Assembly: GCF_900070205.1 (NCBI RefSeq)
Contig: NZ_FAOO01000009.1
Coordinates: 1-64,000 of the forward strand
From: Candidatus Thermokryptus mobilis
GTDB taxonomy: Bacteria; Bacteroidota; Ignavibacteria; Kryptoniales; Kryptoniaceae
Length of the DNA stretch: 64,000 nucleotides
Direction of reading: 5' to 3'
Shown: positions 1 to 64,000 of the stretch, piece by piece
Layout of the letters: every line of letters starts with the position of its first letter
How positions within the stretch are numbered: position 1 is the stretch's first letter
Made by a program: the position numbers and the translations under genes
Notes under the pieces: model-generated
What the model saw: the letters and a program-made list of their open reading frames with translations, nothing else
Databases searched by the model: none
Told to the model about the DNA's origin: nothing

Positions 1-95
1 AAAAGGGCGACAACGCCAACGACAACTGAAGTTAAAACGACCAAGGTTCTTCTTTTATTTCGCCATATGTTTCGCCAAGCAAGTTTCAGAAGCAT
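1..95 (-). CDS. FtsX-type ABC transporter permease, N-terminal fragment (cut by window edge)
   Basis: The ATG at 95-93 directly follows the TAA of the upstream permease fragment. It opens a frame that runs off the window. The 31 visible residues begin MLLKLAWRNIWRNKRRT and go into a hydrophobic valine-rich stretch. This is the cytoplasmic lead-in plus first membrane helix typical of MacB/LolC/FtsX-type permeases. Such permeases pair with an ATPase to move lipoproteins or other substrates out of the inner membrane. Two tandem permease genes are common in these loci. Only the first residues are visible, so subfamily and intactness cannot be judged. Confidence 0.75.
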   Translation of the reverse strand, partial: MLLKLAWRNIWRNKRRTLVVLTSVVVGVVAL

Positions 96-605
96 TTATG
101 TAAATCTTATGCCTTTTAAAGGTTCAAGCTTATATAACTTGTAAAGTGGGAATAAAGAGAAAACGATTGAAATAAATAACATACTCAATGTTGTGTTTAT
201 AAAAATTCTCGGTTTCAACGAGGATGTAAATTTTGGCTCAAAGCCAAACTCCTCATAGACAGCGATGTATTTTCCCCCAAGGTTTATAGGATTTTTAACT
301 AAATAATAATTGAACAAAAATCCAAGAAAATTCCCAAACAAAATCCCAATCAACGCAATAAAAATTACCTCAAAAAGGACAATCAAAACAAGATCTTTAT
401 TTTTAAAGCCGATCGCAAGGCAAATGCCAAATTCATTTGAACGCTCCAAAACAGACATTGATACGGTGTTAAATATTCCAAAAGCGACAATTACAATTAG
501 AAAAAAAAGAAATAAAATACCAGTGGCGTTATCAAAATCAATTGACTGTTTAAACTCGGGCATGGTTTCCTCCCAACTTAAAACAGCTAAACCATAATCC
601 TTCAA
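96..605 (-). pseudogene. FtsX-type ABC permease, C-terminal fragment only
   Basis: The 169 residues match only the C-terminal FtsX domain of a MacB-like permease. They start in the segment with LSWEETMPEFK, then helix 2, the conserved NTVSMSVLERSNEFGICLAIG loop, and two further helices ending in GIRFT. A normal protein of this family has about 400 residues, with a first helix and a large periplasmic domain; both are missing. The open frame begins at a TTG with no ribosome site. A TGA stops the same frame immediately upstream. Just before that point, in another frame, lies the start of a LolA-like gene, so the 5' half was lost by deletion or by a chimeric assembly. The stop is coupled to the next permease ATG (TAAATG). 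Confidence 0.8.
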
Positions 606-729
606 TCATTTCAATCACACCATAAGAGGTTTCACCCTTTATCTTCTCTTCTGAGCGCCTTATTATCTCATATGGGGTTTGCGCATAGAGGCAATTAATC
701 AAAATTAAAACTGAAATAAGCACTTGCAT
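550..729 (-). pseudogene. LolA-like outer-membrane lipoprotein-sorting protein, N-terminal fragment
   Basis: An ATG at 729-727, behind an AAAGGA-like ribosome site, opens a 59-codon frame too short for an intact gene. It encodes a signal peptide (MQVLISVLILINCLYAQ) and then PYEIIRRSEEKIKGETSYGV. That is the usual start of the outer-membrane lipoprotein-sorting (LolA-like) family found beside FtsX permeases in many bacteria. After about residue 41 the family likeness ends and the frame runs through the neighbouring permease in the wrong register to a TAA at 552-550. The gene is therefore fused out of frame to the permease remnant. The family call rests on a short N-terminus. Confidence 0.6.
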
Positions 730-740
730 CTTTAAGAAAG

Positions 741-989
741 CTATCCTTTAATGGCTTCAAATTTAAAAATTGAACCTATATCAATCTTCATCTCCTCGCA
801 GATCCTTTGAAGTGACTCAATCTCATCTTCAAAAAGTTCCCTCAACAACTCAACCACCGCCTTGCTTTCTTCACCGCTCCTGCAAGTCGTCCAAATATAG
901 CGACCCTTAAAATCAAGCTCAATTCTTGTAAATCCCTCGCCGAGCTTTTGAGTCCTCAATTCAAGATAGCCAAATTTTTTCCTTTCCAT
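741..989 (-). CDS. Hypothetical small protein (82 aa)
   Basis: I do not recognise this protein. It is soluble and charged. A beta-rich N-terminal half (RIELDFKGRYIWTTC) is followed by an acidic helical segment (VELLRELFEDEIESLQRICEEMK). There is no signal peptide or membrane segment. Its ATG follows the stop of the DUF4013 gene by one base, so it is very likely translated as the last gene of the 5'-nucleotidase/DUF4013 operon. The tight coupling and codon use like its neighbours support a real gene. Confidence 0.65.
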   Translation of the reverse strand: MERKKFGYLELRTQKLGEGFTRIELDFKGRYIWTTCRSGEESKAVVELLRELFEDEIESLQRICEEMKIDIGSIFKFEAIKG

Positions 990-990
990 A

Positions 991-1665
991 TCATAACTGA
1001 TTTTTATTTTTAGATTTGGATGCTTTTAAATAGAGTTCCCCGTAAAGATAATAGACAACAACATTTGCCCAAAAGGCAGTGAAAACTATGCCTATGAGAA
1101 AAATCACAAATCCAAGGGAGGCGAGAAACGAAAGAAAAACACTTAGAAGTAAAACAATTACAGCGTCACCGAAATTGTTACGAAACATTTCCAAAATTTC
1201 GGAGAAAGCAAAAGCATCGTTCAGCGATTCATTTTCAGCATACCTCCCAATGATAAATGGCAAAGCTAAATCAAACAAAATAAAATAAATGAACGCCGAA
1301 ATAAGAAAAAGCCAATAAATGTCACCGGAGTTCAACATCGCCACTATCTCCCTATTCTTAAATCCATTAAAGTCCGCTTCGAAAAATGACGACAAAACTA
1401 AAAGAAGAATTGGTGGGATCAAATAGACTAAAATAACTACCAGAATCTTAAACCCGTTTGAAATTTTATGACCGATGTTGTCCCAATCTGGTAAAAGTTG
1501 TTCTTCACCTTTTATCACACGCCTTGTCACCTCAACTAAATATCCATAATAAATTAACAGCGGGATTATCAAGAAAGAGAATAAAATCATCAAACCGCCG
1601 ACGACAATTTTAGCAAGCCAATTTTTCTCTTGAAAAACAAATTTAAAACCCCTCTCAATATTCAT
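991..1665 (-). CDS. DUF4013-type multi-pass membrane protein
   Basis: This 224-residue integral membrane protein has about five to six hydrophobic helices (roughly residues 18-42, 72-94, 110-135, 165-205). It opens with NIERGFKFVFQEKNWLAKIVVGG and continues PLLIYYGYLVEVTRRVIKGEEQLLPDWDN, the diagnostic layout of the DUF4013 family. The family has no established function. The start ATG overlaps the end of the 5'-nucleotidase gene by 11 bases, which indicates translational coupling. Confidence 0.8.
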   Translation of the reverse strand: MNIERGFKFVFQEKNWLAKIVVGGLMILFSFLIIPLLIYYGYLVEVTRRVIKGEEQLLPDWDNIGHKISNGFKILVVILVYLIPPILLLVLSSFFEADFNGFKNREIVAMLNSGDIYWLFLISAFIYFILFDLALPFIIGRYAENESLNDAFAFSEILEMFRNNFGDAVIVLLLSVFLSFLASLGFVIFLIGIVFTAFWANVVVYYLYGELYLKASKSKNKNQL

Positions 1666-3178
1666 TGCTCCCTCCTTTTTGTTTTGCTATGTCAATTATC
1701 CTCCCTTCAATTTTTGAATTTATAATTCTTTGCCTTTTCACCGCCTCAATAAATACGTCTCTATCAACTGCCCCCAAATTCTCAACTTTGACGCTATTTT
1801 GCGGGATTCCGAAAAGTTCGTATAAATGATCTGCAACCCAATTGTTCGTTACGATTGAATATCTCTTATTTTCATCAAGGGGTTTCCCACCGACTTCAAT
1901 TGAAATCACTCTCTCGCCGATATTCTTTCTTGAGTCAAAGACATATTTTATACCAGAAACTTGCATCAATTCAACCTTCCCAGAAGCTTGCCATTCAATC
2001 ATACTTTTAAGCGTTTTACCGTCAACTTCAAACACAACAAAAGTATTTCCAAATGGGTTTATTTCCCATATATCACGGACTTTTATCTCACCTTTTGGCA
2101 GGTCCTTCCTCAACCCACCCGAATTTTGAAAAGCAATATCCGTCTTCGCAAATTCCCTCATGACATCAGCTTCCCAATTCCCAAGATTGCTTTCGCCGTA
2201 GAAGTTTCTCTTCCAATCAACTTCAAGATAGCCGATAACCTCACCAAATTCTTTATCAACAATTTTTTCAAGTTCCTCAACTTTTTTTAACGCAATTGGA
2301 TCTGGCTCAATGACGCCATTTATTACACGAATTAACTTGCCATTATATGAATAAACCGAGTCACCATCAAGATCAATTTCAAGTTCAAGATATCCAAGAT
2401 ATTCACCTCTTGAGCCTGCTTGACAAATTATAGTTTTGTTGACATACTTCGGCTCAAATAAAGCAGTGTGACTATGCCCTCCAATTATAACGCCAATTTC
2501 AGGAAATTTAACCGCAATGATAGAATCGCCCTGAACCCCTATATGAGTTAGAGCTATAATTAAATCAACCTTTTCACTTTTCAATTTGCTGATATATTGC
2601 CTTAAAACTTTCTCAATGTCAAGAAGTTCAAGGTCCTTCAAGTTTTCTCTTAATGAAAGTTTAAAAAGTTCTGGAGTTATTAAGCCAATTATTCCAACTT
2701 TTGCCCTTCCTATTTTTTTGACTACATATGGCTTAACAAATAATTTTCCCTTTCGTTTATCCCAAAGATTTGCGCTTAAAACATTAAATTTGGCGATTTT
2801 TAAATTTTCCTCAAGTGATTCTCTTCCATAGTCAAACTCGTGATTCCCAAGCGTCATCGCATCCGGATTTATGATGTTCATCAATTCAATTTGTGATCTC
2901 CCCTTCGTTAATGATGAAACGGGCGTCCCTTGAAAATCATCTCCAGCGTTTAAAACGAGGACATTTTTTTGCTCTTTTCTAAATTTGTTTATCAACCCCA
3001 AAAGATTGGCTGTTCCTCCAACATAGCAAGGCGTATCGGCACAGATTGAACGCATCGGGTTATTTTGAGAGTGGAAATCGTTCCAATGAAGAATTAAAAT
3101 TTTTTCAATGTTCTGAGAAAACAGAAACTCGTATAGGACAAGAACAAGGAAAAATAACAGTGAGGCTCTCCGTTTCAT
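1655..3178 (-). CDS. Secreted 5'-nucleotidase / UDP-sugar hydrolase family metallophosphatase
   Basis: This is a two-domain periplasmic enzyme that probably removes phosphate from nucleotides. The metallophosphatase domain shows the ordered metal ligands HWNDFHSQ, NAGDDFQGTP, LGNHEFDYG, ALTHIGVQGD and GGHSHT. The C-terminal 5'-nucleotidase substrate domain follows (GNWEADVMREFAKTDIAFQNSGG, then NPFGNTFVVFEVDG). The start is taken at the ATG at 3178, because it begins a clean signal peptide (MKRRASLLFFLVLVLYEFLFSQ) behind an AGAAGGTG ribosome site. The frame is open 20 codons further upstream, but those residues are not signal-like. It is the first gene of a three-gene minus-strand operon with a promoter at 3210-3238. 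Confidence 0.9.
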   Translation of the reverse strand: MKRRASLLFFLVLVLYEFLFSQNIEKILILHWNDFHSQNNPMRSICADTPCYVGGTANLLGLINKFRKEQKNVLVLNAGDDFQGTPVSSLTKGRSQIELMNIINPDAMTLGNHEFDYGRESLEENLKIAKFNVLSANLWDKRKGKLFVKPYVVKKIGRAKVGIIGLITPELFKLSLRENLKDLELLDIEKVLRQYISKLKSEKVDLIIALTHIGVQGDSIIAVKFPEIGVIIGGHSHTALFEPKYVNKTIICQAGSRGEYLGYLELEIDLDGDSVYSYNGKLIRVINGVIEPDPIALKKVEELEKIVDKEFGEVIGYLEVDWKRNFYGESNLGNWEADVMREFAKTDIAFQNSGGLRKDLPKGEIKVRDIWEINPFGNTFVVFEVDGKTLKSMIEWQASGKVELMQVSGIKYVFDSRKNIGERVISIEVGGKPLDENKRYSIVTNNWVADHLYELFGIPQNSVKVENLGAVDRDVFIEAVKRQRIINSKIEGRIIDIAKQKGGSNEY

Positions 3179-3209
3179 ATCACAACACCTTCTTGTTTTC
3201 CGTTGCGTT

Positions 3210-3238
3210 AATATACAAAATGTTACCTTGATTATCAA
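3210..3238 (-). promoter_or_regulatory. Sigma-70-type promoter for the 5'-nucleotidase operon
   Basis: Read on the minus strand, TTGATA (3238-3233), a 17-base spacer and TATATT (3215-3210) form a near-consensus promoter. The ATG lies about 32 bases downstream of the -10 box. The -35 box is one arm of the palindrome CCTTGATTATCAAGG (3226-3240), which also holds the -35 of a divergent promoter. Confidence 0.65.
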
Positions 3239-3256
3239 GGAACGTTTTATTAACTT
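3228..3256 (+). promoter_or_regulatory. plsY: Probable divergent promoter for plsY-htrA-purB
   Basis: TTGATT (3228-3233), 17 bases and TAACTT (3251-3256) precede plsY by about 33 bases. The -10 is weaker than the opposing one. The two -35 boxes overlap inside one palindrome, so the two operons cannot easily be bound by polymerase at the same time. Confidence 0.45.
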
Positions 3257-3289
3257 TTATCAGACCGATTAAAAAATTTTTCAACTGGA

Positions 3290-3931
3290 ATGCGATACCT
3301 CACTTGGTTTCTGATTGGTTATTCGCTTGGTTCAATCCCAACCGCTTATATTTTCGTAAAGGTTTTCAATGGTATTGATATACGCAAAGCCGGAAGTGGA
3401 AATGTCGGTGCTCTTAATGCTTATGAAGTGTCTGGTTCTGTGTTGGTTGGTCTTTCGGTTCTTTTAATTGATATAATGAAGGGATATTTCGCTTTTAAGT
3501 TTAGCGAAAATTTATCCGATGGTGATGCGGTTGCCTGTCTGATAGCGGGAGCATCTGCTGTTTTAGGACATAATTTTTCAATTTGGATAAATTTTTACGG
3601 CGGTAGAGGTCTTGCAACCTCGCTCGGCGTCTTTTTAGCACTGAACCCGATATTAATCTTCATTTGGTGTCTCTTGTGGTTTATCGCATTTTTGAAGTTT
3701 AAATTGATCCATGCTGGAAACATATTGGCGACCGTTTCAACTCCGATAGCGATTTTACCATTTTTAAAATTTCTCAACTCATTTAGTTTCACAAAAATTG
3801 AAGACGTAAAATTCCTTGCGTTCATCTTAGTGATATCTTTGCTTATCTTTATTAAACACCTTAAACCGCTCTTTCAATTGATGCATCTGACAAAGGAAGG
3901 AAGCTATTTAAAAAATAAAAAACTTGAGTGA
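3290..3931 (+). CDS. plsY: Glycerol-3-phosphate acyltransferase PlsY
   Basis: This membrane enzyme transfers the acyl group from acyl-phosphate to glycerol-3-phosphate, the first step of phospholipid synthesis. The 213-residue length is normal. The three PlsY signatures are visible: KAGSGNVGALNAY, GHNFSIWINFYGGRGLATSLGV (arginine replaces the usual lysine of GGKG), and a late hydrophobic loop followed by FIKHLKPLFQL. There are about five membrane helices. The ATG at 3290 begins the typical N-terminal helix. Its stop overlaps the possible GTG start of htrA (GTGA), the usual sign of translational coupling. Confidence 0.93.
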   Translation: MRYLTWFLIGYSLGSIPTAYIFVKVFNGIDIRKAGSGNVGALNAYEVSGSVLVGLSVLLIDIMKGYFAFKFSENLSDGDAVACLIAGASAVLGHNFSIWINFYGGRGLATSLGVFLALNPILIFIWCLLWFIAFLKFKLIHAGNILATVSTPIAILPFLKFLNSFSFTKIEDVKFLAFILVISLLIFIKHLKPLFQLMHLTKEGSYLKNKKLE

Positions 3932-5172
3932 TAGAGATGAATTCAGCGGTTAAAAAGCGAAAGGTAAGTGTGATGTTTCTTTTGTCATTTTTTATCGTTC
4001 TGCTTGTTGGAATTTTAACCGGATATTCCCTTAATCCGTTAGTGGCGAAATTTTTAAACGAAGGTTTAAATGCGAGAGTTGAAAACACAAGCGACAAATT
4101 TTACTTAGAGGCGAAGCATGACGAGAACTCGCACTATGATGTTTCGCAGGAGCTTTACGACATAAGACACAACGCCATAACAAAAGCAGTTGCGAAAGCA
4201 AGTTCCGGTGTTGTTGGGATAAATGTCACTGCAATTGAAGAATACACGGATCCATTCTTCAAATTTTTTGAAGACGACCCCTTTTTTAGATATTTCTTCG
4301 GGGATAGATTTAAATATCGCGTTCCTGTAAGAAGTTTGGGTTCTGGATTTATAATCTCCCCCGATGGTTACATTGTTACGAACGATCATGTGATTGGAAA
4401 TGCAAGGGAAATAATCGTAACTCTATCAACCGGTGAAAAATATAAGGCAAAAGTCGTTGGGAAGGATTATGTCTCTGACATAGCTGTTTTAAAAATAGAG
4501 GCGGGTAAAAAACTTCCATATCTTGTTCTTGGTAACTCTGATGATATCATAATTGGTGAGTGGGTGATTGCGATGGGGAATCCATTTGGATTATTTGAGC
4601 TTGGGAATCAGCCAACGGTAACGGTTGGAGTAATAAGCGCAGTGAAAATGAACCTTCATTCGGTTGGTGGACGGATTTACAGGGATATGATCCAAACGGA
4701 CGCTGCAATAAACAGCGGTAATAGTGGCGGTCCACTTTTAAACGCATTGGGTGAGGTCATTGGAATTAACACTGTCATTTACACCCCAAATCAAGGGAAT
4801 GTTGGGGTTGGTTTCGCTATACCGATCAACAGGGCAAAAGCGATAATTAACGAGTTAATAAAAAAAGGTAAGATTGATAGAAACTTCAAAATAGGGATGA
4901 GAGTTCAAACGCTTGATGAGAACCTTGCGAGATATTTTAAGCTTCCCAAAGTTGAAGGCGTAATAGTTACAGATGTGGTTTCAGGAAGTCCAGCACAAAA
5001 GGCGGGATTTAAAGAAGGGGACTTAATTGTTGAAGTTAACAATGAGCCGATAAAAGATGACCAAACACTCATTGAGATAATCCAAATGGCAAAAGTTGGC
5101 GATGTTTTAAACTTTAAGGTGTTAAGGGACGGAAGAGAAATTTTCATAAAAATGAAACTTGAAAAATCATAA
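3928..5172 (+). CDS. HtrA/DegP-family S1C serine protease with one PDZ domain
   Basis: This envelope protease for misfolded proteins is anchored by an N-terminal helix (about residues 13-40, VMFLLSFFIVLLVGILTGYSL). Counting from the GTG at 3928, the catalytic triad is His154 (TNDHVIG), Asp184 (SDIAVLKI) and Ser266 (SGNSGGPL). A single PDZ domain occupies the last 95 or so residues (EGVIVTDVVSGSPAQKAGFKEGD). With one PDZ and a membrane anchor it resembles DegS or HtrA more than two-PDZ DegP. The GTG overlaps the plsY stop; an ATG at 3937, three codons on, is an equally possible start. Confidence 0.92.
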   Translation: MIEMNSAVKKRKVSVMFLLSFFIVLLVGILTGYSLNPLVAKFLNEGLNARVENTSDKFYLEAKHDENSHYDVSQELYDIRHNAITKAVAKASSGVVGINVTAIEEYTDPFFKFFEDDPFFRYFFGDRFKYRVPVRSLGSGFIISPDGYIVTNDHVIGNAREIIVTLSTGEKYKAKVVGKDYVSDIAVLKIEAGKKLPYLVLGNSDDIIIGEWVIAMGNPFGLFELGNQPTVTVGVISAVKMNLHSVGGRIYRDMIQTDAAINSGNSGGPLLNALGEVIGINTVIYTPNQGNVGVGFAIPINRAKAIINELIKKGKIDRNFKIGMRVQTLDENLARYFKLPKVEGVIVTDVVSGSPAQKAGFKEGDLIVEVNNEPIKDDQTLIEIIQMAKVGDVLNFKVLRDGREIFIKMKLEKS

Positions 5173-5183
5173 CTTCTTCAGAT

Positions 5184-6482
5184 ATGATCCCGAGATACAC
5201 AAGAGAAGAGATGGGAAGAATTTGGTCGGACGAAAACAAGTTTAACATTTGGCTTCAAATTGAGATTTTTGCCCTTGAAGCTAATTCAAAGCTTGGTCTT
5301 GTCCCAATTGATGCAGTTGATGAGATCAAGAGCAAAGCAAAATTTGACATCCAACGCATACTTGAAATTGAAAAAGTCGTTAAGCACGATGTCATTGCTT
5401 TTCTGACAAATCTCGCAGAAAATGTCGGAGAAGCGTCAAGGTATATCCATTATGGTATGACATCGTCAGATATACTTGACACATGTCTTGCGGTTCAAAT
5501 GAAGCAAGCTGGTGAGTTAATAATCTCTGAGCTTGAAAAACTTTCCGAAGTTTTAAAAGGGAAAGCGAAGGAACATAAATACACATTGATGATCGGCAGA
5601 ACGCATGGGGTTCACGCTGAGCCGATAACTCTTGGATTTAAATTTGCCCTTTGGTATGAGGAGACGAAAAGGAACATTGAGAGAATGAAAAGGGCTACGG
5701 AGAACATCGCATACGGAAAAATTTCTGGCGCGGTTGGAACTTATGATAATGTTGACCCATTCGTTGAAAAGTATGTATGTGAAAAGCTCGGTCTTAAAGT
5801 TGAACCTATCTCCACCCAGATAATCCAAAGGGATAGGCATGCGGAGTACTTAAACACGCTTGCTATAATTGCATCATCGCTTGAAAAGTTCGCCACAGAG
5901 ATAAGACATTTACAAAGGACAGAGGTTCTTGAAGCCGAAGAATATTTTTCTGAGGGGCAAAAAGGTTCTTCAGCTATGCCACATAAAAGAAATCCTGTAA
6001 GATGTGAGAGAATAGCAGGGCTAGCTCGCATTGTGAGAGCAAACGCAATCGCTGGAATGGAAAATATACCACTTTGGCACGAAAGAGATATATCCCACTC
6101 ATCTGTTGAAAGGGTCATAATCCCAGACAGCACAATCTTGGTTGATTTCATGCTTGATGAGATGATAGATATAATTGATAAACTTATCGTTTATCCGGAA
6201 AAGATGTTGAAAAATCTAAATCTGACAAACGGGTTGATCTTCTCACAAAAGGTTTTACTTGCACTTATTGAAAAAGGATTGACAAGGGAAACAGCTTATA
6301 AAATTGTCCAGAGGAATGCGATGAGATGTTGGCAAACGGGAGAAAGTTTCCTTGAGGTTTTAAAAAAAGACGAAGACATTATGAAGCATCTTGGGAACGG
6401 TGAGCTTGAAAAAATTTTTGACTATAAAAGCATCTTGGAAAAAATTGACTTCATCTTTGAAAAAATAGGAATTGAAAAATAA
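5184..6482 (+). CDS. purB: Adenylosuccinate lyase
   Basis: The enzyme cleaves adenylosuccinate to AMP and SAICAR to AICAR in purine synthesis. At 432 residues it is the usual bacterial length. The fumarase/aspartase superfamily signature SSAMPHKRNP sits at residues 262-271, with the flexible-loop serine. Other conserved parts are HYGMTSSDILDT (substrate binding), GRTHGVHAEP and HERDISHSSVER. It starts 11 bases after htrA and is the third gene of the plsY operon. Confidence 0.95.
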   Translation: MIPRYTREEMGRIWSDENKFNIWLQIEIFALEANSKLGLVPIDAVDEIKSKAKFDIQRILEIEKVVKHDVIAFLTNLAENVGEASRYIHYGMTSSDILDTCLAVQMKQAGELIISELEKLSEVLKGKAKEHKYTLMIGRTHGVHAEPITLGFKFALWYEETKRNIERMKRATENIAYGKISGAVGTYDNVDPFVEKYVCEKLGLKVEPISTQIIQRDRHAEYLNTLAIIASSLEKFATEIRHLQRTEVLEAEEYFSEGQKGSSAMPHKRNPVRCERIAGLARIVRANAIAGMENIPLWHERDISHSSVERVIIPDSTILVDFMLDEMIDIIDKLIVYPEKMLKNLNLTNGLIFSQKVLLALIEKGLTRETAYKIVQRNAMRCWQTGESFLEVLKKDEDIMKHLGNGELEKIFDYKSILEKIDFIFEKIGIEK

Positions 6483-6494
6483 AAAGATTTATCT

Positions 6495-6726
6495 ATGATC
6501 GCACAGATAGACAAGGGGAGAAATGTTTCCGACTTGACGGTTGGTGAACTTGTTGAGATAATAGAGGAAATAGTTGAGCGTAAGATTTGCGAGCTTGGTT
6601 TTGACCCCGATGAAGGTCATGAATTGAAACCCGAAATAATTGAACGACTGAAAAAATCTTTCGCCGAGACGGAATCAGGCAAGCGTGGTATAAGAAGTGG
6701 CTAAAAAACTCGGTCTTGAATGGTGA
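6495..6726 (+). pseudogene. Decayed antitoxin of a type II toxin-antitoxin pair
   Basis: The first 58 or so residues (VSDLTVGELVEIIEEIV, then FDPDEGHELKPEIIERLKKS) match the short antitoxins paired with RelE/ParE toxins. The original frame then ends at a TAA (6702-6704) after GIRSG. The expected C-terminus, VAKKLGLEW with its TGA, is still readable in another register from 6697 to 6726. That original stop overlaps the toxin ATG (ATGGTGA), the usual coupling of such pairs. A small indel around 6680-6695 therefore broke the gene. A truncated 69-residue product could still be made. Confidence 0.65.
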
Positions 6727-6915
6727 TTTACTCAGTTGAATTTACAGATGAAGATGAAAAAGATTTGGCGAGAATTGATAAGAACACGGTCCAAAGGATT
6801 TTAAACAAATTGAAGCCAGAGCGATTGAAAGGTGAGATGTAGGAAGACAAATTTAAGCTCAAGGTTGGAGATTACAGTTCATCTAATTGGTCATAGAAGT
6901 GAAATTTATAAATAA
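6720..6915 (+). pseudogene. Decayed RelE/ParE-type toxin
   Basis: Translation from the ATG at 6720 gives MVIYSVEFTDEDEKDLARID, then a helix with NKLKPERLKGE. This is the start of a RelE/ParE mRNA-interferase or gyrase-inhibitor fold. A TAG at 6840-6842 interrupts it. The frame continues as DKFKLKVGDY. In a +1 register the family's conserved end HLIGHRSEIYK and a stop can be read at 6880-6915. At least one nonsense codon plus one deletion/frameshift have inactivated it. The expected central strand (RVIYEI-type) is missing. Next to the broken antitoxin it is a dead module. Confidence 0.7.
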
Positions 6916-6933
6916 AAAAAGGAGAAACGACTT

Positions 6934-8427
6934 ATGGCAGAGGTATTCAAAAATTACATCAATGGCAAGTGGGTTGATGCAAAATCAGGGAAAACTTTTG
7001 AAAACAGAAATCCCGCCAATTGGGACGACATAATAGGAATTTTCCCGAAGTCGGGTCCTGAAGATGTTGAAGAAGCTGTTAAAGCAGCTCGTAAAGCATA
7101 TCAATCTTGGCGACTTGTCCCACCGCCGAAGCGAGCCGATATAATAAAAAAAGCAGCGGACTTACTCGTCCAGCGAAAAGAAGAGATAGCTCGTGAGATG
7201 ACCCGCGAGATGGGGAAAATTTTACTTGAAACCCGCGGTGATGTTCAAGAAGGAATTGACACTGGATATTATGCTGCTGGTGAGGGCAGGCGATTGTTCA
7301 GTTACACGACAACGTCTGAACTCCCGAACAAATTTGCCATGGCGATTCGCTTACCTGTCGGTGTTGCTGGGGTGATAACCCCGTGGAATTTCCCAATGGC
7401 TATCCCGACCTGGAAGATATTCCCGGCTCTTGTTGCGGGAAATACCGTTGTTTTCAAGCCAGCTTCTGATACACCTAAAACAGCAACAACGCTTGTTCAA
7501 ATCCTTGAAGAAGCTGGTGTTCCAGAAGGTGTTGTGAATCTCGTCCATGGTGGTGGTAACGAAGTCGGAATGGCAATCGTAAGACATCCCGATGTTGACC
7601 TTATAAGTTTCACAGGTTCAACAGCTGTTGGAAAGGTCATCTCAAGAGAAGCAGCTGATACACTAAAACGTGTTTCTCTTGAAATGGGTGGGAAAAATGC
7701 GCAAATTGTTTTAGAAGACGCAAATCTTGAGCTTGCGCTTGACGGAGTTCTCTGGGGTGCCTTTGGAACAGCTGGTCAAAGATGCACCGCAACAAGTAGA
7801 TTGATCCTTCACGAAGTGATATATGATCAATTCATTGAAATGCTTGTTGAACGCGTTAAAAAATTAAAAGTTGGGAATGGACTTGACGAATCAACTGAAA
7901 TGGGACCGATAATAAACGAAGCGCAATTAAATAAAATTCATCAATATGTTGAAATTGGTAAACAAGAAGGAGCAAAACTTCTGATCGGCGGTTACAGATT
8001 AACCGGTGGTGAATATGATAAAGGTTGGTTCTATGCCCCAACGATTTTTGTTGATGTTCATCCGAAGATGAGAATAGCGCAAGAAGAGATCTTTGGTCCC
8101 GTGCTTTGTGTGATAAAAGTTAAATCATTTGAAGAGGCAATTGAAGTTTTAAATGATACGGTTTATGGCTTGTCCTCATCAATTTACACTCGTGATGTTA
8201 ATAAAGCGTTCAAGGCGATTCGCGATATACAAGCTGGGATAACATATATAAACGCACCAACGATTGGCGCCGAAACGCATCTCCCATTTGGCGGAGTTAA
8301 GCAAACAGGAAACGGACACAGGGAAGGAGGATGGACAGTATTTGATTTCTTCACCGAGATAAAGACAGTTTATGTTGATTACAGCGATAAATTGCAAAGA
8401 GCACAGATTGATACTTACAAAGAGTGA
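6934..8427 (+). CDS. NAD(P)-dependent aldehyde dehydrogenase (ALDH superfamily)
   Basis: This enzyme oxidises an aldehyde or semialdehyde to its acid. It has the full 497-residue ALDH fold: the cofactor pocket residues [20 protein letters not shown] and FTGSTAVGK, general base Glu250 in [10 protein letters not shown], nucleophile Cys284 in [12 protein letters not shown], and EEIFGPVL near the C-terminus. The tail [20 protein letters not shown] followed by [13 protein letters not shown] resembles the aminoadipate/pyrroline-carboxylate-like semialdehyde dehydrogenases of several thermophiles. The substrate cannot be fixed from sequence alone. A strong GGAG ribosome site precedes the ATG. It stands alone after the dead toxin-antitoxin pair. 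Confidence 0.9.
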
Positions 8428-8511
8428 TGTCGCTGACTTTGAAACGAAAATTTGTCGGGGTTCGTTTAAATTTTTAGAAATAAAACTCAAAAATCACGGA
8501 GGCGTTTTAAA

Positions 8512-11500
8512 ATGAAGCGATTTATGTTTTTCTTCATTCTTACTTTGATGCTTGCAACTATTGGCTTTGGGCAGCAAGGTCCTTTCGGAAAGAACAAGGT
8601 TCAATATAAGGATTTCAACTGGTATTTCATTCGGACTGATCATTTTGATATCTATTTCACCGACGGCGGTTATGAACTCGCTGAATATACAGCTAAGGTC
8701 GCCGAAGATGCCTATGTTAAGATAAGCAAACTTTTGAAATATGAGATAATGAATCGTATACCGATAGTTGTTTACAATTCACACAACGATTTCCAACAGA
8801 CAAATGTCGTCGCAGAATATCTTGAGGAAGGCATCGGCGGAGTAACTGAGCTTTTCAAAAATAGAGTTGTTATCCCATTTGAGGGTTCATACAGGCAATT
8901 TCGCCACGTGATACATCACGAGCTTGTCCATGCTGTTATGAACGATATGTTTTACGGAGGTTCATTACAATCGGCACTAATCAACAACATCCAGCTTCAA
9001 CTCCCAATGTGGATAGTTGAAGGGCTACCGGAATTTTCCGCCCTTAAATGGGATGTGAATTCAGATATGTTTATGAGAGATGCGACGATAAGCGGTTATC
9101 TCCCGCCGATACAATATCTTGATGGTTATTTTGCCTACAGAGGTGGACAATCTGTCTTTTGGTATATCTCAAGGAAATATGGCGATGAGAAGATAGGAGA
9201 GATGATAAACAGGATAAAGGGTTTAAGAAGTGTTGAAGCTGGGATAAAAAGCTCGCTCGGAATTTCGTTGAAAGAATTATCCAACCGATGGATAAAGGAG
9301 CAAAAGAAATTATATTGGGGTGATTTCGCCAAAAGGGAAGCCCCAGATGAATTTGCAAAACGATTAACAGATCACACCAAACGAGACCATTTCTACAACA
9401 CAAGCCCAGCAATTTCACCAAACGGTGATAAAATTGCATTCATATCCGACAGGGACGATTATTTTGATGTTTTCATAATGTCAGCCCTTGATGGTAAAAT
9501 TATAAAGAAAATAGTCAATGGAAACAGAACTAAAAATTTTGAAGAGCTTCACCTTCTAACCCCGGGGCTTACTTGGTCACCAGATGGCGAGAAAATAGCT
9601 CTTGCTGTAAAAAGTGGCGATAAAGACGCAATCTTCATAATTGATGTTAAAACGGAAAAACAGCAAAAAATAACATTTGACCTTGATGGAATCTTTTCGG
9701 TTGATTGGTCAAGGGATGGGAAAAAACTTGCATTCGTTGGCTTAAAACAAGGGCAATCAGATATATATGTTTATGACCTCTCTAATAAAACACTTGTTAA
9801 TTTAACAAACGACATTTTCAGCGATTCCGATCCTGTTTGGTCATCTGATGGGAAAACAATTTACTTTTCATCCGACAGGAAGAATTTCACTTCAAAGGAA
9901 ATGCTCCCGGATGACTTCAAAATGTACAACTTTGACCCAAACCAATACGATATTTATTCAATTGATATTGAAACAGGCGAAATTAAAAGGATAACTCACA
10001 CTGATTACTGGGATGAAACATCCCCGGTTGTTTCACCCGACGGGAAGAAAATTTTATTTATATCAGACAGAAACGGCATAAACAACATTTACGAGAAAGA
10101 CCTTGAAACAGGCATTGAGAGACCTATAACGAACTCCGTTAGTGGGATTTACCAGCTTTCAATCACTTATGACGGTTCAAAACTTGCCTTTGCATCGTTT
10201 TACAACGGTGGTTTTGATATATTTGTATTGCGCCAGCCGTTTGAGCGTAAGTTGAATGTTGAGGAACTTGAGCCGACAGTTTTCGTGACTGAATTTTTGA
10301 GGGAAAAAGAGAGAGAGCTTTCAAGAGCGAAAAAAGAACAAGAACAGAAAATCAGCGTTTCAGACACATTAACTGTACAACCTTATGGAAGTGACATAAA
10401 GATAAATCTGCGAAATTACATCTTTGCGGACATTTTCAGGCAGGATAGCTTGGCAATGACGATAAAAGCAAGATCTGATTCACTCAGAGCCCCCGATAAT
10501 ATTGATGAATACGGTCGCTATAAAGTTTACAGATATAAGGTTAACTTCACCCCTGATTTGATTTTCACAAATGCCAGTTATAGTACATTCTATGGTGTCC
10601 TCGGTGAAGCTTTTATGATGTTCAGCGATATGCTCGGCAATCACCAAATTTATTTAATAACAAGCTTGGTCTTTGACCTTAAAAACAGCGATTACGCTTT
10701 CGCCTACTTTTATCTTCCCAAGAGAATCAATTGGGGATTTGAAGCTTTTCATATAGCGAGATTTTTCGCCGTTGGAAATCAATATTATCCGCTCTATTAC
10801 AGATATAGGTTATACGGTGGGACACTGATGGGCTCATATCCGATTGATAAATTTAGAAGAATTGATTTTGGGCTTGGATATTACAATGTCGTTGGAGAAT
10901 ACATAGATTTTCCAGAGATCCGAGAAACCTCTGTCATTTTGATGCCTTCTTTAACTTATGTTCACGATAACTCTATTTGGAGATATATCTTCCCATCAAA
11001 TGGTGAAAGATACTATTTATCGTTTTACACAAGTCCTAAGCTTGGAACAAATGGGATACAATTTTTGACGGGAATTTTTGACTACAGAAGATATTTCAAG
11101 CTCTGGACCGATTATGGTTTAGCGTTCAGATTTACCGCTGGTGGGAGCACAGGTCAAAATAGACAAAGATTTATGCTTGGTGGAGTAGATGCCTGGATAA
11201 ACTGGGCTATTAAAAATGATTACATCCCGATTGAAAACACCGCTGATTTCTTCTTCTTTGAGGCGATTAGCGGTCCGATAGTCCCACTCAGGGGTTATGT
11301 TTACAACGAACAAAACGGCTCAAAGTTTGCTCTGATGAACCTTGAATTCAGATTCCCTCTGATAAGATATTTCATAGGCGGAGCTTTACCGCTCGCTTTC
11401 AGAAATATAATGGGGGTTTTGTTCTTAGATGCTGGTTCAGCTTGGGATTCCTGGAAAACCTGGCGAGCATTTTATCAACCTGATCCATTCACTGGAACAA

Positions 11501-11646
11501 TGACAAAAGATTTGCTTATCGGGATGGGATATGGATTCAGAATTTATATGTTTGGCTTACTGCTACGACTTGATATTGCGTGGAGATTTAATTGGGATTC
11601 GTTCTCTAAGCCAGTATATTACTTCTCATTCGGACCCGACTGGTGA
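8512..11646 (+). CDS. Secreted peptidase-MA-like / TolB-propeller / outer-membrane barrel protein
   Basis: This is a 1044-residue envelope protein in three parts. A signal peptide (about 1-20) leads into a peptidase-MA-like metalloprotease domain with HELVH at residues 136-140. Next is a WD40/TolB-like propeller of repeated SPDG or SRDGKK units at about 300-600, such as SPNGDKIAFISDRDD and SPDGKKILFISDRN. After a charged linker, a C-terminal BamA/surface-antigen-like beta-barrel begins near residue 690 and ends in YYFSFGPDW. A terminal aromatic residue is the usual outer-membrane protein signature. The second zinc-ligand region cannot be verified by eye. It probably acts at the outer membrane in protein processing or assembly. 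A GGAGG ribosome site precedes the ATG. Confidence 0.8.
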   Translation: MKRFMFFFILTLMLATIGFGQQGPFGKNKVQYKDFNWYFIRTDHFDIYFTDGGYELAEYTAKVAEDAYVKISKLLKYEIMNRIPIVVYNSHNDFQQTNVVAEYLEEGIGGVTELFKNRVVIPFEGSYRQFRHVIHHELVHAVMNDMFYGGSLQSALINNIQLQLPMWIVEGLPEFSALKWDVNSDMFMRDATISGYLPPIQYLDGYFAYRGGQSVFWYISRKYGDEKIGEMINRIKGLRSVEAGIKSSLGISLKELSNRWIKEQKKLYWGDFAKREAPDEFAKRLTDHTKRDHFYNTSPAISPNGDKIAFISDRDDYFDVFIMSALDGKIIKKIVNGNRTKNFEELHLLTPGLTWSPDGEKIALAVKSGDKDAIFIIDVKTEKQQKITFDLDGIFSVDWSRDGKKLAFVGLKQGQSDIYVYDLSNKTLVNLTNDIFSDSDPVWSSDGKTIYFSSDRKNFTSKEMLPDDFKMYNFDPNQYDIYSIDIETGEIKRITHTDYWDETSPVVSPDGKKILFISDRNGINNIYEKDLETGIERPITNSVSGIYQLSITYDGSKLAFASFYNGGFDIFVLRQPFERKLNVEELEPTVFVTEFLREKERELSRAKKEQEQKISVSDTLTVQPYGSDIKINLRNYIFADIFRQDSLAMTIKARSDSLRAPDNIDEYGRYKVYRYKVNFTPDLIFTNASYSTFYGVLGEAFMMFSDMLGNHQIYLITSLVFDLKNSDYAFAYFYLPKRINWGFEAFHIARFFAVGNQYYPLYYRYRLYGGTLMGSYPIDKFRRIDFGLGYYNVVGEYIDFPEIRETSVILMPSLTYVHDNSIWRYIFPSNGERYYLSFYTSPKLGTNGIQFLTGIFDYRRYFKLWTDYGLAFRFTAGGSTGQNRQRFMLGGVDAWINWAIKNDYIPIENTADFFFFEAISGPIVPLRGYVYNEQNGSKFALMNLEFRFPLIRYFIGGALPLAFRNIMGVLFLDAGSAWDSWKTWRAFYQPDPFTGTMTKDLLIGMGYGFRIYMFGLLLRLDIAWRFNWDSFSKPVYYFSFGPDW

Positions 11647-11664
11647 AATTTTTAAACAGGAAAA

Positions 11665-12081
11665 ATGGACGAAGTTCAACAAATCATTGAAAAGTATAAC
11701 TCCGTTATCAAGAATGTTGAAGCAAAGGCATTAAGTAGCCAAGAACGAGCTTATGGAGGAGTTATAAGATCTGAAAAAGGCAAACTGGTCGAGGAAATAA
11801 GCCGTCTCATAATTACTGCTTCAAAGCAACGTTACCCAGATATAAATTTTGTCCTCATACAGCTTGAAAGTCAACTGGGTGGTGATTATTCAAAACTCCC
11901 TGCTAAACCATTGGGAAGTCTTTCAACGCACACTTTACTTTCAATTTTGATGTTGATTTGAAAATCATTACCTTATTAAAGGAAGAACGAGATATCAAAA
12001 AGCCGATACATAAGTTTTTTAAACCCCTGACAAAAAGAGTTTAAATGCAGCTATAAAAACAATTGCTGAGGTTTTAAAGAG
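11665..12081 (+). pseudogene. Frame-broken gene upstream of a DNA methyltransferase (possible restriction enzyme)
   Basis: An ATG at 11665 opens a 98-residue frame (MDEVQQIIEKYNSVIKNVEA, then YGGVIRSEKGKLVEEISRLI) ending at 11961. Coding-like sequence continues past the stop in a second register (FDVDLKIITLLKEERDIKKP to 12044). It then goes on in a third (AAIKTIAEVLKRWAIQTG to about 12105), which leads into the methyltransferase frame. Three successive register changes within 200 bases suggest a decayed gene. Its position directly before a methyltransferase suggests the partner restriction endonuclease, but I recognise no nuclease motif. The methyltransferase N-terminus may contain the end of this gene. 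Confidence 0.5.
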
Positions 12082-13278
12082 ATGGGCTATTCAAACGGGG
12101 AAATAGTTGAGGTAAAAGGAAACAAATACAAACGCATTCTAATTGACCTGACTAAAGAAGTATTAGAAGAAGATATACTACCCATCTTGATGAACTCGCT
12201 TAACGATTCAGGTTACTTTTTTAATCTTAACGGGGATAAACTTGCTTTCCTTTTTAGAGAAATTGACCTTGGGAATTTTAAGGAAAGGATAGAAAAATTC
12301 AAAAATTTTAAAAAACTCTACAAAATTCTAACTGAGTTGATAACAAAAATTGAAGCAATAAAAAGCTATGGGATAAAGGATGGGAAAAGAGTTTATATTG
12401 ATTATGATGGGGAGAGGAAAGTAAAGGGGAGAAGAGACAAAGAAAATCATCGTGGGAAGTTCTTTTACGCCCTACATCACAAATTTAAAAAAGATAACAA
12501 TAAGCTACCAGCTGAATTTGAAAACAAAATTATATGTGGCGATAGCGAGAAGGTTCTAAAAAAACTTCCAGATAACTGCATTGACCTCATTTTCACCTCG
12601 CCCCCTTATAATTTTGGGCTTGAATATGAAAATCACAACGATGCAATTGAATGGGAAAACTACTTTACAAAACTTTTTTCAATCTTTGATGAGTGTATAA
12701 GAGTTTTAAAATATGGAGGTAGAATAGTAATTAATGTTCAACCACTGTTTTCTGATTATATTCCGATTCATCACATCATTTCAAAGTTTTTTATGGACAA
12801 GGGACTTATATGGAAAGGGGAAATAATTTGGGAGAAACACAATTATAATTGCAAATACACTGCCTGGGGAAGTTGGAAATCTCCTTCAAATCCTTATTTA
12901 AAATATAGTTGGGAATTCCTTGAAATTTTCTGCAAAGGGAGCTTAAAGCATGAGGGCGAAACCAACGTAAGCGATCTAACATCAGATGAATTCAAAGAAT
13001 GGGTATACGCAAAATGGGATATAGCCCCTGAAAGAAATATGGAAAAATGGGGACACCCCGCTATGTTTCCAGAGGAGCTAGCGAGAAGAGTTATAAAATT
13101 GTTTAGCTTCGTTGGGGATGTTGTCCTAGACCCTTTCAATGGGGTTGGAACAACCACAAAGGTAGCAAAAGAATTAAAAAGAAGGTTTGTAGGGATTGAT
13201 ATATCCCCTGAATATTGTAAAAAGGCAGAGATAAGGTTGAGTCAAGGATTAAGTTTATTTGACTCTGATTCATATTAA
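12082..13278 (+). CDS. Type II DNA methyltransferase (N4-cytosine or N6-adenine, beta class)
   Basis: This enzyme methylates an exocyclic amino group of a DNA base. The catalytic motif IV FTSPPYNFGL comes first (about residue 174). The SAM-binding motif VVLDPFNGVGTTTKVA (FxGxG type) comes near the C-terminus (about residue 350) and is followed by FVGIDISPEYC. This motif order defines the beta class; the TSPPY form is more typical of N4-cytosine enzymes. The first 140 or so residues are not methyltransferase-like and may derive from the broken upstream gene. The catalytic part is complete, so the host DNA may be methylated without an active cognate nuclease. No recognition sequence can be deduced. 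Confidence 0.85.
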   Translation: MGYSNGEIVEVKGNKYKRILIDLTKEVLEEDILPILMNSLNDSGYFFNLNGDKLAFLFREIDLGNFKERIEKFKNFKKLYKILTELITKIEAIKSYGIKDGKRVYIDYDGERKVKGRRDKENHRGKFFYALHHKFKKDNNKLPAEFENKIICGDSEKVLKKLPDNCIDLIFTSPPYNFGLEYENHNDAIEWENYFTKLFSIFDECIRVLKYGGRIVINVQPLFSDYIPIHHIISKFFMDKGLIWKGEIIWEKHNYNCKYTAWGSWKSPSNPYLKYSWEFLEIFCKGSLKHEGETNVSDLTSDEFKEWVYAKWDIAPERNMEKWGHPAMFPEELARRVIKLFSFVGDVVLDPFNGVGTTTKVAKELKRRFVGIDISPEYCKKAEIRLSQGLSLFDSDSY

Positions 13279-13310
13279 AAAATAAAAGCATTTTACAGAG
13301 GTGGCGAAAT

Positions 13311-13778
13311 ATGAAGCACCTAAAAAAACGCATCATTTTGTTTCTCCTTCTCCCATCCATCCTGCTGAGCCAATCTCTAAAGGATTATTTTGATGAGTTT
13401 GAAGGGTATTGTCGCAATGTCCGCGGTTACGCAGGCGCTTTAATAGCCGAAGTCCGGAGAGAAAATATTGTGATACCGGATGTAGCAAAGATATACGCTG
13501 AAAAGGTTGGCAATTCCCTAAAAGATGCGAAGCAAAGTTATGAAAAAATCAAGAAATCGCTAAAGAAGGGGCAGTTTGAGCTTGTCAAAGGGAATATCGC
13601 TTATCTTGATGATTATTGTAAGAGGGCTGAACTTCATTACAAAAATTTGATTGACGAGATCAACAAATCAAACCCAAAACCTGAAAGGGTGAAGGAGTTC
13701 TCAACAGCGATTTACAACGAATTTAAAAGAGCAAGTAACGAGGCACGTTTGATAAAAGAAAAGCTTGGGATCAAATAA
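13311..13778 (+). CDS. Secreted helical hypothetical protein (155 aa)
   Basis: I do not recognise this protein. It has a signal peptide (MKHLKKRIILFLLLPSILLS, cleavage after about residue 21). A lysine- and glutamate-rich, mostly helical mature part of about 130 residues follows, with coiled-coil-like stretches (SLKDAKQSYEKIKKSLKKGQ) and two cysteines. It is probably periplasmic. A GAGGTG ribosome site precedes the ATG, and der begins five bases after its stop. Confidence 0.7.
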   Translation: MKHLKKRIILFLLLPSILLSQSLKDYFDEFEGYCRNVRGYAGALIAEVRRENIVIPDVAKIYAEKVGNSLKDAKQSYEKIKKSLKKGQFELVKGNIAYLDDYCKRAELHYKNLIDEINKSNPKPERVKEFSTAIYNEFKRASNEARLIKEKLGIK

Positions 13779-13782
13779 AAAG

Positions 13783-15096
13783 ATGGGCAGAAACATAGTC
13801 GCAATTGTTGGGAGACCGAATGTTGGTAAATCAACGCTATTTAATAGAATAATCGGGGAAAGGGATGCGATCGTTGATCCACAAAGCGGAGTTACGAGGG
13901 ACAGACACTACGGCGAGGCACAATGGAATGGGAAAAAATTTACAGTTATAGATACGGGGGGTTATGTCCCTGAGTCAAAAGATGTGTTTGAAGCAGCTAT
14001 AAGGGAACAGGTTTGGATAGCAATTGAGGAGGCAGATGTTATAGTTTTTGTGGTTGACGGAATTACAGGGGTTACACCCTTGGATATTGAGATTGCGAAA
14101 ATTTTGAGGCAAACAAACAAAAAGGTGGTCCTTGCGGTAAATAAAATTGACAACGAAAAAAGCGAAATTTACACCGCTCAATTTTATGAGCTCGGTGTAG
14201 GTGAACCCTTCTCTATATCTGCGCTACACGGTAGGAAAATTGGTGATTTCCTTGATGAGGTTGTAAAAGATTTACCAAGCGTTGACAGCGAAGAAAAAAG
14301 TGATGAAGAAGAAATAAAAGTCGCTATCGTTGGGCAACCAAACGTAGGTAAATCATCCTTTGTGAACGCAGTCCTTGGGGAAAACAGAACAATTGTCACA
14401 GATATACCAGGGACAACGCGCGACTCAATTGATACTCGGTTTGAATACAACGGGAATAGATTTCTTTTGATTGATACCGCTGGCTTGAGAAAAAGAAGTA
14501 AAATCAAGGAGAGCATAGAATTTTATAGCGCTATAAGGGCACTCAAAGCTCTACAAAGATGCGATGTCGCTGTCGTAATGCTTGACGCAACTTGTGGCTT
14601 GGAAAGACAAGACCTTAGAATAATCGGTGAAGCAGCTGAGTTGAAGAAGGGGATTGTGATCGCTGTGAATAAATGGGACCTCATTGAGAAGGACGCAAAC
14701 ACAGCTCTTGAGTACGAACATGCGCTCAAATCAAGGTTGAAGGTTTTTGATTATGTCCCTGTGGTTTTCATCTCCGCGAAAACAAAACAAAGGATATTTA
14801 AAGTACTTGACCTCGCAAAAGTTGTCTATGATGAGAGAGCTAAAAGGATAAAGACAAGCGAACTTAACAAAGTTTTATTTCCAATAGTAAAAGAAACACC
14901 ACCTCCGGCGGTATCTGGAAGGGAAATAAAAATCAAATATGTCACTCAGGTCAAATCATCCCCACCGGTTTTCGCTTTCTTTGCAAATTTCCCGGACGAT
15001 ATACCCGAACATTACAAGAGATTCCTTGAAAACAAAATCAGAGAAAATTTCGGCTTCATGGGGGTTCCACTCACAATTATTTTCAAGAAGAAATGA
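13783..15096 (+). CDS. der: Ribosome biogenesis GTPase Der (EngA)
   Basis: This GTPase with tandem G domains is needed for 50S ribosome assembly. G domain 1 has GRPNVGKST, DTGG and NKID. G domain 2 begins at about residue 175 with GQPNVGKSS, then DTAGLRKRSKI and NKWD. The KH-like C-terminal domain ends with the conserved MGVPLTIIFKKK. The start is placed at the ATG 13783, which gives the usual MGRNIVAIVGRPN N-terminus. The frame is open back to a TTG at 13765, but that would overlap the upstream gene. Confidence 0.96.
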   Translation: MGRNIVAIVGRPNVGKSTLFNRIIGERDAIVDPQSGVTRDRHYGEAQWNGKKFTVIDTGGYVPESKDVFEAAIREQVWIAIEEADVIVFVVDGITGVTPLDIEIAKILRQTNKKVVLAVNKIDNEKSEIYTAQFYELGVGEPFSISALHGRKIGDFLDEVVKDLPSVDSEEKSDEEEIKVAIVGQPNVGKSSFVNAVLGENRTIVTDIPGTTRDSIDTRFEYNGNRFLLIDTAGLRKRSKIKESIEFYSAIRALKALQRCDVAVVMLDATCGLERQDLRIIGEAAELKKGIVIAVNKWDLIEKDANTALEYEHALKSRLKVFDYVPVVFISAKTKQRIFKVLDLAKVVYDERAKRIKTSELNKVLFPIVKETPPPAVSGREIKIKYVTQVKSSPPVFAFFANFPDDIPEHYKRFLENKIRENFGFMGVPLTIIFKKK

Positions 15097-15125
15097 TTGA
15101 CAATTTTGGGGGCTTTTTCTATATT
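15097..15125 (+). promoter_or_regulatory. Sigma-70 promoter for the two-component operon
   Basis: TTGACA (15097-15102), a 17-base spacer and TATATT (15120-15125) form an almost perfect promoter. It starts at the last base-triplet of der and lies 35 bases before the kinase ATG. It shows that the kinase/NtrC pair can be transcribed independently of der. Confidence 0.75.
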
Positions 15126-15159
15126 TTTATTGTCTCTAAAATTTTCAGCCGGTGAATTT

Positions 15160-16698
15160 ATGAAAATTTTACTCGTTGATGATGTTCAAGAAAGCTTGGA
15201 AATTTTGAGGGAAATCTTTGAAACCCTGGGTTATACGGTTCTTACCGCAAGAAACGGTATTGATGGACTTGAGGTCTTAAAAAGGGAGAAGGTTGATTTA
15301 ATCATCTCAGATGTTTTAATGCCGAAGATGGATGGTTTTCAATTCTGCAGGGAGGTGAAAAAGCATAAAAATTTTAAAAAGATCCCCTTTATTTTTTATA
15401 CAGCGAATTACACCGACCCTGAAGATGAAAAATTTGGACTTGGTCTTGGAGCTGACGCCTATCTGATAAAACCCGTTGATGTTCAGGTTCTACTTAACAC
15501 TGTTGAAAAGTTCCTTGAGAAAAGTAAATCAACAACGACAAAATCTGAAACGATCAGCGATGATGTTGAGTATTTAAGGGAATATAACACTGTCTTGATA
15601 CGAAAGCTTGAAGATAAAATGTATGAGCTTGAACAGGCAAACGCGATGTTGAGAAAAATGAATGAGGAACTTCAAATTTCTCATGAACAATATAAAAGTT
15701 TGTTTGAAAACGCTGGCAAGGCGATATTTATAATCCAACCGGAAACTTGGATTGTGCTTGATGCGAACAATGAGGCGGAAAACCTTTTCAAATGCACAAG
15801 AGATGAAATTTTAAATTTGAATTTCATCAAGTATAAAAAATTCTTTCAGCCACTTTTTGAAGGGGAAAGGGTTGTAAATTTTGAAACGACGATATTTGAT
15901 TTTGAGAATAACGAAAAAATCGTTGAAATGACGGCAAGTTTAATCGGCTACGCACATACAAGCACGATACAAGTTATAGTTTCAGACCTCACGGAGAAAA
16001 AGAAAATTCAAGATGAATTAATTCAAGCTGAGAAGTTAGCATCGCTTGGAAGATTATCAGCAGCGATAGCCCATGAAATAAGAAATCCGCTTTCAGCTAT
16101 AAGTGTAAATTTGCAATTTTTACAGCGAAAATTTGATGAAGGCACAATAGAGAGAAGATACCTTGATCTCGCAATTGAGGGCGTCAAAAGGATAGAGAAA
16201 ATAGTTGAAGCAACTTTAAGCTTTGCCAGACCGAGCAAGCCGATTGTGAAAGAAGAAAATATAAACGATGTCATAACATCAACACTCCCACTCGTTGAGG
16301 TCTCAACGATGAAAAAGAGGATTGAGATAATTACAAACCTTGACCCAAACTTACCGAAGGTAAAAATTGACTTTAAGCAAATTCAACAGGTTTTGCTCAA
16401 CATCTTGACAAACGCCGTTGACGCGATTGAAAAATCTGGCTGGATAAAGGTAAAATCATATCTTGAGTTTGAAAGTGAGGTCCCATATATCGTCGTCTCA
16501 ATAAGTGATAACGGGTGTGGGATACCGAGAGAGGACTTAAATAAAATTTTTGAGCCATTCTTTACAAAGAAAAACGATGGGACTGGATTAGGGCTTGCGA
16601 TATGCAAGCAAGTCATGGCAAACCATGACGGGAAAATTGAAGTTGAAAGTGAGGTAAACCATGGAACAACATTTTATCTAAAATTTAAGGCAAAATAA
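15160..16698 (+). CDS. Soluble hybrid sensor: receiver-PAS-histidine kinase
   Basis: This cytoplasmic signalling kinase has an unusual order: an N-terminal receiver with phospho-acceptor Asp51 (ISDVLMPKMDG), a coiled coil at about 135-180, a PAS domain at about 180-290, then a HisKA dimerisation helix with His305 (AIAHEIRNPLSAI). The ATPase domain has the N box (LLNILTNAVDAIE), SDNGCGIP and GTGLGLAI. It has no membrane segment, so the signal must be intracellular or come through the receiver. The ATG 15160 is used because it begins the receiver fold (MKILLVDDV) and sits downstream of a strong promoter. The adjacent NtrC-type regulator is the likely target. Confidence 0.9.
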   Translation: MKILLVDDVQESLEILREIFETLGYTVLTARNGIDGLEVLKREKVDLIISDVLMPKMDGFQFCREVKKHKNFKKIPFIFYTANYTDPEDEKFGLGLGADAYLIKPVDVQVLLNTVEKFLEKSKSTTTKSETISDDVEYLREYNTVLIRKLEDKMYELEQANAMLRKMNEELQISHEQYKSLFENAGKAIFIIQPETWIVLDANNEAENLFKCTRDEILNLNFIKYKKFFQPLFEGERVVNFETTIFDFENNEKIVEMTASLIGYAHTSTIQVIVSDLTEKKKIQDELIQAEKLASLGRLSAAIAHEIRNPLSAISVNLQFLQRKFDEGTIERRYLDLAIEGVKRIEKIVEATLSFARPSKPIVKEENINDVITSTLPLVEVSTMKKRIEIITNLDPNLPKVKIDFKQIQQVLLNILTNAVDAIEKSGWIKVKSYLEFESEVPYIVVSISDNGCGIPREDLNKIFEPFFTKKNDGTGLGLAICKQVMANHDGKIEVESEVNHGTTFYLKFKAK

Positions 16699-16712
16699 GT
16701 CAGGAGGAAGAG

Positions 16713-18113
16713 ATGAAGTTCAAAGTCATGGTAGTTGACGATGATGAACTGTTCAACAAGTCAATATCACAAGTTTTAACGGATTCTGGCTATGATGTGA
16801 TCTCATATTTCTCAGGTGAAATGGCGATAAAGAACTTGAGGGAAGACCAACCCGACATAGTCCTTCTTGATATATTTCTTAAAGATGAAAACGGGCTTGA
16901 CATTCTAAAGCGGATCAAAGATGAGGAGCCAATGCTTCCCGTATTGATGATCACTGCATACTCCGATGTTAGTTTAGTTGTACAGGCGATAAAACTTGGA
17001 GCTGATGATTTCATACTTAAACCTCTTGACTTTGAACAGCTTGAAATCGCGATGCAAAAAGCTGTGAAAAACCTTAAGCTTCAGAGGGAGATTCAAATCT
17101 TAAAAGAAAGATTATCCGAACAGTTTGGTGAGTATAAGATAATAGGTCAAAGCAAGGGGATAATTGAAGCACTATCACTTGCTGAAAAGTATGCCCTTGG
17201 CGATGACACCACCGTTTTGATAAGTGGAGAGACTGGCACTGGAAAGGAATTAATAGCAAGATATATACACGAGAAAAGTTCCAGGCGCGAGGGTCCTTTC
17301 ATAGCGATAAATTGTGGGGCTATCCCAAAGGATTTAATTGAAAGTGAGCTTTTCGGCTATGAACGTGGTGCATTCACGGGAGCAACGGATAAAATGAAAC
17401 CTGGGAAATTTGAACTTGCAAACGGCGGGACAATACTACTTGACGAAGTTGGCGAACTAAGCCCTGAAGCTCAAGTCAAACTCCTAAGGGTTCTTCAAGA
17501 TAAAAAATTCTACCGACTTGGAGGGACGAAAGAAATCAAAGTTGATGTCAGAGTTATCGCATCAACAAACAAAAACTTAAAAGAAGAGGTCAATGCCGGA
17601 AGATTTAGAAGTGATCTTTTTTACCGCTTAAATGTCGCGACAATTTACCTCCCACCCCTCCGAGAGCGAAAAGAGGATATACCATTGCTTATTGATGCCT
17701 TCATTGATGAGTTCAACAAAAAATTCAGCAAAAATTTTATCGGCGTTGATGAAAAAGCAATGGAAATTTTAAAATCCTATCACTGGCCCGGAAATATCAG
17801 AGAGTTAAGAAACACAATTGAAAGAATTATCCTCGTTGAAAATGACTCAAAAATTAGACCAGAACATGTAAAACATCTACAAAGCACCCCAATTCAGCTC
17901 GTTAGTCAACAAAACGGTGAAAGTGATTTCGTCTTGAAGATTCCACCAACAGGTGTGACAATGGATAAGGTCTTGCGTGAGCTTATAATTCAAACCTTGA
18001 AGATAACAAACGGAAATCAAATTCAAGCAGCGAAAATACTCGGGATAACGCGTTCAAAGTTAAGATATAGAATGGAGCAGTTGAAAATAGAACAGAAAAA
18101 AATTTTAAAATAA
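16713..18113 (+). CDS. NtrC-family sigma-54-dependent response regulator
   Basis: This activator uses ATP hydrolysis to open sigma-54 promoters when phosphorylated. Its receiver has Asp53 (LLDIFLKDENG). The AAA+ domain (about 145-385) has Walker A GETGTGKE, the sigma-54 contact loop GAFTGAT, Walker B GTILLDEVGEL and the arginine-finger region. A Fis-type helix-turn-helix ends the 466-residue protein (NQIQAAKILGITRSKLRYRM). It lies 14 bases after the receiver-PAS-kinase and behind an AGGAGG ribosome site, so the two form a pair. RpoN itself is not in this window. Its regulon cannot be told from here; the flagellar operon nearby shows a sigma-70-like promoter. Confidence 0.93.
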   Translation: MKFKVMVVDDDELFNKSISQVLTDSGYDVISYFSGEMAIKNLREDQPDIVLLDIFLKDENGLDILKRIKDEEPMLPVLMITAYSDVSLVVQAIKLGADDFILKPLDFEQLEIAMQKAVKNLKLQREIQILKERLSEQFGEYKIIGQSKGIIEALSLAEKYALGDDTTVLISGETGTGKELIARYIHEKSSRREGPFIAINCGAIPKDLIESELFGYERGAFTGATDKMKPGKFELANGGTILLDEVGELSPEAQVKLLRVLQDKKFYRLGGTKEIKVDVRVIASTNKNLKEEVNAGRFRSDLFYRLNVATIYLPPLRERKEDIPLLIDAFIDEFNKKFSKNFIGVDEKAMEILKSYHWPGNIRELRNTIERIILVENDSKIRPEHVKHLQSTPIQLVSQQNGESDFVLKIPPTGVTMDKVLRELIIQTLKITNGNQIQAAKILGITRSKLRYRMEQLKIEQKKILK

Positions 18114-18127
18114 TTCAGGAAAAGGGG

Positions 18128-18664
18128 ATGATTCTTAGCGATAAAAGAATACTTGAAGAAATAGCAAAAGGAAATATCGTGATTGAACCGTTTGACATAA
18201 ACTGTCTTGGCACAAACAGTTATGATGTTCACCTTGGTGAATGGATGGCTGTTTACAAAAACGAAATACTTGATGCAAAAATTGAAAACGAACTTGAATA
18301 TTTCAAAATTCCGCCAGAAGGGATAATTTTATACCCAAATCGCCTTTATCTTGGTGTCACGCTTGAATATACCGAGACACACGGGTTTGTTCCCTTTCTT
18401 GAAGGGAAATCAAGTGTTGGTCGCCTTGGCATTGACATACACTCAACCGCTGGGAAAGGAGATGCTGGATATTGCAACCATTGGACATTGGAAATATCAG
18501 TTAAGCAACCAGTGCGTATTTATGCGGGAATGCCGATCGGTCAATTGATCTATTTTGAAATTTCAGGTGAAATTTTAACCCCGTATAACAAGAAAAAAAC
18601 GGCAAAATATATTCAACGCTCGGATAAACCAATAGGTTCAATGATGTGGAAAAATTTTCTATAA
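18128..18664 (+). CDS. dcd: dCTP deaminase
   Basis: This enzyme converts dCTP to dUTP for thymidylate synthesis, or to dUMP in bifunctional forms. The 178-residue dUTPase-like fold shows the start MILSDKRILEEIAKGNIVIEPF, EGKSSVGRLGIDIHSTAGKGDAGY and YAGMPIGQLIYFE. The HSTAGKGDAGY stretch differs from the HVTAHRIDPGW of E. coli Dcd, so mono- versus bifunctional activity is uncertain. An AAGGGG ribosome site lies before the ATG. It follows the NtrC gene closely. Confidence 0.88.
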   Translation: MILSDKRILEEIAKGNIVIEPFDINCLGTNSYDVHLGEWMAVYKNEILDAKIENELEYFKIPPEGIILYPNRLYLGVTLEYTETHGFVPFLEGKSSVGRLGIDIHSTAGKGDAGYCNHWTLEISVKQPVRIYAGMPIGQLIYFEISGEILTPYNKKKTAKYIQRSDKPIGSMMWKNFL

Positions 18665-18665
18665 A

Positions 18666-19145
18666 TTAGAGGAAAAGATATGGCTTCCATTTCTCATCAA
18701 TTTCGCCAACGAAGTTCCTTATGAAAAATATAGGATTTGGTTTCCTTGGCTTTCTCAAAAGTCGCATTCCTGCCTCCTCAGGTGTCCTATCCCCTTTTTT
18801 GTTGTTGCATTCAACGCAGGCACATACAAGATTTTCCCAAGTGTCCTCACCACCTCGCGATTTGGGAATCACATGATCAACCGTCAAAGGAACACCACTA
18901 CGACCACAGTACTGACATCTGTAATTGTCACGCTTCATTATGTTCTTCCTTGTCAAAATCACCTTGCGATACGGCATATGGATATAATACGACAATCTAA
19001 CAACACTTGGGAATGGCATAACATACGAGACGGACCTTATATATTGTCCATCCCTTGCAGCGACAAGTTCTGCCTTACCAAGATAAAGAAGGGAAATCGC
19101 CTTTCGGACGGGGCAGATGCTCATTGGCTCATAATTTTGATTCAA
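18666..19145 (-). CDS. HNH endonuclease family protein
   Basis: This is an HNH nuclease of the widespread chromosomal type that begins KVLVLNQNYEP. Zinc and catalytic residues are visible: CQYCGRSGVPLTVDHVIPKSRGG, then CVECNNKKGDRTPEEAG. The called start is the only usual start codon, a TTG at 19145, and it falls inside that conserved opening. The same frame stays open 32 codons upstream (reading KFREEVQFKFRLYDEAEK) to a TGA. A strong GGAGGTGAT ribosome site lies at 19249-19241 with no ATG, GTG or TTG behind it. The true N-terminus is therefore probably longer, with a lost or unusual start. Function in vivo is unknown. It converges with dcd. Confidence 0.8.
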   Translation of the reverse strand: MNQNYEPMSICPVRKAISLLYLGKAELVAARDGQYIRSVSYVMPFPSVVRLSYYIHMPYRKVILTRKNIMKRDNYRCQYCGRSGVPLTVDHVIPKSRGGEDTWENLVCACVECNNKKGDRTPEEAGMRLLRKPRKPNPIFFIRNFVGEIDEKWKPYLFL

Positions 19146-19272
19146 GACGAGAACCTTCTTGTGAAGTGGATTTGACGATGCCTGTTTCTCGGCTTCGTCG
19201 TAAAGGCGGAATTTGAATTGAACTTCCTCTCTGAATTTAAATCACCTCCACTAAAATTTGCGAAATTTTCTT

Positions 19273-20277
19273 TTAAATTAAAACTCTTTTTGCTCCTATA
19301 AAAGTTCTCTCAAGTCGCTCGCTATAGTCAACGCTTTTTCTATCAAGTGAATTTATCTTGACGAATCCCGACGAGTGTATCACTTTTTTGTCCTTGCCGA
19401 GATATATTCCGACATGCGTTACCCTTTCGCCATCGGAGCTGAAAAATAAAAGGTCGCCTTTTTTAAACTTTGAAAAATCCATCCCTAAATCATCTCCAAC
19501 TCCCCACTGCATATCAGCATCGCGGGGCAATCGCACACCGTTTATCCTGAAAACTGTCTGCACAAACCCAGAACAATCAAATCCTTTGGGCGTCTTCCCA
19601 CCCCAGAGATAAGACACACCAAGAAATCTTTTAGCGGTTTGAATTATATCATTCACATTTCTTTTGTCAATAGCGCGAAATCTCCTCACCTCATTTTTTC
19701 TCATCCAGCCAACTTTACCATCAGGTAACTCAACCATAAACCAATTATTTCCCGCCTTTAAAACATTCAAAGCAGAACAAACTACAACATCTCTCACTGG
19801 GGTTGATTCTGCATTTGGTTTCTCCCTGACAAAACCAAAATTTTTCTCAAATTGAACCTTTACTTTATCAGAATACTTTGAAAATTCCTCCTGTTTCATC
19901 AAAACGACCTGACCTCTATAAATCCAACCGATATATCCATCAAAATGTAACCTTATCCTCACCCAATCATCGTTGAAAATTTCAAGCGTATCAAATGTCT
20001 CACCAAGTATAGCTTGCGTAACTTGTTCGCTTCTCATTGATGGCTCTTTAAAAACGGAAGCCGTCCCAACATTGCAAACGCCAAACCTAAACTCACCGCA
20101 GGTCTCATCGGGAAGAAGCTTAACCTTCAACTTTGAACCGCCTTGTTTCAGACGGTTCAAAAGCTTGTCCATAATTTTTTCATCGGATACTTTTAACACA
20201 TTGCCAGAAATCTCAAAAACACACAACCTTGTATCAATACCAAGTTCTTGACGAATTTTCTCAATGCTTAGGGGCAT
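19273..20277 (-). CDS. SH3 / NlpC-P60 cell-wall peptidase
   Basis: This is a predicted gamma-D-glutamyl-diamino-acid endopeptidase acting on peptidoglycan peptides. Two bacterial SH3-like domains occupy about residues 55-200 (GTASVFKEPSMRSEQVTQ; DDWVRIRLHFDGYIGWIYRG). The NlpC/P60 catalytic domain follows with the Cys in KGFDCSGFVQ and the His in HVGIYLG. No signal peptide is obvious, so export may be non-classical or the start may be mis-set. The domain order matches YkfC-like enzymes that recycle murein peptides. A promoter lies at 20303-20331. Confidence 0.88.
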   Translation of the reverse strand: MPLSIEKIRQELGIDTRLCVFEISGNVLKVSDEKIMDKLLNRLKQGGSKLKVKLLPDETCGEFRFGVCNVGTASVFKEPSMRSEQVTQAILGETFDTLEIFNDDWVRIRLHFDGYIGWIYRGQVVLMKQEEFSKYSDKVKVQFEKNFGFVREKPNAESTPVRDVVVCSALNVLKAGNNWFMVELPDGKVGWMRKNEVRRFRAIDKRNVNDIIQTAKRFLGVSYLWGGKTPKGFDCSGFVQTVFRINGVRLPRDADMQWGVGDDLGMDFSKFKKGDLLFFSSDGERVTHVGIYLGKDKKVIHSSGFVKINSLDRKSVDYSERLERTFIGAKRVLI

Positions 20278-20302
20278 CTTATTTAACCTTTATTTTGTTG
20301 AA

Positions 20303-20331
20303 AATTTAAACCAAAAAATGATAATTGTCAA
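20303..20331 (-). promoter_or_regulatory. Promoter for the NlpC/P60 gene
   Basis: On the minus strand TTGACA (20331-20326), 17 bases and TAAATT (20308-20303) precede the ATG by 26 bases. It faces away from the promoter at 20343-20371. Confidence 0.65.
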
Positions 20332-20342
20332 TAAAAAGTCGC

Positions 20343-20371
20343 TTGATAATATCGGCGTTATAATTTAAATT
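20343..20371 (+). promoter_or_regulatory. Promoter for the GT39-like gene
   Basis: TTGATA (20343-20348), 17 bases and TAAATT (20366-20371) precede the ATG by 34 bases. A TATAAT (20359-20364) also occurs but has no -35 at a usable distance. Confidence 0.55.
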
Positions 20372-20404
20372 TTATCTAAGAGCAAATTTTTAAGGATATC
20401 GCAA

Positions 20405-21928
20405 ATGAAGAAACAACAAAAGGAAATCAACCTTGACAGGCTCGCCTATCTTATTGCTTTTATTTACTTCATTGCTATTTTGAACTTTTCGCTTTGGATA
20501 AGGAAAGTTGGAAACTATGACATTGAAACCGATTTTTTTTGGGATTACGCCGTTGAAGCGAGAAATATATTGAATGGGATAATAAATGTTGGGGAGTTCC
20601 GCGGTCCTGGGTATCCAACAATTGTGGCTTTGTTCTCGCTCATTCTTGGCGACTTCTTCAAGTCGGGATTGGTAATCTCAGCGATTTCATCAATGCTGGT
20701 GCTCGTGATAACATTCAAATTGATAAGAAAAATTTTTGATGATAAAATAGCCATTGCTGTCTCATTAACATTAATTTTCAACCCAACCTTTTTGAGATAT
20801 TCTTATGTCTGCGGGACGGACATGTTCTTCAATCTTTTAGTTTCACTTTCAATATATCTCGCTGTGATCGGGGTTTTAAAAAATTCTCCATCTTTACTTT
20901 TCATCTCAGGTCTTGCTGGGGGTTATTCATATCTTACACGCTATAACGGTATTTCTCTTTTGATCGCTTTGCCTGCGATAGTTTTAATTACGAAGGGTAA
21001 AAATCTCAAAGACGGAATTTTAAAGTCACTGATAACGCTTGCCGGTTATTTCGTTTTTCTTCTTCCGTGGTCAATTTATTCTTACATCAAGCGCGGTGAA
21101 TTTTTCTATAACCGAAACTATCTTAACATTGCTTATGAAATTTACGCAAAGGGTAAAATCTCTTGGGACGAATACTGGTTTGAAGCTTCAAAAGAATATA
21201 AATCTTTCCTTGATGTTTTCATCAAGGACCCGTCGCTTTTCATTGAAAAGGTTATCTTGAACATGATTGATCATTTTTGGCGAGATTTGACTCAACTGTG
21301 CGGTTGGCAGTTTGCGATACTTTTTGTCATTGGTGTCTTTTTTATGTTCAAATGGAAAATTGAAAAAATCAAAATTGCATTTCTCTTTTCAAGTATATCT
21401 TTCTTCCTTGTTCTCGTTTTTGTATTTTACAGCGAAAGATTTTCAATGTATCTTCTCCCAACTTACCTATCCATCGGTTATTCAATCCTCATGGCAAACC
21501 AAATATCGCAGAAAAGATATGCTTGGATTGCGATAGTTGTTTTCTTAAACTTGCTTTCAATTCCAAAGCTATCGGAGATGATCAAAAGAGATATTCAAAA
21601 TCAACCGATTGATATACTTTACATAGCTGAACAGTTCAATTCAAAGTTCGGTGATAGTGAAAGGGGAAAGATTATAGTTGCACGCAAGCCAAACATCGCA
21701 TATTACCTTGGCATGGAATTTAAACCTTTTCCACTTGTAAACAATTACGAGCAACTTAAAAGTGAGCTCAAAAAGTTAAATGCGTCATATTTGTACTACA
21801 GTTGGATTGAGTATTACTTTCGCAGGGACTTTGAAGGACTTTTCAATTATACTTCCCCACCTTCTTTCCTTGAACCGGTTGCGGTTTCAGAAAATCCGCC
21901 AGCGGTTCTTTACAGAATCAAAAATTAA
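20405..21928 (+). CDS. GT39/ArnT-like polyprenyl-phosphate-dependent membrane glycosyltransferase
   Basis: This 507-residue GT-C enzyme has around ten membrane helices. It begins with a helix at 13-32 and the acidic first loop (YDIETDFFWDYAVEARNIL), where GT39/ArnT enzymes keep their catalytic aspartate. RGPGYPTIVALFS follows, then YLTRYNGISLLIALPA. A soluble C-terminal part of about 120 residues is predicted to face the periplasm. Such enzymes move a sugar from an undecaprenyl carrier to protein or lipid A. The acceptor is not evident. Its stop codon overlaps the end of flbD on the other strand by four bases. Confidence 0.75.
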   Translation: MKKQQKEINLDRLAYLIAFIYFIAILNFSLWIRKVGNYDIETDFFWDYAVEARNILNGIINVGEFRGPGYPTIVALFSLILGDFFKSGLVISAISSMLVLVITFKLIRKIFDDKIAIAVSLTLIFNPTFLRYSYVCGTDMFFNLLVSLSIYLAVIGVLKNSPSLLFISGLAGGYSYLTRYNGISLLIALPAIVLITKGKNLKDGILKSLITLAGYFVFLLPWSIYSYIKRGEFFYNRNYLNIAYEIYAKGKISWDEYWFEASKEYKSFLDVFIKDPSLFIEKVILNMIDHFWRDLTQLCGWQFAILFVIGVFFMFKWKIEKIKIAFLFSSISFFLVLVFVFYSERFSMYLLPTYLSIGYSILMANQISQKRYAWIAIVVFLNLLSIPKLSEMIKRDIQNQPIDILYIAEQFNSKFGDSERGKIIVARKPNIAYYLGMEFKPFPLVNNYEQLKSELKKLNASYLYYSWIEYYFRRDFEGLFNYTSPPSFLEPVAVSENPPAVLYRIKN

Positions 21929-22149
21929 GTTTCCTCTCCTGATTTGTGAATCGGAGGGGTTTGCACATAAACAACACATTTTCTGCGATACTCAGTTACC
22001 TTTTCAATGACCTCATCAACGCTTTCCTTCACCATAATCTTTTTTCCGTTTATCAAGGCAATTATCGTATCTGGCGATGCTTCAAGATACTCAATCAAAT
22101 CCGCATTTATGACTATTTCTTGACCGTTTAACCTTGTGACTTTAATCAT
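21925..22149 (-). CDS. flbD: FlbD-family flagellar protein
   Basis: This 74-residue protein has the FlbD start MIKVTRLNGQEIVINADLIEYLEASPDT and continues INGKKIMVKESVDEVIEKV. The family is found at the end of flagellar hook operons and is linked to swarming motility. It is unrelated to the Caulobacter transcription factor of the same name. It is the last gene of the minus-strand flagellar operon, 55 bases after flgE, with a hairpin in between. Confidence 0.85.
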   Translation of the reverse strand: MIKVTRLNGQEIVINADLIEYLEASPDTIIALINGKKIMVKESVDEVIEKVTEYRRKCVVYVQTPPIHKSGEET

Positions 22150-22175
22150 TTTTCGTGATGAAATTTATTTTATGC

Positions 22176-22197
22176 TCGGGGGCGACATCGCCCCCGA
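22176..22197. repeat. Perfect 10-bp inverted repeat between flgE and flbD
   Basis: TCGGGGGCGA (22176-22185) and TCGCCCCCGA (22188-22197) are perfect complements separated by CA. The GC-rich stem stands out in AT-rich sequence. No T-run follows on the minus strand, so it looks less like an intrinsic terminator than a REP-like element or an mRNA-stabilising hairpin. It may lower flbD expression relative to flgE. Confidence 0.7.
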
Positions 22198-22204
22198 TTC
22201 AAAT

Positions 22205-24256
22205 TTATCGTTTCAAGTTAACGATTTCCTGTAAAAATTCATCGCTTACGGTGATAATTCTCGCATTTGCTTGAAAACCACGCTGGGCTATAATCATACG
22301 CGTAAACTCTTCCGCAAGGTCAACATTTGATTGCTCAAGGACGCCAGACATAACCTTTGATTGAATCGCTGAACCGGGTTCATCAATTATCGGCGCTCCG
22401 GAGTTGGCTGATATGTCAAACAAGTTGTCGCCCACCCTTAACAATCCGCTTGGATTGTTAAATGTAGCTACGAGAATTTGTGCAAGCACGCGAACAGTGC
22501 CATTTGAAAAAATACCAAGAATTTTCCCATCCTCATTAACTGAAATTGTGTTTAAGAAGCCAAGCCCATATCCATCTTGATCCGCTATTAAGCTTGAGCT
22601 TCCCTCCATTTGAGTTATCCCGGCAAATTCACCAATTTTTCCAGGGTCAATTCTAATTTCAATTGTTTTGGCAGAATTGTCCCCTGGGTCAACTCTTAAA
22701 GTTGAGCTTCCATCATCAAAGAAGAAGCTTCTAATTGAGCCATCCGAGTTAAAAACAATTTTACCGCTTCCACCAGCGACGATAATCTCTTTACCGGTGA
22801 CCTCCGCCTTCCAGGACCATTGATTTGGCGTGGTGGCATCTTTAACAAATCTCAAGGTTATATTATGCCTGTTTCCGAGTGAATCATAAACGGTTACGGT
22901 CGTAGAAACTTCTACATCTTCAGCACGCTGAATCTCAAGCCAATTGCCAGGTTTATTTTCAAAAATTGAATTAAACTTGTCCCTACCGGATGCGGATATA
23001 CTCAATTCGGTAATTTCATAGGCTTTTCCGCCGTCGGCATAAACAACGAGCGCCCCTGTATCAGGGTCTATTTCAACTCCTTTTGAATTGCTAATTCTAA
23101 AAGCATTCTTAACAGCATCAGCAAGGTCTTTATAGGTTGATGTCCCCGAAACGGAAAAATTAACCGTGGATATTGCTCTTCCACTAACCTTTCCATCAAT
23201 CGTGATCGTATCGCCAGATGTTAAGCCAAGGTCATTTCCTTGAGCATCACGCAAATTAACCAAAAGGTCATCTGGACGAGCTACATGAGAGAATTTATCG
23301 GAGTATTTACTTCCACTTGCGGTATAAGTACCACTTAAACCTGAAAGGGCGGTTTCAAAGTTGCGGTTATTACTTGAAATTGAAACGACTTGCGAAACCG
23401 CCGAAGTTATCACAATCCTTCCCTGCGAATCAATACTTGCGGAAAGTGAACCAGCAAAGTCATTGTTAATTTCATCAATTAAATCCTTCAAAGTATGGAA
23501 ATTCCCATCGCCAACGCCTCCATCTTTACTAACATAGGTATATGTTTTGCTTTTAACCCCATCTTGAATTGTCAGTGTTGTTGAACCCGAAATCATACCT
23601 GTTATTACAGTGTTTGCCGTTCCGGTTGCAAGTAAATTATTTATATCCGATGTTCCATCTTCAACGGCGTAAAGTCGCGCGCTTCTCAAGATATTTCCTT
23701 TCGGAACTCCGCCCGCATCAAGATTTCCCGTCAGTTTTATCAATGATGTTGCTTTTGCCGGGGATTTTTGACCGAATGGGATTTTTATATCCTCAAGTTT
23801 TGCCCCCGGCGGGACAACACCAGAAGCATCAGCCATTTTCCCTTGAACGATCGCACCCGTTGCTGAATCAACAAGATTACCGTTCGCATCAAATCTAAAT
23901 GCGCCAGCCCTCGTGAAATAATTTTTTCCGCCTTTTTTAACTATGAAAAAACCATTACCTTGAATAGCGAGGTCTGTGACTTGACCGGTCGTTTCAAGAT
24001 TCCCCTGTGTAAAAATGGTATCAATTGAACTTATATTCATCCCAAGCCCAACTTGTAAAGGATTTGTCCCACCTGATTCTGAGGAAGGTTGAGTAGCCCC
24101 GCGCAATGTCTGAGCAAATGTCTCGCTAAATGAAACGCGAGCGGACTTGAAACCAATCGTATTGATGTTTGAGATATTATTCCCAATGACATCCATCATA
24201 ACTTGATGATTCCTCAGCCCCGATACCCCGGAAAACAATGACCTCAAGAATGACAT
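22205..24256 (-). CDS. flgE: Flagellar hook protein FlgE
   Basis: This is the structural protein of the flagellar hook. At 683 residues it is long for the family because of extra surface domains in the middle. The N-terminal D0 rod motif is present (SGVSGLRNHQVMMDVIGNNI, then SNINTIGFKSARVSF), as is the C-terminal coiled-coil end (RMIIAQRGFQANARIITVSD). Middle parts (about 140-430) contain repeated beta-rich flagellin-hook-like modules such as DGVKSKTYTYVSKDGGVG. A strong AGGAGG ribosome site lies at 24270-24265. It follows the TIGR02530-type gene after a GC-rich repeat. Confidence 0.95.
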   Translation of the reverse strand: MSFLRSLFSGVSGLRNHQVMMDVIGNNISNINTIGFKSARVSFSETFAQTLRGATQPSSESGGTNPLQVGLGMNISSIDTIFTQGNLETTGQVTDLAIQGNGFFIVKKGGKNYFTRAGAFRFDANGNLVDSATGAIVQGKMADASGVVPPGAKLEDIKIPFGQKSPAKATSLIKLTGNLDAGGVPKGNILRSARLYAVEDGTSDINNLLATGTANTVITGMISGSTTLTIQDGVKSKTYTYVSKDGGVGDGNFHTLKDLIDEINNDFAGSLSASIDSQGRIVITSAVSQVVSISSNNRNFETALSGLSGTYTASGSKYSDKFSHVARPDDLLVNLRDAQGNDLGLTSGDTITIDGKVSGRAISTVNFSVSGTSTYKDLADAVKNAFRISNSKGVEIDPDTGALVVYADGGKAYEITELSISASGRDKFNSIFENKPGNWLEIQRAEDVEVSTTVTVYDSLGNRHNITLRFVKDATTPNQWSWKAEVTGKEIIVAGGSGKIVFNSDGSIRSFFFDDGSSTLRVDPGDNSAKTIEIRIDPGKIGEFAGITQMEGSSSLIADQDGYGLGFLNTISVNEDGKILGIFSNGTVRVLAQILVATFNNPSGLLRVGDNLFDISANSGAPIIDEPGSAIQSKVMSGVLEQSNVDLAEEFTRMIIAQRGFQANARIITVSDEFLQEIVNLKR

Positions 24257-24306
24257 GGCTTCTAACCTCCTTTTAAATTTTTGTTTTACATTTTAACATT
24301 TTTTAA

Positions 24307-24350
24307 TCTCGCCTCCGTCGTTCGGCGAGACGCGGGGCCCCCTACAGCGA
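24307..24350. repeat. GC-rich REP-like palindromic element between TIGR02530-type gene and flgE
   Basis: TCTCGCC (24307-24313) and GGCGAGA (24324-24330) form a 7-bp stem. A palindromic GGGGCCCC core (24334-24341) follows at once, then CTACAGCGAGG. The block is strikingly GC-rich within AT-rich DNA. On the minus strand it reads CTGTAGGGGGCCCCGCG, resembling the GTAGGGGC-type palindromes dispersed in many bacterial genomes. It may be a mobile REP-like unit that inserted inside the operon. Copy number cannot be seen from one window. Confidence 0.5.
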
Positions 24351-24361
24351 GGTCCAGCCCC

Positions 24362-24745
24362 TTAAATTACAACAGCACCGTCAATGTTTGTGAAAACACG
24401 CTCACGCATACTATCACCATCAATAACCGTCACAACGGTTTTGTTCCTAACGCTAACGATAAAAGCCATATCCCTCAACAAAATCAAAACATCCCTTGTA
24501 TTTTTTCTCTCAGCCCTTTCAAGAGCTTCATTTAAAAGCTTTAAATCATCTGCATCAAGCTTTATGTCTCTCTCCTCAAGACGTTTCAAGGCATGGGAGG
24601 AAAATTTCAAATTATCAATTTCACCCCTCAAAACTTCTTCAAAACTAACCCTTGCTTCAGGAACTCCAAATACCTCTTTTTTCAGCGCCTCAATTCCACC
24701 AGCTGGGATAAACGGAACTCTTACACCATTTATTTCAATTGCCAT
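24362..24745 (-). CDS. Flagellar operon protein, TIGR02530 type
   Basis: This is a small protein of unknown role found between flgD and flgE in many flagellar operons. The core SSHALKRLEERDIKLDADDL, then KLLNEALERAERKNTRDVL and MRERVFTNIDGAVVI, is typical. From the ATG at 24745 it has 127 residues (MAIEINGVRVPFIPAGG). An upstream in-frame ATG at 24769 would add eight residues but overlaps flgD more. The chosen start overlaps the flgD stop by 11 bases and has an AGGGGAGAAG ribosome site. Confidence 0.85.
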   Translation of the reverse strand: MAIEINGVRVPFIPAGGIEALKKEVFGVPEARVSFEEVLRGEIDNLKFSSHALKRLEERDIKLDADDLKLLNEALERAERKNTRDVLILLRDMAFIVSVRNKTVVTVIDGDSMRERVFTNIDGAVVI

Positions 24746-25445
24746 CTCTTCTCCCCTCTTTAATTTCAACTATGTCCGCAATGCTATACTCAACACCGTT
24801 AATTAAAATTACAGCACCATCTGGCTTATACCTGACACCTTCAACAAGCCCGATAATATATGTATCCACTGCAACCGCTTTCCCGTCTTTATCCAAGGCG
24901 CTAATTTTCACATTATAATTCCCTGCTGGCAAATCCCTTCCCGAGCTATCTTTCCCATCCCAAGCAAAATCATATCTACCCTTTTTCCTCCCATCAAGTT
25001 TAAAACTCCTGACCACATTCCCATCTGAATCATAAATTTTAATCTCAATTTCCTTTGCATCACCCTTTAACTCATAGCCAAAACTTGCACCTTGCGCTGG
25101 GTCAAGATATAAAACATCTCCATACACCGAAACGCTTTTGCCGATTAGGTTTGAAACTAAAGCGTTAGTAATTGAGCGATTCGTCGCATAACTTGCATCA
25201 ATGCTCCTTAAAAGATTTGAATTGATGTTGTAAAGTTGTTCAACTGAGCTGAACTGAGCAAGTTGACTCGCAAATTCACTGCTTTGAATTGGATTCAACG
25301 GGTCTTGATAATTCAGCTGCGTTATCAAAAGCTTCAAGAAATCATCTTTGCCAAGGATACTTTTACCCGAGCCCTGAACACTGCTCCCTGTGGATGGCAC
25401 GCCCTTCATATTTTCAAGTGAATTGATTCTCTCCACGAGGCTCAC
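24735..25445 (-). CDS. flgD: Flagellar hook assembly scaffold FlgD
   Basis: This scaffold caps the growing hook and guides FlgE addition. The N-terminal motif LGKDDFLKLLITQLNYQDPL, with QSSEFASQLAQFSSVEQLYN following, is diagnostic. A tudor/Fn3-like C-terminal domain follows (KIYDSDGNVVRSFKL and WDGKDSSGRDLPAGNYNVKI). Length 236 is normal. It lies six bases after fliK, behind a GGAGGTGAG ribosome site. Confidence 0.94.
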   Translation of the reverse strand: MSLVERINSLENMKGVPSTGSSVQGSGKSILGKDDFLKLLITQLNYQDPLNPIQSSEFASQLAQFSSVEQLYNINSNLLRSIDASYATNRSITNALVSNLIGKSVSVYGDVLYLDPAQGASFGYELKGDAKEIEIKIYDSDGNVVRSFKLDGRKKGRYDFAWDGKDSSGRDLPAGNYNVKISALDKDGKAVAVDTYIIGLVEGVRYKPDGAVILINGVEYSIADIVEIKEGRRDGN

Positions 25446-25451
25446 CTCCTT

Positions 25452-26417
25452 TTAAATTATCGCTTCAATTGAACTTGAACCGTAAATCTTAACTAAACTG
25501 ACTTGGTCAAATTCCTTTCGCCTGCTATTACCTTTTTTGAAAAACTGTTCCCTACGCCCACCACCTGAGTTTAAGCCGTCAAACATAACCCCAACCCTTT
25601 CAAGTTTAACATCGCTTGACTCCAACATCATCTTCAAACTATCAATGCCTGACTCTATAACCTGTTTAACCTCAAAATTTTTAACCTCAAACAACACGCT
25701 AACTCCTTTATCACCCTGCGAAATTTTAACAACGACTTCGCCAAGTTCCTTTGGCTCAAGCTTTAAAACTATCTCTCCCCTTTGCAAATTCTTCCCGCTT
25801 AACGCGAATTCCCTGACGCAATCAACGACATCTTGAACTTTAATCCCTTCATAAACAACCTGAAACTTTTCCCCATCCGAATTTCCCATAACCCTTAAAC
25901 CATCCGAAACAAAATCCTTCACAACAAACTTCGCCTGTGAATTTAATCTCCCAAGCGAAATTTCAAATTCATTTTTGAACTTCTCATATTCACCGAAAGA
26001 TAAACCCCGTTGATTTGACTTTATATGCTCGCTCTTAATTTGGGAATTAGCCTCGGTTTTCCCCACATTAATTTTTATTTCTTGCGTTTTCTCAAACTTA
26101 CTAAATTCAAAACCCGCTTCTTTAGTTAATTTGCGAATCGGTTCAAAACCAATATCGCCCAATTCAATTCTTGCTTTAACATCCAATTGACCACTTTCTT
26201 CTTCGGAAACACGAGCAATCCGAACTATCCCATCGCCACGAATTTGCTTCGGTAATTCATTCTCGTATTGGGAAAACCTCACGAAAAACTTACCATCAAC
26301 AGGATCAAACTCGGAATCTAAGTTCAAATGAGATGCTACCTGCGATGAAGTTAGTGATTTCAAAACTTCAACTTCAGAGCTTGAACTTCTTAACTTAACA
26401 TTCGTAAAGCGATCCAA
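25452..26417 (-). CDS. fliK: Flagellar hook-length control protein FliK, C-terminal part
   Basis: The last 100 or so residues carry the FliK C-terminal domain (LKLEPKELGEVVVKISQGDK, then VLFEVKNFEVKQVIESGIDSLK). That domain switches the export apparatus from hook to filament substrates. The open frame starts only at a TTG (26417) with no ribosome site, and upstream codons in this frame soon reach TAA. The preceding gene (26395-26829) is in the -1/+1 register, overlaps it by 23 bases and reads like a FliK N-terminus. The likely parent is one gene of about 455 codons split by a frameshift near the TTCCCC run at about 26420-26430. It may be a sequencing error, a mutation or a recoding site. Confidence 0.75.
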   Translation of the reverse strand: MDRFTNVKLRSSSSEVEVLKSLTSSQVASHLNLDSEFDPVDGKFFVRFSQYENELPKQIRGDGIVRIARVSEEESGQLDVKARIELGDIGFEPIRKLTKEAGFEFSKFEKTQEIKINVGKTEANSQIKSEHIKSNQRGLSFGEYEKFKNEFEISLGRLNSQAKFVVKDFVSDGLRVMGNSDGEKFQVVYEGIKVQDVVDCVREFALSGKNLQRGEIVLKLEPKELGEVVVKISQGDKGVSVLFEVKNFEVKQVIESGIDSLKMMLESSDVKLERVGVMFDGLNSGGGRREQFFKKGNSRRKEFDQVSLVKIYGSSSIEAII

Positions 26418-26829
26418 CGGAAGGGGAATTAAACGATTTTAAATTCACAAATTCAAAATCTGCTTTTGCATCTGCTTCTCCAAAACGCTCACCATCAGGC
26501 AAGGTTTTAATTTTAAATGTCAAAAGTCCCAAATCAATCTTGGGAAGTTGAGCATTTTCAAAATTTGTGGAAATAGATATCTCACTTGAATTTTTCACTT
26601 GCTCATTGGGATTTTCAAATTGAACGCTTGCTGTCTCTTTTGTTTTCTCAGAAAGGGTTGGAGATTCCTGTTTCAAAGTTGTTGAAGCGTTCAAGATATT
26701 TAATAAAACCTGCAATAAAATGAGGTCAAACTGTCCCTCAAGTTCGGACTTTTCAATTTTCACTTCCCCGTGACTTAAATCAACTGGCAAATTCAAAATT
26801 TCAGATATGTTCAAAAAGTTAAAATTCAT
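26395..26829 (-). CDS. fliK: FliK, N-terminal part (frameshifted from the C-terminal part)
   Basis: The 144-residue frame begins with ATG overlapping the motE stop (ATGA) and encodes a polar, low-complexity protein (LEGQFDLILLQVLLNILNAS, then ESPTLSEKTKETASVQ). This suits the disordered N-terminal half of FliK, which measures hook length. It ends in SFNSPSVGSLYEC just as the FliK C-terminal frame opens. No separate family is recognised. Alone it would lack the substrate-switch domain. Confidence 0.6.
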   Translation of the reverse strand: MNFNFLNISEILNLPVDLSHGEVKIEKSELEGQFDLILLQVLLNILNASTTLKQESPTLSEKTKETASVQFENPNEQVKNSSEISISTNFENAQLPKIDLGLLTFKIKTLPDGERFGEADAKADFEFVNLKSFNSPSVGSLYEC

Positions 26830-27401
26830 TTTCCACTTGATGTAAGTTTCATCGCCTTTTTTGCGTTCAATTCCGCAAGTATTTTCGCTGCTTGTCTTCT
26901 TTGCATATTTAAAATTATCTCAAGCGCTTCATCATCCGGCATATTTTCAAGTATTTTAGCAGCTGCTCCCGGTTCCATTGCTTCATAAATTTTTGCAATC
27001 GCCTTAGCCCTATCCGTCTTGCTTTCATTAAGCTTCGCTTGTAATTTCTCAATCATAGCGTCTTTCTTTTGCAATTCCATTTTAACTTGCTGAATTTGTC
27101 TGTAAAGAACGACGACGCTGTCTTTGTATTTTTTCAATTCAATTAAAACCTTGTCTAACTCCTTATTCAAACTGTCAAGTTTATACGCCTCAACATATTC
27201 AAGCCCTATTGAAGTCGTGTCCTCCCAGATAATTCCAGTTGTGTCCTTTTCAATTTTCAACGAATCAACAACTGCAACGGAACTTGGCAACGGTCTAAAA
27301 AGTTGTGGATAAACTTTTGAAAGAACATACATCCCCTCAAATATCGTCACAAATGAAAATGTGAAGCCGAGTATGTATCCGAGAATTGTTTTTTCCTCCA
27401 T
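26826..27401 (-). CDS. motE: MotE-like flagellar chaperone (MgtE-N fold)
   Basis: This 191-residue protein has one membrane helix (about 8-30, LGYILGFTFSFVTIFEGMYV). A proline-rich stretch and a coiled coil (about 70-140, ELDKVLIELKKYKDSVVVLY and later KKDAMIEKLQAKL) follow. The C-terminal domain is MgtE-N/MotE-like (YEAMEPGAAAKILENMPDDE, then ALEIILNMQRRQAAKILAEL). MotE acts as a chaperone or link for MotC and the stator. It sits between fliJ and fliK, the usual location. Confidence 0.82.
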   Translation of the reverse strand: MEEKTILGYILGFTFSFVTIFEGMYVLSKVYPQLFRPLPSSVAVVDSLKIEKDTTGIIWEDTTSIGLEYVEAYKLDSLNKELDKVLIELKKYKDSVVVLYRQIQQVKMELQKKDAMIEKLQAKLNESKTDRAKAIAKIYEAMEPGAAAKILENMPDDEALEIILNMQRRQAAKILAELNAKKAMKLTSSGK

Positions 27402-27406
27402 GTATC

Positions 27407-27835
27407 CTACTTGTTTAAAGTTGTCCTTTGAGATATAGCATCAAGGGATAACTGCTCTTTCTTTTGTGTTTCTTTTAAAATGTTGTTGATGAATTTTTCC
27501 TTTAACTTTTCCATCATCTTTTTGTCTTGATTTACCTTAACGAGCTCACCTCTCTTCTTCTCCTCCTCTTTCAAAAATTTTTCAAGCGTTGTTCTCTGCG
27601 TCTCCACTTGTTTGGCTAAAGAGTTCAAATACGCATATTGAATTTGAAGGTCAAGCACTTTGATTTTATCTTCAACTTCCAAATCTTCCATTTGCTTTTC
27701 CTTTTGGGCTTCAAGGTCTTCTAATACTTTTTCGGCATTCTCGCGAATTACTTTAATTTCAAAGAGGTCTCTTTTATGCTTCTTTTCCTGTAATTGACGA
27801 ACTTTTAAAACCGGGTCAAGTTTAAAACGAGCCAT
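27407..27835 (-). CDS. fliJ: Flagellar export chaperone FliJ
   Basis: This short all-helical coiled-coil protein (142 residues) begins MARFKLDPVLKVRQLQEKKH, the FliJ opening, with charged heptads to the end. FliJ is the central stalk of the FliI ATPase ring and escorts export substrates. It lies seven bases after fliI. Confidence 0.85.
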   Translation of the reverse strand: MARFKLDPVLKVRQLQEKKHKRDLFEIKVIRENAEKVLEDLEAQKEKQMEDLEVEDKIKVLDLQIQYAYLNSLAKQVETQRTTLEKFLKEEEKKRGELVKVNQDKKMMEKLKEKFINNILKETQKKEQLSLDAISQRTTLNK

Positions 27836-27842
27836 TTTAACC

Positions 27843-29165
27843 TCAAATTAAATTTGCAAGTTCAATTAAACGATTAACCGAGTCCTCAAACTCTGCTTTT
27901 TCCCTCATATCCTGTCTCAAAAATTCTCTTATTTTGTCAATCATTTGAATTGATTTGTCAATTTTCGGATTACTTCCACGCACATAAGCGCCAATGTTTA
28001 TCAAATCCTCGGCTTCTCTATATGTTGCGAGCAAGTCAATTATCTTTTCCGCCGATTTGCGATGTTTTTCGGAAACTATATCTGGCATCAAACGGCTTAT
28101 GCTTTCAAGCGGGTCAATAGCTGGGTAATGTCCCATGTTCGCAAGTTTTCTTGAAAGCACAATATGCCCATCAAGTATTGCCCTTGTGGAATCAGCTATT
28201 GGTTCAGTTAGGTCATCACCTTCAACAAGGACTGTGTAAAGAGCAGTAATGCTTCCCTTTAATGATGTTCCAGCTCTTTCAACGAGTTTGGGCAACAAAG
28301 CGAAAACAGACGGCGTATAACCTTTCGTTGTCGGTGGCTCCCCTATAGCAAGCCCCACCTCACGCTGTGCCATTGCAACACGCGTTAAGGAATCCATCAT
28401 AAACATAACATCAAGACCTTGGTCTCTGAAGTACTCGGCTATTGTGATAGCAACAAGCGCTGACTTAACTCTTATAAGCGGTGGTTTATCACTCGTTGCA
28501 ACGACAACTACACTTTTTGAAAGCCCACTCTCACCAAGTTCTTTTTCAATAAAGTCCCTTACTTCCCTACCCCTTTCACCTATCAAAGCAATGACATTTA
28601 CATCTGCGCTTGTATTTCTCGCTATCATGCCCATCAATGTGCTTTTACCAACACCACTCCCAGCAAAAATCCCAATCCTTTGACCTTTGCCGCATGTCAA
28701 AAGTGCGTCTATCGCTCTTATCCCTGTAGCAAGTGCCTCTGTTATCCTTTTCCTTTCAAGTGGTTCTGGTGGCTGATTGTAAATTGACCTTATTTCCTCA
28801 GCTTCAATCCACCCTTTCCCATCAATGGGGCGACCAAGTCCATCTATTACCCTCCCAAGAAGTTTTTTACCAACTGGAACCGAAAAAGATTTCCCGCTTG
28901 CCACTATTTCACTCCCTGGGCTAATTCTATTTATATCGCCAAGCGCCATTGAAAGAACGCGATTATTTTTAAAGCCAACAACCTCAGCAAGGCAAATCGT
29001 CTCGTCATCCCGTGACTTTATACTGCAAACTTCTCCAAGCGATGCGGAAGGACCAATTGATTCAATCACAAGTCCTATAACCTGCGTGACCCTACCATTG
29101 ACTTTGATAAGGTCAAGATGTTCAAGCCGATCAAGATATTTTTTTATCCTTGCCTCAAGGTTCAT
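27843..29165 (-). CDS. fliI: Flagellum-specific ATPase FliI
   Basis: This F1-beta-like ATPase of the flagellar type III export apparatus has 440 residues. Walker A is GIFAGSGVGKSTLMGM, Walker B lies at DVMFMMDSLTRVAMAQREVG, and the nucleotide-binding GERGREVRDFIEKELGE region is present. The start ATG overlaps the fliH stop (ATGA). Confidence 0.95.
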   Translation of the reverse strand: MNLEARIKKYLDRLEHLDLIKVNGRVTQVIGLVIESIGPSASLGEVCSIKSRDDETICLAEVVGFKNNRVLSMALGDINRISPGSEIVASGKSFSVPVGKKLLGRVIDGLGRPIDGKGWIEAEEIRSIYNQPPEPLERKRITEALATGIRAIDALLTCGKGQRIGIFAGSGVGKSTLMGMIARNTSADVNVIALIGERGREVRDFIEKELGESGLSKSVVVVATSDKPPLIRVKSALVAITIAEYFRDQGLDVMFMMDSLTRVAMAQREVGLAIGEPPTTKGYTPSVFALLPKLVERAGTSLKGSITALYTVLVEGDDLTEPIADSTRAILDGHIVLSRKLANMGHYPAIDPLESISRLMPDIVSEKHRKSAEKIIDLLATYREAEDLINIGAYVRGSNPKIDKSIQMIDKIREFLRQDMREKAEFEDSVNRLIELANLI

Positions 29166-29875
29166 TTTTGCTCAAGCATCTCAATAAGTGAATTTTCTAT
29201 AAGTGAAAATTGCGTGCCTAAACGCACATCAACATTTCCAAGGTCACTTTCAATTATACATCCACCCCTTTCAATCCCAGGGTCTGCCTCTATTATCACA
29301 TCCCCGCTTGAATCAATCATCTGTAAAATTTCCGGCTTTAACTCCCTTATCAACCTTTCATCTTCGGGATTCACCCTCAACTTGATTTTTTCAACGCCTA
29401 TGACTCTCTTAACAGCTTCCCTTACCTGATTCACAACGAAATCATCATCCTTTTCAATTTCCCGTTTAACTATTTTCTTTGCTATCTCAAGCGCAAGCGA
29501 AAGGATAAGCTTTTCAATTTTTTGTTCCAATCCGCTCATCTCATTGTAAAAATTTTTCAGAATTTGCTCAAAAAGTTGAACATGCTCATTCAGTTCAACC
29601 CCCAATTCATCTCGTAAAAATTTTTCAGCTTCTTGAAAACCGCGCCTATACGCTTCATTTAACTTCACCTCGTATTCTTTCCTCAACTCTTCAATTATCT
29701 TCTCAACATCCACTTTTTCAACATCCCGCGAAATTTTTTCCTCTTCAATTTTTAAATCATCATGTGAACTCACAACTTGTTCAACGATATTGCTTTCATT
29801 CTTCTCAATCTCAAGTTCCTCAAACAAAAAATTCTCGCTTAAACGAAAATTTTTTATAACCCTTTTAGTAAACAA
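29162..29875 (-). CDS. fliH: Flagellar assembly protein FliH
   Basis: FliH is a stator-like regulator that anchors FliI at the export gate. It has the coiled-coil pattern of the family (EKIIEELRKEYEVKLNEAYR, then RGFQEAEKFLRDELGVEL). The C-terminal V/F-type ATPase E-subunit-like domain ends with DPGIERGGCIIESDLGNVDV. The start is placed at TTG 29875, which overlaps the fliG stop by 11 bases and follows a GGGGAGGTGA ribosome site. The frame is open to 29926, but that would need an unusually long overlap. Confidence 0.87.
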   Translation of the reverse strand: MFTKRVIKNFRLSENFLFEELEIEKNESNIVEQVVSSHDDLKIEEEKISRDVEKVDVEKIIEELRKEYEVKLNEAYRRGFQEAEKFLRDELGVELNEHVQLFEQILKNFYNEMSGLEQKIEKLILSLALEIAKKIVKREIEKDDDFVVNQVREAVKRVIGVEKIKLRVNPEDERLIRELKPEILQMIDSSGDVIIEADPGIERGGCIIESDLGNVDVRLGTQFSLIENSLIEMLEQK

Positions 29876-30893
29876 TGTCCTCTTCACCTCCCCTTCCTGC
29901 GATGACAATCTCTTGATTTTCCTCAAGTCGCTTGATCACCTCAACTATTCTCATCTGCGCTGCTTCCACCTCGCGCAACCTTACAGGTCCCATGTATTGA
30001 ATTTCCTCTTGCAACATAGCAGCAGCTCTTTCGGACATATTTTTGAAAATTTTCTCCCGTATCTTCTGATCCGCTCCTTTAAGGGCAAGTGCGAGGTCTT
30101 TTCTATCAACTTCGCGCAAAATCCTTTGTATGCTTCTATCATCAATGTAAATGATGTCTTCAAACAGGAACATCAAGCGTTTTATTTCCGTGGCAAGGTC
30201 AGGGTCTTGCTCCTCTATCCTTTGCAAAAGCTCCCTTGCCTCTTGAGAACCAACCTTGTTAAGTATAGCTGCAACGGTTCTTGCCCCGCCGGTTGCGCTT
30301 ACCTCTTGGCTTAAAGATGTCTCCGCCATGGAATCAACTACACCTTCAATTTCAGTTAAAATCGCCGGCGAAATTTTGCCAAGCTTCGCAATTCTATAAA
30401 TAACATCAACGCGCAAATCCTCTGGAAGTTGATTTATAACTTTCGCCGCTTGTTCAAGAGGAAGATGTGAAAGTATTAAAGCGATCGTCTGAGGGTGTTC
30501 CTTCTGAAGGAAATTCGCAAGTTGCTGTGCATCCGCCTTCTTCAAAGCTGAAAAACCCTTTATCTGCGTCATGCTATGAACCTTCTCAACTATCTCACTT
30601 GCCCTCTGAGGACCTAGCGACTTCTCAAGTAATGTCTTGGCATAATCAAAACCACCAACTATGATATACTCCTGCGCCTTCATCATCTGAAAAAATTCCT
30701 CAATCACAGCAGAAACAACTGAAGAAGAAACCCCCTCAAGCGACGATATCTCTATTGCAAGTTGCTCCATCTCTTGAGGTTCAAGATGTCTGAAAACTTT
30801 TGAAGCTGTTTCAACATCAAGTGCAAGAAGTAGTATCGCCGCTTTTTGTTTGCCTGTTAAGTTCTCGTATTTTAAACTCACCGCCTTTGCCAT
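29865..30893 (-). CDS. fliG: Flagellar motor switch protein FliG
   Basis: This rotor protein couples stator torque to FliF. It has normal FliG length (342 residues from ATG 30893). Visible signatures are LTGKQKAAILLLALDVETAS, LPLEQAAKVINQLPEDLRVD, FLFEDIIYIDDRSIQRILRE and KIREKIFKNMSERAAAMLQE. The GAGGAGA ribosome site before MAKAVSLKY decides the start over an upstream in-frame candidate at 30920. It overlaps the end of fliF, as is common. Confidence 0.96.
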   Translation of the reverse strand: MAKAVSLKYENLTGKQKAAILLLALDVETASKVFRHLEPQEMEQLAIEISSLEGVSSSVVSAVIEEFFQMMKAQEYIIVGGFDYAKTLLEKSLGPQRASEIVEKVHSMTQIKGFSALKKADAQQLANFLQKEHPQTIALILSHLPLEQAAKVINQLPEDLRVDVIYRIAKLGKISPAILTEIEGVVDSMAETSLSQEVSATGGARTVAAILNKVGSQEARELLQRIEEQDPDLATEIKRLMFLFEDIIYIDDRSIQRILREVDRKDLALALKGADQKIREKIFKNMSERAAAMLQEEIQYMGPVRLREVEAAQMRIVEVIKRLEENQEIVIAGRGGEEDIVY

Positions 30894-32455
30894 TTCGGTT
30901 TCTCCTCTTCTAATAGCCAAACTTTGACCAACCTCGTCGCTTGTTCAGAGTTTTCCCTGATATATTCCGTCACCTTCTCTTTTATCTGTTCTTTTCTGAC
31001 AAGCTCAAGCTCTAACTCTTCCTCAGAGGGTTTCACTTCTTCAACCGCAAGGGTTTCAGGCCCTTCAAGCTGTGTTTGAGGAGCAACGGGCGGGAACTCC
31101 TTCACCTCTACTTCCGGAATTTCTCTCCTAACCCTTAACCTCCCAAGAAGCATAAAAATAAGAACAATTGACAACAAAATCGCAAGCCCTATGATAATTT
31201 TCTCAACAAGTTCTCTCCATGATTCCTTCGGCGTCTCCCGATAAACAAATTCCATCTCACCCCCGACCGATTCAAATGGGATATTCACAACAGAGACCTG
31301 ATCATTTCTATCTGGGTTGAAACCAACGGCGTTTTTAACTATCTGTGTAAGCTTCTCAATTTGTTGCTCATCCCTTGGGATATACTCAACTTTTTTAACC
31401 CCACCAACATCATTGACTTTATAAGTCCCATTGACAAGCACAGCAACCGAAAGCCGTTTTATATTTCCAACCCCTTCAACTATCCGTTGAAGCGTGCGTG
31501 TAACCTCATAGTTCGTTATAGTGTTATTCTTTTGCGAACTCGTAGTTAAAAAAGTTGAATCAACGGAACTGCTTCTTTCCTGAATCGTCTGCTCGCTTCT
31601 AACAACCGTTTTGTCGGGGTCATACTCTTCCATGGTTTTCTCAACCTGAGTGAAGTTAAGCTCAACATCAACCCTAACCATTGAATTTCCAGGTCCAAGG
31701 ACACCATCAAGCAAACTTTGAACTTTATCCGAAAGATATTGTTCAACATTTTTCTTTAATTCATATTGCTTTGAGCTTATCTTTGCAATTGGATCAGATT
31801 CTGAATCTTCCGAAAGAAGTCGCCCCCTGGAATCAAGGATTGTGACATTCCTTGGCTCAAGCCCCTCAACGCTGTTTGCAACAAGATAAGCGATGCTTTG
31901 AACATTTTCCCTGGTCAATTTAGCCCCTTGCTTGAGCTTCAAAATCACAGATGCGGTCGGCTCTTTTTGATCCTCCTTGAAAAGCGCTTTCTCAGGGATA
32001 ACGATATGAACCCTTGCAGCTTCAACACCATCAAGCTGTAAAATTGTCCTCGCAAGCTCGCCTTCAAGCGCCCTTTTGTAGTTTATTTTTTGGACGAAAT
32101 CTGAAACACCGATATTCCCTTTATCAAAAATCTCATACCCAACGATACTTGAATTAGGCAAACCCTCTCCAGCCAATTGAAGCCGCAACTCATATACATT
32201 TTGCTTCGGCACAAGTATAGTCCGACCATCATCTTTTAACTTGTACTCAATCTTTCTCTCCTTCAACTTTTCAATTATCTTACTTGCGTCCCCGGGCTCA
32301 AGGTTTGAAAATAAAACCGCATATTCTGGCTCACGAACCCAGGAAATCAAAACCAAGAAAACAACAAGGCAAACAAGAACAGAACCAACGAGAATTATTT
32401 TCCTTATGTTGCTTAACCCTTTCCAAAATTCTTTTATCTGATTGAGCGAGTTCAT
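30878..32455 (-). CDS. fliF: Flagellar MS-ring protein FliF
   Basis: FliF forms the membrane ring on which the flagellum is built. It has a first helix (about 20-42), the YscJ-like domain (VLFSNLEPGDASKIIEKLKE, then GRTILVPKQNVYELRLQLAG) and a second helix (about 427-450, IIIGLAILLSIVLIFMLLGR). The C-terminal FliG-binding tail (YIRENSEQATRLVKVWLLEE) ends 15 bases inside fliG. The ATG at 32455 is preferred over the TTG one codon upstream. Length (525) is normal. Confidence 0.95.
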   Translation of the reverse strand: MNSLNQIKEFWKGLSNIRKIILVGSVLVCLVVFLVLISWVREPEYAVLFSNLEPGDASKIIEKLKERKIEYKLKDDGRTILVPKQNVYELRLQLAGEGLPNSSIVGYEIFDKGNIGVSDFVQKINYKRALEGELARTILQLDGVEAARVHIVIPEKALFKEDQKEPTASVILKLKQGAKLTRENVQSIAYLVANSVEGLEPRNVTILDSRGRLLSEDSESDPIAKISSKQYELKKNVEQYLSDKVQSLLDGVLGPGNSMVRVDVELNFTQVEKTMEEYDPDKTVVRSEQTIQERSSSVDSTFLTTSSQKNNTITNYEVTRTLQRIVEGVGNIKRLSVAVLVNGTYKVNDVGGVKKVEYIPRDEQQIEKLTQIVKNAVGFNPDRNDQVSVVNIPFESVGGEMEFVYRETPKESWRELVEKIIIGLAILLSIVLIFMLLGRLRVRREIPEVEVKEFPPVAPQTQLEGPETLAVEEVKPSEEELELELVRKEQIKEKVTEYIRENSEQATRLVKVWLLEEEKPKWQRR

Positions 32456-32474
32456 CAATTTCTAAAAAATTTTT

Positions 32475-32771
32475 TTAAACCTGTAAACGCATCAATTCCT
32501 TATACGCCTCAAGCATCTTGTTCCTAACCTCCATTAAAAGCTCAAAACTCGTCTTTGCCTTTTCAACAGCTATCATCACATCATGTATATCGTTTATTTC
32601 ACCGGTAATCGCTTTTTCAACGGCTTCCCCTGCCTCAAGCTGAAGTTCATTCACATCTTTGATAAATTCCTTCAATACTTGCTGAAAACTTTGAACGCTC
32701 TCCCTTACCCTCTCGCTCGCTTTTATACCCGCGATTTCACCTGAACTTAGGGAGTTTATCGCCTTGATCAT
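32475..32771 (-). CDS. fliE: Flagellar hook-basal body protein FliE
   Basis: FliE joins the MS ring to the rod. The 98-residue helical protein has the family end FELLMEVRNKMLEAYKELMRLQV and the VQSFQQVLKEFIKDVNELQL segment. It lies between orf66 and fliF, three bases after orf66. Confidence 0.93.
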   Translation of the reverse strand: MIKAINSLSSGEIAGIKASERVRESVQSFQQVLKEFIKDVNELQLEAGEAVEKAITGEINDIHDVMIAVEKAKTSFELLMEVRNKMLEAYKELMRLQV

Positions 32772-32774
32772 ACA

Positions 32775-32975
32775 TCAAACCCTTTTGTTGATGAATTTCC
32801 CTGTATCAAAAATTTGACGCCCATTTGAATCGTAATAACTTCTTATCTCTTCAACCTTCTCATTAAAAACACTTTCAAAGTATTCCATCTCCTCCTTCGT
32901 CAATACATCTACCGGGCGTTCAACCTTCAGATTCTCCAAAAACACGAAAAAATTATTTACACTCTCAACTCTCAT
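32775..32975 (-). CDS. Hypothetical 66-aa protein between flgC and fliE
   Basis: I recognise no family. It is a soluble, charged peptide (MRVESVNNFFVFLENLKVER, then EEMEYFESVFNEKVEEIRSYY). Its ATG overlaps the flgC stop (ATGA) and fliE starts three bases after its stop. In most bacteria flgC is followed directly by fliE, so this is an extra gene in a tightly coupled place, perhaps a rod-assembly factor. Confidence 0.7.
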   Translation of the reverse strand: MRVESVNNFFVFLENLKVERPVDVLTKEEMEYFESVFNEKVEEIRSYYDSNGRQIFDTGKFINKRV

Positions 32976-33469
32976 ATCTCCAAAGCATCCTTTGCTATGT
33001 TTTTTGAAGCGTTAAAAGCGGTGACATTTGCCTCGTAAGCTCTCGTTGCGGAAATCATATCAACCATCTCAACAATTATATTGACATTCGGCATATGAAC
33101 ATATCCATTTTCATCCGCATCCGGATGTTCGGGGTTATAGACGAGCCGTTCAGGGGAGTCATCCTCAACAATCTCAGCTCTTACACCACTGATGGGAGCT
33201 TCGTCTTCAAAAAATTCAATCCCACCAACTGAAAAATGCTTTTCATCAGTTATCTTAAGCCCTATGGTTTCATTTCTTAAAGCAACCTGGAAACTTCCCT
33301 CAGGCGAAGCCCTCATCACAACTATTTTCCTTTTATACGGCGTTCCGTTTTCGGTCCTCGTCGTCTCAACATTTGCAATGTTTTCGGCTATCGCTGTCAT
33401 CCTCTTCCTTTGAGCGCTTAATCCCATTGCACTTATGTTAAATGAAGCAAAAATTTTTTCAATCTTCAT
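32972..33469 (-). CDS. flgC: Flagellar basal-body rod protein FlgC
   Basis: This proximal rod subunit of 165 residues has the N-terminal rod motif (FNISAMGLSAQRKRMTAIAE, then NIANVETTRTENGTPYKRKI) and the C-terminal motif (MVDMISATRAYEANVTAFNA). It overlaps flgB by four bases (ATGA). Confidence 0.96.
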   Translation of the reverse strand: MKIEKIFASFNISAMGLSAQRKRMTAIAENIANVETTRTENGTPYKRKIVVMRASPEGSFQVALRNETIGLKITDEKHFSVGGIEFFEDEAPISGVRAEIVEDDSPERLVYNPEHPDADENGYVHMPNVNIIVEMVDMISATRAYEANVTAFNASKNIAKDALEI

Positions 33470-33897
33470 ACGCCACCTCCCTTTATTGCTTTTTGAATTC
33501 CCCTGAACGACTCACCTATTAACTTAACCGCAAGCTTATACCTTATCTGATTCTTTGCAAGTTCAGCCATCTCATAATCAATGTCAACATTGTTGACACC
33601 GCTTGCCAACGGGTCTGAATTAAAAGCTGGCTTTTCTTGAACAACCTCTGCATTGACCTCGCCGATTTCCTTAGCCCCTATCTGAAAATGTTTTTCATCT
33701 GTCCTCAAACCTTTTATAAATTCACCACCCAAACTTTTCCTCAACTCCTCTTCAAAATTAACATCCATTCTTCTATACCCTATCGTCGTTATATTCGCAA
33801 TGTTTGATGCCAAAACTCTCTGTCTTAGCGAGTAGGCATCAAGCGCCTTTTCAAGTAGGGGAATTTTTGTCCCGTTGAAAAGAAAAACCTTCAACAT
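33466..33897 (-). CDS. flgB: Flagellar basal-body rod protein FlgB
   Basis: This proximal rod subunit of 143 residues carries KALDAYSLRQRVLASNIANI followed by TTIGYRRMDVNFEEEL and ends in the helical YEMAELAKNQIRYKLAVKLI motif. It lies 14 bases after the 44-residue orf, with an AAAGGTGGG ribosome site. Confidence 0.95.
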   Translation of the reverse strand: MLKVFLFNGTKIPLLEKALDAYSLRQRVLASNIANITTIGYRRMDVNFEEELRKSLGGEFIKGLRTDEKHFQIGAKEIGEVNAEVVQEKPAFNSDPLASGVNNVDIDYEMAELAKNQIRYKLAVKLIGESFRGIQKAIKGGGV

Positions 33898-33911
33898 CTT
33901 AACCCACCTTT

Positions 33912-34046
33912 TTATTGCGCATAAAGTTCAAAGCGAATTTCATCATCTTCAAAATCCTGTCTCCGCTTTCGGCTCATCAAGAAAGCAGCGATTAACACTC
34001 CAAGCAAACCAAAAACAAGAAAAATTTTCCTCATCAGTGCCAACAT
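33912..34046 (-). CDS. Small membrane protein (44 aa), first gene of the flagellar operon
   Basis: The minus-strand ATG at 34046 opens 44 codons: a hydrophobic helix (about 6-23, RKIFLVFGLLGVLIAAFLM), a basic stop-transfer SRKRRQ and an acidic tail DFEDDEIRFELYAQ. The stop lies 14 bases before flgB. A promoter ends 31 bases upstream, so the frame is at the very start of the operon transcript. Another ATG four codons in is possible. No clear ribosome site is seen. The topology suggests an inner-membrane peptide; alternatively it could act as a leader whose translation feeds flgB. Family unknown. Confidence 0.5.
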   Translation of the reverse strand: MLALMRKIFLVFGLLGVLIAAFLMSRKRRQDFEDDEIRFELYAQ

Positions 34047-34076
34047 CAAATTTGTTTTTGCATAAATCTCATAAAA

Positions 34077-34105
34077 ATATTAAAGCAAAATAAATGCCAT
34101 CTCAA
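34077..34105 (-). promoter_or_regulatory. Sigma-70-like promoter of the 12-kb flagellar operon
   Basis: On the minus strand TTGAGA (34105-34100), 17 bases and TAATAT (34082-34077) precede the 44-residue orf by about 30 bases. I found no sigma-28 or sigma-54 (GG-N10-GC) signature here. The rest of 34106-34321 is AT-rich and shows no gene or clear hairpin. Confidence 0.55.
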
Positions 34106-34321
34106 AGTCTCCACCACAAAACAAAAAATTTATCAAAATCTAAAATCCACCTGACCAATATCATACAACTGCTGGACAATATTAAACACAGACATTTCTA
34201 TTTATGCATCTGATTTGACAAACCTTTGATATACCGTTTGATGACCAAAATTAAATCCGCATTTTGCTAAAAAACATCAAAATTGATAAATTTTTACAAA
34301 ATAACTCAGCATATGTGTAAA

Positions 34322-35374
34322 ATGAAGAAGGTATCACTAAAAGGGTTGACGTTACCTGAGCTTGAAAATTTTGTCGTTGAACTCGGCTGGGAAAAATATC
34401 GCGCAAGACAAATTTTTAAATGGTTATACAACAAGCAAATAGATGACCTCTCAAAGATGACCGATCTTCCGAAAAGCTATAAGGAGAAACTTGCACAATC
34501 TGTTGATATAAACGAGCTGAAGCTTTTAACATTTGAAAGGTCTGATTGCGATGGCACGATAAAACTTTTATTTGAACTAAAAGATGGTGAAAAAATAGAA
34601 AGTGTCCTTATCCCTGATCAATCGCGACTAACATTGTGCATCTCAACCCAGGTTGGTTGCCCGATTGATTGTAAGTTCTGCGCCACAGGAGCTATGGGCT
34701 TTATGAGAAACCTCACCGCCGGCGAAATAGTTGATCAAGTGATTCAATCACAAAAAATTTCTGAAAGAAGGATAACCAACATCGTCTTTATGGGAATGGG
34801 GGAACCACTCTTAAACCTTAAAAATCTTTTAAAGGCAATTGACATCATAACAAGCAATGACGGCATAAGAATCGGCTCAAGAAAAATCACTATCTCAACG
34901 GTTGGTCTGCCAGATAAAATCAAGGAATTGGCTGATGCGGGGAGAAAGGTTAAACTTGCCATATCGCTTCACACACTCAACGAAGACCTCAGGAAGAAAC
35001 TCATCCCAATAGCAAACCGATACCCAATTCAATCAATAATTGAAGCGGTCAAGTATTACTACAACAAAATCGGACTTCGCATAACATACGAATATATACT
35101 CTTTGAAGGGCTTAACGATACGGACGAGGATGTAAAAAAACTAGTTGAACTTGCTAAAATAGTTCCCTGTAAAATAAATATACTTAAATTTCACCCTGTT
35201 GACTTCATAAGGAAAGACCCGATATTAAAAAATCTCAAACCCTCAAAACGACTTGAAGAATTCGCTCAAAGGTTAAGGGAAAATAATCTAACTGTCTTCA
35301 TCCGAAGCAATGCCGGGGAAGACATAAAAGCTGCTTGCGGTCAATTAGCTATCTTAACCGAAATTCAAAATTAA
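34322..35374 (+). CDS. rlmN: 23S rRNA / tRNA adenine-C2 methyltransferase RlmN
   Basis: This radical-SAM enzyme methylates A2503 of 23S rRNA and A37 of some tRNAs. The cluster motif CPIDCKFCATGAMGF gives CxxxCxxC. The conserved NIVFMGMGEPLLNLKN, SISLHTLNEDLRKKLIP-like region and the C-terminal RSNAGEDIKAACGQL, with one catalytic cysteine, are present. The other lies in the hinge loop. The start is uncertain. ATG 34322 (MKKVSLKGLTLPELE) fits homologues best; ATG 34313 and TTG 34283 are in frame. Confidence 0.93.
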   Translation: MKKVSLKGLTLPELENFVVELGWEKYRARQIFKWLYNKQIDDLSKMTDLPKSYKEKLAQSVDINELKLLTFERSDCDGTIKLLFELKDGEKIESVLIPDQSRLTLCISTQVGCPIDCKFCATGAMGFMRNLTAGEIVDQVIQSQKISERRITNIVFMGMGEPLLNLKNLLKAIDIITSNDGIRIGSRKITISTVGLPDKIKELADAGRKVKLAISLHTLNEDLRKKLIPIANRYPIQSIIEAVKYYYNKIGLRITYEYILFEGLNDTDEDVKKLVELAKIVPCKINILKFHPVDFIRKDPILKNLKPSKRLEEFAQRLRENNLTVFIRSNAGEDIKAACGQLAILTEIQN

Positions 35375-35390
35375 AAAGGGAAACCTCAAA

Positions 35391-36041
35391 ATGCGTCTCA
35401 TCCTCTTTGGTCCGCCCGGAGTTGGAAAGGGAACCCAAGCCCAAATCCTTTCTCAAAAACTTAACATCCCACATATATCAACTGGGGATATACTTCGCGA
35501 AGCGGTAAAAAATCAAACAGAACTCGGGCTTAAAGCAAAATCGTTTATGGACAAAGGTGAACTCGTCCCGGATGATGTGATGATAGGTATAATAAAAGAG
35601 GTGCTCTCATCCGAAAAATGCAAAAGCGGTTTTATACTTGATGGTTTCCCCAGAACGATAAACCAAGCAAAGGCGCTTGATGAAATTTTTGATGAGCTTA
35701 ACATAAAACTTGACTATGTCATAAGCATTGAGGTTGATGACGACGAAATAATTAAACGCCTAACAAATCGGCGCACTTGCAGAAATTGCGGGGCTGTTTA
35801 CAATTTGCTTATTGATCATATCCCAGAAGATAATAAATGCCCAAGGTGCGGTGGCGAACTTTATCAAAGAAGCGATGATAACCCGGATGTCATAAAAAAC
35901 AGATTGAAAGTTTACAGGGAATCAACCCAAATACTACTTGAATATTATGACAAAAAAAACATCTTGAAAAAAATAAATGGCGTCGGAGAGATAAACCACA
36001 TAACTAAACTAATCCTTCAAAGCATCGGAGTTAAAGATTAG
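35391..36041 (+). CDS. adk: Adenylate kinase (zinc-LID type)
   Basis: The enzyme equilibrates ATP + AMP with 2 ADP. The P-loop FGPPGVGKGTQA, AMP-site ISTGDILREAV and DGFPRTINQAKA motifs are clear. The LID carries four cysteines (CRNCGAVYN and CPRCGGELYQR), a structural zinc site usual in Gram-positives and thermophiles. Length 216 is normal. It lies 17 bases after rlmN. Confidence 0.96.
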   Translation: MRLILFGPPGVGKGTQAQILSQKLNIPHISTGDILREAVKNQTELGLKAKSFMDKGELVPDDVMIGIIKEVLSSEKCKSGFILDGFPRTINQAKALDEIFDELNIKLDYVISIEVDDDEIIKRLTNRRTCRNCGAVYNLLIDHIPEDNKCPRCGGELYQRSDDNPDVIKNRLKVYRESTQILLEYYDKKNILKKINGVGEINHITKLILQSIGVKD

Positions 36042-36110
36042 AATTTTTTTGTTGCGATTTTTTTTATATTATCCACATCAATGGGTTCGTTCAACTAAAA
36101 ATTTGAGAAG

Positions 36111-38132
36111 ATGATGTCGGAACTTGAAAAACTCAAGCGGGAAAATGAGCTTCTTCGGAAAAATCTTGAAAATTTGATGCGCATAACCGAAAACCTCGTC
36201 AGTACTCTTGAAATAGATGAACTCCTTGAAACACTTGTGGGTCGCCTTGCCGAGATTACAAATTCAGATGGCACAGCGATTGCTCTCTTTGATGACGGAA
36301 ACCTCACTATTAAGAAGGCAACCGGCGTAATTGCAAAACTTGCTGGCTTAAAATTACCTAAAGAAGAGAGCTTCTCGTGGAGAATTATAAATGAAGGAAA
36401 AACCATTTACCAAAGGACAGAAGAACCCACCTCTAAAATTTACATAGATATAAAAGACCTTGGTATTTCAACAAGCTTGGGTATCCCATTGAAAAGGTTT
36501 AACAGAGTGATAGGAGTTTTATCCCTGCACTGGCTCAAACCCTATACCCCAACTGAAGAAGAGATACATCTACTTGAGGTCACCGCGGAAAGAATCACTT
36601 TATCTATAATGAATGCCCAACAATTTGAGCAAATCAAGCTTCAAGCACAACTTATTGATCTTTCGCCATCTGCTTTAATAGTCGGAGATTTGAACGATAT
36701 GATAATGTTCTGGAATAAATCAGCCGAGGAAATTTATGGATATACAAAAGAAGAAGCAATCGGAAAGAATATAACGGACTTAATTTACAAGCCAGAGCAT
36801 CTTGAGGATTATTTCAAGGCAAAGGATATCACGCTTAAAGATGGGAAATGGAGCGGGGAGTTAAAACAAAAGACAAAAGATGGACGAACGATAACAGTTT
36901 GGTCAAATTTTAAACTTTTGATCGATGACGAGGGAAGACAGGTTAAAATTTTGGTCGCAAATACAAATATAACCGAAAAGAAGAAAATTGAAGCACTTTT
37001 AAACCGAGCCCAGCGACTTGAAGCCATTGGACGACTTGCAGCTGGGATAGCTCACGATCTAAATAACATATTACAGCCAATAACAATGGCCTCAGAGATA
37101 CTCAGGCGAAGGTCAAGGGATGAGGCGGAGCAAAGATATATTGAAATAATCAATCTCTCAGCGCAAAGAGGTGCGCAACTTGTGAAACAGATCTTGACAT
37201 TTTCCAAAGGGATAAGTGGTGAAAAAGGAATCGTTCAGGTCAAACACTTGATAAGGGAAGTTGAAACGATTTTGAAGGAAACCTTCCCTAAAAACATAAA
37301 GATTGAAGTTGACATCCAAAAAGACCTGTGGGAAGTCGTCGCCGACCCTAATCAAATAATGCAAGTTTTAATGAACCTATGTGTAAACGCAAAAGATGCC
37401 ATGCCAAATGGCGGTAAGCTAGCTATAAAGGCACAAAACTTAACGCTTGACAATCACTATGCAACTCAAATCTCGGGTATAAAACCAGGTCCATATATAC
37501 TCATAACCGTTGAAGACACAGGAGTTGGAATACCAGCGGAGATAATTGACAAAATTTTTGATCCCTTCTTCACAACTAAAGAACCAGAAAAAGGAACAGG
37601 GCTTGGTCTTTCAACTGTAAACAACATCATAAAAGAACATGATGGTTTTATAAATGTATATAGCGAGGTTGGGAAAGGAACTATTTTCAAAGTTTATCTC
37701 CCAGCATCAAGTGGGGAAATAAAACCGGCAATTGAAGAAATCACCGAGGAAATTACCGTTGGCGATCAGGAGTTAATACTCATCGCTGAAGACGAAGCTC
37801 CTATTTGCTTGATGATAAAAACAGTACTTGAAGATAATAATTATAGAACTATAACCGCAAATAACGGTGCTGAAGCGCTTGTAAAATTCATACAAAATAA
37901 AGATGAAATTGCCCTCATCATCGTCGACCTTGGGATGCCAGTTATGGATGGTGCAGAACTCATAAAAACTGTCAGAAAAATAGAGCCAAAAGCTAAAATA
38001 ATAGCCACAAGTGGGCTTGCCACCCCGACAGCACTGCTTGACGAGGTTGTAAAAAATATATCTGCATTCATTCAAAAACCTTTTGATGCAAAAACCCTAC
38101 TCAAAGAGACGACAAGAGTGTTAAAATCTTGA
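36111..38132 (+). CDS. Hybrid histidine kinase: GAF-PAS-HK-receiver
   Basis: This cytoplasmic sensor of 673 residues has a coiled-coil start and a GAF domain (about 30-175). A PAS domain (about 180-295; [20 protein letters not shown], then [16 protein letters not shown]) follows. HisKA has His315 ([13 protein letters not shown]), and the ATPase domain has [22 protein letters not shown] and [10 protein letters not shown]-terminal receiver has Asp606 ([12 protein letters not shown]). There is no membrane helix. The layout resembles CckA-like kinases, but no phosphotransfer partner lies beside it. A TATATT at 36065-36070 lacks a matching -35. Confidence 0.9.
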
Positions 38133-38229
38133 ATTCAAACCTCAAAAATATTTCCTATCTTCCCTCTTGCCTTTGACGAAAATTTTGCTTATTAATAATT
38201 GGATAGCGATTTTGCTCGTGTTGATAAGT

Positions 38230-38464
38230 TGTGGATAACTTTAAAGATTTTTGAAATAAATTTTTAAGTAAAAAGTCGCAAACTCAAGTTTATTTTGGAA
38301 GGATGTGGATAATTTTCGTTGGAAGTTTGAAAAATTACAAAAAATCAATCGTTTTTTGCAGAATAGGGATGTGGATAACTTTGTGGATAATGTGGATAAC
38401 GACTTGAATTTGACACTATGAGTTATCAACAAGTTATCCACAATTTTCGTGAAAATGTGGATAA
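38230..38464. other. oriC: Replication origin, upstream half: DnaA-box cluster
   Basis: The 358 bases between the kinase and dnaA hold no gene. They do hold six TGTGGATAA boxes (starts 38230, 38304, 38370, 38382, 38391, 38456), one inverted TTATCCACA (38434-38442) and a TTATCAACA (38423-38431). The boxes at 38370, 38382 and 38391 are almost contiguous, as in cooperative DnaA arrays. TTATCCACA is the consensus DnaA box. Together with the cluster on the other side of dnaA this marks oriC. The same boxes probably let DnaA repress its own promoter. Confidence 0.88.
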
Positions 38465-38490
38465 GTCAAAAATAAAAAATTTGAATAAAA

Positions 38491-39990
38491 ATGGACTCGT
38501 TAAACGAAAAAGAAGTTAAGGCTAATAGCGAGCTAACCAATGAACCCTCCTCCCAAAAAGGTTTGGTTGACGCAAAAGCTGTATGGGATGAATGTCTTTC
38601 AATAATCAAGGATAATATCAACCCCCTGAGCTTTAAAACATGGTTTGAACCGATTGTCCCTTTAAAAGTTGAGGGAAAACAGCTTACGATTCAAGTACCA
38701 AGTCAATTTTTTTATGAATGGCTTGAGGAACATTATTACGGGTTGATCAAGAAGACCTTGGCGAAAGTTTTAGGTGAAGGGGCAAAGCTTGTTTATTCCG
38801 TCGTGATGGAAAATTCATCAATAGACGAGCCTAAGGCGATTATAAATTTACCATCCGTTCCAAAACCGACAAAGTCACCATCAAGTCAAGTTCAAACTCA
38901 CTCAATTCAAGTTAAATCCCCATCCGAATATGAAGCATTTGACGCTGATATTTTCGGAAAAACAAATTTAAATCCAAGATATACATTTGATAATTTTGTA
39001 AAAGGTGATTGCAATCAACTTGCACGAGCAGCTGCTCTTGCGGTTGCGAATAACCCTGGAGGGACATCTTTTAATCCGCTTTTGGTTTATGGAGGTGTTG
39101 GGCTTGGGAAAACACACTTGATCCAGGCGATAGGTAATTATGTGCTTGCAAATAAAAAGGCAACAAGAGTTTATTATGTATCAAGCGAAAAATTCACAAT
39201 TGATTTCGTTGAGGCGATCCAAAAGGATAAGGTCAACGAGTTTTCAAATTTCTATAAAAGTATGGATGTCTTGATAGTTGATGACATTCAATTCCTTGCC
39301 GGGAAAGAAAAGACACAGGATAATTTCTTTCACATATTTAATGCTTTACATCAAGCGAGAAAACAAATAGTTCTCTCCAGCGATAGACCCCCGAAGGAGC
39401 TGAAAGGTGTTGATGAGAGATTAATTTCGCGGTTTCAATGGGGATTGATCGCTGATATTCAACCACCGGACCTTGAAACGAGAATAGCAATTTTAAAGAA
39501 AAAAGCCGAGGATAATGGGATAGAACTTCCACAAGAAGTAATTGAATATATAGCGGTTCATATAACATCAAATATAAGGGAGCTTGAAGGTTGTCTTATA
39601 AGTTTGCTTGCGAAATCGTCGCTTGAAAATAGAAAAATTGACATTGAACTTGCAAAGGAAGTCGTTAGAACAATTGTCAAAGATACATCGGTCAATGTCA
39701 CAATTGAAGAGATTCAGCGAATCGTTTGTGAATATTTTGGAATCCCGACGGATATGCTTAAAGCAAAAACAAGAAAGCAAGAAGTCGCTATAGCAAGACA
39801 AATAGCGATGTATCTTTGCAAGGAACTTACCGACTCATCTTTGAAAACAATCGGTTTACACTTCGGGGGAAGAGACCATAGCACCGTAATTCATGCTTGT
39901 CAATCGGTTGAAGATGAAATGAAAAGGAACGAGAAATTCAGGAATCTCGTGGAACAATTGAGAAGAAAAATTGAATTTAACTCAAAATAA
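38491..39990 (+). CDS. dnaA: Chromosomal replication initiator DnaA
   Basis: DnaA binds the boxes around it and opens the origin. Domain I is at about 26-110 (DECLSIIKDNINPLSFKTWF) and a linker to about 160. The AAA+ domain III has Walker A GGVGLGKTHLIQ, Walker B VLIVDDIQFLAGK and sensor SSDRPPKEL. The DNA-binding domain IV has the signature GGRDHSTVIHACQSVE. Length 499 is normal. No strong ribosome site precedes the ATG. Confidence 0.97.
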   Translation: MDSLNEKEVKANSELTNEPSSQKGLVDAKAVWDECLSIIKDNINPLSFKTWFEPIVPLKVEGKQLTIQVPSQFFYEWLEEHYYGLIKKTLAKVLGEGAKLVYSVVMENSSIDEPKAIINLPSVPKPTKSPSSQVQTHSIQVKSPSEYEAFDADIFGKTNLNPRYTFDNFVKGDCNQLARAAALAVANNPGGTSFNPLLVYGGVGLGKTHLIQAIGNYVLANKKATRVYYVSSEKFTIDFVEAIQKDKVNEFSNFYKSMDVLIVDDIQFLAGKEKTQDNFFHIFNALHQARKQIVLSSDRPPKELKGVDERLISRFQWGLIADIQPPDLETRIAILKKKAEDNGIELPQEVIEYIAVHITSNIRELEGCLISLLAKSSLENRKIDIELAKEVVRTIVKDTSVNVTIEEIQRIVCEYFGIPTDMLKAKTRKQEVAIARQIAMYLCKELTDSSLKTIGLHFGGRDHSTVIHACQSVEDEMKRNEKFRNLVEQLRRKIEFNSK

Positions 39991-39996
39991 CAGCAA

Positions 39997-40252
39997 TGTT
40001 GATAACTTTGTTGATAAGTTGTTAATTGCTGTGGATTCGCTGTTGAAAAGTCATAAAGTTATCCACATTTGAGATGTGGATAACTTCAAAATGTTGATAA
40101 AGTTAGAGTTATCCACATTCAATTAACATGCCGTTATTGTTGGGTTTTATCTTGCTACCCCAAAATTAAGCGAAAACGAATTGTTTTTCAAGATAAATTT
40201 TGAAAATTCCCCACTTTGTTATTTTCTACAAAAAGTTATCCACATATCCACA
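39997..40252. other. oriC: Replication origin, downstream half: DnaA boxes and AT-rich stretch
   Basis: This gene-free sequence after dnaA (39991-40296) holds TTATCCACA at 40059, 40109 and 40236, TGTGGATAA at 40075, TGTTGATAA at 39997, 40009 and 40092, and a weaker ATATCCACA at 40244. It ends in a very AT-rich run (about 40256-40285, TAATTAATAATCTTATAATA), a candidate unwinding element. Box clusters on both sides of dnaA define a bipartite origin. Confidence 0.85.
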
Positions 40253-40296
40253 CTGCTAATTAATAATCTTATAATAAATAAAAGACAAAAAACTAA

Positions 40297-40626
40297 TTAA
40301 GATTTAACTGATTCTATAGCTTGAACTATAAGTGGGTAGTACCTATCAAGTGCACACTCAACCGAATTTCTCAATTCGCAAACACCATCTTCTGTTTCCC
40401 GACATTCTTTGCAGATATTCTCTCGCAGAGCGTTTACATAGTCATCCATTTTATCGCTTTTAACCGAAAGAACAACCTTCACAATTTTTGGAAAATATTC
40501 CTTAACTCCACACATTGACCTTTCCGAAATCCTACAAATGCCATTTCCATGCGGATCGCTATCAATGCAAACTTTGCAAACTATGTTTTGAACCGCAAGC
40601 CAATATTTTTCAAGTTCAAGTGTCAT
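40297..40626 (-). CDS. Cysteine-rich duplicated protein (109 aa), unknown function
   Basis: I do not recognise the family. The protein is an internal duplication. VCKVCIDSDPHGNGICRISE with SMCGVKEYFPKIVKVV matches ICKECRETEDGVCELRNSVE with CALDRYYPLIVQAI. Each half has the same C-x2-C-x(8-11)-C-x(6-7)-C array followed by a helix. Four cysteines per half suggest two metal sites (zinc or iron-sulfur). It is cytosolic with no signal. A strong AAGGAGC ribosome site precedes the ATG. It stands alone beside the origin. Confidence 0.72.
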   Translation of the reverse strand: MTLELEKYWLAVQNIVCKVCIDSDPHGNGICRISERSMCGVKEYFPKIVKVVLSVKSDKMDDYVNALRENICKECRETEDGVCELRNSVECALDRYYPLIVQAIESVKS

Positions 40627-40699
40627 AGTAGCTCCTTAAAGTTTGTTTTTCAATTCTATTTTTAAAAATTCCCGTGAAAAAAGCAAGTTAAGTGTTGTT

Positions 40700-40728
40700 T
40701 TGATTTTTTGAAGAGGTATTGCTACATT
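40700..40728 (+). promoter_or_regulatory. Promoter for the 40759-43070 unit
   Basis: TTGATT (40700-40705), 17 bases and TACATT (40723-40728) lie 31 bases before the GTG start at 40759, matching the recurrent pattern in this window. Confidence 0.55.
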
Positions 40729-40758
40729 TAAAGTTGAAGAACAAATTTATCCTTAAGC

Positions 40759-41517
40759 GTGAGATTAAACGGAAATTTTCCAAGAAATTTAACGGATAGA
40801 GAGCTTGATTGGATTTTGTGGATGTTGCCATCTGAAAAATCAGGTTATAAGGATTATCGTTTGCTTATTGAGAAATCGGTTATCATTGGTTATGGAAAAT
40901 TTGAAGGGGATAATTTAATTCTTGGTCAAGTTGGGGACTTACCTGATGAGGAATCTTTTTTCACACCTGTTGTTTCACTTGGTCAGATAGAGACGCTTGA
41001 GGCGAAAATTCAAATTTCAATACATAAACCGCACAAGAACCAAATTCAAATTGATATTGTAAATCTCAATGGGGAGACCATTCCTGATGAGATTACCGAG
41101 GTAAGGAGATGGAGCTATTCAAGGTGGAATCCGGGAGAGCCATCTCCAGCGACAGGGAAACCGGTAAGGGAGGTTAGAATTTTTTCAAAATCTGAAAGCA
41201 ATTTAATACTTGTTTTAAGTCCGTCGGATAAGAAGATATGGTTACACGAGATTGATTCGGGGATAAATTACATAATTCCGGTTACAAACTTTTTTAACGA
41301 GTTGATGAGACAGCGAAGGGATATTTTTGAAAAGATTGGGGGATTAAATGTTCCTTTGATTTTTGAAAACATTGATAAGTTCAGCGATGCGCAGATAAAC
41401 AATGCCTTTTTATCTTACAGCAAAATTTTTGGGAAGGTTGATGTTGGAGCATATGAGGAGATGAAGGAGAAAAAGGGGTTTCTTGATTTTTTGAAAAGAA
41501 AGTTTAAAGGGGGATGA
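40759..41517 (+). CDS. Hypothetical protein (252 aa) upstream of kdsD
   Basis: I recognise no family. It is a soluble protein of about 29 kDa without signal or membrane segments. It has a conserved-looking N-terminus (NLTDRELDWILWMLPSEKSG) and a tryptophan-rich middle (RRWSYSRWNPGEPSPATGKP). The C-terminal helical part ends in basic KKGFLDFLKRKFKGG, possibly a membrane-touching amphipathic helix. The start is GTG 40759, behind a promoter. kdsD follows after three bases, so a link with lipopolysaccharide-sugar supply is possible but unproven. Confidence 0.7.
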   Translation: MRLNGNFPRNLTDRELDWILWMLPSEKSGYKDYRLLIEKSVIIGYGKFEGDNLILGQVGDLPDEESFFTPVVSLGQIETLEAKIQISIHKPHKNQIQIDIVNLNGETIPDEITEVRRWSYSRWNPGEPSPATGKPVREVRIFSKSESNLILVLSPSDKKIWLHEIDSGINYIIPVTNFFNELMRQRRDIFEKIGGLNVPLIFENIDKFSDAQINNAFLSYSKIFGKVDVGAYEEMKEKKGFLDFLKRKFKGG

Positions 41518-41520
41518 TTT

Positions 41521-42540
41521 ATGGACAAAGGGAAAATTGAAACAGAAAAAGATGTAATTGAAATAGGCAAGCGAGTTATAAGGATTGAAGCAAATGCGGT
41601 TGCGGAACTTGAAGATAGGATTGATGAAAGTTTTGCAGAGGTTGTTGATTTGATTTTGGGGTCAACTGGAAGAGTTGTGATAACTGGTGTTGGTAAGTCG
41701 GGTATTATAGCGAGGAAAATAGTTGCGACTATGAATTCAACAGGAACACCTGCTCTTTATCTTCACCCAGCGGACGCCATCCATGGAGACCTTGGTGTTG
41801 TGCGAAAGGAAGATGTGGTCATTTGTATTTCAAAGAGCGGGGACACGGTTGAGGTCCTGCGTTTGATACCGATTTTTAAAAGGATCGGTGTTCCTGTGAT
41901 TTCAATGGTCGGGAATTTAAATTCACAACTTGCTCGCCTTTCTGATTATGTTTTGAATGTTTCCGTTAAAGAAGAAGCGTGTCCGTATAATTTAGCTCCG
42001 ACTGCTTCAACTACAGCAACTCTTGCGATGGGGGATGCGCTTGCGATTGCTCTTCTTGAAAAGAGGAACTTCACGGTTGAAAACTTCGCCTTGTTTCACC
42101 CGGGTGGAAATCTTGGGAAGAGGTTGCTTCTTAAAGTTAAGGAGTTGATGGTCTCAGGTAAAGATGTCCCCATTGTTCATACTTCAACACCTATGAAGGA
42201 GACGATAATTGAGATGACATCAAAACGACTTGGAGCAACATGTGTTGTTGATGATAAAGGAAAACTTGTCGGCATAATCACTGATGGAGATTTAAGGCGA
42301 CTTCTGCATAGGACTGAAAATGTTTTTGGCTTGACCGCCGGTGAAGTCATGACGAGAAATCCGAAGACAATTAAGGAAGATGCGCTCGCTGTTGTAGCTC
42401 TTCAAGAAATGGAACATTACAACATAACTCAACTTGTTGTCATTGACGATGAGCGATTTCCCATAGGTATGATTCACATTCACGATCTTGTGAAAGCGGG
42501 GTTAAGTTCATCTGAAACAGAGAACGAATTTGATCAATGA
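41521..42540 (+). CDS. kdsD: Arabinose-5-phosphate isomerase KdsD/KpsF
   Basis: This enzyme makes D-arabinose-5-phosphate from ribulose-5-phosphate for Kdo synthesis. The SIS domain shows VVITGVGKSGIIARKIVATM, NSTGTPALYLHPADAIHGDL, SKSGDTVEVL and LFHPGGNLGKRLL. Two CBS domains follow (VVDDKGKLVGIITDGDLRRL; VIDDERFPIGMIHIHDLVKA). Length 339 is standard. The lptC start overlaps its stop (ATGA). Confidence 0.94.
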   Translation: MDKGKIETEKDVIEIGKRVIRIEANAVAELEDRIDESFAEVVDLILGSTGRVVITGVGKSGIIARKIVATMNSTGTPALYLHPADAIHGDLGVVRKEDVVICISKSGDTVEVLRLIPIFKRIGVPVISMVGNLNSQLARLSDYVLNVSVKEEACPYNLAPTASTTATLAMGDALAIALLEKRNFTVENFALFHPGGNLGKRLLLKVKELMVSGKDVPIVHTSTPMKETIIEMTSKRLGATCVVDDKGKLVGIITDGDLRRLLHRTENVFGLTAGEVMTRNPKTIKEDALAVVALQEMEHYNITQLVVIDDERFPIGMIHIHDLVKAGLSSSETENEFDQ

Positions 42541-43070
42541 AGATAAAAACGATGTTTTTTATTCTTGCCCTTGTATTTTCAAGTTGTGAAGAGAAAATCA
42601 AACCTTCAATCGTTCATCTTTCCGATGTTCAAATCCCATCTCAAGAGTCGTGGAATGCAACCATCGTTTTTAGCGATTCAGGAAAAATTAGGGCTGTTTT
42701 GAAGGCTAGTCATATCCTTGTATTTCAAGATCAAGATGTGACAGTTTTAAATCAAGGTTTTAGAGTTGATTTTTATGATGAAAACGGGAAGCATACATCG
42801 TATTTGATCGCAGATAGCGGTAGAGTTAACGAGAGGACCAAAAATCTTGAGGCGTATGGGAACATAGTTGCTGTCTCCGACGAGGGAACGCGTGTTGAGA
42901 CAACTCGTCTTTTCTGGGATAATGAAAGAAATAAAGTCCGCTCGGATGCTTTTGTTAAGGTGACATCACCAAATGAGATTTTACAGGGTTATGGTTTTGA
43001 AGCGGACCAGGATTTGAAAAATTATGTCGTCTATAAAGTAAGTGGACAAGCGAGGGTTGAGGAAAAGTAG
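42537..43070 (+). CDS. lptC: LPS-export protein LptC (lipoprotein form)
   Basis: This 177-residue envelope protein of the lipopolysaccharide bridge has a lipoprotein signal (FFILALVFSSCEEK, lipobox cysteine near residue 17). The LptC/OstA-like beta-jellyroll follows (SGKIRAVLKASHILVFQDQD, then YLIADSGRVNERTKNLEAYG and DNERNKVRSDAFVKVTSPNE). A lipoprotein anchor instead of a membrane helix is common in Bacteroidota-like bacteria. It is coupled to kdsD. lptA and lptB are not in the window. Confidence 0.85.
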   Translation: MKIKTMFFILALVFSSCEEKIKPSIVHLSDVQIPSQESWNATIVFSDSGKIRAVLKASHILVFQDQDVTVLNQGFRVDFYDENGKHTSYLIADSGRVNERTKNLEAYGNIVAVSDEGTRVETTRLFWDNERNKVRSDAFVKVTSPNEILQGYGFEADQDLKNYVVYKVSGQARVEEK

Positions 43071-43079
43071 AAAAATTAA

Positions 43080-43108
43080 TTGACAAATCGGAAGTTAATT
43101 GTTATATT
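43080..43108 (+). promoter_or_regulatory. hpf: Sigma-70 promoter of hpf-hprK
   Basis: TTGACA (43080-43085), 17 bases and TATATT (43103-43108) lie 29 bases before the hpf ATG. This is the best promoter in the window together with that at 15097. It separates hpf-hprK from kdsD-lptC. Confidence 0.75.
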
Positions 43109-43137
43109 TACACTTGAAAACAAAATGAGAATTTGCG

Positions 43138-43437
43138 ATGGCGCTTCAAATCATAGGTCATCACATTGAGGTTTCAGATCAAATTAAAAATTATATTGAA
43201 AGGGAGATTTCACGTTTAGACAAATTTTTTGATGGCATAATAAACGCTGAAGTTATATTAAGACAGGATACTAAACACAATCACTTGAAGGAAGCAGAGA
43301 TAATAGTGAAGGTATACGAGCACAGATTGACATCAAAGGCGAACGATCCGGATATACTTAAAGCGTTTGACAAATCGCTCACAAAAATTGAAAGGCAGCT
43401 TATAAAATTCAAAGATAAGTTGAAATCGCACAGGTGA
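43138..43437 (+). CDS. hpf: Ribosome hibernation-promoting factor (short HPF/YfiA family)
   Basis: This 99-residue protein binds the 30S subunit and stores ribosomes in dimers or inactive 70S. The family start GHHIEVSDQIKNYIEREISR is clear. The basic helix is present, and the protein ends right after the domain, so it is the short form without the dimerisation extension of long HPF. It has its own strong promoter and is followed by hprK after four bases. Confidence 0.92.
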   Translation: MALQIIGHHIEVSDQIKNYIEREISRLDKFFDGIINAEVILRQDTKHNHLKEAEIIVKVYEHRLTSKANDPDILKAFDKSLTKIERQLIKFKDKLKSHR

Positions 43438-43441
43438 GAAA

Positions 43442-44473
43442 ATGTTTAGCAGGGAATTTAAAGAAATAAAAAAGACGCATATCACGGTTGGTTTCTTTTA
43501 TGAGTCGGGGAAAGAACTGTTCAAGTTGAAGGTTTTGAATGGGGATGTCGGCTTTGATAGAAAGATAACGGATAAAAATATACATCGTCCAGGGCTTGCG
43601 CTTGCTGGATATGTTGAGCTTTTCACATACAATAGAATTCAAGTTTTCGGGAACACGGAGATAAGGTATCTTCAAAGTTTGTCGCCAGAGGGTAGAGTTA
43701 AATCAATTCAAAACATACTTAAGTTTGAAATTCCTTGCGTTGTCATAACGAATGACAATTCGCTTCCTGACAATCTCCTTGATCTTTTCACCGAGAAGAA
43801 AATTTCTGTTTTTCAGACGCCACTTGAGACCACAAAGCTTGTTTATTTCATAAGCGATTTCCTTGACGATCAATTCGCACCGCAAACGGTTGTTCACGGT
43901 GACCTTGTTGATGTCTATGGGATAGGGCTTCTATTTGTTGGGAGATCAGGAATTGGAAAAAGTGAAATAGCGCTTGATCTTGTTGAAAGAGGACATCGTC
44001 TTGTGGCTGATGATGTTGTTTTAATAACCAAGAAAGGTGAAAACATATTAATTGGCACTTGTAACACGATAACGAAGCACTTCATGGAGATAAGAGGGCT
44101 TGGAATAATTGATGTCAAGAATATGTTCGGGATAAGAGCGATAAGATATCAAAAGAGGGTTGAGGTTGTTGTTGAACTTCTTGATTGGGACCCGAAAGAG
44201 GAATATACTCGCACCGGGCTTGATGAAGAAAAAATCTCCATACTCGGTGTTGAAATCCCACTTGTTAAGCTTCCGATCTTCCCAGGGAAAAATATAACCG
44301 TTATAGCTGAAGTCATTGCGCTTAATCATTTATTGAAACATTACGGTTACGACTCAGCCAAGGAATTCAACAAAAACATTGAAACACTTCTAAGGCAAAA
44401 AGCGTCTTCCTTAAAAACAGATGATTTCCCCATTGAGAGGATAGCCAGATACTTTGAACATGACTTTGAATAA
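43442..44473 (+). CDS. hprK: HPr kinase/phosphorylase
   Basis: This bifunctional enzyme phosphorylates and dephosphorylates HPr on serine to control carbon use. An N-terminal HprK-N domain is followed by the P-loop FVGRSGIGKSEIALDLVERG near residue 168. LVADDVVLI comes next, then the family signature MEIRGLGIIDVKNMFG. Length 343 is a little over the usual 310-330. No ptsH or ptsI lies in this window, so the PTS context cannot be judged. Its partner hpf is immediately upstream. Confidence 0.94.
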   Translation: MFSREFKEIKKTHITVGFFYESGKELFKLKVLNGDVGFDRKITDKNIHRPGLALAGYVELFTYNRIQVFGNTEIRYLQSLSPEGRVKSIQNILKFEIPCVVITNDNSLPDNLLDLFTEKKISVFQTPLETTKLVYFISDFLDDQFAPQTVVHGDLVDVYGIGLLFVGRSGIGKSEIALDLVERGHRLVADDVVLITKKGENILIGTCNTITKHFMEIRGLGIIDVKNMFGIRAIRYQKRVEVVVELLDWDPKEEYTRTGLDEEKISILGVEIPLVKLPIFPGKNITVIAEVIALNHLLKHYGYDSAKEFNKNIETLLRQKASSLKTDDFPIERIARYFEHDFE

Positions 44474-44490
44474 ATAATAATAGAGATTAA

Positions 44491-46080
44491 ATGCGCGTTA
44501 ATCAAATTCTGTTCTTTTTGATTTTATCCTTGCTCCTCACATTGGGTTGTAGAAAGGAAATCAAAAGAAATTACATAGTTATTGGAAGCACTATTGATAT
44601 TGACTCTTTTAACCCGTATCTAAGCACATCGCTTTTCACTCAAGATATACTTGATAGAGTTTACCTTCGTCTTGCTGTTGAACATGAAGATTACCGAACC
44701 TTTACGCCACTTCTTGCGAAGAGATGGGAATGGTCAAAGGACTCTCTTCAAATCACTTTTTATCTTCGCAATGATGTTTATTGGAGCGATGGTGTTAAGA
44801 CGACAGCGTATGATGTTGAATATAGTTTTAAAGCAGCCATTTCTCCCGAACTTGCTTGGCTAAACGCGGAGGACATAGTTAGAAATATAGAGGATGTAAA
44901 GGCTTTGAATGAGACAACGCTTGTTGTTAAGTATCGTTATGTTTATCCATATCAGGTTATGGATATAAACGATGTCTGGATAGTCCCGCGACACATCTAT
45001 GAAAAGATCCCCTTCTCCGAATGGAGGAAGAATGGTTTCTTTGATCATAATCCTGTGACAAACGGTCCATATAAAGTTGCTCGCTGGGAAAGAGGACAAT
45101 TGATTGAACTTGTCAAAAATGAAAGATATTTTGATAAAAATTATCCAAAGATAGAAAGGGTTTTCGTTAAAATCGTCCCAAATGAATCAAATTTAACTTT
45201 GCAGTTCTTGAATGGTGAGATTGATGTTTTGCCTTCCGTTTCGCCATCTGTTGCTGATAAATATGGGGGAGATAAAAATTTAAAGTTTGTTAAGTATCCA
45301 CACCTTGCGTATGAATATATTGGGTGGAATCAGAAAAATCCGATATTTGCCGATAAAAAGGTGAGACAAGCGCTATCATACGGGATAAATGTTGATGAGA
45401 TAATAAATGTTATTTTAAAAGGGAATGCCGTTCGTTCAACTTCACCATTCCCATCAATTTTTTGGGCTCACAATGAGAAATTAAAACCATATCCATATGA
45501 TATTCAAAGGGCTAAAAAACTTCTTTATGAAGCTGGCTGGCGGGATTCAGATGGGGATGGAATCCTTGACAAGGTTATAGATGGGAGAAAGGTTGATTTT
45601 AAATTTACATTGATAACGAATGCTGAGAATCAAACGAGGAGGGAGGTTGCAGTGGCTATCCAAAATGACCTTTTGAAGCTTGGTGTTAAGATGGAAATCC
45701 AGCTTTATGAATTTAACACATTTATGCGCCATATACTTGATAGAAATTTTGATGCGGTTTTATCAGGTTGGAGGATTGCGACTAAGCCAGACCTTTCTTC
45801 TTTGTTTCACACCGAGGCGATAAAATCAGGGCATAATATCGTCTCGTATTCAAATCCGTATTTTGATAAGCTTAATGATTCAGCAGCTGTTTTAAACAAC
45901 CTTGCAAGTGCCAAGAAAATTTGGGATGAAATTCAAGAGATACTTTATGAGGACCAACCTTATACATTTCTTTATGAGCCAGTTCGGATAAATGGGATTA
46001 GCAAAAGGATAAAAATTGAGACCGTTAAAATGAACAGTATAAGTTTCCTTTTTAATTTGCACGAGTGGGAATTAAGGTGA
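44491..46080 (+). CDS. Peptide/nickel-type ABC transporter substrate-binding lipoprotein
   Basis: This 529-residue SBP_bac_5 family protein has a lipoprotein signal peptide (FFLILSLLLTLGCRKE, cysteine near residue 20). The fold signatures are RLAVEHEDYRTFTPLLAKRW, NDVYWSDGVKTTAYDVEYSF, VTNGPYKVARWERG and KVRQALSYGINVDEIINVIL. It binds an extracellular peptide or similar ligand and delivers it to the permeases encoded next. The start has no clear Shine-Dalgarno. Confidence 0.92.
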   Translation: MRVNQILFFLILSLLLTLGCRKEIKRNYIVIGSTIDIDSFNPYLSTSLFTQDILDRVYLRLAVEHEDYRTFTPLLAKRWEWSKDSLQITFYLRNDVYWSDGVKTTAYDVEYSFKAAISPELAWLNAEDIVRNIEDVKALNETTLVVKYRYVYPYQVMDINDVWIVPRHIYEKIPFSEWRKNGFFDHNPVTNGPYKVARWERGQLIELVKNERYFDKNYPKIERVFVKIVPNESNLTLQFLNGEIDVLPSVSPSVADKYGGDKNLKFVKYPHLAYEYIGWNQKNPIFADKKVRQALSYGINVDEIINVILKGNAVRSTSPFPSIFWAHNEKLKPYPYDIQRAKKLLYEAGWRDSDGDGILDKVIDGRKVDFKFTLITNAENQTRREVAVAIQNDLLKLGVKMEIQLYEFNTFMRHILDRNFDAVLSGWRIATKPDLSSLFHTEAIKSGHNIVSYSNPYFDKLNDSAAVLNNLASAKKIWDEIQEILYEDQPYTFLYEPVRINGISKRIKIETVKMNSISFLFNLHEWELR

Positions 46081-46090
46081 AGCCGGGAGA

Positions 46091-47056
46091 ATGAGGGTGA
46101 TTTTAAAACGAATTTTAAACGCTATTTTTCTTTCCCTTGGCATATCCACGGTTGTTTTCTTGCTCTTAAGGATATTACCTTCGGTTTCGTTCGCCGATTT
46201 GTATTTAAGCCCAAGATTATCGGATGAAACGATCGCAAGGATAAAATCATCTTATGGACTTGATAAACCTGTTTTGATTCAATTTTTCGTCTGGGTAAAG
46301 GAAATCGCGATGGGTAATTTCGGGTTTTCTTTTATCTATCGCAAGCCGGTGATTGAGTGTATATTTGATGCTTTTCTTTCAACCTTGATCATCGGGCTTC
46401 CAGCGCTTATTTACAGTTTTGGTTTAGGTATTGTTGTTGGTGTTCAATTGGCTCGTAAAAAAGGGAAGGCGGTTGATAAGTTCGTAAGTGTTTTTCTCCT
46501 TATTTTATATTCAATTCCAACTTTTTGGGTTGGGATAGTTTTTATACTCATTTTTAGTTATGCGCTTGGATTTTTCCCTTCATCTGGGCTTCGTTCTTTT
46601 AATTTCAATGAGATGAGCTTTGTTGAGAAAATTTTTGATTTATTTTGGCATATTTTCCTTCCATCTTTCACACTTGGTATAGCGCCTATGTCTGCAGTTG
46701 CAAGGTTTGTAAGAAGCCACACGCTTAAGGTTTTATCGCAAACTTATGTTAAAATGGCAAAAGCGAAGGGTCTTGAAGAGCGTCTGATTTTTTATCGTCA
46801 TGTTTTGCCGAACGCTTTGCTTCCCGTTGTAACTCTTTTTGGTCTTTACCTGCCTGTTTTCCTCGCTGGATCAGTCGTCGTTGAGCAAATTTTTTCAATT
46901 CCGGGGCTTGGGAAACTTGCGATTGACTCAATTTTTAAGAGGGATTATCCTCTTACCGTTGGGATAACATTGTTTGTTTCTTTCATCGTCATATTTGGGA
47001 ATTTGATCTCAGATATACTATACACAATTTTTGACCCAAGGATAAGGTTGGAATGA
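46091..47056 (+). CDS. DppB-type ABC transporter permease
   Basis: This inner-membrane permease of 321 residues has six predicted helices. The N-terminal signature is ILNAIFLSLGISTVVFLLLR, and IARIKSSYGLDKPVLIQFFV follows in the periplasmic loop. The EAA-type motif VKMAKAKGLEERLIFYRHVL and the conserved end FGNLISDILYTIFDPRIRL are present. It begins ten bases after the substrate-binding protein and overlaps the next permease by four (ATGA). Confidence 0.93.
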   Translation: MRVILKRILNAIFLSLGISTVVFLLLRILPSVSFADLYLSPRLSDETIARIKSSYGLDKPVLIQFFVWVKEIAMGNFGFSFIYRKPVIECIFDAFLSTLIIGLPALIYSFGLGIVVGVQLARKKGKAVDKFVSVFLLILYSIPTFWVGIVFILIFSYALGFFPSSGLRSFNFNEMSFVEKIFDLFWHIFLPSFTLGIAPMSAVARFVRSHTLKVLSQTYVKMAKAKGLEERLIFYRHVLPNALLPVVTLFGLYLPVFLAGSVVVEQIFSIPGLGKLAIDSIFKRDYPLTVGITLFVSFIVIFGNLISDILYTIFDPRIRLE

Positions 47057-47976
47057 TAGCGCGGAAGAAAATATTTTGGGTTTCAATCTTTGTGGTGTTC
47101 TATCTTGTTTTAGCGGATTTGATAGCACCGTTTGATCCCATAATGTCGCTTGACAGAGAAAATCTTTCATCATTACCGCCTTTGACAAGGGTTTATGAGA
47201 TAAATTTGAAAGACGGTGGGAAAGTCATCGCTTTTGATTATGTTAAGCAAGGCGAATTCGTTTATTACACACAGAAATTTTCGCGTGGCAGGGTTAAACT
47301 TGAGGATTTGAAAAATGTTAGGTCGCTTCTTTTTGTCTTCGGGACGGATAATCTCGGGCGAGATGTGTTAAGTAGGACAATTTATGGGGGCAAGATATCC
47401 CTTTTAGTTGGCATAATTGCTTCTTTTATCGCTCTTTTTGTCGGACTGATTGTTGGAGTTTTCGCTGGTTACTTCGGTGGGATAATTGATAAGGTTTTGA
47501 TGCGAATTACGGATGTATTTCTTGCTTTCCCGAAATTGTTCCTTGTGCTTGTGGTTGTCTCTCTTAGTTCGGGACAAACGATTTTCTCTCTTATTTTAAT
47601 TTTAGGTCTGTTAAGTTGGATGGGAATAGCAAGGTTTACAAGGGCGGAATTTTTGAAGTTAAAAAATATGGAGTTCGTCCTTGCGCTTGAAGCGATTGGT
47701 TTCCCAGATCTTAAAATTGCACTCAGACATATTTTGCCTAATGCTATATTGCCATCTCTCGTGAATATGCCCTTGCTGATTGGTGATTTGATCTTGACGG
47801 AATCAATTTTAAGCTTTATTGGCTTTGGGGTTCAACCTCCAACTCCAACTTGGGGAAGTATGATAAGTGAGGCGGAAAAGAGTTTGCTTTCAACTTGGTG
47901 GCTTCCAATCCCGCCTGGCATTTTAATCTCAGCTACTGTTTTAATTATGAATTGGGCTTCTGAAATTGAAGAATAG
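47053..47976 (+). CDS. DppC-type ABC transporter permease
   Basis: This second permease of the peptide-type importer has the family motif [20 protein letters not shown] before helix 2 and the EAA-like [40 protein letters not shown] comes near the end. The periplasmic loop before FGTDNLGRD is unusually long (about residues 30-95). The C-terminus stops at [10 protein letters not shown] and lacks the usual NLxGDxLRDxLDPR tail. No ATPase genes (DppD/DppF) follow; guaA does. Confidence 0.9.
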
Positions 47977-48041
47977 GTAGTGGGAAATATTGGGATTTTT
48001 TTCTTATATTTATCATAAACTCTCAAAAATTTTTCTCAATC

Positions 48042-49580
48042 ATGAGACCGACTGAATTTATACTTGTACTTGATTTCGGCTCGCAGTATACTCAGCTTAT
48101 AGCCAGAAGGATAAGAGAGCTAGGTGTCTTTTCGGAGATTCAAAGGTTTGATTTCCCCATTGATGAAATTTTAAAGTTGAAACCAAAGGGGATAATTTTA
48201 TCAGGAGGGCCTTCAAGCGTTTACGAAGATGGCGCACCTCAAGTTGATGAAAAATTGTTTGAACTTGGAATTCCAGTGCTTGGAATTTGCTATGGACTTC
48301 AATTGATAGCGTATAAACTTGGTGGAATTGTTGATAAGTTTGCCAAGAGAGAATACGGGAAGGCAGTTTTAAGAGTTATAAAAGATGACGATTTATTTTA
48401 TGGGTTCAATTCACAAAGCGTCGTTTGGATGAGCCATGGGGATGCACTGATAAAGGAACCGGATGGCTTTGAAGTTATAGCTTGGACTGATAATTCGCCG
48501 ATTTGTGCTATAAGAAATAAAGATAAAAAGATTTACGGCGTTCAATTTCATCCGGAAGTTGCGCACACGGAAAGGGGCGATGAAATTTTGAGAAATTTTG
48601 TGTATAAGATTTGCGGTTGTAAAGGTGAGTGGAACGCTGAATTTTTCATTGAAAGGGAGATTGAGGAAATAAGGAAGATTGTTGGGGATGAAAAGGTTAT
48701 TTGTGCCGTAAGTGGTGGGGTTGATTCAACAGTTCTTGCACTGCTTTTAAGTAGAGCTATCGGGGAGAATTTGATCGCTATTTTTATAGATAATGGTTTG
48801 ATGCGCGAGGGTGAAACTGAAGAGGTCTTGAAAAATTTTAGGGAAATTGGGGTTAACATTTATTATGTAAATGCAAGCGAGGTCTTTCTTGAAAGATTAA
48901 AAGGTATCTTTGATCCAGAGGAAAAGAGACGAATCATTGGGAGGACATTTATTGAGATATTTGAAAGAGAGGCGGAAAAATTTGGCGATGTGAAATTCCT
49001 TGCGCAAGGGACGCTTTATCCTGATGTCATTGAATCAACGAGTTATAAAGGTCCTTCATCAAAGATAAAGACGCATCATAATGTTGGGGGTCTTCCTGAG
49101 CGTATGAATTTCAAGTTGATAGAGCCGTTTAGAGAACTTTTTAAAGATGAGGTCAGAAAGATAGGGAGGTCTTTGGGTTTAAGCAATGAAATTTTAAACC
49201 GCCATCCTTTCCCAGGTCCTGGGCTTGCTGTTAGAGTTGTTGGGGAGGTAACAAAAGATAAACTTGAAATTTTGCGCAAAGCAGATAAAATTTTCATTGA
49301 GGAGATAAAGAAAGCAAATTTATACGACAAAATTTGGCAAGCGTTTGCTGTTCTTTTGCCAATTAAAACAGTTGGTGTTATGGGGGACGAGAGAAGTTAT
49401 GAGTATGTGGTAGCCCTTAGAGCTGTTTCAAGTCAAGATGGTATGACGGCGGATTGGTTCAGATTCCCGTATGATTTGCTTGAGAGGGTTTCAAATAGGA
49501 TCGTCAATGAGGTAAAAGGTGTAAATCGTGTTATCTATGATATAACAACAAAACCACCGGCGACAATTGAATGGGAGTGA
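48042..49580 (+). CDS. guaA: GMP synthase (glutamine-hydrolysing)
   Basis: The enzyme converts XMP to GMP. The class I amidotransferase domain has the nucleophile in [10 protein letters not shown] and His/Glu in [14 protein letters not shown]. The ATP-pyrophosphatase P-loop is [12 protein letters not shown]. The C-terminal dimerisation domain ends [11 protein letters not shown]. Length 512 is normal. A TATATT (48005-48010) lies upstream, but I see no good -35. Confidence 0.97.
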
Positions 49581-49584
49581 GAAA

Positions 49585-50454
49585 ATGTCCAACGGGATAA
49601 TAAAGAAAATGATTGAGAGAGCGAGGAAGTATTTTGACTCGGGGAAATATCTTCATTCGCTTCAGATTTATCACAGGATTATAAGTGAGTATCCGGGGTA
49701 TGTTGATGCGTACTCTGAGTTGGCTTATGTTTACACAAAGCTTGGGAAGGAGGGTTATGCTGAGAAGCTTTTGAGGAAGGCGCTTCAAATAGAGCCGGGG
49801 AACGAGGAAGTGCTCTTTTTGCTTGGGACGAATTGTTTGCGCTCAAAGAAATTTGATGAAGCGATAAAATTCTTAACAAAGCTTGCTTACCTTGAATATC
49901 CAGCTGTTCATTATAACCTCGGACTTGCTTATTATTACCGTGGCGATTACCTTGAGGCCGAAGCCGAGCTTAAAAAAGTTTTAAGCCTTGACCCGGATTT
50001 TCCCAAAGCTGTTGAGTCGCTTGCCGAGATATTGATAAAGCGCGAAAGTTATGATGAGGCGGTTGATTACTTAAAGCGTGGGATAAAAAGAGAGCCCTAT
50101 AATCATACGCTTTATTATCTCTTGGGCATATCATTTTGGAATTTGGGAAAGTTAAAACAAGCTCGCGAGGCAATTGAAACCGCTATTGACCTTGAACCGA
50201 ATAAAGGAATCCTGTGGCAAACATGTGGTGAAATTTTACTTGAACTCGGTGAAATTGAAGAGGCGGAGAGGTATTTCAATCGCGCTATTTCACTTGATAA
50301 AGGTTTAGTTGATTCGTTCATAAATCTCGGTTTAATTCATTTGTATCGTGGTGAGGATGAGCAAGCGAGAAAGTTTTTTGATGAGGCAATTAAAATTGAC
50401 CCTAAAGCGAGCGTGAAAATAGAGGAAAAAATCAAACTTTTAAGAAATGGTTAA
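49585..50454 (+). CDS. Tetratricopeptide-repeat protein
   Basis: This 289-residue protein is built almost wholly of about eight TPR units of 34 residues, such as YVDAYSELAYVYTKLGKEGY and NHTLYYLLGISFWNLGKLKQ. Others include RYFNRAISLDKGLVDSFINL. It has no signal peptide, so it is probably a cytoplasmic scaffold. The ATG 49585 has a GGGAG ribosome site; the frame is open to a TTG at 49567 inside guaA. It overlaps the next gene by eight bases, which also starts with TPR-like repeats, so the two may act together. Confidence 0.88.
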   Translation: MSNGIIKKMIERARKYFDSGKYLHSLQIYHRIISEYPGYVDAYSELAYVYTKLGKEGYAEKLLRKALQIEPGNEEVLFLLGTNCLRSKKFDEAIKFLTKLAYLEYPAVHYNLGLAYYYRGDYLEAEAELKKVLSLDPDFPKAVESLAEILIKRESYDEAVDYLKRGIKREPYNHTLYYLLGISFWNLGKLKQAREAIETAIDLEPNKGILWQTCGEILLELGEIEEAERYFNRAISLDKGLVDSFINLGLIHLYRGEDEQARKFFDEAIKIDPKASVKIEEKIKLLRNG

Positions 50455-52210
50455 GTTCATCCGCTTTCTTTTGCTCATTTTGATCATTAAAGAAAGTGTT
50501 TTGACTCAAGGATATAGTTTTTTTAATCCCGTTGCCGATTCGCTTTTTAAAGCAGGCGTTGAACTTTTCAAATTCGGTTTGAATTCCAGAGGACATTTAG
50601 CTGATACCTCAGGGGGGAGGGAATACTTCTTAAACGCATATTTAAAATTTGATTCCGTTATTTCTCTTGGTTTGAATCACCGAACGACAGCAAGTTATCT
50701 TATGGCTTCAAAGTCGCTTTGTTATCTTAACAGATTTGCAGATGCGGGTAACTTATTGAGGGATTTTCTGTCAAAGTTCCCCGAGAGCGAATATGTTGAA
50801 GATGCTCATTATACGCTTGGGCTGATTTACTTCAAGCTTGGAGATTTAGATGACGCTTTGCTTGAGATTGATAGGTCTATTCAAGTTTCAAAAAGTGATC
50901 CAACGAAGTATAAAAGAGTTATTTCTGCACTTATTGATTCGGTTGATTTGACCACGCTTCAAAAGCTTGCGGATAAGGTTTCATCCACCGAGGTTAAATA
51001 TCTTGTAGTTGTAAAAGTAGCGGATAAAATCGCTCTTTCTGGGAAATATGAAGATGCGAAAAAATACATCGCGGACAGGTTGAGATATTTTAGTGGGACT
51101 GAATTTTACGAGAGATTGATGTTTAAAATTTCGTATTACGAACGCCTTCTAGCTCGTCCAGAGGTTAAAATAGGTGTTTTGCTCCCCGAGCGACAAAGCT
51201 TAAGTGAATCAATTTTAAAAGGTATTGAACTTGCCGTTGAGCAACATAATTTAAATTTCAGCCCCAAGGTTGGGATTGAGCTCAGGTATTATAATTCACT
51301 TGATATTGACAGGAAGGTTTTGTCTTTCAAGAAAGTTCCTGAGGTCTCTGCGATAATTGGACCAGTTTACAGTGAAGATGTTCAAATTTGTGCGAGGTTC
51401 ATCAACGATTTAAAAATACCTTTGATTTCACCGACAGCCACATCGGATGGTTTAGCTGATTTAAGCGATTACATTTTTCAGTTGAATTCCGATTTTACGA
51501 CTAGGGCAAGGGCTATAGCACAGTTTGCGGTTTTTTCGCTTGGGTTGAAATACTTTTTTGTTCTCGCACCGAACGATAAAAGGATAAAACCATTCGTTGA
51601 TGCTTTTGTTGATGAAGTTAAGTTGGATTCCGGTCAAGTGATGAAAATTCAGTTTTACAATCCAGATGAAACGGACCTTCGCGGTTATTTTAGGGAGATG
51701 AAAGCTGTTCTTGATTCCTTTAAAGTTCCGTTGGATATTGTCGGGCTTTTTGCTCCAATTTTAAATTCCGACTTCATCGGTATAATCACCTCACAGGTCT
51801 TTTACCACGATATGAATGTTAAAATTTTGGGCAACGATATCTGGAACAATTTTAATGAACTTTACCTAAACAGGAGATACACCGATGGAGTTGTATTCAC
51901 TGCTGGTTGGAAAGTTGATTTTGAGTCACAAGCATATAAAAACTTCGTAAAGGTTTTTAAAGATAGATATGGAGTTGAACCGGACGAGTTATCCATTTAC
52001 GGTTATGATACTGCGAGATTTCTTTTGGAAGTGATAAAGGCGGGAATGTTAACACCTGGCGAAGTTTATAATGCGATTAAGAAAGTGGAATTTTTCGGCA
52101 TAGGCAGGGATATCGTGTTTGAAGATGGGCGTGTCAACAGGTCAATTGCGATTCTTGTTTTTAAAGATAATTTAATACGGAGGTTAACTCAATGGACGAT
52201 AAAAAAGTAA
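50447..52210 (+). CDS. TPR plus periplasmic-binding-fold protein (LpoA-like or branched-amino-acid-type receptor)
   Basis: This 587-residue secreted protein has a signal peptide (about 1-21, FIRFLLLILIIKESVLTQ) and helical TPR-like repeats at about 30-235 (YVEDAHYTLGLIYFKLGDLD). A type I periplasmic-binding domain starts near 240 (VKIGVLLPERQSLSESILKG, then SAIIGPVYSEDVQICARFIN and DELSIYGYDTARFLLEVI). TPR followed by this fold is the layout of LpoA, the activator of penicillin-binding protein 1a. A metabolite receptor is the alternative. There is no lipobox cysteine, unlike LpoA. Its end overlaps radC by 19 bases. Confidence 0.75.
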   Translation: MVKFIRFLLLILIIKESVLTQGYSFFNPVADSLFKAGVELFKFGLNSRGHLADTSGGREYFLNAYLKFDSVISLGLNHRTTASYLMASKSLCYLNRFADAGNLLRDFLSKFPESEYVEDAHYTLGLIYFKLGDLDDALLEIDRSIQVSKSDPTKYKRVISALIDSVDLTTLQKLADKVSSTEVKYLVVVKVADKIALSGKYEDAKKYIADRLRYFSGTEFYERLMFKISYYERLLARPEVKIGVLLPERQSLSESILKGIELAVEQHNLNFSPKVGIELRYYNSLDIDRKVLSFKKVPEVSAIIGPVYSEDVQICARFINDLKIPLISPTATSDGLADLSDYIFQLNSDFTTRARAIAQFAVFSLGLKYFFVLAPNDKRIKPFVDAFVDEVKLDSGQVMKIQFYNPDETDLRGYFREMKAVLDSFKVPLDIVGLFAPILNSDFIGIITSQVFYHDMNVKILGNDIWNNFNELYLNRRYTDGVVFTAGWKVDFESQAYKNFVKVFKDRYGVEPDELSIYGYDTARFLLEVIKAGMLTPGEVYNAIKKVEFFGIGRDIVFEDGRVNRSIAILVFKDNLIRRLTQWTIKK

Positions 52211-52914
52211 GTTATGAGTTGGATTCGGAGTATAGGGTTAGGGTTAAAGACCTTCCGCCTGAGACGAGACCGAGGGAGAAATTTATAAAGTATGGACCAC
52301 AAGCGGTCTCAAATGCTGAGCTTCTTGCTATTTTGATCGGTTCAGGGACTAGAAAGATTTCCGCCATTGACCTTGCGAATAAAATTCTGGCTGATGCTGG
52401 TGGGTTAAGAGAACTGGCTCGTAAAGGGCTTGGTGACCTTAGGAAATACAAAGGTATAGGATTAAAAAAAGCGGTGACAGTAGCTGCTGCATTTGAGCTA
52501 TCACGAAGGATTCAATCTGAACCTTTTTCACAACGCCATCAGATCACCAGCCCTGAAGACATCGTAAGGATATTTGCACCGCGACTTTCTGATTTAAATA
52601 GAGAGATTTTGATAGTCGTCCTACTTAACACTGCTAATCGCATCATAAGGGATGTTATTATTTCCGAGGGGAATTTGAACTCAAGTGTAATTCATCCCCG
52701 TGAGGTATTTAAGCCGGCGATTGATGAGCTCAGTGCAAGTGTTATTCTCGTTCATAATCATCCAAGTGGAAATCCCGAGCCAAGTCGTGCGGATATTGAA
52801 GTGACAAAGCAGATTTACCAAGCTGGCGAGATAATAGGCATAAAGCTTCTTGATCATGTCATAATAGCTGGGGACAGATACACGAGCATGGCGCAACTTG
52901 GGCTTTTAAAATAA
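52192..52914 (+). CDS. radC: RadC-family JAB-domain protein
   Basis: This 240-residue protein has an N-terminal helix-hairpin-helix-like UPF0758 region (LRELARKGLGDLRKYKGIGL) and a C-terminal MPN/JAB metal domain with HNHPSGNPEPSRAD (H-x-H...S...D zinc ligands). The family was once thought to be in DNA repair; its true function is unclear. GGAGG lies eight bases before the ATG and inside the preceding gene, supporting the overlap. Confidence 0.93.
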   Translation: MDDKKVSYELDSEYRVRVKDLPPETRPREKFIKYGPQAVSNAELLAILIGSGTRKISAIDLANKILADAGGLRELARKGLGDLRKYKGIGLKKAVTVAAAFELSRRIQSEPFSQRHQITSPEDIVRIFAPRLSDLNREILIVVLLNTANRIIRDVIISEGNLNSSVIHPREVFKPAIDELSASVILVHNHPSGNPEPSRADIEVTKQIYQAGEIIGIKLLDHVIIAGDRYTSMAQLGLLK

Positions 52915-52930
52915 ATTTTGGAGGTAAATT

Positions 52931-53413
52931 ATGGAGTTAAAAATTGTAAAAATTGAGAAGCCAGACAACATCAATTTCATCCTTGGGCAGTCACATTTCA
53001 TAAAAACGGTTGAGGATTTGTATGAAGCGATAGTAACAACTCAACCGCATATGAAATTCGGTATAGCGTTTTGCGAGTCCTCAGGTCCAGCGCTTGTGAG
53101 ATGGGCTGGAAATGATGAAGCGATGATTGAACTTGCGAAAAAAAATGCCTTAAATCTCTCCGCAGGTCATTCATTTGTAATTTTCATGGATAATGGTTAT
53201 CCGATCAACATACTTAATGCGATAAAAATGGTCCCAGAGGTTTGCAGAATCTTTTGTGCGACGGCTAACCCGGTTGAGGTTATAATTGCGGAAACAGAGC
53301 AAGGTCGCGGAATACTCGGTGTAATAGATGGAGTTAAGACAAAAGGAATAGAAGGAGAGGAGGATATACAGAAGCGAAAGGAATTTTTGAGAAAAATTGG
53401 ATACAAGTTTTGA
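52931..53413 (+). CDS. Adenosine-specific kinase family protein
   Basis: This compact 160-residue protein is found mainly in thermophiles and archaea and has been described as adenosine-specific kinase. Signatures are [38 protein letters not shown] and [20 protein letters not shown], then the basic C-terminal tail [12 protein letters not shown]. The assigned reaction is weakly supported in the literature I know, so the biochemical role should be taken as provisional. A TTGGAGG ribosome site precedes the ATG. It lies between radC and the haem operon. Confidence 0.85.
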
Positions 53414-53468
53414 AATTATTAAATTTTTTGTGCTTTGATACAATAAATTCCGCGAGAGGTTGATTTTA

Positions 53469-54293
53469 ATGTTCGTCATTTTGAAGATTTTTAAAGTTGT
53501 GTTGCCTTTGCTTTACATAGCAACGAGTTGGCTTTACGGTCGTGCCTTTTTCAAGGATGATTTATTTGCGAAAAAATATAAAACGAAATTTCTCGTCTTT
53601 ACCTTAATTTTTCACTTCGTTTATCTTATCCTCAGAACCGCTGAATTAAACCATCCACCTGTGACATCTGTTTTTGAGCTTTTATGTGTGCTTGGTTTTT
53701 CGCTTGCTCTTGCTTATGTGGTGATTGAGTACCTTACGAAAATTAAAAACACCGGCTTTTTCGCCCTTGTGATTTCGTCCCTGTTTGTTCTTGTGGCATC
53801 GCTTTTTTCAAGGGACATTTATGGTTTTGAATATGATGTTTTGAAAAATGAATTGCTCGCTTTCCATGTTACCTTTGCACTTGTTGGATATTCAGCCTTT
53901 GCTTTATCGGCGATATATGGATTGCTTTATATAATGCTTTATCACAAATTGAGGACGAAGACATTTGACACAGTTTATAAAAATCTTCCAAACCTTGAAA
54001 TGATTGAATCAATGCTTCATAAATCAACCTTGGTTGGTTTTGTGGCTTTGACATTTGTGATAATTTTTGGTTTCATTTGGTTGCCGAAAGCGTTTAAGGA
54101 TTTTTCATATACGGACGCAAAACTTGTTGGGACATTCATAATCTGGCTTATTTATGCTGTTGGGCTTGGTGTGATAGGTGTTGTGAATTTAACAGGTAAA
54201 AGAGTGGCGGTAATGTCAATAATTGGTTTCATCCTTGTGTTTATATTGATGGCTTTTGCGAATTCCTTGTCGGGCTTCCATAGGTTTTATTGA
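53469..54293 (+). CDS. CcsA/HemX-family membrane protein (probably HemX)
   Basis: This protein of about 274 residues has eight predicted helices in the CcsA/HemX fold. In true cytochrome-c synthases the loop near residue 210 carries tryptophans (WxWD type). Here the corresponding stretch is GFIWLPKAFKDFSYTDAKLV with only one tryptophan, and the cluster is lost. Since it sits directly before hemA, as Bacillus hemX does, a role in controlling haem synthesis is more likely than haem delivery to cytochromes. The start is ATG 53469 behind AGAGG; the open frame begins at TTG 53460. Confidence 0.75.
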   Translation: MFVILKIFKVVLPLLYIATSWLYGRAFFKDDLFAKKYKTKFLVFTLIFHFVYLILRTAELNHPPVTSVFELLCVLGFSLALAYVVIEYLTKIKNTGFFALVISSLFVLVASLFSRDIYGFEYDVLKNELLAFHVTFALVGYSAFALSAIYGLLYIMLYHKLRTKTFDTVYKNLPNLEMIESMLHKSTLVGFVALTFVIIFGFIWLPKAFKDFSYTDAKLVGTFIIWLIYAVGLGVIGVVNLTGKRVAVMSIIGFILVFILMAFANSLSGFHRFY

Positions 54294-54313
54294 TAATTTA
54301 AGCGACTGCTGAT

Positions 54314-55576
54314 ATGGATTTATTACTTGTTGGCTTGAATCATAAAACGGCGAGCGTTGAAGTAAGGGAGAAACTTTATTACACGCTTGATGAGACAAAA
54401 GATGTCCTGCCCGATTTGGTTCAACGATTTTTAAAGGAGGGGGTTTTGCTGTCAACTTGCAACAGGACGGAACTTTACGGGGTTTTAAAAGATGAACTTG
54501 TTAAGCCAGAGGATATAATTGACTACTTGATCAAAAGAAAAGATGCCGATGGGGTTGTCACTCGTTCGCATTTTTATGTGATGCATTCATATGATGCATT
54601 AAGGCATCTGCTTGAGGTCAGCTCTGGGATTGATTCAATGTTGATCGGTGATGTTCAGATACTTGGTCAGGTCAAGGATGCCTATGAAGTTGCTGTTGGT
54701 TGTGGGGTTGTTGGAACGCTTTTGCATGAAGTTTTTCATACTGCCTTTAGGACTGGGAAAAGAGCTAAAAGTGAGACAGCTATAAGCGAGGGAGCGGTTT
54801 CGGTTAGTTATGCAGCGGTTGAACTTGCTGAAAAGATATTCGCCAATCTTTCAAAGAAAAAAGCGATGTTGATAGGTGCTGGCGAAACAGCTGAACTTAC
54901 AGCAAAACATCTCGTCTCCCGTGGGATGAGCGAAATTTTAATAGCAAATAGAACTTTTGAAAGGGCTGAAAAGCTAGCGCAACAATTTAAAGGCATCGCA
55001 ATAAAACTTGATGAGATTGAAAATAAACTCTGTGAAGTTGATATAGTCATAAGCTCTGTCACGCTTGATGGTTATATTTTGAGCTATGAGCAAGTCAAAA
55101 GCGCGATGTCAAGAAGACAGAACAAACCGATTCTGATAATTGATATTGGAGTTCCGAGGAACATTGACCCCAAAGTTAGGGAGATTGAAAATGTCTTCCT
55201 TGAAGATATTGACTCGCTTGAGTCAATAGCGAGGTCAAATTATGAAAGGAGGTTAAATGAGATACCGAAGGTTCAAAGGATAATTGATGAGGAGATAAAA
55301 AATTTCATAAAATGGTATGAGGCGCATCTTGTCGCCCCGACGATAAAACTCCTCCGTGAGAAATTTGAAGAGATAAGGCGAAATGAACTTGAAAAGTATA
55401 AAAATAAATTTTCACCCGAGGATTTTCAAAGGGTAGATGTGTTGACAAAAACACTTGTTAATAAATTGCTTCACACCCCTACGGTTAGCATCAGGGAGTT
55501 ATCAAATGGGAAGAGCGATTCCGAGAGGATAAAGTTTATTCAATTTGTCAAGGAATTATTCGGTTTGGGTCAATAA
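54314..55576 (+). CDS. hemA: Glutamyl-tRNA reductase
   Basis: The first enzyme of the C5 route reduces glutamyl-tRNA to glutamate-1-semialdehyde. It has MDLLLVGLNHKTASVEVREK, the catalytic cysteine in LLSTCNRTELYG, and SSGIDSMLIGDVQILGQVKD. The NADPH domain has AMLIGAGETAELTAKHL and ILIANRTFERAEKL. Length 420 is normal. It follows the hemX-like gene by 20 bases. Confidence 0.96.
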   Translation: MDLLLVGLNHKTASVEVREKLYYTLDETKDVLPDLVQRFLKEGVLLSTCNRTELYGVLKDELVKPEDIIDYLIKRKDADGVVTRSHFYVMHSYDALRHLLEVSSGIDSMLIGDVQILGQVKDAYEVAVGCGVVGTLLHEVFHTAFRTGKRAKSETAISEGAVSVSYAAVELAEKIFANLSKKKAMLIGAGETAELTAKHLVSRGMSEILIANRTFERAEKLAQQFKGIAIKLDEIENKLCEVDIVISSVTLDGYILSYEQVKSAMSRRQNKPILIIDIGVPRNIDPKVREIENVFLEDIDSLESIARSNYERRLNEIPKVQRIIDEEIKNFIKWYEAHLVAPTIKLLREKFEEIRRNELEKYKNKFSPEDFQRVDVLTKTLVNKLLHTPTVSIRELSNGKSDSERIKFIQFVKELFGLGQ

Positions 55577-55596
55577 AAATAAAATTTTTTAAGTTT

Positions 55597-56526
55597 GTGA
55601 AAGTTAGAATTGGAACACGGGGTAGTAAACTTGCGCTGTGGCAGACGGAATTTGTGAGGAGAAAACTTTCAGATGTTTTCCCCGATGTTGAATTTGAAGT
55701 CAAAGTGATAAAAACTAAAGGGGATAAAATTCTTGATTCGCCACTTTCAAAAATTGGAGATAAAGGGATTTTCACCCGTGAGATTGAAATTGAGCTTTTG
55801 AATCGCGAGATTGATATTGCAGTTCACAGTTTAAAGGACCTTCCAACGAAATTACCTGAGGGGTTGATAATTGGTGCTGTCACTGAACGGGAAGATGTAA
55901 GAGATGTTTTAATTTCTAAAGATAATTTGAAACTGGCGGAGTTGCCGAAAGAAGCTGTGATTGCTACTGGGAGTTTGAGAAGAAGGGCTCAACTTCTTCA
56001 CTTTAGAAGTGATTTTAAATTTGTTGATTTGCGAGGTAATATTGACACAAGATTTAGAAAGTTTGATGAGTCGAATTGGGACGCAATGGTTTTAGCATTT
56101 GCAGGGGTGCGAAGGATGAATTATGACGGTAGAACTGCTGAGTTAATTTCAACTGATATAGTGCTTCCAGCTGTTGGTCAAGGAGCGATAGCAATTGAAG
56201 TTAGAGAAGATGATATGAAAATCCTTGACTTGGTTAGACGGATAAATCATCTTGAGACGGAGCTTGCGACAAGGTCTGAGCGTGCTCTTTTGAGGCGACT
56301 TGAGGGAGGATGTCAAGTCCCAATCGGTGCTTTTGCTACTGTAAACGATGGCAAAATTAAAATTTCAGCTATGATAAGCAACTTTGATGGGACATTTTTT
56401 GTCAGGGATTCAATTGAAGGTTTTGTAAGCAATGATGTAGAAGAACTCGGTTTTGAACTTGCAGAAAAACTTCTTGAACAAGGTGGCGCGAGGATTCTTG
56501 AAGAGATAAAAAGAGCAAGTGGTTGA
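55597..56526 (+). CDS. hemC: Hydroxymethylbilane synthase
   Basis: The enzyme joins four porphobilinogens. It begins KVRIGTRGSKLALWQTEFVR, followed by KDLPTKLPEGLIIGAV and ATGSLRRRAQL. The cofactor-bearing cysteine is in EGGCQVPIGAFA. The start is GTG 55597, giving the normal N-terminus. Its stop is two bases before the hemD ATG. Confidence 0.96.
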   Translation: MKVRIGTRGSKLALWQTEFVRRKLSDVFPDVEFEVKVIKTKGDKILDSPLSKIGDKGIFTREIEIELLNREIDIAVHSLKDLPTKLPEGLIIGAVTEREDVRDVLISKDNLKLAELPKEAVIATGSLRRRAQLLHFRSDFKFVDLRGNIDTRFRKFDESNWDAMVLAFAGVRRMNYDGRTAELISTDIVLPAVGQGAIAIEVREDDMKILDLVRRINHLETELATRSERALLRRLEGGCQVPIGAFATVNDGKIKISAMISNFDGTFFVRDSIEGFVSNDVEELGFELAEKLLEQGGARILEEIKRASG

Positions 56527-56527
56527 G

Positions 56528-57298
56528 ATGAAAGTTTTGATAACAAGGGATAAAACACAAGCTTTGGACTTCGCAAGGGAAATTGAAACATATGGTTTTA
56601 TCCCCGTCTTCTTTCCAACGATTGAAATAACAGAGCCAGATTTATGGGATGATGTTGACGAAAAAATAAACCGAATTGATGAATATACCGATTTGATTTT
56701 CACAAGCGCGAACGCAGTTAGATTTTTCCTTGAGAGATTTAAAAAATATCAGCCGATTGAAAATTTAAAGGGCAAAAAAATCCATGTCGTTGGGGTTAAA
56801 ACAAAAATTGAAGTTGAAAAGTATGGACTTTTAGTTGAACCACTTCCTGAAAGGTCAGATAAGGGAAGTTTATTTGAGAAAATTTTGCTCAATGCGGTTT
56901 CCGGGAAAAAGTTTCTATTCCCGCGAGGGAATTTGTCGGAGGAGGAGTTTATTGAGTCGGCGAGAAGGAAAGGAATTGACATTGATGATGTCATCGTTTA
57001 CAGGACGATTAAGCCGAATCTCGGAGAAAATTTGAAGCAAGAGGTGAAATCAATGCTTGAAAGTGGCGAAATTGGTGTTGTTACATTTTTTAGCCCGTCA
57101 AGTGTGCGAAACTTTGTTGAAATTTTTGGGGTTGCTTTGCTTCGGAAACAGCGTATAGCTGTCATAGGTGGAACTACTTTGAAAGCTTGTGAAGAACTTG
57201 GTTTAAAGGTTGATGTAAATCCGATGGAGTTTAACCCGAAGCCAGACGGTGCATTTCTTGCGAGATTACTTTGGGAAGTTTTCAAGAAAAACGGTTGA
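56528..57298 (+). CDS. hemD: Uroporphyrinogen-III synthase
   Basis: The enzyme closes and inverts ring D of hydroxymethylbilane. The family is sequence-poor but recognisable: MKVLITRDKTQALDFAREIE, DLIFTSANAVRFFLERFKKY, HVVGVKTKIEVEKYGL and VVTFFSPSSVRNFVEIFGVA. Context between hemC and hemE settles the call. The ATG 56528 is preferred; a GTG at 56519 overlaps the hemC stop. Confidence 0.9.
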   Translation: MKVLITRDKTQALDFAREIETYGFIPVFFPTIEITEPDLWDDVDEKINRIDEYTDLIFTSANAVRFFLERFKKYQPIENLKGKKIHVVGVKTKIEVEKYGLLVEPLPERSDKGSLFEKILLNAVSGKKFLFPRGNLSEEEFIESARRKGIDIDDVIVYRTIKPNLGENLKQEVKSMLESGEIGVVTFFSPSSVRNFVEIFGVALLRKQRIAVIGGTTLKACEELGLKVDVNPMEFNPKPDGAFLARLLWEVFKKNG

Positions 57299-57301
57299 AA
57301 T

Positions 57302-58345
57302 ATGAAACAAAAAAACGACATATTTCTAAAAGCTTGCAGACGGGAAAGCACGGAGAGAACACCGATATGGATAATGCGACAGGCGGGAAGATATTTGCCT
57401 GAATACAGGAAGATCCGTCAAAGGTATGATTTTTTAACGATGATAAAAACGCCTGAAATCGCCTCCGAAGTGACGATTCAACCAATTGAAATCATCGGCG
57501 TGGATGCCGGGATAATTTTCTCGGATATACTTGTGCTTCCAGAAGCAATGGGGTTGAAACTTTATATTGATGAGGTTGGTGGTCCAAAGTTTGAGAAGAA
57601 CATTCAAAATGAGGAGGATGTTGATAGATTGATTATTCCAGATCCAACGGATAAATTGAAATATGTGCTTAATGCGATAGAGTTGACCAAGCGGAATATA
57701 GATGTTCCGTTGATAGGTTTTTCTGGCTCTCCGTGGACTCTTTTTGCATATATGGTTGATGGCAGTAAGGATTTTAGAAATGCGAAGGTTTTGATATATT
57801 CCCACTCTAAGCTTGCGCATAAACTTCTTGAAAAAATCGCTGTTTCAGTGTCAAGGTTTTTGATCTCACAGATTGAAAGTGGGGCTGACGCAGTACAAAT
57901 TTTTGATACATGGGGTGGCATTTTAAATCGTGAAACTTTTGAAGAGTTCTCTTTGAGATACATTCACTATGTGGTTGAAGCTGTAAAATCAAAGTTTGCC
58001 AGCACTGTTCCTGTGATTTTATATTCAAAGGGGACTTGGCAATGGATGGAGCGGATAATTGGTTCCGGTTGCGATGTTATAAGCATTGATTGGACATTTG
58101 ATTTAAAGGAAGCCAGAGAAAGAGTCGGGGACAGGGTTTCAATTCAGGGGAATCTTGATCCGGTTGTTTTACTTTCAAAACCCGATGTTGTGGTCCGCGA
58201 AGCGCTCAAGGTAATTGACAGATATGGAAGGGGAGATGGACACATTTTTAATCTCGGGCATGGGATTTTGCCTGAGACACCAGTTGATAATGTGAAAATT
58301 TTGGTTGAGACAGTCAAGAGCGAAAGTAGAAAATATCATAAATAA
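57302..58345 (+). CDS. hemE: Uroporphyrinogen decarboxylase
   Basis: The enzyme decarboxylates uroporphyrinogen III to coproporphyrinogen III. The signature TPIWIMRQAGRYLPEYRKIR is complete, as are GFSGSPWTLFAYMVDG and VSIQGNLDPVVL. Length 347 is normal. Three bases separate it from hemD. Confidence 0.97.
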   Translation: MKQKNDIFLKACRRESTERTPIWIMRQAGRYLPEYRKIRQRYDFLTMIKTPEIASEVTIQPIEIIGVDAGIIFSDILVLPEAMGLKLYIDEVGGPKFEKNIQNEEDVDRLIIPDPTDKLKYVLNAIELTKRNIDVPLIGFSGSPWTLFAYMVDGSKDFRNAKVLIYSHSKLAHKLLEKIAVSVSRFLISQIESGADAVQIFDTWGGILNRETFEEFSLRYIHYVVEAVKSKFASTVPVILYSKGTWQWMERIIGSGCDVISIDWTFDLKEARERVGDRVSIQGNLDPVVLLSKPDVVVREALKVIDRYGRGDGHIFNLGHGILPETPVDNVKILVETVKSESRKYHK

Positions 58346-58360
58346 AATTTGGTGGTAGTT

Positions 58361-59746
58361 ATGAGGATAGAAAATATTGACATAGAGCTTTTGAAGAAAT
58401 ACGACCGTCCTGGTCCAAGGTATACCAGTTATCCGCCAGCGCCTGCTTTTTCAAAGGATTTCGGACCGGATGATTATAAGGATGCGATTATTGAGAATAA
58501 TAAGGAAAACCCCATGAATGTCCTTTCGCTTTATTTTCATATACCTTTTTGTGATACGCTATGTTATTTTTGTGGCTGTAATATGCTCGTCACTCACAAC
58601 AGGGCAACGATAAGGAAGTATCTTGATTACTTGAAGCGTGAGGTTGAAATGGTTTGTGAATTTCTTTCTTCAGGGCGGAAGGTCACGCAACTTCATTGGG
58701 GTGGTGGGACACCGTCTTATTTGAATCCCGATGAAATAAAAGAACTTGGCGGTTTTATAAATGAAAGGTTTGAATTTGTTGATGACCCTGAGGTTGGAGT
58801 TGAGATTGACCCGCGCGGTTTAACTTACGAACATATGAGGGCGTTCCGAGAAGTTGGTTTTAATAGAATTAGCATGGGGGTTCAAGATTTTGATCCGAGG
58901 GTTCAGAAAGCGGTTAACAGGATTCAACCTGAGGAAATCACACGGCAAGCTATTGATTGGGCTCGTGAGCTTGGTTTTAAGAGTATAAACCTTGATTTGA
59001 TTTATGGTCTGCCGTTTCAAACAATTGAATCGTTTGAGAAGACACTTGACAAGGTGATAGAGCTTTCACCTGAGCGACTCGCTGTTTTTAATTTTGCTTA
59101 TGTTCCATGGCTTAAACCACATCAAAGGGTTATAAAAAGGGAGGATTTGCCAACCCCTGATGTTAAGTTAAAAATTTTGAAAATGACGATAGAGAAGCTG
59201 ACGGAAGCTGGATATGTTTACATTGGGATGGATCATTTTGCTAAACCAGATGATGAGCTTGCAATTGCGCAAAAGGAAAAAACACTTTACAGGAACTTCC
59301 AGGGTTATTCAACTCGCGCTGGTGCAGATCTCTATGCGTTCGGGATGTCAGCTATAAGTCAATTTCAAAACATTTACGCTCAAAATTACAAGGAATTGAA
59401 GGATTATTATTCACGAATTGACGAGGGGAAATTCCCGACAGCGGTTGGCTATAGAATGAGTCAAGACGATATAATTAGAAAGCATGTGATAATGCGTTTG
59501 ATGTGCGATATGGAACTGACGAAAAGCGAGGTTGAGGAAAAGTTCAATATAAAATTTGACGATTATTTCGCGGATTCAATTCAGAAGTTGAACGAGTTTG
59601 TTGAGGACGGTTTAGTTGAATTAAGCGGTGATAAAATCATAGTCAGCTTAATGGGTCGTCTTGTGATAAGAAATATAGCGATGTGCTTTGACGCCTACAT
59701 TGATAAGATGATGAAGGAGAAGCCGATATTTTCAAGGACAGTTTAA
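58361..59746 (+). CDS. hemN: Oxygen-independent coproporphyrinogen III oxidase
   Basis: This radical-SAM enzyme forms protoporphyrinogen without oxygen. The cluster motif YFHIPFCDTLCYFCGCN gives CxxxCxxC. LHWGGGTPSYLNPDEIKELG, DPRGLTYEHM and FNRISMGVQDFDPRVQKAVN follow, and the HemN C-terminal domain is present. The start is ATG 58361 behind GGTGG; the frame is open to TTG 58349. No oxygen-dependent HemF is nearby, consistent with an anaerobic-capable host. Confidence 0.95.
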   Translation: MRIENIDIELLKKYDRPGPRYTSYPPAPAFSKDFGPDDYKDAIIENNKENPMNVLSLYFHIPFCDTLCYFCGCNMLVTHNRATIRKYLDYLKREVEMVCEFLSSGRKVTQLHWGGGTPSYLNPDEIKELGGFINERFEFVDDPEVGVEIDPRGLTYEHMRAFREVGFNRISMGVQDFDPRVQKAVNRIQPEEITRQAIDWARELGFKSINLDLIYGLPFQTIESFEKTLDKVIELSPERLAVFNFAYVPWLKPHQRVIKREDLPTPDVKLKILKMTIEKLTEAGYVYIGMDHFAKPDDELAIAQKEKTLYRNFQGYSTRAGADLYAFGMSAISQFQNIYAQNYKELKDYYSRIDEGKFPTAVGYRMSQDDIIRKHVIMRLMCDMELTKSEVEEKFNIKFDDYFADSIQKLNEFVEDGLVELSGDKIIVSLMGRLVIRNIAMCFDAYIDKMMKEKPIFSRTV

Positions 59747-59755
59747 GTTTGGAAC

Positions 59756-59784
59756 TTGAAATTCTGTATTTGGTTTTTTATATT
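59756..59784 (+). promoter_or_regulatory. Promoter for the 135-aa secreted protein
   Basis: TTGAAA (59756-59761), 17 bases and TATATT (59779-59784) lie 32 bases before the ATG at 59817, immediately after hemN. Confidence 0.65.
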
Positions 59785-59816
59785 AAAGACAGAAAAACAA
59801 AGTTAGGAGAAGTGAA

Positions 59817-60224
59817 ATGAAGCGCTTGATTTTGGGTTTGGTTTTGGTTGTTTTTGTGAGTTCGTTCGCAAACTCACAATTTAAAGATCAGCTTGAATCA
59901 AAGCCCGATGTTTATCAAAAATTGTTTATGCGTCATAGTTTTTCCGTTTCATATTTCAGCATCGGTGGAAAGGGGTTTATGTTAAATTCGTATACAAATT
60001 CAATCCTTTACAGGTTTTCGGACAACTTAAATTTACAAGCAGACATCAGCTTCATTAGCTCACCTTTTAGTTCATTTGGTCGTGGATTTCAAAGAAGTTT
60101 AAGCGGGGTCTTCATAGATCGCATTGAGTTGAATTATCAACCCTTCAGAAATGTGTTTATAAACATCCAGTATCGTCAAGTCCCATTTTACCAGTATTAT
60201 TATTACCCCTATTATCGCTGGTGA
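59817..60224 (+). CDS. Secreted hypothetical protein, beta-rich (135 aa)
   Basis: I do not recognise it. A signal peptide (RLILGLVLVVFVSSFANSQ) precedes a mature part of about 115 residues, rich in aromatic and serine residues. Alternating hydrophobic stretches (FSVSYFSIGGKGFMLNSYTN and LNLQADISFISSPFSSFGRG) and a tyrosine-rich end (QVPFYQYYYYPYYRW) suggest a small outer-membrane or surface beta protein. It has its own promoter and an AGGAGAAG ribosome site. Confidence 0.7.
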   Translation: MKRLILGLVLVVFVSSFANSQFKDQLESKPDVYQKLFMRHSFSVSYFSIGGKGFMLNSYTNSILYRFSDNLNLQADISFISSPFSSFGRGFQRSLSGVFIDRIELNYQPFRNVFINIQYRQVPFYQYYYYPYYRW

Positions 60225-60351
60225 TGTGTAATTTTTGAACTTAATTTCGCCTTTTGTTTCATTTTTTCCTATTTCGCCCGATTCTGGCAGGATTGAAATT
60301 ATTGAAATTCAATGAGGGGTTTCTGGTACAGTTTTTGCTTTATATTCTGTT

Positions 60352-61503
60352 ATGAGTGTTAACAAAATAGATTTTAAAATGAATCAAGGTAAACTTTTCT
60401 ATTTAGCACCTGATGATTTAAACAAAATTTTTGAGCATTTCAAATCAAGGGGGTACAAGGTAATTGGTCCAACCGTAGTTGATGATGCGATTGTTTATGA
60501 TGAGATATCGGATGTTAAGGATTTGCCTGTTGGGGTAGGGGATGAACAATCGCCCGGTATTTACAGGTTAAAAAGTAGGGACGATGGGGCTTTTTTTGGT
60601 TATGTAGTTGGACCACATTCATGGAAAAGGTTTCTTTATCCGCCGATACTCACACTTTTTGAAGCAAGGAGGGAAAACGGGAACATTAAAATTTCCGAAT
60701 GTAACGATGAGGATGTAAAATTTCTTTTTGTTGGCGTCAGGGCTTGTGAGATTTCAGCAATTATGATTTTGGATAAAGTTCTTGGCGGTGGGCAATATGT
60801 TGATCCTGTTTATATTAAGAGAAGGAAGAATACTTTTATTCTAGCTGTGAACTGCAATGAACCCGGGGGGAATTGTTTTTGCTTTTCAACTGGGACTGGC
60901 CCAAGGGCTTTAGCTGGGTATGACATTGTGTTAACTGAGGTGATTCTTAATGATAAGCATTATTTCACGGCGAGGGCTGGAAGTGATCAAGGTGAAGAAG
61001 TGCTTGAGGATTTAGGTTTCAGAGAAGCGAGCCAAGATGAGGTTAAAGAGGCGGAGAAAATTTTGAGTGAGGCGCCCAACAAGTTCACAAAGAGAGTTGA
61101 TTTAACGAATGTTGTTGAAATTTTACAATCAAATTATGAGAACCCGCTTTGGGATAAGATAGCTGAAAGATGTCTTTCATGTGGGAACTGCACGATGGTT
61201 TGTCCTACTTGTTTCTGTCATAATGTTGAGGATGTGACTGATTTATTGGGTCAAGTTGCAAGGAGAATTAGAAGATGGGATTCATGTTTCACGGTTGAAT
61301 TTTCTTACATACATGGTGGTAGTGTTAGATATTCAACTATGTCAAGATATAGGCAATGGATAATGCATAAACTTTCAACTTGGAAAAATCAGTTCGGGAT
61401 GATAGGATGTGTTGGATGTGGTAGATGTATAACTTGGTGCCCTGTTGGGATTGATATAACTGAAGGTGTGAAGAGTTTTAAAGAGGTTTTAAACAAAATT
61501 TAA
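60352..61503 (+). CDS. hydB: NiFe hydrogenase (group 3b/sulfhydrogenase) beta subunit, 4Fe-4S protein
   Basis: This electron-transfer subunit of a cytosolic NAD(P)-linked hydrogenase has an N-terminal part with cysteines (FVGVRACEISAIMILDKVLG and LAVNCNEPGGNCFC). Two ferredoxin motifs near the C-terminus are RCLSCGNCTMVCPTCFCH and GCVGCGRCITWCPVGID. Length 383 agrees with HydB. A TATATT (60341-60346) stands six bases before the ATG, so the transcript may be nearly leaderless. The gap 60225-60351 also has a TTGAAATTCAA palindrome. It is the first gene of the hydrogenase operon. Confidence 0.88.
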   Translation: MSVNKIDFKMNQGKLFYLAPDDLNKIFEHFKSRGYKVIGPTVVDDAIVYDEISDVKDLPVGVGDEQSPGIYRLKSRDDGAFFGYVVGPHSWKRFLYPPILTLFEARRENGNIKISECNDEDVKFLFVGVRACEISAIMILDKVLGGGQYVDPVYIKRRKNTFILAVNCNEPGGNCFCFSTGTGPRALAGYDIVLTEVILNDKHYFTARAGSDQGEEVLEDLGFREASQDEVKEAEKILSEAPNKFTKRVDLTNVVEILQSNYENPLWDKIAERCLSCGNCTMVCPTCFCHNVEDVTDLLGQVARRIRRWDSCFTVEFSYIHGGSVRYSTMSRYRQWIMHKLSTWKNQFGMIGCVGCGRCITWCPVGIDITEGVKSFKEVLNKI

Positions 61504-61516
61504 AAGAGGTGTTATC

Positions 61517-61984
61517 ATGAGTATTGAAACGTTAGAAAGGTTACTTGTTGAACATCCATTTTTCAAAGGGCTTGGGGAGGAGTATCTTTCGCTTGTAGTT
61601 GGATGTGCAAGGAATGCTTTCTTTAAGGCGGGTGATTTCATTTTCAGAGAGGGGGAAGAAGCGAATGAGTTTTACATCATACGCGATGGTAAAGTTTCAC
61701 TTGAGATAGTTTCTCCGGGTAGGGAGCCGATCGTAATTCAGACGCTTGAAAGCGGTGAGGTTCTTGGTTGGTCTTGGCTTGTTCCACCTTATTATTGGCA
61801 TTTTGATGCGCGCGCTATTGAACCAACGAGGGTTGTGGCTTTTGATGGTAAGTGTTTGAGGAACAAGTGTGAAGAGGACCCTAAGCTCGGGTATGAGCTT
61901 TTAAAAAGGTTAGTTCCAATAATTGAGCAGCGACTTCAAGCAACAAGAATACAATTACTTGATCTATATGGAACACATAGTTGA
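61517..61984 (+). CDS. Cyclic-nucleotide-binding-domain protein in the hydrogenase operon
   Basis: This 155-residue protein is a single cNMP-binding (Crp N-terminal) domain: [40 protein letters not shown], then [20 protein letters not shown] and [15 protein letters not shown]. There is no helix-turn-helix, so it is not a transcription factor. The phosphate-cassette arginine of true cAMP sites is not obvious, so ligand binding may be altered. Placed between hydB and hydG, it probably senses a small molecule to adjust the enzyme or helps assembly. It overlaps hydG by 17 bases. Confidence 0.85.
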
Positions 61985-62828
61985 AGAGAAAACCTTCGCT
62001 CAAGAAATTTCAATTTTGCCAAAGTTTTTCAGGATTCGTCAAAGAAAGCAGGAAACAAGAGATACTTTTACCCTTGAGCTTGAACCTGTTGATAAGGGTT
62101 TTGAGTTTACATTTGTGCCTGGTCAGTTTAATATGATTTATGTTTTTGGGGTTGGGGAAGTTCCAATATCAATAAGTGGTGATCCGAGAAGAACTGATTT
62201 GATAACCCATACAACACGGATTGTTGGGGTTGTAACAAAAGCGATGGGCAAACTCAAAAGGGGCGATATTTTGGGCATAAGAGGTCCATTTGGAAATGGT
62301 TGGGGTGTTGAAAAATTTGTCGGTAAAGATGTGGTTATAGTTGCAGGTGGAATAGGGCTCGCTCCGTTAAGACCAGCAATTTATCAAATTCTATCCAACA
62401 GGGGAAGTTATAACAGAGTTGTCCTTTTATATGGTGCAAGGACGCCTGAGGATATCCTTTATAAGCGTGAGATTGAAAAATGGAAGTCAAGATTTGACTT
62501 TGAAGTTTATGTCACTGTTGATAGGGGGACAAGTAATTGGAAGGGGAATGTTGGCGTTGTGACAACTTTGATAGCACGTGCACCTTTTGATCCAGAAAAT
62601 GTGGTGGCGTTCGTTTGCGGTCCTGAGATAATGATGCGTTTCACAGCGCTTGAACTTAAAAAAAGAGGTGTTTCGGAAAATAATATATTTATCTCAATGG
62701 AGCGGAATATGAAGTGCGGTGTAGGGTTGTGCGGTCATTGTCAATTTGGACCTTTGTTTATATGCAAAGATGGACCTGTTTTTAGCTATTCCCAAGTAAG
62801 AGATTTAATATCCAAGCGGGAGATTTAA
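61968..62828 (+). CDS. hydG: NiFe hydrogenase (group 3b) gamma subunit, FAD/NAD(P)-binding
   Basis: This flavoprotein passes electrons between NAD(P) and the iron-sulfur chain. It has FAD-binding [20 protein letters not shown], a GPFGNGWG loop, the NAD-binding [19 protein letters not shown], and a C-terminal 2Fe-2S ligand set in [20 protein letters not shown]. The start is taken at ATG 61968 ([12 protein letters not shown]), matching the family N-terminus; the frame is open to 61923 inside the preceding gene. Confidence 0.9.
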
Positions 62829-62829
62829 A

Positions 62830-63606
62830 ATGGAACGAAAGAAACCAAAACTTGCTGTTTGGAAGTTCGCTTCTTGCGATGGATGTCAATTGAGTTTGCT
62901 TGACTGTGAGGATGAACTTTTGGATATAGTTGGAGCTGTAGACATAGCCTATTTTCTTGAGGCATCAAGAGCAGTGATTTCGGGCCCATACGATATTTCG
63001 CTTGTTGAGGGTTCAATTACAACTCCACATGATGCTGAAAGAATTCATAAGATTAGAAAGGTCTCAAAGTATTTGATAACGATCGGTGCTTGTGCAACAG
63101 CTGGTGGGATACAAGCGTTAAGAAACTTTAAGGATGTGAAAGAGTTCATATCAATTGTTTATGCTAATCCATCTTACATTGAGACATTGAGCAAGTCAAC
63201 CCCTATATCTGACCATGTTTTCGTTGATTTTGAATTGCGCGGTTGTCCGATAAATAAGTATCAACTTATTGAGGTTATAAGTGCATTTCTTAACGGGCGG
63301 AAGCCAAACATCCCGACTTATAGTGTTTGTATGGAATGCAAACGGAAGGGAAATGTTTGTGTGATGGTTTCAAAGGGAAGCCCTTGCCTTGGTCCCGTTG
63401 TCCAAGCGGGTTGCGGAGCGATTTGCCCATCCTACAACAGAGGATGTTACGGATGTTTTGGACCCAAAGAGACGCCGAATGTTTTTTCTTTGGCTGATTA
63501 TTTTGCAAAGATGGGCTTAAAGTCATCTGAAATAGTTAGAGTTTTAAGAAATTTCAACGCTTATTCGGAACCTTTCAGAAAAGGGAGCGAGGCATATGAA
63601 AGATAA
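62830..63606 (+). CDS. hydD: NiFe hydrogenase (group 3b) delta/small subunit
   Basis: This small iron-sulfur subunit has the proximal-cluster start [19 protein letters not shown], then [20 protein letters not shown] and [14 protein letters not shown] cysteine-rich end completes the distal clusters ([46 protein letters not shown]). The start is one base after the hydG stop. Confidence 0.93.
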
Positions 63607-64000
63607 GTTAATAAAAGTTGATTATCTTGCCAGGGTTGAAGGAGAGGGCGCTCTTTATATCAAAGTTAAAAACGGTTATGTAGTTGATGTAAAATTGAGA
63701 ATTTTTGAACCGCCTAGGTTTTTTGAAGCGTTTTTGCGAGGGAGAAGTTTTAAGGAAGTTCCTGATATAACTGCGAGGATTTGCGGAATTTGTCCCATTG
63801 CGTATCAAATGAGTTCTGTCCACGCAATTGAGAGCATTTTCGGCGTGAAAGTATCTGGTCCAATACGTGAGTTGAGAAGGTTGATTTATTGTGGGGAGTG
63901 GATTGAAAGCCACGCGCTACATGTTTTTATGCTTCACGCTCCCGATTTCCTCGGCTATGATGATGTCATACAGATGGCAAAGGATTATTCCGATCTTGTA
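63596..64000 (+). CDS. hydA: NiFe hydrogenase (group 3b) large catalytic subunit, N-terminal part
   Basis: The ATG at 63596 overlaps the hydD stop by 11 bases and the frame runs off the window (135 codons). It opens [20 protein letters not shown], the family start. It then has the L1 motif [17 protein letters not shown], whose CxxC ligands hold the NiFe centre. [20 protein letters not shown] and [15 protein letters not shown] follow. The second ligand motif lies beyond the window. Subgroup 3b is inferred from the hydBGDA order. Confidence 0.93.

Follow-up and report, generated by a model that had tools for sequence, protein, structure and literature searches.

Work on split chromosomal origins has centered on Bacillota, Mollicutes and Helicobacter, and one half of such origins has been proposed to feed DnaA to the half that unwinds. 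The reason for the split is described as unknown (PMC4285127). In Bacillus subtilis oriC (incAB, dnaA, incC), box clusters lie on both sides of dnaA, and the far downstream edge carries the basal unwinding system (BUS), in which a tandem box pair is followed by a short GC-rich spacer, DnaA-trios and AT-rich DNA (PMC6669920, PMC8287927). Helicobacter pylori, with its oriC1-dnaA-oriC2 layout, also unwinds on the downstream side, at a trio followed by AT-rich DNA (PMC8235120). Clostridioides difficile has box clusters in both halves and a clear trio limited to the downstream half (PMC7561715).

The locus described here, part of a 64,000-nucleotide stretch of DNA (the window), resembles all three, and its division by dnaA, suggested by a first-pass annotation, is thus of a known kind. 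It is likely, in our judgement, to be the chromosomal oriC of a Bacteroidota-related bacterium, split by dnaA, with opening at a BUS on the downstream edge and an upstream half that helps and serves autoregulation. The differences lie in the details. Whereas dnaA and dnaN are neighbors in C. difficile (PMC7561715), and in contrast to B. subtilis, dnaN does not follow dnaA here but lies on contig C2. The tandem pair of B. subtilis corresponds here to two boxes that overlap by one base. H. pylori has fewer boxes, of the form TYATTCACN (PMC8235120), against 9 + 8 sites of the form TTATCMACA at our locus. Finally, the trios are degenerate in this genus, unlike those of B. subtilis or the near-perfect CTA trios of C. 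difficile (PMC7561715).

DnaA-box clusters flanking dnaA

At a threshold of at most one mismatch, the flanks of dnaA in the window contain 17 DnaA boxes, nine upstream and eight downstream. The gene and its boxes are arranged as follows.

38219..38238, minus strand: outermost upstream DnaA-box pair, TTATCCACA-AC-TTATCAACA, 11 bp apart, facing away from dnaA (box scan)
38304..38399, minus strand: four more outward-facing DnaA boxes, at 38304, 38370, 38382 and 38391 (box scan and conservation)
38423..38442, plus strand: inner DnaA-box pair, 11 bp apart, facing dnaA (box scan and conservation)
38456..38464, minus strand: DnaA box closest to the dnaA start (box scan and conservation)
38491..39990, plus strand: dnaA, 499 aa, with DnaA_N, ATPase and helix-turn-helix domains (TIGR00362, E 9.6e-173)
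39997..40017, minus strand: two TTATCAACA boxes directly past the dnaA stop (box scan and conservation)
40059..40117, unstranded: four DnaA boxes, at 40059 (plus), 40075 (minus), 40092 (minus) and 40109 (plus) (box scan and conservation)
40236..40252, plus strand: outermost downstream DnaA-box pair, TTATCCACATATCCACA, outward-facing, with a one-base overlap (conservation and homologous loci)

Every box listed by the first-pass annotation is present: upstream, TGTGGATAA at 38230, 38304, 38370, 38382, 38391 and 38456, TTATCAACA at 38423 and TTATCCACA at 38434; downstream, TTATCCACA at 40059, 40109 and 40236, TGTGGATAA at 40075, and TGTTGATAA at 39997, 40009 and 40092. Two boxes can be added to that list. 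One is TGTTGATAA at 38219, which lies 11 bp away from the box at 38230; the other, ATATCCACA at 40244, shares one base with the 40236 box. Such a concentration is exceptional in this genome. The exact sequence TTATCCACA occurs 32 times in the whole 2.42-Mb draft, and 11 of these occurrences fall within the ~0.66 kb of the two dnaA flanks, whereas the other 21, taken as background, predict ~0.006 for that length. No second cluster of exact boxes was found in a scan of the entire draft.

Conservation among relatives extends to both halves. Six congeneric genomes were found, one of which (L090) covers the downstream side only, and both flanks were aligned after reverse-complementing L085 and L088. 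In this alignment, 84% of box columns upstream and 90% downstream are invariant, compared with 29% and 33% of other columns, and the variation inside boxes is mostly an exchange between TTATCCACA and TTATCAACA. The upstream boxes are conserved in number, orientation and spacing as well as the downstream boxes are. All five congeners whose sequence covers the upstream side retain the outermost pair there (38219/38230), and the 38382 box, which is gapped in the conservation table by a one-base indel, is found by direct scan to be kept in most congeners. The most conserved 25-mers lie at the inner box pair upstream (38423-38447, 0.94) and at 40075-40099 downstream (0.93); in the pair at 40236-40252, 16 of the 17 bases are invariant across seven genomes. 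Even the 74/66-bp spacing of the 38230, 38304 and 38370 boxes has a counterpart, 75/67 bp, in the distant relative L007.

We also read cumulative GC skew contig by contig in this draft genome and four congeners. On the 119,895-bp contig of this genome the minimum falls at 35,482, which is 3.0 kb upstream of dnaA, and in the first 400 kb of the G005 contig it falls at 174,538, 0.8 kb from dnaA at 175,344-176,765. The minima of the remaining three genomes lie 17-24 kb from dnaA: at 126,110 in G002 (first 300 kb; dnaA at 107,852), at 51,052 in G004 (dnaA at 71,809) and at 219,641 in G006 (dnaA at 194,202), the last having a near-equal minimum 3.1 kb upstream of the gene. In each of the five genomes, the switch from negative to positive skew, read at the contig level, thus lies no more than ~25 kb from dnaA. 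The skew comparison that the first-pass annotation had proposed as a check thus places the minimum not far from dnaA, at the ~25-kb resolution of draft contigs. Its main claim, a bipartite oriC split by dnaA, emerges as a well-supported reading of the sequence, given a box cluster unique in the genome, conservation on both sides among congeners, nearby skew minima in five genomes and a layout that recurs in distant genomes.

The overlapping pair and the adjoining candidate trio region

Beyond dnaA, three further elements bear on where the duplex might open.

40118..40142, plus strand: conserved ATTAACA...GTTATT element past the 40109 box, a second, weaker trio-like candidate (alignment; trio-like runs)
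40253..40274, plus strand: spacer and degenerate DnaA-trio region, CTGC TAA TTA ATA ATC TTA, probable unwinding start (run of four; homologous trios)
40257..40307, unstranded: AT-rich probable DNA-unwinding element (opens first in the destabilization model)

DnaA-trios are searched for as 3'-NAN-5', that is, as triplets with a middle T on the other strand, and box-to-trio spacers of 10-13 are the most common (PMC8287927). A BUS is recognized by a DnaA box, frequently a tandem pair, no more than 16 bp from the trios, by three or more trios in excess of chance, and by strand opening through DnaA that depends on both. In the window, the pair TTATCCACATATCCACA is followed by CTGC and then by TAATTAATAATCTTA. 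A trio-like run of four starts 7 nt past the second box and 15 nt past the first, which places the pair within that 16-bp distance. At the same place, three congeners have GCSC TTA TTA ATA ATC plus one more triplet, making five middle-T triplets for which the spacer, counted from the first box, is 12; the third triplet is broken in L085 and L089.

More distant relatives carry the same module in clearer form. The pair, exact or with few mismatches, occurs ~215-255 bp 3' of dnaA in the sister family, Ignavibacteriales and KSB1. Five to eight triplets stand at homologous positions in L086-L088, in the sister family (seven in each of six loci, L160, L162, L163 and L165-L167), in L001 of Ignavibacteriales (eight), in L007 (seven) and in the KSB1 loci L009 (five) and L033 (a perfect CTA series). 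Clear DnaA-trios are exemplified by CTACTACTACTACTACTA in a KSB1 bacterium. Because the homologous pair and its trios lie 3' of dnaA, we provisionally predict that the downstream half melts, next to the pair at 40236-40252; the argument draws on these homologs, as the three to four imperfect triplets of the window are not significant against shuffles.

A simple mean-field model of superhelical destabilization, run on 36000-43000 and on the congeners, points the same way for this genome. The segment predicted to open first is 40257-40307, so that the AT-rich stretch noticed near 40256-40285 in the first pass is real. The ranking among congeners is mixed: in several, another intergenic segment melts more easily, and in one it is the upstream flank. 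Within the downstream half, the element at 40118-40142, which shows trio-like runs of three to four in all seven loci, may offer a weaker alternative start site.

The genes next to the origin can be described briefly. A 109-aa convergent ORF (40297-40626, minus strand) starts where the AT-rich element ends; it matched no NCBIfam or Pfam family, can be aligned with congeners in its C-terminal part and has several Cys-x-x-Cys-like motifs. A 252-aa ORF (40759-41517, plus strand), likewise without a match in NCBIfam and Pfam searches, precedes kdsD. Directly upstream of the origin, 36111-38132 (plus strand) encodes a hybrid sensor kinase/receiver protein whose top NCBIfam match, the cell-cycle kinase CckA, is far below cut-off.

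Across the phylum, the overlapping pair was found in 26 of 396 genomes, while a reversed control gave one match; tandem pairs spaced by 9-12 bp are more frequent, the four spacings together occurring in 136 of 396 genomes. Once the repeats of G230 are excluded, the matches lie mostly inside box clusters, and a further box frequently precedes the pair by ~64 bp; eight loci, the window's own included, have dnaA beside the pair. In G202, G206, G281 and G391, the overlapping pair is accompanied, at a distance of ~1.8 kb, by an outward 11-bp pair on the other strand, which, to judge from the arrangement of boxes, is the same two-sided plan as in the window. Over all 26 loci, trios after the pair are not significant as a set (seven with runs of at least four; shuffle mean 3.3), because many of the matches lie outside origins or rely on different triplets, and the trio argument is therefore built on the loci found 3' of dnaA.

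Two groups of matches stand apart. In L173, L174, L175, L182, L185, L187, L188, L194, L196 and L198, the pair sits in a box cluster, with no dnaA found in the 3-kb locus; these are possible relocated origins. G230, of the same class, has at least 14 scattered copies (among them L186 and L199-L202) in which a CCGCAC...GTGCGGG-like stem surrounds the same overlapping DnaA-box-like pair, and these have the appearance of dispersed repeats of one family, not of origins.

The upstream half and dnaA expression

Between the sensor kinase gene and the outermost boxes lies one more conserved feature.

38156..38200, plus strand: conserved block before the outer boxes, probable dnaA promoter, TTGCCT-17-TATTAA (conservation, alignment)

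It includes the most conserved upstream 25-mer outside the boxes (38176-38200, 0.86), and the distant relatives L001 and L007 have TTGACT followed by TATAAT at the equivalent place. Since a strict sigma-70 scan for a dnaA promoter gave no match, it is this conservation that makes the block probably the dnaA promoter. The upstream boxes would therefore lie in the apparent dnaA leader. In the window, no trio-like run occurs in the 16 nt next to the outer pair at 38219/38230, and in the alignment the spacer between this pair and the next conserved block is variable. Because of this missing trio and the location in the apparent leader, the upstream half probably has autoregulation as a second role beside feeding DnaA to the unwinding half.

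Taken together, these features suggest how the locus may work. DnaA would fill the boxes in both flanks of dnaA, and the molecules bound to the pair at 40236-40252 would be directed to a single strand of the adjoining trio and AT-rich stretch, opening it in the manner of a BUS. The remaining downstream boxes and the cluster upstream of dnaA would concentrate DnaA locally, and they may form a loop with the site of unwinding. Bound between the apparent promoter and the start codon, DnaA on the upstream cluster would also repress its own gene.

Alternative readings and significance

A simpler origin would consist of the downstream cluster alone, the upstream cluster being purely an autoregulatory operator of dnaA and the origin not truly bipartite. 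The upstream boxes follow the conserved promoter-like block and precede the start codon, an arrangement that fits such an operator, as does the outer pair with no trio after it in the window. We nevertheless consider this unlikely. Upstream boxes as conserved as the downstream ones in number, orientation and spacing go beyond what a simple operator needs; four other genomes repeat the combination of outward 11-bp pair and overlapping pair ~1.8 kb apart; and melting in C. difficile requires both halves (PMC7561715).

It is highly improbable that the upstream half melts instead, with the AT-rich stretches beside its outer boxes as the unwinding element. No trio adjoins the outer pair, the spacer there is variable, and distant relatives have the pair-plus-trio module downstream, although in the model the AT-rich segment 38248-38267 ranks as the second most unstable in the window at the lowest stress, and in L087 a segment upstream of dnaA (1341-1389) opens first. 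The displaced skew minima of three congeners, and the occurrence of the overlapping pair away from dnaA in part of the phylum, might even suggest that the boxes form a DnaA titration or autoregulation region and that the real origin lies elsewhere in the genome. Against this, the genome has no further exact-box cluster and skew changes sign here in long contigs, which makes an origin elsewhere extremely improbable.

We thus retain the reading of an oriC split by dnaA, with a downstream unwinding edge. A broader proposal, to which we give an even chance, is that TTATCMACATATCMACA, a pair in 8-bp register, makes up, together with the trios and the short spacer before them, an ancient and recurring module for unwinding in Bacteroidota and neighboring groups (Ignavibacteria and KSB1), used beside dnaA and at relocated origins. 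If so, the module would represent a BUS box geometry previously undescribed. As a recurrent origin element, the overlapping pair may itself be undescribed: none of five sequence versions of it appeared in the literature text searched, a weak sign of novelty since such sequences are usually printed in figures, and literature searches on origin structure specific to Bacteroidota or Ignavibacteria returned nothing specific.

The clear split origin of this uncultured, unstudied Bacteroidota-related lineage adds another case to a known architecture. Its overlapping pair raises the question of how DnaA sits on two overlapping boxes. More broadly, the prediction of the melting half from a motif shared across phyla provides a testable landmark for origins in the draft genomes of this group.
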